DNA of 37,337 nt from a virus. A program made the position numbers and the translations under genes. Shown one piece after another: positions 1-37,337 of the stretch (its first letter is position 1; every line of letters begins with the position of its first letter). Location of the stretch: positions 1 to 37,337 of IMG/VR virus record IMGVR_UViG_3300033979_000098. One strand, 5' to 3'. Below the pieces are notes generated by a model. That model was not told the origin of the DNA. It did not search any database and was given only the letters and a program-made list of their open reading frames with translations.

Positions 1-127
1 CTTTACAGCCCGCTGGGCTGGTGCAGCTGGGAGCAGTTGGTGGATGACTTCCTGCGGGCCAAGGCTGACGCGCCGGCGCTGAAGGCGTTCGTGAACACAA
101 GGCTGGCCGAAACTTGGGAGGAGGATT
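1..127. repeat. Terminal direct repeat, left copy (identical to 37211-37337)
   Basis: The first 127 bases match the last 127 bases exactly. The terminase reading frame runs uninterrupted through both copies, so joining them restores one full-length gene. This is what a circular assembly closed on a 127-base k-mer overlap looks like. A physical short terminal repeat inside terL is much less likely. It implies a non-redundant unit of 37,210 bp. Confidence 0.95.
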
Positions 128-963
128 ATGCGGCCGCGGTGAGCGCTGATGGGTTGTTGGCCAAGCGGCTTGACTATGCGGCGGGCAAGTGTCCCGATGG
201 CGTGGTGCTGCTGACCTGCGGCGTTGACGTGCAGGACAACCGGCTGGCGGTGAGCGTGTGGGGCTGGGGCGAGGCTGAGACCGGCTGGCTGGTGTGGCAT
301 CAGGAGCTGATGGGCGACCCGACGCAGACCGAGGTGTGGGGCCAGCTGGATCAGGTGCTGGCGACGGAATGGGACGCGACGGGCGGACGTGTGCTGAAGG
401 TGAGCCAGACGGCGGTTGACAGTGGCGGCCACTGCACGCATGAGGTCTACGCGTATGTGCGCGACCGCGTGCGGCAGGGTGTGGTCGCGATCAAGGGCAG
501 CAGCAGACGCAACAGCCCGGCGGTTGGCAAGGGCAACAAGGTTGATGTGAACTGGCGCGGGCGTGTGATCAAGCGTGGCGTCACGCTGTTTCAGCTGGGC
601 ACCGACACGATCAAGACAACGCTGTTCGGACGGCTGCGGCATAACGAAGGCGTGGGCGGGTTGTATTTTGGGCAGGCGGCTGATGCGGAATACTTCCGGC
701 AGCTGACCAGCGAACGGCAGGCGCTGCGGTATCACCGCGGGTTTCCGATTCGGGAATGGGTCAAGAAAGCAGGCGACAGGAACGAGGCGCTTGACTGCGC
801 GGTCTATGGCTATGCGGCGATGTTGATCTTCAGCCGACGGATGAATAAGGCGACGATGTGGCAGCAGTTGCGTGATCAGTTGGAAGGTGCAAAGCGACCA
901 GCGCTAAGATCAAAGCAGCAGGCCGCCCCTGGGCCTGTTAGTGGCTTCGTTGGCAACTGGTAA
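1..963 (+). CDS. terL: Terminase large subunit, C-terminal part (nuclease domain)
   Basis: This is the 3' part of the packaging motor gene whose 5' part lies at 36320-37337. Joined across the circular closure it encodes 617 residues, a normal length for the lambda gpA (GpA/TerL) family. Codons are in frame from base 1. This part carries the RNase H-like nuclease that cuts concatemers. Candidate metal-binding acidic residues are the Asp residues in GVDVQDN, in VDSGG and in the late motif DRNEALDC. The protein would dock at the portal vertex, pump DNA by ATP hydrolysis and cut it. It ends with TAA two bases before the next gene, a gpW-like joining protein, which is the lambda order A-W-B. Confidence 0.95.
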   Translation, partial: LYSPLGWCSWEQLVDDFLRAKADAPALKAFVNTRLAETWEEDYAAAVSADGLLAKRLDYAAGKCPDGVVLLTCGVDVQDNRLAVSVWGWGEAETGWLVWHQELMGDPTQTEVWGQLDQVLATEWDATGGRVLKVSQTAVDSGGHCTHEVYAYVRDRVRQGVVAIKGSSRRNSPAVGKGNKVDVNWRGRVIKRGVTLFQLGTDTIKTTLFGRLRHNEGVGGLYFGQAADAEYFRQLTSERQALRYHRGFPIREWVKKAGDRNEALDCAVYGYAAMLIFSRRMNKATMWQQLRDQLEGAKRPALRSKQQAAPGPVSGFVGNW

Positions 964-965
964 CC

Positions 966-1535
966 GTGCGCATCCCTAGCCAGATCAGAGCGGGCGACAC
1001 GATCCAGTGGCGCGACGTGGAAGGCGTTGACAACTTGGGCAACGCGATCAGCAGCGCCGACTATGTGCTGACCTACTACCTGCGGACTAACACGGCGAGC
1101 GAAGGCGCGACGGTTGTTGGTAGCGCCTACGGGACCGGGTGGCAGTTCACGATCGCTGCGGCCACCAGCACGGGCTTTGATGCTGGGGCGTGGTTCTGGC
1201 AGGCGGTTGCGACCAAGACCGGCAGCACTGTCACGATGGGCAGCGGCCAGCTGACCGTGCTGCGATCGCTGAGCTATACGGGCTCACCTGCTGCTGTTGA
1301 TGGACGGTCGCAGGCGCAGCAGGATCTGGACGCGGTGCAGGCCGCGATCCGGGCGCTGGTTTCTGGCGGCGTGGTGCGCGAGTACACCATCGGCAACCGC
1401 AGCTTAAAGAAATATGAACTAGCCGACTTGATGCAGCTTGAGTCGAAGCTCAAGGCTGAGGTGAAACGTGAGCAGATGGCGGAACTTATGGCCAACGGGC
1501 TGGGCAACCCTCACAATCTGTTTGTGAGGTTCTGA
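966..1535 (+). CDS. gpW-like head-tail joining protein with an extra N-terminal domain
   Basis: This is a 189-residue protein starting at GTG two bases after terL. The C-terminal part (about residues 118-175) resembles the lambda gpW fold: an amphipathic helix with IRALVSGG, then REYTIGNRSLKKYELADL, then a charged helix. gpW sits at the portal and is needed to complete the head before tail joining. The first 105 residues are not gpW. They are beta-rich and Ser/Thr/Gly-rich and look like a small immunoglobulin-like domain. Lambda gpW is only 68 residues, so this looks like a two-domain version. The position between terL and portal supports the gpW assignment. The N-terminal domain's role is unknown. 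Confidence 0.7.
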   Translation: MRIPSQIRAGDTIQWRDVEGVDNLGNAISSADYVLTYYLRTNTASEGATVVGSAYGTGWQFTIAAATSTGFDAGAWFWQAVATKTGSTVTMGSGQLTVLRSLSYTGSPAAVDGRSQAQQDLDAVQAAIRALVSGGVVREYTIGNRSLKKYELADLMQLESKLKAEVKREQMAELMANGLGNPHNLFVRF

Positions 1536-1536
1536 C

Positions 1537-3105
1537 ATGGGACTGAGGACTCGACTGTTTCGGGCGATGGGTTTTGAGCCGGTTCGGCCGCGGGCACGGG
1601 CGTATCAGGGCGCGCGGGTTAGCCGGCTGACAGCGGACTGGGTGACAAGTGGCACCAGCGCTGACGCCGAGATCAAGTCGAGCTTCAAGGCACTGCGCAA
1701 CCGTGCGCGGCAGTTGTGCCGTGACAACGACTATGCGAAGCAGGCGCTGCGCGCGATCCAGAACAACGTGATCGGGCACGGCATCCGCCACCAAGGGCAG
1801 GTGCGGATGCTGCGCGGCGGCAAGCTTGATGAGGCGATCAACGGCCGCATCCACGAGCAGTGGGAGAAGTGGATGCATAAGACCCGTTGTGATGTGAGCG
1901 GGATCCTTGGCTTCCACGACATTGAGCGCCTGCTGGTGCGCAGCATGGCCGAGTCGGGCGAGGTGTTCGTGCGGATGATCAAGCGGCCGTTTGGTGACAG
2001 CCGTGTGCCGTTTGCGCTGCAGGTGCTCGAGGCTGACTACCTGATCGACGATGACGTGCCGCAGGCGGCCGAGGGCAACACGGTGCGGATGGGCATCGAG
2101 GTGGATCAGTACCTGCGGCCGCAGGCGTACCACTTCTACGCGAATCATCCTGGCGACACTTACGCGGGCAACGCGCGCACCAACGGCCGCCGCATCCGTG
2201 TGCCGGCCAATGAGGTGGTTCATTTGTTTCTGCCTGAGCGGCCAGGGCAGACGCGGGGCGTGACGTGGTTCGCGTCGGCGCTGATGCGGCTCCACATGCT
2301 GCAGGGTTATGAGGAGGCCGAGGTGGTGCGTGCGCGGGCGAGCAGCGCGCTGATGGGATTCATCACCAGCCCCGAGGGCGAGCTGGTGGGTGATGAAGTC
2401 TACGAGGGCGAGCGGGTCAGTGAGTTCCAACCGGGTGTGTTCAAGTATCTGCAACCGGGCGAGAGCGTCACGGTGCCAGACCTGAACAGTCCTGACGGGC
2501 AGCTTGAGCCGTTCACGCGGTCGATGCTTCGGGCCGTGGCTGCTGGCGTGGGTGTTTCGTTCGAGAGCATCAGCAAGAACTTCTCAGAGAGCAACTACAG
2601 CAGCAGCCGTCTGAGCCTGCTTGAGGAGCGTGACACCTACCGTGTGCTGCAGCGGTACATGGTGGAGAACTTTCACCAGCAGGTGTTCGAGCAGTGGCTT
2701 GAGATGGCGGTGCTGAGCGGCGCGCTAAGCCTGCCTGGCTATGAGACCAACCCAGACCGCTATCGCGCCAGCCGGTGGGTGCCGCGCAGCTGGGAGTGGG
2801 TTGACCCACAACGCGAGGTGAACGCTTATAAGGCGGCGGTCCGGTGTGGGTTCAAGACGCTGGGCCAGGTGATCGCTGAGCAGGGCGGCGATCTTGAGGA
2901 TGTGCTTGTAGCACGTCAGGCTGAGCTGGCGATGCTCGATGAGATGGACATCATCACCGACACCGATCCGAGTGAGGTGAGCGATAGCGGCGCGGTGCAG
3001 GCCCCGCTCGGCATGGGCGCGATGCCGGCATTCGATGAGACTGAGCCGCCGGCGATGGATGACGAGGAAGAAGATGATGATTTGACCGAGGCGCCTGAGG
3101 ATTGA
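1537..3105 (+). CDS. Portal protein (lambda gpB family)
   Basis: This is a 522-residue portal of the lambda gpB type (Phage_portal_2 family), the dodecameric ring through which DNA enters and leaves the capsid. Length is typical. The N-terminal region has the family's arginine-rich start and the stretch RARQLCRDNDYAKQAL. The central region contains DVSGILGFHDIERLLVR and a motif around GVSFESISKNFSESNYSSSR that is strongly conserved in this family. The C-terminus is very acidic (a run of Asp and Glu over the last 25 residues). The ATG lies one base after the previous stop, with GAGG upstream. The stop overlaps the next start as TGATG, suggesting translational coupling with the capsid polyprotein. 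Confidence 0.93.
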   Translation: MGLRTRLFRAMGFEPVRPRARAYQGARVSRLTADWVTSGTSADAEIKSSFKALRNRARQLCRDNDYAKQALRAIQNNVIGHGIRHQGQVRMLRGGKLDEAINGRIHEQWEKWMHKTRCDVSGILGFHDIERLLVRSMAESGEVFVRMIKRPFGDSRVPFALQVLEADYLIDDDVPQAAEGNTVRMGIEVDQYLRPQAYHFYANHPGDTYAGNARTNGRRIRVPANEVVHLFLPERPGQTRGVTWFASALMRLHMLQGYEEAEVVRARASSALMGFITSPEGELVGDEVYEGERVSEFQPGVFKYLQPGESVTVPDLNSPDGQLEPFTRSMLRAVAAGVGVSFESISKNFSESNYSSSRLSLLEERDTYRVLQRYMVENFHQQVFEQWLEMAVLSGALSLPGYETNPDRYRASRWVPRSWEWVDPQREVNAYKAAVRCGFKTLGQVIAEQGGDLEDVLVARQAELAMLDEMDIITDTDPSEVSDSGAVQAPLGMGAMPAFDETEPPAMDDEEEDDDLTEAPED

Positions 3106-5729
3106 TGGCAACCGTCAACGGCCAGGACATCGATCTGATGCCAACCGATGGCATGAAGACCGAGGCGCAGCGGTATCGCGACTGGAAAGACGAGGGCCGG
3201 GCAGGCGGCACTGAGGTGGCCGCGACCAGGGCGCGGCAGATCCTGAGCGGTGATGAGCTGAGCCCCGACACTGTGATCACCATGGCGGCGTGGTTTGCGC
3301 GGCATGAGGTGGACAAGCAAGGCGAAGGATTCAGCCCTGATGAAGATGGCTACCCATCGCCGGGACGTGTTGCGTGGGCCGCATGGGGCGGCGATGCGGG
3401 TCAAAGTTGGGCCACGACCAAGGCCGATAGAATCAAAGCATTAGAAGATCGAAGCGCCGTGATTCTTGCGCGTCCCTATCCCAACGAACACGCCGCCAGA
3501 CTGACCGATCCTGATCAGTACGATTCGCTGCGCCGCGAGAACGGCGCTGGTGGTGCTGGCATTGATTTCATCTATGGGATCAAGGAAGGCGTGAGCGAGG
3601 TCCAGGCGATCCGGTTCAGCAGTTCGCAATACAGCCCAGCCGAGGCGCGCGCTTGGCTGGCTGAGCATGACTTCACGCCGATCGAGTTTGAGGAGGCCAC
3701 CGGCGATGGTGAACGCGCCGAGCCTGGCGATCTATCCGAGGGCGACTTCGTGCGGTGGAACAGCAGCGGCGGCACTGCTCAGGGCCGGATCGAGCACATC
3801 ATGCGCGAGGGCACCCTGGGCGTGCCCGACACTGAGTTCAGCATCGAGGCCACACCTGAAGACCCGGCCGCGCTGATCCGCATCTATCGCGAAGGCGATG
3901 ACGGATGGGAGGCAACTGAGACGATGGTGGGCCACAAGTTCTCAACCCTGACCAAGATCTCGGCGCTGCGCAGCCTCACCGGCAAGTATCAGCGCGCTGA
4001 GGTGACCACCTTCGATGAGGTGCAGGACCGCACCTATGAGTTTCCGTTCAGCTCTGAGTTCCCGGTTGCGCGCTACTTCGGCAACGAGATCCTGAGCCAC
4101 GATGAAGAAGCAGCCAACCTGAGCCGCCTGAACGATGGCGCGCCGCTGCTGTTCAATCACAACCCTGACAAGGTGATCGGCGTGGTTGAGCGGGCATACA
4201 TCGACGGCAAACGCCGCCGCGGCTATGCACGCGTGCGGTTCAGCCGCAACGCCTTTGCTCAGGAGATCCTGAGTGATGTGAAGGATGGCGTTCTACGGAA
4301 TGTTTCCTTCGGCTACTCCATTGACAAAATGGAGGAGCGTGGCAGTGGCGACTATGTTGCAACTGTCTGGTCTCCTTATGAGATCAGCGTTGTCTCGGTG
4401 CCGGCTGACCCCGGCGTCGGGATCGGCCGATCTTTTGAGGCTGACACCCCTGCTGCTTCGGCAGCACCATCCCCTGATCCCATTCCTTCAATGGAAAACG
4501 CCACCCCCGATCTGGCCGTGGTGCAGGCCGAGGCCGCTCAGGCCGAACGGTCCCGCATCTCGGACATCACTGCCCTGTGCGACAAGCACGGCATGGCAGA
4601 CCTTGGCCGGCAGATGGTTGAGTCTGGTCGTTCAATCGACGAGGCTCGCGCTGCTGTGCTCGACAAGCTCAACATTCACCAGGAGACCGTGACCATGCAG
4701 GCCGCCGACCTTGGCCTTAGCGATAAGGAGAGCCGCAGCTTCTCTTTCCTTCGCGCCATCAACTATCTGTCCAACCCGACCGACCGCTCTGCCCGTGAGG
4801 CTGCTGCGTTCGAGATCGAAGCCTCTGAAGCTGCTGCTGCCAAGCTCGGCCGTCAGTCCCGTGGCATCACCATCCCTCAGGATGTGCTGCGTCGTGACCT
4901 GAACGTCGGCACTGCTACTGCCGGTGGCAACCTGGTCGCCACTGACCTGGATGCCGGCAGCTTCATCGACCTGCTGCGCAACGCTTCCGCTCTGGATCAA
5001 GCTGGCGCCACTGTGCTGACCGGCCTGACCGGCAACGTTGCTATCCCCCGCCAGTCCGGCGCTGCTACCGCCTACTGGGTGGCTGAGAGCGGCTCGCCCA
5101 CCGAGAGCCAGCAGACCGTTGATCAGGTCAGCCTGACTCCCAAGACTGTTGCAGCCTTCACTGACTACAGCCGTCGCCTGATGCTGCAGTCCAGCATCGA
5201 CGTTGAGAACATGGTCCGCAACGACCTGGCTCGCGTTCTTGCCCTGAAGATCGACCTGGCTGGTCTGTACGGCACCGGCAGCAACAGTGAGCCCCTCGGC
5301 CTGAAGCTGACCACCGGCATCGGTACCGAGAACTTCGCCGCTGCTGCCCCCACCTTCGAGGAAGTGGTGGCACTCGAGAGCGACGTGGCAACCGCTAACG
5401 CACTACTCGGCAGCCCGGTCTATCTGATGAACGCTGCGATGCGCGGCGGCCTCAAGACCACCAAGAAAGATGCCGGCTCCGGCATGTTCATCATGGAGGG
5501 CAACGAGGTCAACGGCTACCGCGGCGTGCTGTCCAATCAAGTGGCAGCTGGCGATCTGTGGTTCGGCAACTTTGCCGACCTGATCATCGGTTACTTCAGC
5601 GGTCTCGACATCATGGTCGATCCCTACAGCAACAGCACCAGCGGCACCGTCCGCGTGGTCGCAATGCAGGACGTGGACATCGCGGTACGTCACGCCGAGT
5701 CCTTCAGCCGCGGCGCTGATACCCTCTGA
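3105..5729 (+). CDS. Prohead protease, scaffold and HK97-fold major capsid protein in one polyprotein
   Basis: This is an 874-residue fusion from the ATG that overlaps the portal stop (a TTG one codon upstream is less likely). Modules in order: residues 1-118, an accessory domain with DGYPSPGRVAWAAWGGDAG; 120-200, a second small domain (YPNEHAARL to LAEHDFTPIEFE); 205-285, a third (GDFVRWNSSGG to GHKFSTLTKI); 298-445, an S78-type prohead protease with candidate catalytic His352 (LFNHNPDKVIG) and Ser401 (RNVSFGYSI), spaced much as in HK97; about 446-530, an Ala/Glu/Arg-rich scaffold-like linker; 531-874, an HK97-fold capsid protein (TATAGGNLVATDL, AVLTGLTGN-like and YGTGSN segments). The protease should cut within the polyprotein after assembly. 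An internal Shine-Dalgarno and ATG precede the capsid module (see 4681-4697). The capsid half uses codons typical of highly expressed genes. Confidence 0.92.
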   Translation: MATVNGQDIDLMPTDGMKTEAQRYRDWKDEGRAGGTEVAATRARQILSGDELSPDTVITMAAWFARHEVDKQGEGFSPDEDGYPSPGRVAWAAWGGDAGQSWATTKADRIKALEDRSAVILARPYPNEHAARLTDPDQYDSLRRENGAGGAGIDFIYGIKEGVSEVQAIRFSSSQYSPAEARAWLAEHDFTPIEFEEATGDGERAEPGDLSEGDFVRWNSSGGTAQGRIEHIMREGTLGVPDTEFSIEATPEDPAALIRIYREGDDGWEATETMVGHKFSTLTKISALRSLTGKYQRAEVTTFDEVQDRTYEFPFSSEFPVARYFGNEILSHDEEAANLSRLNDGAPLLFNHNPDKVIGVVERAYIDGKRRRGYARVRFSRNAFAQEILSDVKDGVLRNVSFGYSIDKMEERGSGDYVATVWSPYEISVVSVPADPGVGIGRSFEADTPAASAAPSPDPIPSMENATPDLAVVQAEAAQAERSRISDITALCDKHGMADLGRQMVESGRSIDEARAAVLDKLNIHQETVTMQAADLGLSDKESRSFSFLRAINYLSNPTDRSAREAAAFEIEASEAAAAKLGRQSRGITIPQDVLRRDLNVGTATAGGNLVATDLDAGSFIDLLRNASALDQAGATVLTGLTGNVAIPRQSGAATAYWVAESGSPTESQQTVDQVSLTPKTVAAFTDYSRRLMLQSSIDVENMVRNDLARVLALKIDLAGLYGTGSNSEPLGLKLTTGIGTENFAAAAPTFEEVVALESDVATANALLGSPVYLMNAAMRGGLKTTKKDAGSGMFIMEGNEVNGYRGVLSNQVAAGDLWFGNFADLIIGYFSGLDIMVDPYSNSTSGTVRVVAMQDVDIAVRHAESFSRGADTL
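4681..4697 (+). promoter_or_regulatory. Internal ribosome binding site and start for a stand-alone capsid protein
   Basis: AGGAG at 4681-4685 is followed, nine bases later, by an in-frame ATG at 4695 (residue 531 of the polyprotein). Initiation here would give a 344-residue protein covering exactly the HK97-fold capsid module. Lambda uses the same device for Nu3 inside C. The site is seen directly. Its use is inference. Confidence 0.5.
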
Positions 5730-5731
5730 TC

Positions 5732-5938
5732 ATGTTGATCAAGGTCCTACGGCAGACAATGCTGGCAGGGCAGGTGGCCAGAATCGGGGATGTCCTTGAG
5801 GCATCCCCCTCTGACGCCAAGTTCCTGATCGGTATTGGCAAAGCTGTTGAAGCCATCGCAGAGGTGGCTGATCTGGCTCAGTTCGGACCTGAGCCGACCC
5901 GCAAACCAACAACCCCCAGACGGAGGGCTAAGTCATGA
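5732..5938 (+). CDS. Small protein after the capsid gene, unknown function
   Basis: This is a 68-residue protein starting two bases after the capsid stop and overlapping the next start by ATGA. The N-terminal part (MLIKVLRQTMLAGQVARIGDVLEA) could form a small beta-barrel, followed by SDAKFLIGIGKAVEA. The C-terminus is rich in Pro, Arg and Lys. Small proteins of this shape are common between the capsid and connector genes of siphoviruses and are usually unnamed. A role in head completion is suggested only by position. Confidence 0.75.
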   Translation: MLIKVLRQTMLAGQVARIGDVLEASPSDAKFLIGIGKAVEAIAEVADLAQFGPEPTRKPTTPRRRAKS

Positions 5939-6318
5939 CCATTCACAATCTCGGGACCAAAACTGAGGTCCTTAACTTCCTGCCCAATGATGTGGTGACA
6001 GCTACTGTCACTGCCAGCACCGCCATCGATCTGGTGGATTATGAAGGCGACATCGCCGTCATACTTTGCGCTGAAGCCGGCGGAGCCAGCATCACCTATC
6101 TCGGCAAACTGACCGAATCCGATACCTCGGGCGGCACCTACACCGACGTGACTGGCGGCGCGTTCACGGTCACTGCCGCTAACACCGCATCGGTTCAGAA
6201 AATCGCTGTCAACTCTGACAACATGAAGCGATTCATCAAGGCAGTGGTGACAGTTGCAGGCGGCACTGGTGCCGGCGCTGTGACGATCGTCGGCCTCGGC
6301 TCTAAAAAGTACAGCTGA
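5935..6318 (+). CDS. Possible capsid decoration protein
   Basis: This is a 127-residue Thr/Ala/Val-rich, predominantly beta-type protein with no signal peptide or membrane segment. It overlaps the upstream gene by four bases (ATGA), and its TGA stop overlaps the next ATG by one base. It lies directly downstream of the capsid and before the connector-like gene. In siphoviruses this position often holds a capsid cement or decoration protein. I see no diagnostic motif, so the call rests on position, size and beta-rich composition. It could equally be another small virion protein. Confidence 0.6.
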   Translation: MTIHNLGTKTEVLNFLPNDVVTATVTASTAIDLVDYEGDIAVILCAEAGGASITYLGKLTESDTSGGTYTDVTGGAFTVTAANTASVQKIAVNSDNMKRFIKAVVTVAGGTGAGAVTIVGLGSKKYS

Positions 6319-6596
6319 TGGCCTTTACGGAGGATCTCGGAATCTTCCTTGCAGATTTCGGCGTCAGCTGCACTGCTGGCGCCGTCACTGCTTTGGGCAT
6401 CTTGGACATGCCGAGCCAAGTGCTAGCCAATGGCATGGTGCTCAGCACCGACTACACACTGACTGCCAAGGCTTCTGACTTTGGCACACTGACCCGCGGC
6501 AGCTCGATCACGGTCGATGCTGTGGCCTATACGGTGCGGGAGGTGATGCTGATGGATGACGGGAAGATTGTTCAACTCGGACTTCAAAAGACATGA
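6318..6596 (+). CDS. Head-tail connector, lambda gpFII-like
   Basis: This is a 92-residue protein. The C-terminal segment, SITVDAVAYTVREVMLMDDG followed by KIVQLGLQ, is the recognisable pattern of small head-tail attachment proteins related to lambda gpFII, which sit under the portal and gpW and form the tail docking surface. Length is a little under lambda gpFII (117 residues). It overlaps both neighbours by a few bases, consistent with one translational unit for the neck genes. The fold assignment is by motif memory, not by search. Confidence 0.65.
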   Translation: MAFTEDLGIFLADFGVSCTAGAVTALGILDMPSQVLANGMVLSTDYTLTAKASDFGTLTRGSSITVDAVAYTVREVMLMDDGKIVQLGLQKT

Positions 6597-7231
6597 GCGG
6601 CCCCTTCAAAGTCAACACGCGCAGCGCATGGGCATCGCAGAATCCGGTGCTGCTGGCCGGCGAGCCTGGCGTTGAAAGCGAGACCGAGAATCTGAAGATC
6701 GGAGATGGTCGGACGGCATGGTCTGGCTTGCCTTACTTCGGCAATCCTGGCTATTGGGGATCTTTCTGGGATACAACTTCGCAGACGGCGACAGCGAACA
6801 CGCCAACACCGATCCTGCTGCGCAAGAACGACCTAGACAACCGCGGCATCAAGGTCATCTCAAATAGCCGCATCACGGTTGACCACCCTGGCATCTACAG
6901 CTTCACATTCTCGATCCAGTTCAGCAATACCGATTCGAGCATCCACGACATCAACGTTTGGCTGCGCAAGAACGGCACCGGCGCCAGCGGTGACGTGGCC
7001 GACAGCGACAGCAGGTTTAGCGTCATCGCCCGCCATGGCGGCATCGACGGCAATGTGATCGGAACGGTCAACTTCGTGCTCAAGCTGGCAACAGCGGATT
7101 ACATCGAACTGATCTGGGCAACCGCCAACGTTGCCGCATACATCCACGCCGAAGCCGCCCAAACCAGTCCGTTCGCGCATCCGGGCATCCCTGGCATCAT
7201 CTGCACCGTGATTCAGGTGGCATCAGCATGA
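6593..7231 (+). CDS. Fibre-like virion protein in the neck region: Mtd-type N-terminus plus TNF/C1q-like domain
   Basis: This is a 212-residue protein. Residues 1-50 contain the WASQNPVLLAGEPGVESET and LKIGDGRTAWSGLPY pattern of the N-terminal attachment module of phage fibres (as in the Bordetella phage tropism determinant). Residues about 60-212 look like a TNF/C1q-type jelly roll, with DHPGIYSFTFSIQFSNT, DINVWLRKNGTG and a late YIELIWAT strand. Such jelly rolls trimerise and bind ligands. The gene sits between the connector and tail terminator rather than with the tail fibres, so a head or neck fibre is likely. The same N-terminal module recurs at 15117. Which structure it attaches to is inference. 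Confidence 0.75.
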   Translation: MSGPFKVNTRSAWASQNPVLLAGEPGVESETENLKIGDGRTAWSGLPYFGNPGYWGSFWDTTSQTATANTPTPILLRKNDLDNRGIKVISNSRITVDHPGIYSFTFSIQFSNTDSSIHDINVWLRKNGTGASGDVADSDSRFSVIARHGGIDGNVIGTVNFVLKLATADYIELIWATANVAAYIHAEAAQTSPFAHPGIPGIICTVIQVASA

Positions 7232-7656
7232 CAACGCGCCGCGAATCAATCCTGGCCGCCATTGCATCGGCGCTGACAGGCACCACCGGCGTCAGTACGC
7301 GCATCTATCGCAGCAGGGTGGAACCGCTCAGCAGGGGTGAAAGCCCAGCGCTGGTCATCGAACCGATCAGCGACACGGCCGAGCAGAACACCAGCCTGCC
7401 GACGCTGGACTGGTCACTGACGGTGCGCATCGCTGTGATTGTGCGCGGCAATGTGCCGGATCAGTTGGCTGACCCGACCATCGAGAGCCTGCACGCCAAG
7501 ATGATGGCCGACCTAACGCTCGGTGGCTATGCGATCGACGTGCAACCGCAGGGCGTCAACTTTGAACTGGTAGAGGCTGATCAACCTGCTGGCGTGATCA
7601 GCTGCGACTATCTCGTTCGCTATCGCACCAGCGTCGTTAATCTGGCCACAGCGTAG
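7228..7656 (+). CDS. Tail terminator protein (lambda gpU-like)
   Basis: This is a 142-residue protein overlapping the previous gene by four bases. The pattern (MTTRRESILAAIASAL, then RIYRSRVEPL, SPALVIEP, DWSLTVRIAVIVRG, LHAKMMADLTLGG, and a last strand DYLVRYRT) is that of tail terminator proteins, which form the hexameric ring capping the tail tube and joining it to the head. Length matches lambda gpU (131 residues). The position just before the tube gene supports this. Confidence 0.78.
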   Translation: MTTRRESILAAIASALTGTTGVSTRIYRSRVEPLSRGESPALVIEPISDTAEQNTSLPTLDWSLTVRIAVIVRGNVPDQLADPTIESLHAKMMADLTLGGYAIDVQPQGVNFELVEADQPAGVISCDYLVRYRTSVVNLATA

Positions 7657-7665
7657 GTAGCTAGG

Positions 7666-7866
7666 ATGGTCAATGAATACCACGGCCAAGGCGGCTCCTA
7701 CGTCTTGGATCCACACACCGGCGAACTCAAGCTCATCGAGCGAACAGAGCCGGCACAACCCTCCAGCCTTGAGGAATTGACCGATGCCGCTCCTGAGCCG
7801 CAAACGCCTGATCCTGGCAAAAACCGAAAGCCCTTACGGAACCGACAGCAGCCCAGACGGCACTGA
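7666..7866 (+). CDS. Small protein between tail terminator and tail tube, unknown function
   Basis: This is a 66-residue protein from ATG at 7666, with GGTAG just upstream. The N-terminus reads VNEYHGQGGSYVLDPHTGEL, and the rest is rich in Pro, Glu, Lys and Arg and probably disordered. Its last 83 bases overlap the tail tube gene in another frame, so its C-terminus is constrained by two reading frames. I recall similar short proteins before tube genes in related siphoviruses. No function is known to me. Confidence 0.6.
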   Translation: MVNEYHGQGGSYVLDPHTGELKLIERTEPAQPSSLEELTDAAPEPQTPDPGKNRKPLRNRQQPRRH

Positions 7867-8947
7867 TGCGATTCTGGTGCGTGAGCTTGAGATCACGCCC
7901 CTTCAGAGCGACACCGTTGATCGTGAACTGATCCGCCCATACCTTGGCGCATCACAACAGCTGCTGGCCAATACTCGCGTTGAGGTGACCTTTCAGGTTG
8001 AGATGGCAGGCAGCGGTACGGCCGGTACGGCGCCCGCATTCGGACGGGTGATCCAGGCCTGCGGATTCAGCGCGACGACCACCGGCTCGGCCGTCACCGG
8101 CACTGCGCAGACCGGCTCGGCTGGCAGCATCACGCTCGCTGCTGGCGCAAGCAGCACGAACGACATCTACAACGGCATGGTGATCTCGATCACCAGCGGC
8201 ACCGGCAGCGGCTCGAGCGGCATCATCACTGATTATGTCGGCAGCACCAAGGTTGCAACCGTTCAAAAGACCACCGCTGCATTCACGCCTGATAACACCA
8301 GCGTCTACAGCATCGCCGCGAACGTGGCTTACAAGCCGGTGAGCGACACGTTCAGCAGCGTGAGCATCTACTACAACATCGACGGTGTGCTGCACAAGAT
8401 CACCGGTTGCCGCGGCACCTTCACGGTTAACGGCACCGTTGGCGAGATTCCGACGCTGGCCTTCACGATGACGGGCATCTACAACGCCCCCACCGATACG
8501 GCCGCCCCTGCCGCTACCTACAGCAACCAAGCGGTGCCGGTCATCTTCAAGAACGGCAACACGACCAACTTCCAGCTGCTGAGCTACGCCGGTTGCCTGC
8601 AGTCGGTCGAGCTTGACATGGGCAACGAGGTTGTCTATCGCGAGTTGGTGGGTTGCTCCAAGGAGGTGCTGATTACGAACCGCGCCGTTACCGGTACCGT
8701 CGTGCTCGAAGCGCCGACCATCGCGAGCAAGGATTATTTCACGGCTGCCCTGTCTGATTCAACGCTTGGCAACCTGACGCTCAAGCATGGTCAGACCGCC
8801 GGTAACATCGTCACCCTGACCAGTTCGACCATCGACATCGGTGATGTGAGCTACGAAGACCAGGACGGCATCCACATGTTGTCGATCCCTGTGGTTGCAG
8901 TTCCGGGCAGCACCGGCAATGATGAGATGATTCTGGTCTTCACCTGA
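7784..8947 (+). CDS. Major tail (tube) protein
   Basis: This is a 387-residue tube protein, the hexamer-forming unit of the siphovirus tail (lambda gpV type). GAGGA lies eight bases before the ATG. The N-terminal segment has SRKRLILAKTESPYGTD and ELEITPLQSDTVDRE, and there is a long beta-rich core with YKPVSDTFSSVSIYYNIDG and CRGTFTVNGTVGEIPTL. Residues about 105-180 look like an inserted Gly/Ser/Thr-rich beta domain (ITLAAGASSTNDIYNGMVIS onward), probably surface exposed. This makes the protein longer than gpV (246 residues). The tape measure is four reading frames downstream. Confidence 0.85.
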   Translation: MPLLSRKRLILAKTESPYGTDSSPDGTDAILVRELEITPLQSDTVDRELIRPYLGASQQLLANTRVEVTFQVEMAGSGTAGTAPAFGRVIQACGFSATTTGSAVTGTAQTGSAGSITLAAGASSTNDIYNGMVISITSGTGSGSSGIITDYVGSTKVATVQKTTAAFTPDNTSVYSIAANVAYKPVSDTFSSVSIYYNIDGVLHKITGCRGTFTVNGTVGEIPTLAFTMTGIYNAPTDTAAPAATYSNQAVPVIFKNGNTTNFQLLSYAGCLQSVELDMGNEVVYRELVGCSKEVLITNRAVTGTVVLEAPTIASKDYFTAALSDSTLGNLTLKHGQTAGNIVTLTSSTIDIGDVSYEDQDGIHMLSIPVVAVPGSTGNDEMILVFT

Positions 8948-8954
8948 TCCCTGC

Positions 8955-9335
8955 ATGGCATTCGTTCTCAAGCAATCTGCCACCTACTCATGGCCGGTGC
9001 CGTTCAAGGTGCCGACCGATGGCGGCAAATACGAGAAGCAGACCTTTGATGCGGAGTTCAAGCGGCTGCCGCAGTCCAGGATCAATGAGATCCAGACTGA
9101 GGTGCAAGCTCGCATAAGGTCAGCAGAGAAGGGCGAAGCATTTGAGAGCGACATTTCAGACATCTCGATTGCTGATGAGGTGCTGGCCGGCTGGGCCGGG
9201 GTCGTTGACGACGAAGGCGAGGAGGTGCCATTCAGCGCCACCAGCAAAGCCCAGCTGCTCAACATCCCCGGCCTGGCCGGTTCGATCATTGAAGCGTACT
9301 TCGAGAGCGTCGCCGGCAAGAAACTAAAAAACTGA
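8955..9335 (+). CDS. Tail assembly chaperone, short form (lambda gpG-like)
   Basis: This is a 126-residue protein between the tail tube and tape measure genes, the standard position of the tail assembly chaperone that wraps the tape measure while the tube forms. It is Glu- and Lys-rich with EKQTFDAEFKRLPQSRINEI and a C-terminal GLAGSIIEAYFESVAGKK. The reading frame ends ...CTA AAA AAC TGA, so a -1 slippery heptamer directly abuts the stop. Part of the product should therefore be extended into the T-like frame (see 9332-9655), as in lambda G and G-T. Confidence 0.85.
   Translation: MAFVLKQSATYSWPVPFKVPTDGGKYEKQTFDAEFKRLPQSRINEIQTEVQARIRSAEKGEAFESDISDISIADEVLAGWAGVVDDEGEEVPFSATSKAQLLNIPGLAGSIIEAYFESVAGKKLKN
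9326..9332 (+). other. Programmed -1 ribosomal frameshift site A AAA AAC
   Basis: The heptamer A AAA AAC fits the X XXY YYZ rule in the frame of the upstream gene and is followed at once by TGA. Slipping back one base after AAC reads CTG ACC GAG and enters the open frame that ends at 9655. Simultaneous slippage of tRNA-Lys and tRNA-Asn would give AAA AAA pairing. Confidence 0.85.
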
Positions 9336-9655
9336 CCGAGGCTGCGCGGTACTGGATCAAAGGTGGCGTCATTGACAACACCGCTGACGACGCTGCAGCC
9401 TTCGGCATTGATCTCAACCTGCCGCCAGAACCGGAGCACTTTGAGGTTGAACCGGAGGCATGGCCTGCTGTGCAGATGTTCCTGAGGTGCCAGACGCAGT
9501 GGCGCAGCGGACCGACCGGCGTGATCGGCCTTGATTACCTTGCGCTGGATCTAGCATTTAGACTGTATGGAGCAGAGGACCCCGCCGCCATGCTGGAGGA
9601 CATCCAGGTGATTGAGGGCGAGGTGCTGATGGCTGCGCAAAAGGGGGCCAAGTAA
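9332..9655 (+). CDS. T-like extension of the tail chaperone, made by -1 frameshift (DUF1799-like)
   Basis: This 107-residue extension is read only after the -1 shift at 9326-9332. The fusion (8955-9332 joined to 9332-9655) is 233 residues, with no gap and no loss of homology: LTEAARYWIKGGVIDNT follows directly after GKKLKN. The last half carries the pattern of DUF1799, a family found in this tail position: FLRCQTQWRSGPTGVIGLDY, then LDLAFRLYG. The only ATG in this frame (9470) would remove the first 45 residues and has no good ribosome site, so independent initiation is unlikely. The stop is immediately followed by the tape measure ATG. Confidence 0.82.
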   Translation: MTEAARYWIKGGVIDNTADDAAAFGIDLNLPPEPEHFEVEPEAWPAVQMFLRCQTQWRSGPTGVIGLDYLALDLAFRLYGAEDPAAMLEDIQVIEGEVLMAAQKGAK

Positions 9656-11404
9656 ATGGCGCTGAACATGGATGCGGCCGTTCGGGTCAAAGCCAGCGTT
9701 GACGGACTGGGCGAGATCAACAGCCTGAACAAAGCGCTGGGCAACACCGAACGACAAGCCAATGAAACAGGCGGCGCGCTAGGGCGGATCAAAGGCGTGG
9801 CCGGTGGCCTGACCAACGCGTTAGGTGCGCTGGTGCCTGCAGCAGGCATTGCAGGCATTGCGGCGCTAGGCAAGCGCGCGATTGATGCGGCCGACAACCT
9901 GAACGATCTCAGTCAACGCACAGGCGTCGCGGTGCCGATTCTGAGCAAGTTTGGCGCAGCTGCTCAGGACAGCGGCAGCAGCATCGACGAAGTGGCCAAG
10001 GCAATGGGCAAGCTGGCTAAGGGCATCGTTGACCCAGCGTCGAAGGCGAACGAGGCACTGCGTTCGATTGGCATTAGCTCAACCGACTCAGCAGGCAAAG
10101 TGCGGAGCATGGACGCGATCATGCTCGACGTTGCAGACAAGTTCTCGAAGATGCCCGATGGCGCGCAGAAGACAGCGCTGGCCATGGAACTATTCGGCAG
10201 GTCTGGCGCCAACCTGATCCCCATGCTCAACCAGGGCCGCGGCGCGCTCGGGGAATACGCCGCAACGATCGACACCGAGATGGCGCAGGCGGCTGACAAG
10301 TTCAACGATGCGCTTAACGGCATCGCTCGATCAGTCGCCGGCCCCTTCAATCAAGCGATCACCGCTCTGCTGCCATTCATCACACAACTGGCTCAAGGTA
10401 TCGCGGGTCTTGCGCAATGGTTCAGCGGACTGCCGGCTCCGCTTCAAGGGATCATCTTGGCGGTTGGCGCGCTGACTGCAGCGTTCGTGTTGTTGGCACC
10501 CGCCATCAGCGCGATCATCTCGATTGGTGGTGCCCTGGCCGGTGTGTTTGCAGGTGGAACAATTTTCGCCACGATTGCGGGCTACCTTGGCGCGGTCATT
10601 CCCACAATCACCGCCATCGGCGGCGCGCTCAGCGGCCTGCTGCCAATCCTTGCGGCTGTGTTCACCGGCCCGGTTGGGTGGGTTGCGCTACTGGTAGCTG
10701 CAGGCGTGGCGATCTATGCCTTCCGCGATCAGATCGGTGCTGTGTTCCAAGGCATCGGCTACGTGCTGCAGGCTGCGGCGCAGGGCTTTAAGTCGGTCTT
10801 CATTGACCCAATCACCCGCAACCTAAGCGCTATGGCCCAGGGAATCGGTCAACTGTTCCAAACGCTTGGCGGCATATTGTCCCGACCATTCGAGGCAGCT
10901 GCTGGCGCCATTCGCGGCATCGTCAACGGCATCATCGGCGGCGTTCAGAACGCGATCAACGGCGCCATCGGCGGCATCAACCAGCTGATCGCTGCAGCCA
11001 ATCGCGCGCTGGCCGTGCTGCAGCTGCCACAGATCCCATTCTTCCCCGGCGTAAGCCTGCCGCGATTCGCTGATGGTGGCGTGGTGAACGGCCCGACGAT
11101 GGCGCTCGTGGGCGAGGGCGGAGAGCCTGAGTACATCGTGCCGCAGTCCAAAGCAGCAGGCTTTGCCGCCAACTGGATGGCTGGTCGCCGTGGCGCTTCT
11201 GCCATCCCGCGGTTTGCAGAGGGCGGCGTGGTGATGCCTACCAGCGCGAATGTCAGCATCCAGACTGGCCCGGTCACACAGATGAATGGCACGAACTACG
11301 TCACCACGCAGGACATGAGCCGCGCCGTGCAGGCCGGTGTGAATCAGACGCTTGCCATGCTGCGCAATGACATGGGCACACGTCGAGCGGTGGGGCTGGC
11401 CTGA
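9656..11404 (+). CDS. Tail tape measure protein
   Basis: This is a 582-residue tape measure that sets tail length and is ejected with the DNA. The N-terminal 220 residues are helical (lambda-type start: MDAAVRVKASVDGLGEINSL, then LNDLSQRTGVAVPILSKFG). Residues about 240-370 hold several long hydrophobic stretches (ILAVGALTAAFVLLAPAIS, VGWVALLVAAGVAIYAF) expected for the membrane-active part. The C-terminus has the family's duplicated signature, RFADGGVVNGPTMALVGEGG with EYIVPQSKA, then RFAEGGVV. At about 1.5 Å per helical residue the tail would be roughly 85-90 nm, short for a siphovirus. It starts immediately after the preceding stop. Confidence 0.95.
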   Translation: MALNMDAAVRVKASVDGLGEINSLNKALGNTERQANETGGALGRIKGVAGGLTNALGALVPAAGIAGIAALGKRAIDAADNLNDLSQRTGVAVPILSKFGAAAQDSGSSIDEVAKAMGKLAKGIVDPASKANEALRSIGISSTDSAGKVRSMDAIMLDVADKFSKMPDGAQKTALAMELFGRSGANLIPMLNQGRGALGEYAATIDTEMAQAADKFNDALNGIARSVAGPFNQAITALLPFITQLAQGIAGLAQWFSGLPAPLQGIILAVGALTAAFVLLAPAISAIISIGGALAGVFAGGTIFATIAGYLGAVIPTITAIGGALSGLLPILAAVFTGPVGWVALLVAAGVAIYAFRDQIGAVFQGIGYVLQAAAQGFKSVFIDPITRNLSAMAQGIGQLFQTLGGILSRPFEAAAGAIRGIVNGIIGGVQNAINGAIGGINQLIAAANRALAVLQLPQIPFFPGVSLPRFADGGVVNGPTMALVGEGGEPEYIVPQSKAAGFAANWMAGRRGASAIPRFAEGGVVMPTSANVSIQTGPVTQMNGTNYVTTQDMSRAVQAGVNQTLAMLRNDMGTRRAVGLA

Positions 11405-11904
11405 TGGGCTACTACGACATCATGTGCTTCCTTGAGTATTACGCCGACCGGGCCAACGTGATGTCTGGCGGTCTGCGCGCACCGACGCGGCAATGGCAAA
11501 ACTTCTATCAAGTGGCGCAGCCGTTGACGATCGACACCGACGTGGCGGGCACCTACGGCTATCTGGCGTTTGACGTGAGCGGGTTCGGATCGGCTGATGC
11601 CGGATCGGTCAACGACCTGTCGATCGTGCTGGCAGCGGTGGGTGATGTGGTCGATCTGACTGATGCGGCCGTCAACGGCGACACGCTTGTGATCGCGTCG
11701 CTGGTGATCCAAGATCCAGGCGAGGATTCTTTCGATGCCACAAGCGCGCAGATCGTCAGCCGTTACATCGGCAGCATTCAATCAGCCAGTCTGAACGACA
11801 CGACAGTCTCATGGACGGTCAACCCTGCGATCGACAAACTCAAAGCGCAGATCCCGAGCCGTAAGGTTTCATCGGATCTGATTGGTAGGTTCACGGGCCG
11901 ATGA
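11404..11904 (+). CDS. Distal tail protein, unknown family
   Basis: This is a 166-residue protein whose ATG overlaps the tape measure stop (TGATG). It begins GYYDIMCFLEYYADRANVMSG and continues as a mainly beta protein with DWSL-like strand patterns, ending VSSDLIGRFTGR. It lies where lambda has M, L and K, between the tape measure and the hub. I take it as a minor tail or baseplate component. It loosely resembles the DUF1833/gpL-type proteins, which form the ring below the tube, but I cannot name it with confidence. Confidence 0.65.
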   Translation: MGYYDIMCFLEYYADRANVMSGGLRAPTRQWQNFYQVAQPLTIDTDVAGTYGYLAFDVSGFGSADAGSVNDLSIVLAAVGDVVDLTDAAVNGDTLVIASLVIQDPGEDSFDATSAQIVSRYIGSIQSASLNDTTVSWTVNPAIDKLKAQIPSRKVSSDLIGRFTGR

Positions 11905-12116
11905 AGGATCGGTTGATCGCCATGAATCTCACCGTCACCTGCAGGGACGGCAGCACGCATTCTGATGTGACGCTGACCCTGCGCGATGGTAAGCGCGTCT
12001 ACGAACTACCGAGCGGCGAGAAGCTATGCGTCGACAAGATCGATGGCGGCGTCTTTCTGGTCTCAGCCATTGAAGCCACGATGGTCACCTGCTACTGCCC
12101 GATGGAGGAGCCGTAG
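11901..12116 (+). CDS. Small tail-region protein, unknown function
   Basis: This is a 71-residue protein overlapping the upstream stop by ATGA and ending immediately before the hub gene. It is beta-type (NLTVTCRDGSTHSDVTLTLR, then KRVYELPSGEKLCVDKIDGG) with four cysteines, CYC near the end. Its position between the distal tail protein and the hub suggests a small baseplate part. No family is recognised. Confidence 0.65.
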   Translation: MKDRLIAMNLTVTCRDGSTHSDVTLTLRDGKRVYELPSGEKLCVDKIDGGVFLVSAIEATMVTCYCPMEEP

Positions 12117-14246
12117 ATGCCTGAGATCGAACTGGGTGGAGCGGCCTTTCTGAAGGGCGGAGGCTACACAAAGCAGATCACCGACTTCATGTCGGGTGCT
12201 TTCCCAAAGACTTACACAGAGGCGGTGCCAACTCAAGAGCCGCCGCCTGCTGCACCGCTGCCGCCCCCACCAGCGCCGATGCCGGCCACGCTGGCGCCTG
12301 AGGGCATCACCACATTCCAGGCACCGCCGCAACCCAAAGCGCGGCCAGCACGTGCTGGGTCAAAGCTCGACGATTCGCTGCTCACCAGCAAGAAGCCATC
12401 ATCTGACCTGGACAAGGCGCAGCGGATCGCGACGCCCGGCGAGACGATCCCGATTGTCTTCGGCAAACGGGTCAGCGATGTCGGCGGCGTGTGGCTTCAG
12501 CCGCCCATGGTCAAAGCTGGCACCAGGCTATTCGTCGGCAGCTTTCTCTACACAATCAGCCAGGGCGAGATCGTCGCCAGCCCTGAGAAGCATCGGACCT
12601 TTGTCGGCCTGCGTAACGTGGCATTCCTGCCAGATCAGACGATCACCCTGGCGCATGACTACGCCAGCGCGGCCACGCTTGCATCAGCTCCTGATGTGTG
12701 TCCAATCGGTGGCAGCACGCTGTATTGCGGGATTGAAACTTATTCCTATTTATCGCAGCTTAAGAAAGCAGAGCTGAACTCTGTTTATACAGACATCGTT
12801 CCGAACGGCTTGTATTCAGGATTCAGAACCATTGCTCGAGGACTTGGTGACACGAGCAACACCGTCTTCAGTTATACCGCCGCAGACGTTCAGGCGTTCA
12901 ATTCAGATAGCGGCGCCGATGTCACGGCTGCATGGTTAACTTATACAGGTTACGCACCAGGCACCATCTTTCTTAATAACTACAACTCAACCACCGGTGG
13001 CGGCAATACTGTCGGAACCATTGAAGACTTGATCGCCACATTCGGATACCTGCCTCCGCCCACTGCATTGATGACAGCGCTAGGCGTGCCCGCTGGTGCT
13101 AACGCAATCTTCCAATACACCGTCACAGATGTTGACACACAATACAACCCGTCGCTGCCGGCGAGCACCGGCACTCTTTATGGTGTGCAAGCTGAAATTG
13201 TCGAGACCCCATACGCCGATCCCGATGTCACGCCAACCGCTGATAACTCAGCCTATGCGGACATTACATTCTTGCGCGTTGATGGCGACATCTACGACCC
13301 GCCTAGCGAGGGATCGTATCCGACCACGACAAAACAGCTATTCATCTTCTACGACGAAGGCGTCGAGGTCGATCTCTACAGCGGCGGCCTGGTAGGCGGC
13401 GTCTACCCAACTGGTGCTAGCAATCAGGTCATTGATCTGGTCATGTACCTGTTCACGATTTACAAACGCGCTGCTGGCGCTGCAACCGCCGCGATCGCTG
13501 CGCCGATCTACACCGGCAACATGACCGACATCGCTGCATTCTGCGATGAATACAGCTTGCACTACAACGGCATCCTCGATGAGTCGGTCAATCTGATCGA
13601 GTTCGCGTCAGCCATCGCGCCGTTCTTCCTGCTGTCCTTCCTGTCCGTTGGTGGTCAGTATCGGTTCGAGCCGATCCTGCCGTTGAACAACAGCGATCAG
13701 ATTGACGTGACAGCACTGACGCCTGCCGAGACGTTTGACGAATCAAACATCCTGCCGGGCAGTTTCGGCAAGGCATACAAACCCGTCGCGGATCGGCAGG
13801 ACTTCATCGCCGTGATGCTTTGGCGCGAAAGCAACTCAAGCCAGGTCGGGATCCAGCGCACCGTGCAAGTGGCATACACGACCACATCACGCGACGCGCC
13901 GGTGCAGCAGTTCGACCTAACAGACTTCTGTTGCGACCCTAATCACGCCGCCATGTATGGCAAGTATGAGCTGGCACGGCGCAAGCATTCAACCCATACA
14001 GTCAGCTTCCAGACTTCGCTGGTCGTGACGGACCTTAAGCCGACCGACGTGATCAAGCTCGAGCGGCAACGGATCAGCAGCAAAGGCGACAACCGCGCAG
14101 AGGTTGAGTGGTATCAGATCACCAGCATCAGCTACGTCAGCGATGGCACCAGCGAGATCAACGCTGAGCACTTCCCCGTCGACAACAGCGACATTGCAGT
14201 GATCAGCGATGAAGTGTTGAATGGATCGTTCCGGGTGTTGTCATGA
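12117..14246 (+). CDS. Tail tip hub / central baseplate protein
   Basis: This is a 709-residue protein with a very good ribosome site (GGAGGAG six bases before ATG). Residues 1-35 are followed by a Pro/Ala-rich linker (about 40-85). Residues about 100-200 carry the gpJ-like pattern ATPGETIPIVFGKRVSDVGG, seen where the hub ring starts, then GRLFVGSFLYTISQGEI-like strands. The C-terminal third (TDIAAFCDEYSLHYNG, LIEFASAIAPFFLLSFLSVG) is the region that in hub proteins builds the closed tail tip. About bases 12720-13170 (residues about 202-351) are AT-richer than the flanks and look like a replaced surface lobe. It is the likely counterpart of lambda J without its long C-terminal fibre. Confidence 0.78.
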   Translation: MPEIELGGAAFLKGGGYTKQITDFMSGAFPKTYTEAVPTQEPPPAAPLPPPPAPMPATLAPEGITTFQAPPQPKARPARAGSKLDDSLLTSKKPSSDLDKAQRIATPGETIPIVFGKRVSDVGGVWLQPPMVKAGTRLFVGSFLYTISQGEIVASPEKHRTFVGLRNVAFLPDQTITLAHDYASAATLASAPDVCPIGGSTLYCGIETYSYLSQLKKAELNSVYTDIVPNGLYSGFRTIARGLGDTSNTVFSYTAADVQAFNSDSGADVTAAWLTYTGYAPGTIFLNNYNSTTGGGNTVGTIEDLIATFGYLPPPTALMTALGVPAGANAIFQYTVTDVDTQYNPSLPASTGTLYGVQAEIVETPYADPDVTPTADNSAYADITFLRVDGDIYDPPSEGSYPTTTKQLFIFYDEGVEVDLYSGGLVGGVYPTGASNQVIDLVMYLFTIYKRAAGAATAAIAAPIYTGNMTDIAAFCDEYSLHYNGILDESVNLIEFASAIAPFFLLSFLSVGGQYRFEPILPLNNSDQIDVTALTPAETFDESNILPGSFGKAYKPVADRQDFIAVMLWRESNSSQVGIQRTVQVAYTTTSRDAPVQQFDLTDFCCDPNHAAMYGKYELARRKHSTHTVSFQTSLVVTDLKPTDVIKLERQRISSKGDNRAEVEWYQITSISYVSDGTSEINAEHFPVDNSDIAVISDEVLNGSFRVLS

Positions 14247-14617
14247 CCACGTTCCCCACCATTGAACCAGCAACCCGCCAGATCAGCTTCGGTGATTATC
14301 CGCAGCTGAATCATGATGGCGTCAGTGGCGTGGGCGTCAGGTTCCTGCAGGGCACTGATCGCGTGGCGCAGGTGCTCAACCTTCGATGGCTTTACCTGAG
14401 CGAGTCGCAGCTGTATCAGATCCTGAATCACTACATCGGCCAAGAGGGCACCATGCTGTCCTTTGATCTGCCGGCCATCATCTGGTCAGGATTTACCACA
14501 CCGCCAATCGGCGTTGAATATGAATGGCGCTATGCCGATCAAGTGGACGTTGAGCAGGCTGCACCACTTTCCTACAATGTGGGTGTGCAGCTCGTGTCCG
14601 TGCTGTTGGCACCATGA
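14243..14617 (+). CDS. Minor tail protein, paralogue 1 of 2
   Basis: This is a 124-residue protein overlapping the hub gene by ATGA. It shares a clear pattern with the next gene: an opening FPTIEPATRQISFGDYPQL, GVSGVGVRFLQGTDRVAQVL, LSESQLYQILNHYIGQEGT, and a closing WSGFTTPPIGVEYEWRYADQ. The pair look like a tandem duplication. Position between the hub and the fibres suggests tail-tip or fibre-adaptor parts. It stops where the paralogue has a further 45 residues. Confidence 0.7.
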   Translation: MTTFPTIEPATRQISFGDYPQLNHDGVSGVGVRFLQGTDRVAQVLNLRWLYLSESQLYQILNHYIGQEGTMLSFDLPAIIWSGFTTPPIGVEYEWRYADQVDVEQAAPLSYNVGVQLVSVLLAP

Positions 14618-15120
14618 ATCTGTTCCCGTCGCTGGTGCCATCGACTCGCCTTTATGTGCCGGGTGATTTGCCGCAGTCGCGGATGCAGTCACTTAGCGGC
14701 GTTGATGCCAGCTTCAGACGCGGCAACCGGCGCATCGGCCAAGCGCTCAACCTGACATTCACCAACCTGCAGGAGGCGGACCTGACTTTGCTGACGCAGC
14801 ACTACATCACCGTGCAGGGCAGCTTTGATCGGTTCTTTCTATCGGGCGAGGTGTGGTCTGGGCTGGCCACGCCGCCGGTGCCATTGGTCAGTGATTACAC
14901 CTGGCGCTATGCATCACCGATGCTGGTCAGTCATGCATCGTGTGGCCGATACAACGTCGAGGTTGAGCTGATCACCGAGCCGGTCGACCTTGGCGATCTT
15001 GTGTTCGACGGCAGCGTCGCTGATCCGGTTACCCCGTCGCGGCTTTACATCGTCGACGCATTGACGGCTGCGGCCGCCCCGGCCAGGTCGCTTATCATCG
15101 AGGCAGGAGGTGCCGCATGA
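14614..15120 (+). CDS. Minor tail protein, paralogue 2 of 2
   Basis: This is a 168-residue protein overlapping paralogue 1 by ATGA. The aligned features are FPSLVPSTRLYVPGDLPQS, LSGVDASFRRGNRRIGQAL, LQEADLTLLTQHYITVQGS and WSGLATPPVPLVSDYTWRYA. The extra C-terminal part ends in an Ala-rich segment (about residues 125-168). The next gene, the main tail fibre, has its ribosome site inside the end of this gene. A fibre-adaptor role is inferred from position only. Confidence 0.7.
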   Translation: MNLFPSLVPSTRLYVPGDLPQSRMQSLSGVDASFRRGNRRIGQALNLTFTNLQEADLTLLTQHYITVQGSFDRFFLSGEVWSGLATPPVPLVSDYTWRYASPMLVSHASCGRYNVEVELITEPVDLGDLVFDGSVADPVTPSRLYIVDALTAAAAPARSLIIEAGGAA

Positions 15121-16499
15121 CTACAACGCTGCTGGCGTTTCAAAAGCAACGCCGCGACACCGCCGCCAACTGGACATCGGTCAATCCGACGCTGCTGGCT
15201 GGCGAGATTGGCATTGAGTCGAACACCAACAAGTGGAAGGTTGGCGACGGCACAACGGCATGGGCCAGCCTTGGGTACATCCCCGGACTGTCGATCAGCG
15301 CGTATCCACTGGTTAATGCTGACATCGCCAGCAACGCCGAGATCGCCGTCAGCAAGCTGGCTGATGGCACACCGCGGCAGCTGCTGCAGACCGATGCAGC
15401 CGGCACCGGCGTTGAGTGGGCCAGCAACATTGATGTCCCCGGCACGCTTGACGTAACCGGCGCGGCGACATTCGACGGCAGCGTCACGGTTCAGGGTGAT
15501 CTAACGGTCAACGGCACAACGACCACGATCGACACCACCAACCTGGCGATCGAAGACAAGAACATCGAGATCGGCAAGGTCGCCACACCGACAGACGTGA
15601 CCGCTGATGGTGGCGGCATCACACTCAAGGGCAGCACCGACAAGACGATCAACTGGATCGACGCCACTGATGCGTGGACATTCAGCGAGCACGTCAACAT
15701 CGCCAGCGCTAAGGAATACCGCATCGCTGGCACCAAGGTGCTGGATGCCACCAGCCTTGGCAGTGCTGTCGTTAGCAGCAGCCTGACCAGCGTCGGCACG
15801 ATCGGCACCGGCACATGGAACGCGACCACAATCGCGGTTAACAGGGGCGGCACCGGTCAGACCACCTACACCGACGGCCAACTGCTGATCGGCAACAGCA
15901 CCGGCAACACGCTGACAAAGGCCACACTGACAGCCGGCTCCGGCATCACGATCACAAACGGCAACGGCAGCATCTCGATCGCCGGCACCGGCGGCACGGT
16001 CACCAGCGTCACTGCCAGCAGCCCGCTAGCCAGCAGCGGTGGCACAACGCCGAACATCAGCATTCAGGACGGCACCACCAGTCAGAAGGGCGCCGTTCAG
16101 CTTGAGGACTCAACCAGCAGTACAAGCACCACCAAGGCAGCCACGCCCAACGCGGTCAAGAGCGCCTACGACCTAGCTAATGCTGCGCTGCCCAAGGCTG
16201 GCGGCACCATCACTGGTGATGTGCTGCTCGACAATCAGTCTGATCTGCGGTTCGGTGAGGCGACAGGCCACGGCGGCAACTGGGTCGCATTTCAAGGGGC
16301 GGCCACGATCGCGGCAAATGTCACGTGGACACTGCCTGCTGCTGATGGCACAAGTGGCCAGCTGCTCAGCACCAACGGCAGCGGCACATTGAGCTGGGCT
16401 TCGGACACTGGCGCGATTATCGTAGATGGTGGAAACTTCGCCAATGGATCGTCAACAGTATCCACGGCGGCGACCTTTGACGGTGGGAACTTCAACTAA
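15117..16499 (+). CDS. Tail fibre protein with Mtd-type N-terminus
   Basis: This is a 460-residue fibre with a textbook ribosome site, AGGAGGT at 15105-15111, five bases before ATG. Residues 1-60 hold the attachment module (NWTSVNPTLLAGEIGIESNT, KWKVGDGTTAWASLGYI), also present at 6593. Residues about 90-330 are low-complexity Thr/Gly/Asn/Ser beta-repeats (GSVTVQGDLTVNGTTTTIDT, NRGGTGQTTYTDGQLLIGN), typical of trimeric beta-helical shafts. GAVQLEDSTSSTSTTKAATP followed by NAVKSAYDLANAALPKAGG is the known collar-type fibre repeat. The C-terminus ends GGNFANGSSTVSTAATFDGG. It probably connects the tail tip to the receptor-binding proteins encoded next. Confidence 0.85.
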   Translation: MTTTLLAFQKQRRDTAANWTSVNPTLLAGEIGIESNTNKWKVGDGTTAWASLGYIPGLSISAYPLVNADIASNAEIAVSKLADGTPRQLLQTDAAGTGVEWASNIDVPGTLDVTGAATFDGSVTVQGDLTVNGTTTTIDTTNLAIEDKNIEIGKVATPTDVTADGGGITLKGSTDKTINWIDATDAWTFSEHVNIASAKEYRIAGTKVLDATSLGSAVVSSSLTSVGTIGTGTWNATTIAVNRGGTGQTTYTDGQLLIGNSTGNTLTKATLTAGSGITITNGNGSISIAGTGGTVTSVTASSPLASSGGTTPNISIQDGTTSQKGAVQLEDSTSSTSTTKAATPNAVKSAYDLANAALPKAGGTITGDVLLDNQSDLRFGEATGHGGNWVAFQGAATIAANVTWTLPAADGTSGQLLSTNGSGTLSWASDTGAIIVDGGNFANGSSTVSTAATFDGGNFN

Positions 16500-17071
16500 T
16501 GCCAACACCTGCAACGCGCACGCCGGTCCGCATCGCTCGCGGCACCTATAGCAACCTAAACAGCAGCATCGCTGACCTGCTAGAGGGCGAGGTCTGTTAC
16601 GCCACAGATCAGAACAAGGTCTATGTGATCGAGGGCGGTGCGCTCACTGAGCTGGCGTTCCTTGACTCCGCCGACATCGGCGTCAGCGTGCAGGGCTATG
16701 ACGCTGACACGGCCAAGACGGACGTGGTTCAAACCTTCACTGCAGGCCAACGCGGTGAGGTGACGGCGCTGACCAGTGCCAGCACGGTCACGATCGACAT
16801 GGCCGACAGCAACAACTTCAGCCTCACGCTGGGGCACTCGGTCACCTTGGCCAACCCGACCAACCTGACGGCCGGTCAAAGCGGGGCGGTGGTGATCACG
16901 CAGGCCAGCAGCGGTGGCCCCTACACCGTCAGCTACGGCAGCAACTGGAAGTTCCCCGGTGGCACGGTGCCGACAAAAACGACGACGGCCAGCAGCGTGT
17001 GCGTGATCGCGTATTACGTGGAGAGCAGCACGCGCATTACGGCTCAGATGCTCAACGACGTGAAGGTCTGA
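16499..17071 (+). CDS. Fibre-associated virion protein
   Basis: This is a 190-residue protein whose ATG overlaps the fibre stop by one base. Residues 1-55 are a shorter version of the fibre attachment module (RIARGTYSNLNSSIADLLEG, CYATDQNKVYVIEGGALTEL). Residues 70-190 form a beta-rich domain (GEVTALTSASTVTIDMADSN, then SVTLANPTNLTAGQSGAVVI, ending in SYGSNWKFPGGTVPTKTTTA) that I recall from fibre proteins of marine phages. The role is probably structural, between the shaft and the large lectin-like protein downstream. Confidence 0.72.
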   Translation: MPTPATRTPVRIARGTYSNLNSSIADLLEGEVCYATDQNKVYVIEGGALTELAFLDSADIGVSVQGYDADTAKTDVVQTFTAGQRGEVTALTSASTVTIDMADSNNFSLTLGHSVTLANPTNLTAGQSGAVVITQASSGGPYTVSYGSNWKFPGGTVPTKTTTASSVCVIAYYVESSTRITAQMLNDVKV

Positions 17072-17074
17072 TTC

Positions 17075-19453
17075 ATGACAGTTCCCGGTTCAGCCAACCC
17101 GCTGTTGACGTACAAAGCCGCCGCAGGGGGTATCTCACGCTCGCTGCGTTTCAACTCAGCCGACTCGGCGTATCTCAGCCGCACCCCCGCATCTGCTGGC
17201 AACCGCAAGACCTGGACCTGGGCGGGGTGGGTGAAAAAGTGCAGCAATGATACGGCAAGTCAATATTTGTTCGCAACAACTAACAACGGACTATCAGCAG
17301 GAGCCTACATCTATTTCAACAATAATAATTTGCTTTATTGGGACAGAAGATCTGGCGCTGATGGCTTGGTGCTTACAACAAATGCTGTCTTCAGAGACAA
17401 TTCAGCTTGGCTTCATATTGCTTTATCGGTTGACTACGGAAACTCCACTAGCTCTAATAGGGCTAGGTTCTTTGTCAATGGTGTTGAGCAGACGTACTCA
17501 GCTTCATCATATCCAAGCACAACAGACGACAGTTACGTCAACGCGACAACAGCTCATTACATTGCCGGCCCTCCGCAGTATTTCAACGGCTACCTAGCCG
17601 ACATCTACTTCATCGACGGCCAAGCGCTGACCCCCAGCAGCTTCACCGAAACCGACGCCACCACCGGCCAGCTTATCCCGAAGGCATACACCGGCAGCTA
17701 CGGCACCAACGGTTTCCACCTGGAGTTCGCGGACAACAGCAGCAACACCGCGACCACATTAGGGAAGGACACTAGTGGCAACGGGAATAACTTCACCCCG
17801 TCGAATTTGTCCGTCACCGCTGGTGCAGGCAACGATTCGCTGGTGGATGTGCCGACCAACGGCGCGCAGACGGATACGGGCGTGGGGGGTGAGGTGAGGG
17901 GGAATTACTGCACGTTGAATCCGCTGTTTAAAGCAGACACTGGCACACCAGCATACTCAAATGGAAATCTAGATTTAAGCGCTGGTGGATCAGGAGACAG
18001 CTACTTTGCGGGAACTTTTCTTTTCTCAACAGGAAAGTATTATTACGAGACAACAATTAATGCAGTTGGCAATGGGGTACTAATTGGGGTCTGCGCAGAG
18101 TTAAACTCTACCAGCCTCACAAACATTGGATCGTACAGAGAAAGTGGCACTATTTACAACTTAAGCTCCGCAACTCAAACCGCTGGGTCTGCTTATACAA
18201 CAGGCGACATCATTGGGGTAGCAATAGACTGCGATAATGCAACAGTAAAGTTTTATAAAAACGGTGTTGGTCAAGGTGCGACTCCATCTTTTACGTTTAC
18301 AGCGGGTACAAATTTGATCGTAAGAGGTCGATCTAATAGCACAGGAGCTTCACTTAGTTTCAACTTCGGCCAACGCGCCTTTGCCTACACGGCCCCCAGC
18401 GGCTTCAAGGCGCTCTGCACGGCAAACCTGCCCGCACCATTAGTCACAAAGCCTTCCACGGTTTTTGATGTGAAGCTGTGGACTGGAAACGGCAGCAGTC
18501 AAACAATTACTGGATTGGGGTTCAGTCCTGACTTCGTATGGATCAAGAGCCGCAGTGCGTCGTATAACCATCGCCTGCTTGACACAATCCGTGGCGCAAC
18601 AAAAGAGCTGTACTCAAGCACTACCGACGCGGAAACAACTCAGTCCCAAAGCTTGACTGCTTTTAATAGCGATGGATTCTCGCTGGGCAGTTTGGCTCAA
18701 GTGAATGAATCCAGCACCACTTTCGCAGGGTGGGCGTGGGACGCAGGAAGCTCCACCGTCACGAACACACAAGGCTCCATCACTTCGAGTGTCAGGGCCA
18801 ACGCGACGGCTGGGTTTAGCGTGGTCACCTACACTGGCAACGGCACAGCAGGCGCCACGGTGGGGCATGGCTTGGGTGCGGCCCCTGCCCTAATCATCAA
18901 CAAACAACGCAGCGGCACAAACAACTGGTGGACGTATCACGTATCACTGGGTGCTACCAAATACGTAGTTCTTGACCTGACAAATGCAGCTGCAACGGCA
19001 AATACAACGTGGAACGACACGGCACCCACTTCGACCGTCTTTAGCATTGGCGTAACAGGAGTTACCAATACAAGTTCGGCAACATATGTGAGCTACTGCT
19101 TCGCCCCAGTAGTCGGGTACTCTAGTTTCGGCAGTTACACCGGCAACGGCAGCACGGATGGGCCGTTTGTGTACACCGGGTTTAGGCCGAGGTGGCTGCT
19201 TATCAAAAATGCCAGCGTTGGCAGCGATTCATGGCAGATCTGGGATGCGGCTCGTAGTGACTACAATGCCGCTCAAAAATATCTCCTGCCAAATACTTCT
19301 GGGGCAGAAGGCGACAATTCGGGCTTTGCTATTGATTTTACAGCAAATGGCTTCAAAGTGCGAAATACAAACACTGCATCCAATGGCAGCGGTAACACGC
19401 TTGTCTACGCCGCCTTCGCAGAAGCTCCCTTCAACTACGCCCGCGCCCGCTAG
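17075..19453 (+). CDS. Large lectin-like receptor-binding protein (LamG, SPRY-like and three tandem repeats)
   Basis: This is a 792-residue protein, the best candidate for host recognition. Residues about 15-200 form a LamG/concanavalin-like jelly roll (SLRFNSADSAYLSRTPAS, TWTWAGWVKK, RARFFVNGVEQ, FNGYLADIYFIDGQALTPSS). Residues about 275-450 look like a second, SPRY-like sandwich (GKYYYETTIN, GDIIGVAIDCDNATVKFYKN). From about 465 to the end there are three repeats of about 100 residues, each opening with TGNG: KLWTGNGSSQTI, VTYTGNGTAGAT and GSYTGNGSTDGP, followed by a hydrophobic I-K or I-N motif (VWIKS, LIINK, LLIKN). Base composition alternates along the gene, AT-rich in predicted lobes and GC-rich in cores, suggesting repeated exchange of surface loops. 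It was not matched to a named receptor. Confidence 0.85.
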   Translation: MTVPGSANPLLTYKAAAGGISRSLRFNSADSAYLSRTPASAGNRKTWTWAGWVKKCSNDTASQYLFATTNNGLSAGAYIYFNNNNLLYWDRRSGADGLVLTTNAVFRDNSAWLHIALSVDYGNSTSSNRARFFVNGVEQTYSASSYPSTTDDSYVNATTAHYIAGPPQYFNGYLADIYFIDGQALTPSSFTETDATTGQLIPKAYTGSYGTNGFHLEFADNSSNTATTLGKDTSGNGNNFTPSNLSVTAGAGNDSLVDVPTNGAQTDTGVGGEVRGNYCTLNPLFKADTGTPAYSNGNLDLSAGGSGDSYFAGTFLFSTGKYYYETTINAVGNGVLIGVCAELNSTSLTNIGSYRESGTIYNLSSATQTAGSAYTTGDIIGVAIDCDNATVKFYKNGVGQGATPSFTFTAGTNLIVRGRSNSTGASLSFNFGQRAFAYTAPSGFKALCTANLPAPLVTKPSTVFDVKLWTGNGSSQTITGLGFSPDFVWIKSRSASYNHRLLDTIRGATKELYSSTTDAETTQSQSLTAFNSDGFSLGSLAQVNESSTTFAGWAWDAGSSTVTNTQGSITSSVRANATAGFSVVTYTGNGTAGATVGHGLGAAPALIINKQRSGTNNWWTYHVSLGATKYVVLDLTNAAATANTTWNDTAPTSTVFSIGVTGVTNTSSATYVSYCFAPVVGYSSFGSYTGNGSTDGPFVYTGFRPRWLLIKNASVGSDSWQIWDAARSDYNAAQKYLLPNTSGAEGDNSGFAIDFTANGFKVRNTNTASNGSGNTLVYAAFAEAPFNYARAR

Positions 19454-19505
19454 TAGTGAACAAGACTTGTACCACCCCTAGACTGCAACCACGGACCTGA
19501 CCGCA

Positions 19506-19997
19506 ATGTTCCTCCTCGACGGCAAACCCCTCAGCCCAGACGTTGCGTTTACCGACGTCAACGGCATCCAGCATCCGTCTAACTGGCTCAGGCTGGCCAG
19601 CCCTGAGGAGCGCGCCGAGGCAGGCATCACGGAGGTGCCTGACCCTGCGCCATACGATCAGCGGTTCTATTGGGGGCCAGGCCTGCCCAAGGACCACGCG
19701 CAACTGGTCGAGCAGTGGGTGCAGCAGACACGCACCACGGCAAACACGCTGCTGGCCCCTACGGACTGGATCATCATCCGCGAGGCCGACAACGGCAAGG
19801 TCGCTGACCCGCTGCTGAAGACTTGGCGTGAGGACATCCGCCTGGCTACTCGTGTGAAGGTGACCGCCATCCGTGACACAGCCGACACCGACGCGCTGGC
19901 CGCCTACATCACTGGCCCGTTGTATCCCGTATGGCCTGTTGATCCTTACGCGCCGCAGCCGGTGGCAGAAGAGCCCGAGCAGCCTGCTGATTCCTGA
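19506..19997 (+). CDS. Tail fibre assembly-like protein
   Basis: This is a 163-residue protein after the receptor-binding gene. The central part (QWVQQTRTTANTLLAPTDWI, then GKVADPLLKTWREDIRLATR) fits the helical region found in phage tail fibre assembly and DUF4376-like proteins, where a Trp-x-x-x-R-x-x helix recurs. The C-terminus is Pro/Glu-rich. Chaperones for fibre folding are often encoded right after the fibre. The assignment is by context and loose motif and could be wrong. Confidence 0.6.
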   Translation: MFLLDGKPLSPDVAFTDVNGIQHPSNWLRLASPEERAEAGITEVPDPAPYDQRFYWGPGLPKDHAQLVEQWVQQTRTTANTLLAPTDWIIIREADNGKVADPLLKTWREDIRLATRVKVTAIRDTADTDALAAYITGPLYPVWPVDPYAPQPVAEEPEQPADS

Positions 19998-20134
19998 TGG
20001 CCGTCAAAGCCAAAACTGGCGCCGCCCGGATTGACCACCAACCCGGACCACCAAAAACCACCAGCATCGGCTACGGCCAGAACAGCCGACCACGGCGACG
20101 TGGCAAGAAACCTCGCCGCGGGCAGGGGCGCTAA
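19997..20134 (+). CDS. Small basic protein, 45 residues
   Basis: ATG at 19997 overlaps the previous TGA (TGATG). The product is strongly basic: MAVKAKTGAARIDHQPGPPK, then a C-terminus SRPRRRGKKPRRGQGR. Short basic proteins with a similar GPPK ... RGQGR layout occur near fibre and lysis genes of marine phages, as far as I recall. No function is known. Tight coupling and the biased composition make it a real gene rather than noise. Confidence 0.6.
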   Translation: MAVKAKTGAARIDHQPGPPKTTSIGYGQNSRPRRRGKKPRRGQGR

Positions 20135-20143
20135 CCTAGGTGC

Positions 20144-20392
20144 ATGATCGAGCTGATCGCTGCTGTTGCTGGGGCTTCCATCAGCGTGGCTGCGATGGGC
20201 GCGATGGGCTTCACCAAGCGCAACGATGAAGCGCGTGACGCCGTGATCAGGCTCACCGCCGCCGTCGAGCATATCGCCACTCAGCTCGAGGTGCTCCATG
20301 GCGACATCCGCGCGGATCGACAGGAGACCTTCAAGCGACTGAATGGCGTCGAGCAGCGCGTGGCTACCCTTGAGGCACGCCCACACCGCTGA
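20144..20392 (+). CDS. Small membrane protein with coiled coil, lysis cassette
   Basis: This is an 82-residue protein with one N-terminal membrane segment (IELIAAVAGASISVAAMGAMG) followed by a charged helical tail (EHIATQLEVLHGDIRADRQE) likely to form a coiled coil. It lies two genes before the endolysin. The layout fits a holin or an inner-membrane spanin-type component. Which of these it is cannot be told from sequence alone. AGG sits a few bases before the ATG. Confidence 0.7.
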   Translation: MIELIAAVAGASISVAAMGAMGFTKRNDEARDAVIRLTAAVEHIATQLEVLHGDIRADRQETFKRLNGVEQRVATLEARPHR

Positions 20393-20394
20393 CC

Positions 20395-20535
20395 ATGGAC
20401 GCGCAAACCGTCGCCGTCATCGCCATCATCCTCGCCGCTGGCAGCGAGGTCATCGCGCTGACCCCGCTCAAGTCGAATAGCTGGATCCAACTGCTGCTGC
20501 AGGCACTGCGCCTGATGTTCCCTAAGCGTGGCTAA
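20395..20535 (+). CDS. Small membrane protein directly before the endolysin, putative holin-like
   Basis: This is a 46-residue protein, ATG two bases after the previous stop. It has a hydrophobic N-terminal segment (TVAVIAIILAAGSEVIAL), then LKSNSWIQLLLQALRLMF and a basic end PKRG. Its last eight bases overlap the endolysin start. I recall close look-alikes next to lysins of cyanobacterial phages. Two hydrophobic stretches joined by a short polar turn would suit a minimal pinholin-type hairpin. That function is inference. Confidence 0.6.
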   Translation: MDAQTVAVIAIILAAGSEVIALTPLKSNSWIQLLLQALRLMFPKRG

Positions 20536-21598
20536 AGCACCGATCAAACCAAGCGACCTGTTCCGTTACTGGAAAGGGCTGCCGCATCAGATGGCGGCCA
20601 TTTCTGAATTGGAAGCTGAGCTGTTAAAGGCTGCGCCGGATCTGTTCAATAGAGATCAGGCGTGGTTTCAGACATGGAGCCAAGACGGCAAGCAGTCTGA
20701 CCTGGGCGCAGCGTTGCAGCTGATCCAGCAGTTCGAGGGCTGTCACCTTGATGCTTACCCCGACCCACTGAGCGGCGGCGGCCCGTGGACCATCGGCTGG
20801 GGCACCACGCGCTACAGCGACGGCCGCAAGGTGCAGAAGGGTGACAAGATCAACCGGGTCGAGGCCGACATGCTGCTGCGCAGTGAGGTCGATCGCATCG
20901 CTGAGAAGCTGCGCGCGACCGTGCCGTTCTGGGTGGCGATGAGCGACCAGCAGAAGTGCGCGCTGATCTCGTTCGCGTACAACCTGGGCAGTGGCTTCTA
21001 CGGCGCCGCCGGGTTCGAGACCATCAGCAAGCGGCTGAAGGCGAAGGAGTGGGCCAAGGTGCCCGAGGCGCTGCTGCTCTACCGCAACCCTGGCACCAAC
21101 GTCGAGGCTGGCCTGCGGCGCCGCAGAGAGGCCGAGGGCCGCTTATGGGGCCTGCCTGAGCAAGAGCGGCAACCGGCCAAGCTGACGCCCGCCAGCCCGT
21201 TCTCAGCGCACATCACGCCCCACATACGGTTAGGCGAGTTTGCGCTGGATCAGGAGGCGCGCAGTTTCGACCACCAGCACCAGATCGACACGGCCGCCGA
21301 GCTGGCCGCGTTTCTTGAGCGGGTGCGTGGCGCGTTTGGTGGTAAGCCGATCGTGATCACGTCGGGCTACAGGCCGCCAGCAGTCAACCGGCAGGTGGGT
21401 GGAGCCTCAGGCAGCGAGCATCTCTACGACGCGCCCGGCGTGGGTGCGGTTGACTTCTTTGTCCACGGCGCAGACATCCACGCGGTCCAGGACTGGTGCG
21501 ACAAGAACTGGCCCTATAGCGTCGGCTACGGCGCGCCGAAGGGGTTCGTTCACCTTGGCATCCGCAAGGGCAAACCTAAGGTGCGCTGGGACTATTGA
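20528..21598 (+). CDS. Two-domain endolysin: GH24 lysozyme plus M15 peptidase
   Basis: This is a 356-residue protein from GTG. Residues about 60-207 are a T4-type lysozyme (GH24) with the catalytic triad layout Glu70 (QFEG), Asp79 (YPDP) and Thr93/94 (WGTT), cleaving the glycan strands. Residues about 228-356 are an M15 D,D-/L,D-peptidase domain with zinc ligands His298 (SEHLYD), Asp309 (GAVDFF) and His342 (FVHLGIR), cleaving the peptide stems. A Pro-rich linker (about 211-225) joins them. No signal peptide is seen, so export would need a holin, probably one of the two small membrane proteins upstream. Combining both activities in one cytoplasmic protein is uncommon but known. Confidence 0.93.
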   Translation: MAKAPIKPSDLFRYWKGLPHQMAAISELEAELLKAAPDLFNRDQAWFQTWSQDGKQSDLGAALQLIQQFEGCHLDAYPDPLSGGGPWTIGWGTTRYSDGRKVQKGDKINRVEADMLLRSEVDRIAEKLRATVPFWVAMSDQQKCALISFAYNLGSGFYGAAGFETISKRLKAKEWAKVPEALLLYRNPGTNVEAGLRRRREAEGRLWGLPEQERQPAKLTPASPFSAHITPHIRLGEFALDQEARSFDHQHQIDTAAELAAFLERVRGAFGGKPIVITSGYRPPAVNRQVGGASGSEHLYDAPGVGAVDFFVHGADIHAVQDWCDKNWPYSVGYGAPKGFVHLGIRKGKPKVRWDY

Positions 21599-21761
21599 AC
21601 CGCGCGATCCGGCCCGGCGCTTCGGCCGGATCATCAAGCGGAATCATGCGGTAGTCGTCGATGCCGTGGCTCTCAGCGAAGTGCTGCGCCGCGATGTGGG
21701 TCGGGAATGGCCCGATGTGCCACGGGCCGGTGTGGATGATGTAGGTCATGGGGCGAATCAT
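21576..21761 (-). CDS. Small protein convergent to the endolysin, unknown function
   Basis: This is a 61-residue protein on the minus strand. Its 3' end overlaps the lysin stop by 23 bases. A start four codons in (MTYIIHTGPWHIGPF) is also possible. Internal pattern: AAQHFAESHGIDDYRMIPLD, which looks like a real small domain rather than antisense noise. A strong stem-loop for the lysin transcript falls within its coding region. No function is recognised. Confidence 0.55.
   Translation of the reverse strand: MIRPMTYIIHTGPWHIGPFPTHIAAQHFAESHGIDDYRMIPLDDPAEAPGRIARFNSPSAP
21606..21632 (+). terminator. Stem-loop after the endolysin gene
   Basis: Nine-base perfect arms, GATCCGGCC at 21606-21614 and GGCCGGATC at 21624-21632, with a nine-base loop, begin seven bases after the lysin stop. 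There is no T tract, so it is not a classic intrinsic terminator. It may be a bidirectional or 3'-end-protecting hairpin at the end of the late transcript. Confidence 0.5.
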
Positions 21762-21832
21762 ACGCCATATGTGGCGATCCGGCAGTTGATCCAGTCGCGC
21801 CCGCTACCGTTGGGGCAAGCGGCGGCGATCCC

Positions 21833-22018
21833 ATGCGGGCCTTCATCGTTGAAGTCTCCGCCACCGTTGTGGTCCGCTCCGACGCTGACCCCGAGGACCT
21901 GCCGGCTGATGTCTACAGCCGGATCGCTGAGCACATCCACGACGACGACGACATCCTGACCCTTGAGGTTCAGGCAATGCCCCTGCCGCCGAATCTCAGT
22001 GGACAAGGCGCACATTGA
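21833..22018 (+). CDS. Small acidic protein, unknown function
   Basis: This is a 61-residue protein on the plus strand, divergent from the 21576-21761 gene. It reads MRAFIVEVSATVVVRSDADP, then a helix ending in four consecutive Asp (HIHDDDDI). The N-terminal beta-strand and acidic helix make it look like a compact alpha/beta domain. The HNH gene downstream starts within its last 20 bases (GTG at 21999), suggesting coupling. No family is recognised. Confidence 0.5.
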   Translation: MRAFIVEVSATVVVRSDADPEDLPADVYSRIAEHIHDDDDILTLEVQAMPLPPNLSGQGAH

Positions 22019-22319
22019 CGGAACCCGCCTGGTCACCCGTCGCTCGGCGCGCGACCAAGTGCTGCTCGCATGGTCCTATCGCTGTGCATACTGCGGCGAT
22101 GACCTGGGCCGATCGCCAACCCTCGACCACGTGGTGCCAAAGGTCCACGGCGGCCTCACGGTGCGCGCCAACCTCGTTGCCTGTTGTCTCAGCTGCAACA
22201 GCCGCAAAGGCCACAAGCCATGGCTTGATTGGTATCGCCAACAAGACTTCTACACCGAGCTGGGAGAGTGGGCCGTGGCCCGATGGATCACGGGAGGATC
22301 CGACTCAGCAGCAGAATGA
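21999..22319 (+). CDS. HNH endonuclease
   Basis: This is a 106-residue HNH protein from GTG 21999 (a longer reading from 21963 would overlap the previous gene more and lacks a better site). It has a zinc-binding CAYCG, the catalytic LDHVVPKVHGG, the Asn in ANLVACC and a second knuckle CLSCNSRKG. The C-terminal helix is DWYRQQDFYTELGEWAVARW. HNH proteins of this size help terminase cleavage when next to cos genes (HK97 gp74 type), but here the gene is far from terL. It may instead be a mobile nuclease. It converges on the minus-strand block. Confidence 0.85.
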   Translation: MDKAHIDGTRLVTRRSARDQVLLAWSYRCAYCGDDLGRSPTLDHVVPKVHGGLTVRANLVACCLSCNSRKGHKPWLDWYRQQDFYTELGEWAVARWITGGSDSAAE

Positions 22320-22377
22320 CCAACAGGCAGATCACCCAATACATCACGGCCAGGTAGGCAATCTCGGGCAGCGTCAT
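22288..22377 (-). CDS. Single-span membrane peptide, 29 residues
   Basis: ATG overlaps the upstream stop by ATGA. The product is MTLPEIAYLAVMYW followed by VICLLVILLLSRILP, one uninterrupted membrane helix with an arginine near the end. It overlaps the tail end of the HNH gene on the other strand. The size is marginal. The coupling to the upstream gene is the main support. Confidence 0.35.
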   Translation of the reverse strand: MTLPEIAYLAVMYWVICLLVILLLSRILP

Positions 22378-22547
22378 CGGGCTAGCAGGTGGTCCAGATA
22401 CATCTCAGCCTGCCACAGGTCGCTCGAGTAGCGGCACATCCCGTGCGCGCAGCTGCGGTAATACAGCTCGCCGCCACCTTCGGGCTGCAGCGTCTCGATC
22501 CAACCGCCGTCGCGATCAGTACGGCTCAGCACTTCCGGCGCGCTCAT
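22374..22547 (-). CDS. Small protein, 57 residues, minus-strand block
   Basis: It reads MSAPEVLSRTDRDGGW, then YYRSCAHGMCRYSSDLWQAE and a closing helix MYLDHLLAR. Two cysteines in a C-x-x-x-x-C arrangement might bind metal. Its start overlaps the upstream gene by 32 bases, and its stop overlaps the next ATG by ATGA. Function unknown. Confidence 0.55.
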   Translation of the reverse strand: MSAPEVLSRTDRDGGWIETLQPEGGGELYYRSCAHGMCRYSSDLWQAEMYLDHLLAR

Positions 22548-22725
22548 CGCGATGGATCCAGTCCTTTAGCTCGACCACATACTGCCGCAGGTACTCAGCT
22601 CGATGCAGGTGCCACGCGTCGCCTGTCGCGAACCACAGACTGTTGTGGCGGTCGATGCCGTCGAGGCACTGCTTAATCAGCGGGCACCACGGTTCACGCG
22701 TGGCCGTTACCCATTCGCGCGACAT
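22516..22725 (-). CDS. Small protein, 69 residues, minus-strand block
   Basis: It starts MSREWVTATREPWCPLIKQC and continues with RHNSLWFATGDAWHLHRAEY, a Trp/His-rich helical protein. I chose ATG 22725 because it overlaps the upstream stop by 19 bases, whereas the longer reading from 22836 would lie mostly inside the upstream gene. Function unknown. Confidence 0.6.
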   Translation of the reverse strand: MSREWVTATREPWCPLIKQCLDGIDRHNSLWFATGDAWHLHRAEYLRQYVVELKDWIHRDERAGSAEPY

Positions 22726-23042
22726 GGTTGGAACATCTCGCACCGGGGCGCATAGCGGCCGCCGCTTCGTTTCGATTCTGGCAGCCCCAGATCGCAACGC
22801 TGCCGCCGCATATCCCACTGCAGACAATCCCAACACATGCGCGGCGCATCAGCGGGCCGCATAGATGCCACTGCCATCTTGTAGATCGACTGCGCGCGGA
22901 TCAACGCATCAGGCAGGTGGACCGTGCCGGTGTCGGCTTTGATCTGCAACTCAGGCCGCGGGCCGAGCACAACATGGGCCCACCAGTTGCGAGAGGAGCA
23001 GCTGCACACCAGCAGTAGGCGGCCGGCGTGCAAGCTGATCAT
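22707..23042 (-). CDS. Cysteine-rich small protein, 111 residues
   Basis: ATG at 23042 overlaps the upstream TGA (ATGA), which supports this start. The C-terminal half has RMCWDCLQWDMRRQRCDLGL and YAPRCEMFQPC, six cysteines in pairs, suggesting one or two zinc knuckles. The N-terminal half includes ELQIKADTGTVHLPDALIRA, possibly helical. It looks like a nucleic-acid or protein-binding protein, but I recognise no family. Confidence 0.65.
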   Translation of the reverse strand: MISLHAGRLLLVCSCSSRNWWAHVVLGPRPELQIKADTGTVHLPDALIRAQSIYKMAVASMRPADAPRMCWDCLQWDMRRQRCDLGLPESKRSGGRYAPRCEMFQPCRANG

Positions 23043-23290
23043 TCGCGTTCGCCGTAACTCGGCGCGTGGTACAACCGCTCGAGCAACATGCTTGCCGGCT
23101 CGTCGTCGCTGGTCTCAGGCAGGCACAGCAGGTCATCAATGATGGCGGTGGCGATCTCGTCGTCAGGCCGCGCCGACCAACTGATCAGCGTCGTGTCAAC
23201 TGGTTTCAGGATTAGCAGGCTGACGCGCGGGCTTGTGTGCAGCAACCGCAGCGCCCACCGCTCGAGCCAGTTCAGGTGTGTCTGCTTCAT
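23039..23290 (-). CDS. Small protein, 83 residues, minus-strand block
   Basis: ATG 23290 overlaps the DUF3310 gene's stop as ATGA. The product reads MKQTHLNWLERWALRLLHTS, then ISWSARPDDEIATAIIDDLL. It has an amphipathic first helix followed by a probable alpha/beta region. No family is recognised. Coupling on both sides supports a real gene. Confidence 0.6.
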   Translation of the reverse strand: MKQTHLNWLERWALRLLHTSPRVSLLILKPVDTTLISWSARPDDEIATAIIDDLLCLPETSDDEPASMLLERLYHAPSYGERE

Positions 23291-23490
23291 GACTCCATGG
23301 TGCCAAGGAGTCTGGCGACATACCACTGGGCCTTTCTTAACGATTCGGGGTCTTTGTGCTGCTCACGCCAGACGTACTTGAGCACGTTGCCCTTGCAGAA
23401 CCCCCGAAACTCTTCCGGTGTCAGCGCGGCTTGGATGGCGTCGATGCACTCGATCTCGCCGTGGCGGTAGTGGTCACTCATGGTTGCCAT
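23287..23490 (-). CDS. DUF3310 protein (T7 gp1.7 C-terminal-like)
   Basis: This is a 67-residue protein (or 64 from the ATG at 23481). The pattern HYRHGEIECIDAIQAAL, TPEEFRGFCKGNVLKYVWRE and KDPESLRKAQWYVARL is the DUF3310 signature, found in many phages and in the T7 gp1.7 nucleotide kinase family. T7 gp1.7 acts on dTMP and dGMP, but this short stand-alone domain lacks most of that protein, so kinase activity should not be assumed. Confidence 0.85.
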   Translation of the reverse strand: MATMSDHYRHGEIECIDAIQAALTPEEFRGFCKGNVLKYVWREQHKDPESLRKAQWYVARLLGTMES

Positions 23491-23704
23491 CCTCGAGCGC
23501 GGCCGCCATCACCGACGCTGAGCGCAGCATGGTGCTCAACTTGATCGGCCGCATCTCCTTCCAGCACGCGTACCGGATCGCCTGCCTGAAGCCCATGCTG
23601 ATGTTGCCATCGCCCAGCTTCCGCGCGGCCTCGATCTCCTCGCGGCTCATCCTGATGTTGACCGTGAAGTTGCGGCCCTTGCCGTTGGGCTTGCGGTCGG
23701 TCAC
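23474..23704 (-). CDS. Ribbon-helix-helix-like DNA-binding protein
   Basis: This is a 76-residue protein from GTG 23704, which overlaps the upstream stop (GTGA). The central region RNFTVNIRMSREEIEAARKL, followed by GNISMGFRQAIRYACWKEM, fits a ribbon-helix-helix fold: one strand, then two helices with conserved Gly-Asn-x-Ser at the turn. Such dimers regulate phage or plasmid genes. A longer reading from 24022 exists but is Arg/His-rich antisense to the gene upstream and is not credible. Confidence 0.68.
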   Translation of the reverse strand: MTDRKPNGKGRNFTVNIRMSREEIEAARKLGDGNISMGFRQAIRYACWKEMRPIKLSTMLRSASVMAAALEDGNHE

Positions 23705-23970
23705 AACCACTTCTCCCTGAGCAAGAACCGCCGGCACACGGCGATGCACTGCTGCGCGTGCTTCTCGGCCAGGTGGCTTTCGGTGTGGTCGATCGCCAGC
23801 ACGCACGCAGCGAACAGGTCGGCGTAATCGGTGTCCCTGAAGTTGGTGGCGATGTCTTGGCAGAACTCCTGCCACAGGCCTGTGTAAGTGCCGCAGGTGC
23901 GGCCGCTGGCTTGATACAGCGAATCGAGCATTTCGGCGCGTTGCTGGTCGAGTCGGACGCGGTTCAGCAT
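23701..23970 (-). CDS. Small protein, 89 residues, minus-strand block
   Basis: It is all-helical in appearance: MLNRVRLDQQRAEMLDSLYQ, then ATNFRDTDYADLFAACVLAI, with six cysteines. It overlaps both neighbours by a few bases. No family is recognised. Its place between two likely regulators suggests a role in early gene control or host interaction. Confidence 0.6.
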   Translation of the reverse strand: MLNRVRLDQQRAEMLDSLYQASGRTCGTYTGLWQEFCQDIATNFRDTDYADLFAACVLAIDHTESHLAEKHAQQCIAVCRRFLLREKWL

Positions 23971-24167
23971 GGTTCCAGTGCTTGACGGATTCTGAGCAAT
24001 TCAGCGCACACGGCACTGACATGCGGCACGCTACCGGCGCCGCGCAGCTCGTCGATCCTGGCGGTGATCAACAACTGCAACCGACGGCGCTCCTCAAGCT
24101 GGCCGGCGTTGAACATGCCCGAGTCGCTGATCAGCGCTTCGAGTTTGGCGCGGATGTGGTCGGTCAT
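23964..24167 (-). CDS. Small helical protein, 67 residues
   Basis: It reads MTDHIRAKLEALISDSGMFN, then EERRRLQLLITARIDELRGA, largely coiled-coil or helical-bundle character. ATGA overlap with the upstream gene fixes the start. Unknown function. Confidence 0.6.
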   Translation of the reverse strand: MTDHIRAKLEALISDSGMFNAGQLEERRRLQLLITARIDELRGAGSVPHVSAVCAELLRIRQALEPC

Positions 24168-24355
24168 CGCAGGCTCGGGTTCCGCTCAGCGGCGGTCAGT
24201 GATGGGTGGTCGTCGTCAGCCCATTCGGGCTCCAGCTCGACGTTCAGCAGCTGCTGGTCTGGGTACAGCTCCATCGCGCTGAGAACAGCGGTGGCAGCGT
24301 TCGGCGCCAGCAGCTCGACCTGATCGGTCTCAAGAATCACGCGGTAAGTGTTCAT
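24164..24355 (-). CDS. Small protein, 63 residues, minus-strand block
   Basis: Start chosen at ATG 24355 (MNTYRVILETDQVELLAPN), because it overlaps the upstream stop as ATGA. Beta-strand, helix (AATAVLSAMELYPDQ), beta-strand, then an acidic tail, EPEWADDDHP. It resembles the next gene upstream in layout, with a strand followed by an Ala-rich helix. Unknown function. Confidence 0.62.
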   Translation of the reverse strand: MNTYRVILETDQVELLAPNAATAVLSAMELYPDQQLLNVELEPEWADDDHPSLTAAERNPSLR

Positions 24356-24528
24356 TGGTGCAGCGCTGGGTCGGTCACAGTTTGCGGGTTGAGCCATTCG
24401 ATCTCGGACCACCACGGCAGCCAGCCTGTTTCGGCAGCGATCTGCTGCGCTTCGGTCAGGCTGTGCGCCGTGATGGCCTCGATCACGTTGGCGCTGCGGA
24501 TTTGGAAGTAGAAGCGGCGCATGGTCAT
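24352..24528 (-). CDS. Small protein, 58 residues, minus-strand block
   Basis: It begins MTMRRFYFQIRSANVIEAIT, then SLTEAQQIAAETGWLPWWSE. The strand-helix-Trp-rich layout is similar to the 63-residue protein downstream, and the two may be diverged paralogues. Its stop overlaps the next ATG as ATGA. No family is recognised. Confidence 0.6.
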   Translation of the reverse strand: MTMRRFYFQIRSANVIEAITAHSLTEAQQIAAETGWLPWWSEIEWLNPQTVTDPALHQ

Positions 24529-24531
24529 GGC

Positions 24532-24738
24532 TTAAGCCTCCAATGCTTTACGAAGTGGACCAGGGGATTCACTCCATTCACTAAAGCCGTTGCCGAGTTT
24601 ATTTAAAATCCATTTTTCACAAAAGTCACAAACTGTTTCGTCAATGATGCGCCTTTCGCGCCAAGTAACAGCGGTCCCAATTAGCGATTGCAGTTCAAAG
24701 ACTAATTTCATTGTTTCATCCAATTGTTCTTCAATCAT
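24532..24738 (-). CDS. AT-rich small protein, 68 residues
   Basis: Start chosen at ATG 24738 (MIEEQLDETMKLVFELQSLI), which overlaps the upstream stop as ATGA. A helical protein with RERRIIDETVCDFCEKWILN, including a C-x-x-C pair. Its bases are clearly AT-richer than the GC-rich genes on both sides, which points to recent acquisition. The rest of the minus-strand block does not share this composition. Function unknown. Confidence 0.62.
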   Translation of the reverse strand: MIEEQLDETMKLVFELQSLIGTAVTWRERRIIDETVCDFCEKWILNKLGNGFSEWSESPGPLRKALEA

Positions 24739-24863
24739 GGCTTGAGCCCTTGATGGCAGGCGGGGTGGTTGTGGTGCGCTTTGACGGCGTCGGTGCGGCC
24801 GGTGTCGAGACCGGCGATGTAGACCATCAGCAGCAGGACAGCGGCGGCGATGCGGTTGATCAT
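24735..24863 (-). CDS. Small membrane protein, 42 residues
   Basis: One membrane segment (INRIAAAVLLLMVYIAGLDT) is followed by a His-rich tail (KAHHNHPACHQGLKP). Overlaps with both neighbours are ATGA-type. The His/Cys-rich tail could bind a metal. No family is recognised. It follows directly the membrane-anchored HTH gene. Confidence 0.55.
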   Translation of the reverse strand: MINRIAAAVLLLMVYIAGLDTGRTDAVKAHHNHPACHQGLKP

Positions 24864-25102
24864 GATGCGAGCGTCTTGCGGACGCGGTAGCGGGTGATGT
24901 GAAGCGAGTCAGCAATCTGGCGCTGACTGCGGCCGGCATGGGCCAGCACGCGAACACGGCGATCGGTGGAAGCGGTCAGCCAGTCGATCAGAGCGACCAG
25001 CACCAGCAGCGGTAGGAACAGCTTCCAGATCACCAGAGCAGTGGCGGTGAGCATGGGTGGGTGTTGGGTGGACTGCGCCAGAATACACCGCAGACAGCGC
25101 AT
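24860..25102 (-). CDS. Membrane-anchored helix-turn-helix protein
   Basis: An 80-residue protein if started at ATG 25102 (TGATG overlap with the upstream stop). A shorter 64-residue start at 25054 (MLTATALVIWKLF) is equally plausible. A hydrophobic segment, VIWKLFLPLLVLVALIDWL, is followed by ASTDRRVRVLAHAGRSQRQI then ADSLHITRYRVRKTL, a helix-turn-helix of the sigma-region-4 or resolvase type. It would place a DNA-reading domain at the cytoplasmic membrane. Position in the early block suggests regulation. No exact family is known to me. Confidence 0.62.
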   Translation of the reverse strand: MRCLRCILAQSTQHPPMLTATALVIWKLFLPLLVLVALIDWLTASTDRRVRVLAHAGRSQRQIADSLHITRYRVRKTLAS

Positions 25103-25386
25103 CAGGCAGCCGGCTTGTCACGTTTGTTCACATCCCACGACAGCTCCTCGACGTGGCTCGCGCGCATCCGCACCATCCCGGTGGTTACCTCAACAGGCAC
25201 TCGCAGCACTGGCTTGCGCTGCAGGCCCGTCGCCCATCCCACCGCATACCTAGGCACGATCACCTCGACCGTGAACCAGATGTGCCCGCAGTCCTTGCAG
25301 ACCCGCTTCCGCACGATCTGGTCGGCCATCTGGCCATTGGTCACCGGTACTCGGTGATCGTTGCTGCTGCACTCTGGACAATTCAT
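25102..25386 (-). CDS. Zinc-ribbon protein, first gene of the minus-strand block
   Basis: This is a 94-residue protein from ATG 25386 (an in-frame ATG three codons earlier is possible). It starts MNCPECSSNDHRVPVTNGQM, and a second pair follows in RKRVCKDCGHIWFTVEV. Two C-x-x-C knuckles and the WFT-x-E strand resemble the zinc ribbon of NrdR or of phage Ogr/Delta activators. It is the promoter-proximal gene of the block. A role as a transcriptional regulator is possible. Confidence 0.7.
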   Translation of the reverse strand: MNCPECSSNDHRVPVTNGQMADQIVRKRVCKDCGHIWFTVEVIVPRYAVGWATGLQRKPVLRVPVEVTTGMVRMRASHVEELSWDVNKRDKPAA

Positions 25387-25416
25387 TGGCACCATGGGGC
25401 AACACGCCCCGGATTG

Positions 25417-25632
25417 ATGGATTTCGGTAAGTGGATGGTGGTGGACATCCCACCAGAGAAGCTGTTCAAACTCGAGGCCAACTGCCGCGGCCTGGCCGAA
25501 CAGGGCAACGTCGGCCAACTCGCGGCGCAGCTGTTGCGGCAAACCATGCGGCAGCAGGAGATGCTCCAGGCGGCGGTCCATGAGATCGCGCGCCTAGAGC
25601 TGATGATCATGAATCAGAACCAATCAGCCTGA
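25417..25632 (+). CDS. Small helical protein, divergent from the minus-strand block
   Basis: This is a 71-residue protein: MDFGKWMVVDIPPEKLFKLE, then QLAAQLLRQTMRQQEMLQAA, with a coiled-coil character. I chose ATG 25417 since the upstream open frame has no credible sequence. Small proteins with a PPEKLFKLE-type start and this helical tail remind me of conserved genes in cyanobacterial siphoviruses. Its end overlaps the SSB gene's end on the other strand by 19 bases. Function unknown. Confidence 0.6.
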   Translation: MDFGKWMVVDIPPEKLFKLEANCRGLAEQGNVGQLAAQLLRQTMRQQEMLQAAVHEIARLELMIMNQNQSA

Positions 25633-26060
25633 ACCACATCTCCGCCAGTCGCAGCCGCTAGGCTCTCGGCCGCGACTTGCACTGTCGATGCGGCAGGAGC
25701 AACGGCGGCCATCTGATCCATCTTGCGCCATGCCTCAGACGTGACGATCAAGTCCACGCGTTCTTCGCCGGTCTTGCTTGTCCACTTGTTGGTCTTGACC
25801 CGGCCAGTGACGCAGATGCGGTCGCCTTTCTTGGCTTGATCCATAAATGCCTGGGCCTCTTGTCCCCAGACTTCGACGGTGAACCAGTCAGGCGCCTGCC
25901 CGTCATCACGTTTAGCACCAGGCTTGTTGATGGCAATCCGACCTTTGGCAACGGCATTGCCATTGTCAAAGTATTTGATCTCAACATCGGCACCTAGGCG
26001 ACCAATGAATTGATGGCAACTGGCACGCAGAACAGTCGCAATGATCTCGAGTGGTGTCAT
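25614..26060 (-). CDS. ssb: Single-stranded DNA-binding protein
   Basis: This is a 148-residue SSB with an OB fold. Family marks: KYFDNGNAVAKGRIAINK, DWFTVEVWGQEAQAFMDQAK, KGDRICVTGRVKTNKWTSKT and GEERVDLIVTSEAWRKMD. The C-terminal region is Ala/Val-rich and ends DVVQADWF, an acidic, aromatic tip similar to the D-D-x-P-F tail of bacterial SSB. It protects single strands in recombination and replication. Its start overlaps the HTH gene's stop by ATGA. It belongs to the RecE/RecT-like operon. Confidence 0.92.
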   Translation of the reverse strand: MTPLEIIATVLRASCHQFIGRLGADVEIKYFDNGNAVAKGRIAINKPGAKRDDGQAPDWFTVEVWGQEAQAFMDQAKKGDRICVTGRVKTNKWTSKTGEERVDLIVTSEAWRKMDQMAAVAPAASTVQVAAESLAAATGGDVVQADWF

Positions 26061-26248
26061 GATTCGTCGTGGGTGATGGTGTTGGCCTTCTCGTATTGCT
26101 CAACCTCGGCCAATGGGTAGAGCACGAAACCGGGCGTCCTGAAATAGGCGGGGCCCTTGCCTGCCTTGCGCCAGCGCATCAACGTGTCAGGGTGCAACCC
26201 CCACCGCTGCGCCAACTGCGGCGCGGTCAGATAATCAGAAGAGGTCAT
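26057..26248 (-). CDS. Excisionase-type helix-turn-helix protein (AlpA/MerR-like)
   Basis: This is a 63-residue winged-HTH protein: YLTAPQLAQRWGLHPDTLMR followed by WRKAGKGPAYFRTPGFVLYP, the pattern of HTH_17 excisionase/AlpA-like proteins. Despite the family name there is no integrase in the genome, so it more likely regulates transcription of the recombination operon. It overlaps the RecT-like gene by 14 bases. Confidence 0.85.
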   Translation of the reverse strand: MTSSDYLTAPQLAQRWGLHPDTLMRWRKAGKGPAYFRTPGFVLYPLAEVEQYEKANTITHDES

Positions 26249-26894
26249 CAGTCGTAACCTCCACTGGCTCAGGGTCGGCCGCGATCTTGGCGTTCAGGTC
26301 ATCGAGCGTCGTATCGGCCGCTGTGACCTTGACCGGCTCGATGTCCACCACTTCCTCCTGGCTCTGCATCCCGAGCAACATGTCGCTGGCATACAACCTG
26401 CCCCAGAATGCTGCGGCCCGGTAGCGGATCATCAGCTCGGGCATCGTCTGCCATTTGCTGCCCGACTTGGTGGCCCATCCTTCTTTCTTGGCCATGGCCA
26501 TCGTGATGGTTGGCCCCTTCAGCTCCTGCTGGCTGGCCAGATCGGTCGCGACGGCATAGCAGGCCAAGCTGTCGCCTTCGCCGCTGATCTCAAACCGCAA
26601 CGGGCTAAACCGGCCGCAGCCGTTGACCATCGCGATGATGAAGCTGCTGCTCCACGACGGGCGGCCATGGATCACATGCAGGTGTTGCATCGCCAGGAAC
26701 GGGCTGATGCCCATCCGGTTGGCGATCTCAAGCGCAACCAAGCAGTTGGCGAAGCCCTGCTGTCCTTGAAACTGCGGCGGGATCAGCGTGCTGCTGGCAA
26801 GCGCCTTGGCGATCCGCTGGGCGTCCTCGAACGCTTGGATGCCGGAGAACACCGAGCCGGTGCTGGTGGTGGTGAGTGCTGTTGATTGAGTCAT
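26235..26894 (-). CDS. RecT-like single-strand annealing protein
   Basis: This is a 219-residue RecT-family annealase. Family marks: VALEIANRMGISPFLAMQHL, VIHGRPSWSSSFIIAMVN, TKSGSKWQTMPELMIRYRAA and FWGRLYASDMLLGMQSQEE. RecT proteins bind single strands left by a partner exonuclease and anneal them. The partner here is the PD-(D/E)XK nuclease two genes upstream in the operon, with SSB downstream. The ATG overlaps the HNH stop (ATGA), so the inserted HNH gene preserved translational coupling. The C-terminal tail is acidic. Confidence 0.85.
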   Translation of the reverse strand: MTQSTALTTTSTGSVFSGIQAFEDAQRIAKALASSTLIPPQFQGQQGFANCLVALEIANRMGISPFLAMQHLHVIHGRPSWSSSFIIAMVNGCGRFSPLRFEISGEGDSLACYAVATDLASQQELKGPTITMAMAKKEGWATKSGSKWQTMPELMIRYRAAAFWGRLYASDMLLGMQSQEEVVDIEPVKVTAADTTLDDLNAKIAADPEPVEVTTDDLF

Positions 26895-27397
26895 GAGAGT
26901 TTAGCGAAGGCTCCAAAGATTTCGGCCTCATAAGACCGCCTAGCATCTACAGCTGATTCAAGATCAGTAAAATTGCCAATGTGTTTCTTTTTGCCGTTAA
27001 TTGTGATGTAAGCTTTATATTTGCAGGCTTTTGAGTCCCAGCAAACGCCTTTGACACCCAGTTTGTTTGCCTTTGTTGCGCCGCGATTCATGCCGTTTTG
27101 CGCATTGCTGCACAGCCTAAGATTTGCGAAAGCATTGTTTAACTTGTTTCCGTCAATGTGATCAATCATTAACTCATTAGGATCTTGGCTTGTCGCAAGA
27201 AGCCAGCAAAGCCTATGCAATGGATAACTTCTACCTTGGAACCTAACAACTAAATAGCCGCGATGAATGGTGCCAGCTAATGAGCCAGTTTTTATGTTGC
27301 GAGCTGGAGATTTGATCCATACAGCAACGCCGCTTGCTAAATCGTAATCAATAAAACTGGCAACAATTTCGCGGCTTGGCAAGGGTTTGGGTTTCAT
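26891..27397 (-). CDS. Inserted HNH homing-type endonuclease with AP2-like domain
   Basis: This is a 168-residue protein. The HNH core is LMIDHIDGNKLNNAFANLRL, then CSNAQNGMNR. The C-terminal part (GVKGVCWDSKACKYKAYITI, NGKKKHIGNFTDLESAVDAR) is an AP2-like DNA-binding domain, the common layout of phage free-standing homing nucleases. It lies between the RecE-like and RecT-like genes and is far AT-richer than both. It keeps one-base and four-base overlaps with its neighbours, so it inserted without breaking operon translation. Confidence 0.92.
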   Translation of the reverse strand: MKPKPLPSREIVASFIDYDLASGVAVWIKSPARNIKTGSLAGTIHRGYLVVRFQGRSYPLHRLCWLLATSQDPNELMIDHIDGNKLNNAFANLRLCSNAQNGMNRGATKANKLGVKGVCWDSKACKYKAYITINGKKKHIGNFTDLESAVDARRSYEAEIFGAFAKLS

Positions 27398-28233
27398 TAA
27401 TACATCTCGATCTCAGTTGGATTAGGAAGTGAACCATCAGCTCGCGGCCGCATCCATGGCGGCAGGCTGAGCGGCTCGATCTGGTCGCTGTATCCGGGCC
27501 AGGTGTTGCTGGCCTTGCATTCGACCAGCCGGGCCAGATCACGCGCGGCAGTCTCGGCACCGATCTGGATCATCTCCGCGTCGGCGGCGTAGACGGCCAC
27601 GGCATAGGGCGGCTTCTTTTCGACACAGATGAAGATGAACTGATCGGGCCGGTGGCCAGTGGCCGCCTCAACGCCGTCGAGATACCAACTCGCTTGGCAG
27701 TGGTAGCGATAATCTGCCACGCTGCGCTGGAAGCCAAGGCTGGCATCTTCGGTTGTCTTCAGGTCGATGATCAGGTTGCCGTCATTGGTCAGCCAGTCGG
27801 GCCGGCACTTGCATTCGGCGCCAGTGGTCGGATCGGTCCACATATGCGTTGTCTCAGCCTTGCCCTGCCAATGCAGCAGCATCGCCGCGGCCGGGTGGCG
27901 CCACACCGATTCGGCCATGCGGCTGATGGTGGCGCGGTCGTCAGCGTCGATCAGCTCGCGGCCACCGGCTTCAGCTTCGAACTCAAGCCAGCGGGCTTTG
28001 CCTTCCTTCGTGCGCCGATCGACCACCGGCGTGGTGACATAGCGAGCCTCAAACTGATCAGCCTCGAGCGTCAGCGTGTGAACAGCGGTCCCGAGTCGCA
28101 TCGCATCAGTTGGCTCGGTGGGCACCCGGTTCGGGTCGATGTAGCGCGCCCAGTAGTGCAGCGGGGATCTCGCGATGAGATCCAGATGAGACTTTGAGAT
28201 GGCGGGGTGCGCGTGATAGTCGGCGTTCTCCAT
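27397..28233 (-). CDS. RecE-like PD-(D/E)XK exonuclease
   Basis: This is a 278-residue protein from ATG 28233 (a TTG four codons upstream is possible). It matches the C-terminal nuclease domain of RecE/exonuclease VIII: HPAISKSHLDLIARSPLHYW at the start, AMRLGTAVHTLTLEADQFEA, then the catalytic CKCRPDWL and LIIDLKTTEDA (Asp-x-Lys), and YRYHCQASWYLDGVE. It degrades one strand of double-stranded DNA to give substrates for the RecT-like protein. It is the first gene of the recombination operon, divergent from the helicase. Confidence 0.9.
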   Translation of the reverse strand: MENADYHAHPAISKSHLDLIARSPLHYWARYIDPNRVPTEPTDAMRLGTAVHTLTLEADQFEARYVTTPVVDRRTKEGKARWLEFEAEAGGRELIDADDRATISRMAESVWRHPAAAMLLHWQGKAETTHMWTDPTTGAECKCRPDWLTNDGNLIIDLKTTEDASLGFQRSVADYRYHCQASWYLDGVEAATGHRPDQFIFICVEKKPPYAVAVYAADAEMIQIGAETAARDLARLVECKASNTWPGYSDQIEPLSLPPWMRPRADGSLPNPTEIEMY

Positions 28234-28255
28234 AAAGTGGCGCAACGACCCGCAT

Positions 28256-28282
28256 CGTATAGCATCAGGCGGCTAACAGCAA
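28256..28282 (-). promoter_or_regulatory. Possible promoter for the recombination operon
   Basis: On the minus strand TATACG (28256-28261) is preceded by TGC, an extended -10 shape, and by TTGCTG (28277-28282) at a 15-base spacing, slightly short. It lies between the divergent exonuclease and helicase starts, where a promoter is expected. The match is modest. Confidence 0.3.
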
Positions 28283-28289
28283 CATCGGC

Positions 28290-29903
28290 GTGCAACTCCG
28301 CCCCTACCAACACCGCGCGATCGACGATCTGCGCAATGCCTACCGCTCAGGCGCACGCGCGCCGCTGCTGGTGGCGCCCACCGGTGCAGGCAAGACCGTC
28401 ATCCTGGCCGCCATCACCGCCAGCGCTACCGAACGCGGCCGCAAGGTGCTGATCCTTGTCCATCGGCGTGAACTGATCCATCAGGCCAGCAGCAAGCTCA
28501 CCGCCGCCGGCGTCGAGCACGGCATCATCGCGGCTGGTATGCAACGTGCAGATGCACCAGTGCAGGTGGCATCGGTGCAGACGCTCGTGCGCCGGCTTGA
28601 CACGATCGACTGGCAGCCGTGCCTGATCATCATTGATGAGGCACACCACGCCGCCGCCGGTTCCTGGTCGCAGATCCTGAGCCACTGGCCCGGTGCGCTG
28701 CGCCTAGGCGTCACCGCCACACCCTGCCGCCTTGATGGCCGTGGGCTGCGCGACACCTTTGACGCGCTCGTCGAGGGGCCATCAGTCCAGATGCTCACAT
28801 CTGCCGGCTACCTGTCACCCGCGCGTATCTTTGCGCCGCCAATGGTGGCCGACCTCACCGGGCTGCGCATGAGGGCCGGCGACTACGCCAACAACCAGGC
28901 CGCGGCCGCCATGACACGGCCAACCGTAACCGGTGACGCCATGCATCATTACCAACGCCTCGCGGGGGTACAGCAGGCGATCGCGTTCTGCTGCAACATC
29001 GCCCACGCCGTCTCAGTCCGAGACGCGTTTAAGACGGCTGGCATCAATGCCGCCAGCCTGCTCGGCAACACCGCCGATCGCGATGCCGTGGTGGCCGCGT
29101 TCGCCGCTGGCACTATCCGCGTGCTGGTGACCGTTGATGTGGTCTCCGAAGGGTTCGACATTCCCGCAGCCGGCTGCGCCATCCTGCTAAGACCCACCGC
29201 CAGCCTTGGCCTGTATCTGCAGCAGGTCGGTCGTGTGCTGCGGCCAGCACCTGGCAAAGACGCCGCGATCATCCTCGATCACGTCGGTAACGTCACCCGC
29301 CACGGATTCCCCGATGAGATCCGCCAATGGACGCTTGAGCACGGCGCACGGCGCGCAGGTGGCACACAGCCAACGCCATCGGTGCGGACGTGCCCGGCCT
29401 GCTTTGCAGCGTTCAGGCCGGCGCCGCAGTGTCCGGTGTGCGGGGCGGATTGCGCACCGAAACCCAGGCAAGGCATGATGCAGATTGATGGGGAATTGCA
29501 GGAGTTAAAACGTGATGCAAATGGCGCAACTTTGAGAACAGGTGATCGTGTTCGTGTTGCTGCTTATCCGGGTCAATACTTTTTTTACAATGGACCAGTG
29601 ATGCAAGATTCCGGAGATTTGGTGCAGGTGTGCAGAAGACGGTCAGATTGCACGCTTGCGAGTGGAACATTTACTGAGGAGGAAATCGCTGTTTTGCGAA
29701 ATAGCGCAAACGATTCTTTGCGCGTTTTTAATGTGTTTCGGGCTTTGGTTCAGCGGAGTGGCGGTACTGCGGGTTTAGATACAGCCAATCGCCAAGCGCA
29801 AGGAACAGCCCGTACTCTTCCTCAACTCCTGGCTCTTGCCAAGGAACGCGGTTACAGTCCCGGCTGGGCGTATCGGATCCATCAAGCGCGTGGCCAACGC
29901 TGA
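28290..29903 (+). CDS. DEAD/DEAH superfamily 2 helicase with zinc ribbon
   Basis: This is a 537-residue protein from GTG (MQLRPYQHRAIDDLR). Motif I VAPTGAGKT (about residues 28-36), motif II IIIDEAHH (113-120), motif III GVTATPCRLDG, and C-terminal motifs VTVDVVSEGFDIP and QQVGRVLRP. Residues 368-388 hold a zinc ribbon (C-x-x-C, C-x-x-C plus one Cys). Bases about 29500-29800 (residues 405-505) are AT-rich, unlike both flanks. They encode an SH3-like segment (TGDRVRVAAYPGQYFFYNG) that is probably an insertion. The gene heads the replication module and probably unwinds DNA at the origin or at forks. Confidence 0.9.
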   Translation: MQLRPYQHRAIDDLRNAYRSGARAPLLVAPTGAGKTVILAAITASATERGRKVLILVHRRELIHQASSKLTAAGVEHGIIAAGMQRADAPVQVASVQTLVRRLDTIDWQPCLIIIDEAHHAAAGSWSQILSHWPGALRLGVTATPCRLDGRGLRDTFDALVEGPSVQMLTSAGYLSPARIFAPPMVADLTGLRMRAGDYANNQAAAAMTRPTVTGDAMHHYQRLAGVQQAIAFCCNIAHAVSVRDAFKTAGINAASLLGNTADRDAVVAAFAAGTIRVLVTVDVVSEGFDIPAAGCAILLRPTASLGLYLQQVGRVLRPAPGKDAAIILDHVGNVTRHGFPDEIRQWTLEHGARRAGGTQPTPSVRTCPACFAAFRPAPQCPVCGADCAPKPRQGMMQIDGELQELKRDANGATLRTGDRVRVAAYPGQYFFYNGPVMQDSGDLVQVCRRRSDCTLASGTFTEEEIAVLRNSANDSLRVFNVFRALVQRSGGTAGLDTANRQAQGTARTLPQLLALAKERGYSPGWAYRIHQARGQR

Positions 29904-30499
29904 TGCGCGTTTTAGTCGCCTGCGAATACTCAGGCCGCGTCCGCGATGCCTTCCGCCGTCACGGCCATGACGCTTGGAGTTGCGATCTGCTGCCGACCGA
30001 AACGCCAGGGCCACACTTCATGGCGCCAGTTGAGCACGTTCTAGATCTGGGCTGGGATCTGATGGTGGCGCATCCACCCTGCACCTACTTAGCAGTCAGT
30101 GGGATATGGGCCACTACATCAGGTAAGCGTGATCCTGCCTTGACTGATCAGGCTCTTGATTTCGTGCGTTTACTGATGGCAGCACCAATCCCTCGCTGGT
30201 GCATTGAGAACCCCATCAGCGTGATCAGCTCCACCATCCGCAAGCCCGATCAGATCATCCAGCCATGGGAACACGGGCATGGCGAAACAAAAGCCACATG
30301 CCTCTGGCTCCACAACCTGCCAAAGCTTCGGCCATCGAATCATGTTGATGGCCGCGAGAATCGGGTGCTGATGATGCCACCAGCAGCAGACCGCTGGAAA
30401 GAACGCTCACGCACCTATCAAGGCATTGCCAACGCTATGGGCAATCAGTGGGGTAACCGCGATTTGCCTGCGATCATGGAGCAGCCCAGCCTGCTATGA
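29903..30499 (+). CDS. Short C5-cytosine methyltransferase-like protein
   Basis: This is a 198-residue protein whose ATG overlaps the helicase stop by one base. It has a motif I-like start (MRVLVACEYSGRVRDAFRR), the catalytic motif IV VAHPPCTYLAVSG with Cys60, motif VI-like WCIENPIS (102-104 ENP), and a motif X-like YQGIANAMGNQW. A canonical C5 methyltransferase has 300 or more residues and a target recognition domain; that domain is essentially missing here, with motif IV to X close together. Such short forms are common in phages and may methylate with low specificity. Activity on DNA is inferred from motifs. Confidence 0.8.
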   Translation: MRVLVACEYSGRVRDAFRRHGHDAWSCDLLPTETPGPHFMAPVEHVLDLGWDLMVAHPPCTYLAVSGIWATTSGKRDPALTDQALDFVRLLMAAPIPRWCIENPISVISSTIRKPDQIIQPWEHGHGETKATCLWLHNLPKLRPSNHVDGRENRVLMMPPAADRWKERSRTYQGIANAMGNQWGNRDLPAIMEQPSLL

Positions 30500-30865
30500 G
30501 TGGCCAACGATGAGACGCATCTACAGCAACGCATACGCCTAGCACTCGGCACCCGCTCCGATCTGCGCCTATTCCGCAATCAGGTTGGCAGCCTGCCTGA
30601 CCCCCGCACCGGTCGGCTGGTGACGTTCGGCCTGGCTCGTGGTTCTGCTGATCTGATCGGCTGGCGCACGTTGGTGGTGACCCCTGAGATGGTCGGCCAG
30701 CGCATCGCCGTGTTCATCAGCATCGAGGTGAAGACCCCCACCGGCCGGCTCCGGCCAGAGCAGCAGGCATGGCTCGGCGTGGTGACCGGTGCTGGTGGAA
30801 TCGCAGGCGTGGCCCGTTCTGTTTCAGATGCTGAAGACTTACTCTCCAACCTGCCAACCTGCTAG
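30500..30865 (+). CDS. VRR-NUC nuclease
   Basis: This is a 121-residue protein from GTG, right after the methyltransferase stop. PD-(D/E)XK-type VRR-NUC marks: ETHLQQRIRLALGTRSDLRL, then LVTFGLARGSADLIGW and FISIEVKTPTGRLRPEQQAW, with the Glu-x-Lys pair. Stand-alone VRR-NUC proteins cut branched or flapped DNA, and in phages sit beside replication helicases. It probably resolves branched DNA before packaging. Length is normal for the phage form. Confidence 0.9.
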   Translation: MANDETHLQQRIRLALGTRSDLRLFRNQVGSLPDPRTGRLVTFGLARGSADLIGWRTLVVTPEMVGQRIAVFISIEVKTPTGRLRPEQQAWLGVVTGAGGIAGVARSVSDAEDLLSNLPTC

Positions 30866-30892
30866 CTAAACTTCGGGACCCCACAGGCCAGC

Positions 30893-32941
30893 ATGGACCC
30901 GATCAGCCTCGTCGCTCAGCTTGAGCGGCTTCCTTCCGCGTGGGCGCTTGTAGCAGTCGGCAACGACAAGCGTCCCTATCAACCGGAATGGCAGAAGACC
31001 CCAATCTCGCGCGATCACCTCGCCGCTGAGATCAATGCAGGCCGCGCTGTTGCAATCGGCGTCCTGGCCGGCCCCCAATCTGGTGGCCTGCTGTTCGTCG
31101 ATCACGACGGCCTCGGCGCATCCGAAATTCTCGAGCAGATCGGCGCGCCGCTGCGTGATCTCCCCAAGTCCTGGGCGGTCACCTCAGGCCGTGATGGCCG
31201 GCTACAGATCATCTACCTGGTCCCCGAACCGTTCTGGGCCACCATCAAGACCACCAAGCTGCGCAGCTCTATCAAGGGCGAACAGCTTGAACTGCGCTGG
31301 TCTGGCTGCCAGTCCGTAGTGGCTGGCGCCCACCCCATGACCGGCGCCTATAGATGGCTCAAAGATCGATCACCCGATGATCTGCCCATCGCAGAAGCAC
31401 CATCGATCCTGCTGCAACAAATGCAGCGCAAGCAGCCGGATCCAGCCCCGCTGATCCGAATCCCAGAATCTGACGCTCAACGCGCCCGCGACTTCCTGGA
31501 CCGCATCCCAGCAGCGGATGCCGATGACTATGACACCTGGGTCAAGGTCGGCATGGCGCTCCATAGCGTCGGTGATGACAGCCTCCTGCAGGACTGGATC
31601 AAATGGTCGGCCAGTTCAGGCAAATTCGAGCCCGGCACCTGCGAAGCCAAATGGCGCACGTTCAAGGCCGACACCGGCGGCGTCAGCCTCGGCACCCTTG
31701 CTCACATGGCCGGCCATGAAAAAAGCCGCCCAGTCGCACCGACCAGACGGGTAAAGGCTGCATCCCACCCACAGGAGCATGACGACAACAGGCCTACAGC
31801 GGCAGATGGCAAGCTCCTGAAGCTCGAATCAAATCAACTGCTCGAGCTGCTGCGGCAGCAACTCGGCGCCGCACTTCGCTGGAACCTGTTCACTTCAGCC
31901 ATCGAACTTGATCAGAAGCCGCTCGAACACATCGATCACTTCTATCTGCAGCTCGCACAGCAGGGCGTCAAGGTCTCCAAGGAACTCGCAGCTGACGCGA
32001 TCCATGTGGTTGCGCTTGAGAACCCCTACGACCCCGTTCGCGAATACCTAGAGCACGTTGCCGATCACGTCCCAGCCACATCTATCGAAAACCTCGCAAC
32101 CGCTTACCTGCGCCCCACGGACCAGCCAGGCAGTCTTTACGACGCCATGATCAAGGCCACCCTGATCGCTGCGGTCCGCCGCATCTTTGAGCCCGGTTGC
32201 AAGCATGATTCAGCCTGCGTGCTCATGGGCACACAGGGTTGCGGCAAAAGCACCTTCTGGCGCAACCTCGGCGGCCTTTGGTTCAGCGATGCCCTTCGCG
32301 ACATCGGGTCAAAAGACGACCTAATGGTTCTGCACCGTTCCTGGATCATGGAATGGGCCGAGCTGGATCACATCACCGGTCGCAAGCACGCCGGCCAGAT
32401 CAAGGCCTTCCTGACCCAGCAGACCGATATGTTCCGCGCGCCATACCAGCGCGCCACCGAGTCGTTCCCACGGCGGTCCATCATCGTCGGGTCAACCAAC
32501 CGAGACACCGGCTTCCTGGTCGATGACACCGGCAACCGCCGCTTCTGGGTCATACCCGTGACTGCCACCCCGCACATTTCCGTCGATGGGCTGCTGCTCG
32601 AGCGGGATGCCATCTGGGCGGCAGCTGTCGCCGCCTATCGCAACGGCGAGCCCAACCACCTCAGCCGTGAACACGCCCAGCAGGTGGACGCCGAGAACGA
32701 AACCTACCTCGTCGATAGCCCATGGAAGGCGGCCATCCAGGAGTGGTTGACCAACCGCAGGAGCGTTGAACCGATCACCAGCGAGGCCATTCTGACCCAA
32801 GCGATCAACAAACCGGTCGAGCGCCAAGGGCGGGCCGATCAGATGCAGGTTGCGTCCATTCTGAGAGACCTGGGATACGAAAAGAAGCGGCAATGGTTGG
32901 AAGGTAGGAATAAATGGGTGTTTGTCCAACCTCCAGGATGA
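30893..32941 (+). CDS. Primase-polymerase fused to VapE-type helicase
   Basis: This is a 682-residue replication protein. Residues 1-170 resemble the bifunctional prim-pol fold, with the acidic pair in LLFVDHDGLG (Asp70, Asp72) and SVVAGAHPMTGAYRWL. Residues about 200-280 fit a PriCT-type linker domain (DDYDTWVKVGMALHSVGDDS). Residues about 420-600 are the VapE/superfamily 3-like ATPase: Walker A MGTQGCGKST, Walker B WIMEWAELD, sensor region STNRDTGFLVDDTGNRRFW. The C-terminal 80 residues look like a winged-helix tail (ILTQAINKPVERQGRADQMQ). The protein primes and unwinds phage DNA; no phage DNA polymerase is present. Its stop codon lies within a perfect hairpin. Confidence 0.9.
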   Translation: MDPISLVAQLERLPSAWALVAVGNDKRPYQPEWQKTPISRDHLAAEINAGRAVAIGVLAGPQSGGLLFVDHDGLGASEILEQIGAPLRDLPKSWAVTSGRDGRLQIIYLVPEPFWATIKTTKLRSSIKGEQLELRWSGCQSVVAGAHPMTGAYRWLKDRSPDDLPIAEAPSILLQQMQRKQPDPAPLIRIPESDAQRARDFLDRIPAADADDYDTWVKVGMALHSVGDDSLLQDWIKWSASSGKFEPGTCEAKWRTFKADTGGVSLGTLAHMAGHEKSRPVAPTRRVKAASHPQEHDDNRPTAADGKLLKLESNQLLELLRQQLGAALRWNLFTSAIELDQKPLEHIDHFYLQLAQQGVKVSKELAADAIHVVALENPYDPVREYLEHVADHVPATSIENLATAYLRPTDQPGSLYDAMIKATLIAAVRRIFEPGCKHDSACVLMGTQGCGKSTFWRNLGGLWFSDALRDIGSKDDLMVLHRSWIMEWAELDHITGRKHAGQIKAFLTQQTDMFRAPYQRATESFPRRSIIVGSTNRDTGFLVDDTGNRRFWVIPVTATPHISVDGLLLERDAIWAAAVAAYRNGEPNHLSREHAQQVDAENETYLVDSPWKAAIQEWLTNRRSVEPITSEAILTQAINKPVERQGRADQMQVASILRDLGYEKKRQWLEGRNKWVFVQPPG

Positions 32942-32947
32942 GGTTGG
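32926..32947 (+). terminator. Stem-loop spanning the stop of the prim-pol/VapE gene
   Basis: Eight-base perfect arms, CCAACCTC (32926-32933) and GAGGTTGG (32940-32947), flank a six-base loop, with the TGA stop inside the second arm and its approach. There is no T tract. The right-arm sequence GAGGTTGG recurs in tandem at 33069-33084, so the element may be a protein-binding site as well as a transcript end. Confidence 0.45.
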
Positions 32948-33149
32948 AGAGTCCTATCCCATTCCCCTGCAGTCCCTTTACTATCCTTACTAACCTACTA
33001 ACCTTAGTAATAAAGTATGTAGAGGGGAGAGGGTACAGGGAAAAAGGAGCTATAAGGGCAACGTAGGCGAGGTTGGGAGGTTGGTAGGCGGCGTAGATGG
33101 CTGCAGAGTTTGACTGTGTGCTACGGTGTGCAGGCCAACCACCCACTAC
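32942..33149 (+). promoter_or_regulatory. Repeat-rich intergenic region, candidate origin or operator
   Basis: This is the longest gap in the early part of the genome. It holds three near-direct repeats of TACTA(A/T)CC (32979-32986, 32988-32995, 32996-33003), an inverted pair TTACTAA (32987-32993) and TTAGTAA (33004-33010), an AT-rich stretch, a purine-rich stretch (about 33020-33055), and GAGGTTGG twice back to back (33069-33084). Repeated short motifs next to AT-rich DNA, directly downstream of the primase-helicase, resemble iterons or a cluster of operators. Neither role is proven. Confidence 0.45.
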
Positions 33150-33938
33150 ATGGCAACCACCATCACCATCGCTTCAGACATGACCGAGCAAGAAGCTCGG
33201 CAGGCCGTTGACGACATCAAGCGCGGCATCAATACAGTGCGTGCGCGCATTTATGACCTTGACCGCCGTAAGGGGTGGAAAGCCTTGGGCTATCGCAGCT
33301 TCACCGCCTGCTGCATGGAGGAGTTTCCTGAGTTGCATGAGCGGACTATCCGAAAGCAGTTGCACGCTGCACAAGTCGAGGAAACACTGAAGCGTGAGTT
33401 AGGCCCCGGGGGGCCTAAAAAGATTGGCGACATTCCCGAAAAGCACTTGCGCCCACTGGTATCTGTCAAGAACGACGACGAAACTCTTGTCGCTGCCTAC
33501 ACCAAAGCGCAAGAGATCGCCAAGGATGAAAATCAAGGCAAGCTCACTGAGGCAATTGTCACCCGTGCTGTTGAACAAGTTCGACCAGAGTATGAATGGT
33601 CAGCTTCAGAGCTGGAGCGGAAGGCGATTGTTGAAACTGGTGGAACAGTGGTCGCCAATATGCATCAAGAAACAGACCGCGCATTGCTGGCATGGGCTCG
33701 CTCAACCGGCAGGTTTGCTCGCATTGACCGAAATAGCGACTGGGGCAATCCCTATGAGATGCCCGACGATGGCGATCGTGACACGGTTTGTGATTCTTAC
33801 GAAATCTTTTTCCCTCGCAAGTTCAGCCTCCATAATCGTCTTGATGAACTCCGCGGCAAGGTTTTGGGTTGTTGGTGCTATCCCCAAAGATGCCACGGCG
33901 ATTATTTGACCGCAAAACTGGAGGCAGAAAACCTGTGA
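33150..33938 (+). CDS. Two-domain protein: ParB/KorB-like N-terminus plus DUF4326
   Basis: This is a 262-residue protein from ATG 33150 (a GTG at 33126 is less likely). Residues about 10-130 resemble ParB-related or helix-turn-helix DNA-binding proteins (ARIYDLDRRKGWKALGYRSF, then MEEFPELHERTIRKQLHAAQ). Residues about 185-262 match DUF4326 (RFARIDRNSDWGNPYEMPDD, then LRGKVLGCWCYPQRCHGDYL with its C-x-C and C-H-G-D signature). DUF4326 has no settled function to my knowledge. The GC content drops from here on. The stop overlaps the next start as GTGA. It could bind the repeats just upstream. Confidence 0.8.
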   Translation: MATTITIASDMTEQEARQAVDDIKRGINTVRARIYDLDRRKGWKALGYRSFTACCMEEFPELHERTIRKQLHAAQVEETLKRELGPGGPKKIGDIPEKHLRPLVSVKNDDETLVAAYTKAQEIAKDENQGKLTEAIVTRAVEQVRPEYEWSASELERKAIVETGGTVVANMHQETDRALLAWARSTGRFARIDRNSDWGNPYEMPDDGDRDTVCDSYEIFFPRKFSLHNRLDELRGKVLGCWCYPQRCHGDYLTAKLEAENL

Positions 33939-34648
33939 TTTTTCAAAACTGCGTCTGCATTGCTCAAGCTAGAGTTATTGAAGGCAAGCGTAAAAAAGCG
34001 CACATCTGCACCATTGCTTATCATATAGACAGCGATCAATTCATACGAGTTTGCCTTCCTTTTTCCTCTGATAAAGAAACAGGCATTCGCCGCTGGTGTG
34101 TTTTTGCTTTTGATGGCGACAAGATACCCAATGATACTCGTGCCGAAAGCTATGATTTTGGAAAATTGCTCGCCGTTAGCGGCAAACTCTTGGAAGCTCG
34201 TCGTCAAGAATTGCATCAACTGATCCTGTCCCATTACCAGTACGAAAGCGAACTAAACGAGCATCGACGATCAATTGGCATTCTGCTCCCCCGCCCTGGG
34301 TCACTTTCTTTTGAGCTATCCCCTTTGGATGCAAGAGAGCAAGAGTACCGGGAGTTGATGGCTGCCAAGGGCATTTTTTTCCCTGACTTCAAGCTCTACG
34401 TATGCGGAAAACGAACAAAAGATGGCAACCCTTTTCGAAAGCAGCTTCTGCAATGGGACGTATTCGAGGCTCTTCGCAAGGGGATTGATCCATTCTCGGC
34501 TCTTAACAGTTACCGAGATCCCTACATCATCATGGGGAATACTCCCTGGGTCAGAAACGCTTTTATGGCAGTCTCTATCCTGTCGGCGCCTCCTAAGGCC
34601 AAACTCTCAGCCCATAACCAGCAGCTTTCTTTAATCAATGCCGTCTGA
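33935..34648 (+). CDS. AT-rich gene of unknown function, 237 residues
   Basis: GTG 33935 overlaps the DUF4326 stop and has GGAGG ten bases upstream, so I prefer it to the ATG at 33869, which would lie deep inside the preceding gene. The product has an N-terminal beta-rich part (CVCIAQARVIEGKRKKAHIC, IDSDQFIRVCLPFSSDK), a helical middle (AVSGKLLEARRQELHQLILS), then FFPDFKLYVCGKRTKDGNPF and a hydrophobic C-terminal segment. It looks like an alpha/beta enzyme or binding protein but I recognise no motif. Its composition is the most AT-rich of the larger genes and points to acquisition, perhaps as a host-takeover or anti-defence gene. Confidence 0.7.
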   Translation: MIFQNCVCIAQARVIEGKRKKAHICTIAYHIDSDQFIRVCLPFSSDKETGIRRWCVFAFDGDKIPNDTRAESYDFGKLLAVSGKLLEARRQELHQLILSHYQYESELNEHRRSIGILLPRPGSLSFELSPLDAREQEYRELMAAKGIFFPDFKLYVCGKRTKDGNPFRKQLLQWDVFEALRKGIDPFSALNSYRDPYIIMGNTPWVRNAFMAVSILSAPPKAKLSAHNQQLSLINAV

Positions 34649-34784
34649 ACTTCCCCGTATCAACGTCGTCATGCCTGAAGACATGAAACAGTGGATCGAT
34701 CGCCAACGCCTGCCCTGCGAGTCGGCGTCTGGTGTTGTAAGGCGATTGCTATCAAAGTTGATGAAGCAAGATCAATCAAACTGA
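34638..34784 (+). CDS. Ribbon-helix-helix protein, 48 residues
   Basis: ATG 34638 lies inside the last codons of the previous gene. The product is MPSELPRINVVMPEDMKQWI, then RQRLPCESASGVVRRLLSKL: a strand, a helix, a short loop and a helix, the layout of Arc/CopG-type dimers. Such proteins are typical small phage repressors. It would be the third gene of the AT-rich cassette. Its stop codon lies in a nine-base-arm hairpin. An operator in that hairpin or in the repeats upstream of 33150 is possible. Confidence 0.7.
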   Translation: MPSELPRINVVMPEDMKQWIDRQRLPCESASGVVRRLLSKLMKQDQSN

Positions 34785-34790
34785 TCTTGC
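34766..34790 (+). terminator. Stem-loop spanning the stop of the 48-residue gene
   Basis: Nine-base perfect arms, GCAAGATCA (34766-34774) and TGATCTTGC (34782-34790), surround a seven-base loop, with TGA as the first bases of the second arm. No T tract follows. It separates the early cassette from the late genes starting at 34804 and may act as a transcript end, or as a binding site for the ribbon-helix-helix protein. Confidence 0.55.
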
Positions 34791-34803
34791 CTACCCTTGG
34801 CGC

Positions 34804-35577
34804 ATGGCTACCCTGACCCTCGACATCCGCTCAGAGCTGCCCAAGGCGATCCGTTGGACGGACGCCATGACCAAGCAGCTGCCATGGGCAATCGCTAAGG
34901 CGATGACCGAAAGCGCCAAAAAGGCGCAGGTCGCGCTTAAAGCGCAGACCCCGCGCTATGTGGATCGACCAACGCCCTTCACTCTTAACAGCACTTTCGT
35001 GCGGTTCGCCAGCCCCAGAAACCTGGAGGCATGGGTGGGGTTTAAGGACTATGCCTCTAAGGGCACCCCGGCAGCGAAATACTTGCAACCCATGGCGACT
35101 GGCAGTGTGCGCCGCCAAAAGGCTTCAGAGCGCCAGCTGACAGCCTCTGGTGTGCTGCCAGCAGGCAGCTTCATCGTCCCCAGCGGCGTAACACCACTCA
35201 AGCTCAACCAATACGGCAACCTCACAGGTGGCACCTACACCCAAGTGCTGAGCCGTCTTAAGGCACTGGGTGAGCAGGGCTATACCGGCAATGTTTCTGG
35301 CTCCCGCCGCTCGCAAGCAAAGCGCAGCCAACGCGACTACTTCGTCGGTCGCCCTGGTGGCTTGCCTCTCGGCATTTACGCTCGCCTGGGCAAGCGCCCG
35401 AAGAATGGGGGTCTGCCCCGTGGCTTTCACACGGTCTTCTATGTCACGCGTCAGCCGCGTTATCAGCCCAAGTTCCCGATCCGCAAAATCCTTGAAAGCA
35501 CCTTCAGCAATACGTTCGGTCCAAACCTCCGCAATGCACTCGAGCGTGAGCTGGCTTATCAAGCAAGCAAGGCCTAG
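34804..35577 (+). CDS. Tail-completion / minor tail protein Z-like, displaced to the front of the late genes
   Basis: This is a 257-residue protein with the features of lambda gpZ-like and neck proteins: a helical start (IRSELPKAIRWTDAMTKQLP), VALKAQTPRYVDRPTPFTLN, LEAWVGFKDYASKGTPAAKY, and a middle Ser/Arg/Lys segment. In lambda, Z lies between FII and U. Here that slot holds the fibre-like gene at 6593, and the Z-like gene sits before terS. The assignment is by general pattern rather than by a sharp motif, so an unrelated virion protein is possible. Confidence 0.65.
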   Translation: MATLTLDIRSELPKAIRWTDAMTKQLPWAIAKAMTESAKKAQVALKAQTPRYVDRPTPFTLNSTFVRFASPRNLEAWVGFKDYASKGTPAAKYLQPMATGSVRRQKASERQLTASGVLPAGSFIVPSGVTPLKLNQYGNLTGGTYTQVLSRLKALGEQGYTGNVSGSRRSQAKRSQRDYFVGRPGGLPLGIYARLGKRPKNGGLPRGFHTVFYVTRQPRYQPKFPIRKILESTFSNTFGPNLRNALERELAYQASKA

Positions 35578-35798
35578 GTGGGTACCCCCCTACCCCATGC
35601 CCCGGTTTTTGGGTCCTTCTAAAAACCAGGGTTGCGGGTGTATGCGAATCGCGCAAAATGCCTAGCGTCAGCGCAAAAACCGCATAAACCCTTGCGGCGC
35701 AAGGGATCTTGCGTCGCGTCAAATTGGACTCAGGGCTAGACCGTTAAGCGGGGTTTAGGATCAGTTAACTTAAGCGTAGTGGGTTTTAACTCTTCTCA
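35578..35798. other. Repeat-rich gap before terS, candidate cos or pac region
   Basis: No gene fits here. Contents: a hairpin with arms 35601-35610 and 35621-35631 (one bulged A, ten-base loop); GCGCAA at 35651, 35671 and 35697 (spacings 20 and 26); a 17-base palindrome at 35689-35705 (CCCTTGCG, centre G, CGCAAGGG); and TTAAGCG at 35744 and 35770 (spacing 26). In lambda-type phages the small terminase, a winged-helix protein, binds spaced repeats beside its own gene at cos. The layout fits, but the cut site itself is not visible. Confidence 0.5.
35689..35705. repeat. 17-base palindrome in the pre-terS gap
   Basis: CCCTTGCG, a central G, and CGCAAGGG form a perfect inverted repeat with eight-base arms. 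It includes one of three GCGCAA copies. A dimeric protein could bind it. It also could fold as a short hairpin only poorly, because the centre is a single base. Confidence 0.6.
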
Positions 35799-36323
35799 GT
35801 GCTGGTTACTTTTGCTGAGTTTGCTGCGATTCGTGGATGCACGAAAGCGGCAGTGACTCATGCCAGCAAAAGCCGGATCGCGGCGGCGGTGGTTGAGAAA
35901 GACGGCAAGCGATGGCTGGACCGCGACCTGGCGCTGGAGCTGTGGAACAAGAACACGCGTGCGACGCCGAACTCGAAGGTGAGTCAGGCCGATCCTGCTG
36001 ACCCGCAGGAGCTGCGGCAGCAGATCGACAAGCTGCCTGATGATGCGATCCCGGATCTCAATGAGAGCCGCGCGAGACGCGAGCATTACCAGGCCGAGCT
36101 GGCGAAGTTGCAGGTGACGCAGCAGCGGGGTGATCTGGTGCCTGCTGATGAGGTAAAGAAAGAGGCGTTTCAGGTGGGCCGCAGCATCCGCGAGGCGCTG
36201 GCGAACCTGGCCGATCGGCTGAGCCACCAGCTGGCTGGCGAGACGGACCCGACGGTGATCCATGAGGTGCTGACGCGTGAGCACCGGGATGCGCTGCTGG
36301 CGCTGGCTGAGGCGGAGAAGTGA
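35799..36323 (+). CDS. terS: Terminase small subunit (Nu1-like)
   Basis: This is a 174-residue protein from GTG. Residues 1-60 are a winged helix-turn-helix like lambda Nu1 (VTFAEFAAIRGCTKAAVTHA, then KDGKRWLDRDLALELWNKN), which recognises the packaging site. The middle is a coiled-coil dimer region (ARREHYQAELAKLQVTQQRG), and the C-terminal helix (EVLTREHRDALLALAEAEK) should contact the large subunit. Length matches Nu1 (181 residues). The stop overlaps the terL start as GTGA. Confidence 0.9.
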   Translation: MLVTFAEFAAIRGCTKAAVTHASKSRIAAAVVEKDGKRWLDRDLALELWNKNTRATPNSKVSQADPADPQELRQQIDKLPDDAIPDLNESRARREHYQAELAKLQVTQQRGDLVPADEVKKEAFQVGRSIREALANLADRLSHQLAGETDPTVIHEVLTREHRDALLALAEAEK

Positions 36324-37337
36324 GCGTCTGGCGCGCGGGCTTTATGGACGGGCTGCGGCCTGAGCAGCCGCTGACGGTGAGCGAGTGGGCTGATGCGCAC
36401 CGGCGGCTGAGCAGCAAGGCAAGCGCGGAGCCGGGCCCGTGGCGCACCAGCCGGACGCCGTACCTGCGTGAGCCGATGGATTGTCTGAGCAGCAGCAGTC
36501 CGGTGCAGCGTGTGGTGATGATGTTCGCGGCGCAGACGGGCAAGACGGAAGCGGGCAGCAACTGGCTTGGCTATGTGATCGACCACGCGCCGGGGCCAAT
36601 GCTGCTGGTGCAACCAACGGTTGAGATGGCCAAGCGGCTTAGCAAGCAGCGGCTCGAGTCGATGATCACTGAGACGCCGGTGTTGGCGGCGAAGATCGCG
36701 CCGGCCAGGGCTCGCGACTCGGGTAACACGATGTTCGCGAAGGAGTATCCCGGCGGGATCATGTTGCTCACCGGGGCGAACAGCAGCACGGGGTTGCGAT
36801 CGGCGCCGTGCCGGTACCTGTTCGCTGATGAGGTGGATGCGTTCCCGAGTGATGTGGATGGCGAGGGCGATCCGGTTGCGCTGGCTGAGCGGCGAACCAC
36901 CACGTTTGCGCGGCGCAAGATCCTGCTGACCAGCACACCAACGGTGAAAGACTTCAGCCGGATCGAAGCGGAGTATCTGCGCAGTGATCAGCGGCGGTTC
37001 TATGTGCCGTGCCCTAGCTGTGGCGGGATGCAGTGGCTGCAGTGGCCGCGGCTGAAGTGGGACGCTAAGCGGCCGGGTGATGTGCGCTATGAGTGCGAGC
37101 ATTGCGGTGAGCGGTTCGAGGAACTGCACAAACCGGCGATGCTGCGCGGCGGCGAGTGGCGCGCGACGGCGCCTGCTGATGGCCGGACTGCGGGGTTCCA
37201 TCTGTCGGGCCTTTACAGCCCGCTGGGCTGGTGCAGCTGGGAGCAGTTGGTGGATGACTTCCTGCGGGCCAAGGCTGACGCGCCGGCGCTGAAGGCGTTC
37301 GTGAACACAAGGCTGGCCGAAACTTGGGAGGAGGATT
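36320..37337 (+). CDS. terL: Terminase large subunit, N-terminal part (ATPase domain)
   Basis: GTG at 36320 overlaps the terS stop and has GAGGCGGAG upstream. The reading frame is open to the window end and continues at base 128 in the circular unit. Walker A-like MMFAAQTGKTEAGS (about residues 67-80) is the gpA-family form, with Gln before Thr-Gly-Lys-Thr. Walker B is YLFADEVDAF (Asp170, Glu171). A zinc-ribbon-like part follows: CPSCGG (Cys231, 234) and CEHCGE (Cys259, 262), typical of lambda gpA. The nuclease half is at 1-963. No start codon other than the coupled GTG is needed. Confidence 0.95.
   Translation, partial: MSVWRAGFMDGLRPEQPLTVSEWADAHRRLSSKASAEPGPWRTSRTPYLREPMDCLSSSSPVQRVVMMFAAQTGKTEAGSNWLGYVIDHAPGPMLLVQPTVEMAKRLSKQRLESMITETPVLAAKIAPARARDSGNTMFAKEYPGGIMLLTGANSSTGLRSAPCRYLFADEVDAFPSDVDGEGDPVALAERRTTTFARRKILLTSTPTVKDFSRIEAEYLRSDQRRFYVPCPSCGGMQWLQWPRLKWDAKRPGDVRYECEHCGERFEELHKPAMLRGGEWRATAPADGRTAGFHLSGLYSPLGWCSWEQLVDDFLRAKADAPALKAFVNTRLAETWEED
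37211..37337. repeat. Terminal direct repeat, right copy (identical to 1-127)
   Basis: Exact copy of bases 1-127. It lies within terL in the same frame as the left copy. It should be counted once when the genome is treated as circular. Confidence 0.95.

Follow-up and report, generated by a model that had tools for sequence, protein, structure and literature searches.

A conserved slippery heptamer abutting a stop codon as the probable −1 frameshift site of a G/G-T tail chaperone pair in a siphophage

Comparison of a virus genome with its relatives indicates that −1 frameshifting on the heptamer A_AAA_AAC, which lies directly before the stop codon of a G-like gene, very probably yields a G/G-T pair of tail chaperones. 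The sequence analyzed, referred to here as the window, comprises positions 1 to 37,337 of the IMG/VR virus record IMGVR_UViG_3300033979_000098. It contains a siphophage late region with genes for terminase, portal, protease-capsid, head-tail connectors, tail tube, tape measure, and tail proteins. The two-frame gene sits between the tail tube gene, assigned by PF18906, and the tape measure gene, assigned with PHROGs, and the features of this region are as follows.

7784-8947, plus strand: tail tube protein gene (PF18906 Phage_tube_2, E 2.3e-17), directly upstream of the G-like frame
8955-9335, plus strand: G-like frame, a putative tail assembly chaperone (PF08748 Phage_TAC_4) whose translation has 126 aa and ends in GKKLKN
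9326-9332, plus strand: slippery heptamer A_AAA_AAC, the sole copy in the window, with its position kept in 246 of 247 relatives
9333-9335, plus strand: 0-frame stop TGA, directly 3' of the heptamer; the stop adjoins the heptamer in 211 of 240 classified relatives
9336-9348, plus strand: 5' arm of a predicted stimulatory stem (core 9339-9348), from folding and from invariant core third bases in 21 relatives
9391-9405, plus strand: 3' arm of the predicted stem, from folding, with 9391-9393 and 9395-9401 pairing with the core
9332-9655, plus strand: T-like frame reached via a −1 shift, a DUF1799 domain of 107 aa beginning LTEAARYW (PF08809, E 9e-16), with coding-type substitutions
9656-11404, plus strand: tape measure protein gene (phrog_3981, tail length tape measure protein, E 4e-69), directly downstream

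The end of the G frame reads GGC AAG AAA CTA AAA AAC TGA, confirming the initial annotation in its placement of A AAA AAC directly before TGA. Scanning both strands, we found AAAAAAC only this once in the window. Among the 145 open frames that span 90 codons or more, the G frame was the only one in which a heptamer of the form X_XXY_YYZ directly preceded the frame's own stop. The −1 frame is open from 9293 to 9655, and its first ATG, GTG, or TTG is a GTG at 9470, leaving 137 nt without any such codon; the earlier description of this frame as a DUF1799-like continuation with no usable start thus agrees with both the PF08809 match, which extends to 9655, and the start codon survey. The G frame matched PF08748 across residues 1-126 (E 1.5e-5; 25.6 bits, above the curated cut-off of 21.1) and also matched phrog_313 (E 2.9e-5). 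AlphaFold models of the two domains were fairly confident, with a mean pLDDT of 84.5 for G and 87.0 for T, and sequence and fold searches of the PDB with both domains found no relative and no solved structure resembling either one.

Because the closest named relatives at the G/T locus are the Synechococcus phages S-CBS1, S-LBS1, and S-CBS3, a picocyanobacterial host, among pond or lake cyanobacteria, is likely for this virus. Elsewhere in the window, a single 875-aa ORF (3102-5729) joins an S78 prohead protease to an HK97-type major capsid protein, and its N-terminal part includes a TUDOR-like domain (PF11160). An N-terminal module of about 50 residues, of the tail-fibre type (phrog_31660 and others), is common to two separate genes (6593-7231 and 15117-16499), and one of the two is placed among the head-tail connector genes. 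A SPRY domain and, at the C terminus, a DUF7483 domain are present in a large tail-fibre-like protein (17075-19453). A replication protein of the primase-polymerase/VapE type (30893-32941) lies near a RecT-like gene (26235-26894, minus strand), an SSB gene, and a PD-(D/E)XK gene of the DUF3799 family.

To compare junctions, we fetched relatives with search peptides lying outside the heptamer and obtained 247 distinct junctions, 246 of which have a slippery heptamer in frame. In the 240 junctions that were classified by script, AAAAAAC directly precedes the stop in 165 and GGGAAAC does so in 45; GGGAAAC lies one codon before the stop in 19 and AAAAAAC in 9, and single junctions have AAAAAAT directly before the stop or GGGAAAC nine nucleotides (three codons) before it. 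The script called a −1 phase in 241 of the 247, and the remaining 6 likewise have a heptamer at the start of T. These six loci had appeared odd, four as in-frame fused or otherwise unusual G-T genes and two as having the wrong phase, and proved to be mis-picks by the script, the T frame of each starting at AAAAAAC or GGGAAAC. The sole true exception was the Klebsiella webervirus FairDinkum, whose junction (locus L168, about 1849-1869) reads GCA AAA GTC TAA with no heptamer and is perhaps a single-tRNA A_AAA slip site. Named phages with the heptamer layout include S-CBS1, S-CBS3, S-LBS1, RcapMu, phiES15, RC1, and phiAH14a. The same layout was seen in at least six of nine loci from prophages or metagenome bins in assemblies of bacteria and archaea. 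In one metagenomic record (IMGVR_UViG_3300049043_000351, loci L036 and L123), the G and T match lengths are not multiples of three, which points to small indels or to errors in sequencing.

Asking, as the initial annotation had proposed, whether the heptamer is conserved where codons are free to vary, we found that the codon preceding AAA in A-type heptamers ends in A in 175 of 175 cases across nine amino acids, against a background of 13.7% A at fourfold third positions in the same genes. The Lys codon of the heptamer is always AAA (31% AAA elsewhere in these genes), and in G-type heptamers the preceding codon always ends in G. A tree of the T domains from 117 relatives implies at least 25 changes of the preceding amino acid and 7 of its third base, the latter equaling the number of changes of heptamer type. 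In 31 representatives of the window's clade, the synonymous difference per seven-codon stretch was lowest at the heptamer, at 0.10, against a mean of 0.44 (sd 0.09). These substitution patterns demonstrate that the heptamer is under selection independent of the protein. From the codon after the heptamer on, differences in the T frame at codon positions 1, 2, and 3 were 0.15, 0.10, and 0.48. Since the T frame is coding from the heptamer on and is open for just three to four codons upstream of it in several relatives, the change of frame must occur there.

We also detected a candidate stimulator that the initial annotation had overlooked. The 80 nt 3' of the heptamer in the window fold at −32.9 kcal/mol, with a z score of −3.2 against dinucleotide shuffles, into a stem of about 13 bulged pairs between 9336-9348 and 9391-9405 that starts 3 to 6 nt after the heptamer; U9394 is predicted to be bulged, and 9403-9405 pair with 9336-9338. 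Against synonymous shuffles, the window's own stem is marginal (z −1.8; 4.6% of shuffles as stable). In 21 relatives with this form of the stem, the first 30 T codons include exactly five that lack synonymous variation, and these are the five in the stem core (GAG, GCT, and GCG in the 5' arm and GCA and GCC in the 3' arm); variation does occur at third bases that the fold places in bulges or loops. With so little variation in the arms, covariation is weak, and the exact pairing is backed mainly by invariance. A sister group in the same cluster retains the start of the stem and uses another partner, GACGCCGCCC with GGGCGGCGU, 30 nt apart (synonymous-shuffle z −1.9). The stretch 3' of the heptamer had a mean synonymous-shuffle z of −1.07 to −1.19 across 30 protein clusters, compared with −0.07 to −0.33 for controls. 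Together, folding and codon invariance show selection on a stem, which is a likely stimulator of frameshifting. A reading with no stimulator, taken from 60-nt folds after the heptamer (z near 0), was wrong, as about 70 nt are needed for the stem in the window to close. A 5' stimulator of the Shine-Dalgarno type about 10 nt upstream was not found, with anti-SD pairing averaging −3.0 kcal/mol there and −3.4 kcal/mol in control stretches.

These findings support a model in which most ribosomes would read 8955-9335 and terminate at TGA to produce G (126 aa), and a minority would slip back one base with tRNA-Lys and tRNA-Asn on AAA AAC, read CTG ACC GAG and onward, and produce G-T (126+107 residues) with the junction KKLKN-LTEAARYW. 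The mRNA stem would slow the ribosome and favor the slip. We infer the slip itself, its rate, and its tandem timing in the P and A (or E and P) sites. A chaperone function for the products is suggested by the Pfam family, the gene order, and the lambda model, by analogy with which G would coat the tape measure protein and the T domain of the rarer G-T would recruit the tail tube protein. The lambda product ratio of 30:1 serves as the model for an excess of G (PMC5009743). In E. coli, A_AAA_AAC is reported to be much less slippery than A_AAA_AAG (PMC5009743), and IS1, which uses AAAAAAC, is reported to frameshift at about 2% (PMC12428005). With the HIV heptamer, a stop as the next codon is reported to lower frameshifting in bacteria, an effect that becomes complete with excess RF2, and to reduce it by about 70% in human cells (PMC4373837). 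Considering the weak shiftiness of A_AAA_AAC in E. coli, the lowering by the stop, and the IS1 value, a modest rate would be expected, which would suit a chaperone pair with G needed in excess.

The adjacent stop codon may itself be an active part of the signal, which would add to the frameshift model instead of competing with it; we regard this as possible but rather doubtful. While UGA occupies the A site and the heptamer the E and P sites, the release factor (RF2) would compete with a late −1 slip. Consistent with such a role, adjacency is kept across the two heptamer types and most of the 30 clusters, the heptamer-to-stop distance being 15 nt in lambda and 26 nt on average in the SEA-PHAGES phages as reported in PMC10885494, and the release-factor sensitivity of the stop intercodon with the HIV heptamer in bacterial and human cells (PMC4373837) points in the same direction. 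However, the stop lies one codon away in three clusters (TTC TAG, TCC TAA), so adjacency is not strictly needed, and it could be merely the shortest way to end G. The preference for UGA is also confounded, as TGA gives CTG in the T frame and TAA or TAG gives CTA. The earlier proposal that the stop could increase slippage is unsupported, the HIV-heptamer tests reported in PMC4373837 showing the reverse.

We considered whether the T domain might instead be translated alone from an internal start, with the heptamer incidental. ATG and GTG codons do exist deeper in the T frame, and the GenBank records of S-CBS1, S-CBS3, and RcapMu list separate, shorter T genes with starts at least 62 to 81 nt downstream; in the cyanophage GenBank records that we inspected, the T half is likewise a separate, shorter gene from a later internal start. 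However, the conserved T protein begins directly at the heptamer, ahead of any start, and the positions of the starts are not conserved, the commonest ATG sites lying 47 to 48 codons into the domain. An internal start would also leave the rule of preceding NNA or NNG codons and the swaps of heptamer type unexplained, and we consider it very improbable. For S-LBS1 (locus L162, 2842-3015), GenBank places an antisense gene over the junction, lists T in truncated form, and names the G protein a siderophore-transport ATPase; these entries look like annotation errors.

Slippage of the polymerase, rather than of the ribosome, could also join the two frames. Such slippage is known on long A runs, and the window has a run of six A residues. 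Against this origin, GGGAAAC, which lacks a long homopolymer, is found at the stop in 45 relatives and slightly further off in another 20. Furthermore, the heptamer has a fixed phase relative to the 0 frame, which is visible to ribosomes and not to the polymerase, and a stem at ribosome-stalling distance is selected. We therefore judge transcriptional slippage to be as remote an explanation as an internal start. Homopolymers are also a common site of error, but a false frameshift from misassembly or missequencing of the A run is refuted by the relatives and has a negligible chance of being correct, as some 250 independent contigs share the layout, as do genomes of isolates, and members with GGGAAAC are among them.

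Taken together, the comparative evidence strongly supports the lambda-like G/G-T pair proposed in the initial annotation. That G and G-T arise through −1 frameshifting is already known from lambda (Levin 1993; Xu 2004, as cited in PMC5009743), where the gene also lies between the tube and tape measure genes, the −1 shift occurs near the end of the upstream frame, and the T frame has no start of its own at the junction, as in the window. In contrast, lambda uses GGGAAAG 15 nt before the stop, and the window has A_AAA_AAC touching the stop with a stem following. Lambda was absent among the 11 tblastn matches of the window's G; the T search matched 1058 records, 40 of which were listed. Genes 49 and 50 of RcapMu (GenBank JN190960) belong to the same two families, TAC and DUF1799, and have G_GGA_AAC directly before TGA; the record lists two genes and mentions a "potential −1 frameshift." The insA/insB' genes of IS1 share A_AAA_AAC and a proposed downstream RNA structure with the window, but their product is a transposase. 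A_AAA_AAC is also reported in the tail chaperone g-t frameshift of the haloarchaeal virus HCTV-2 (PMC5009743), which differs from the window in having an archaeal host. Rous sarcoma and barley yellow dwarf viruses, which are eukaryotic and encode unrelated proteins, are reported to have natural −1 sites with a stop directly after the heptamer (PMC4373837). Our searches of open-access papers found none that link DUF1799 to frameshifting. Nor did we find, in the open-access papers searched, a description of the family-wide cassette, in which a heptamer ending in AAC has the stop next to it and is followed by a stem whose start is fixed and whose partners change.

The locus thus represents a natural, compact, and heavily conserved bacterial −1 cassette in which the stop is locked beside the heptamer, making it useful for timing slippage within the elongation cycle and for analyzing release-factor effects. 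For annotation, G-T pairs in DUF1799 phages can be sought simply by looking for X_XXA_AAC no more than one codon from the stop (three codons in one relative). The RF2 gene carries a shifty stop, and if the stop beside the heptamer is indeed active, this cassette would be its −1 counterpart, with release-factor supply setting the stoichiometry of the G and G-T tail chaperones in a large group of siphophages.
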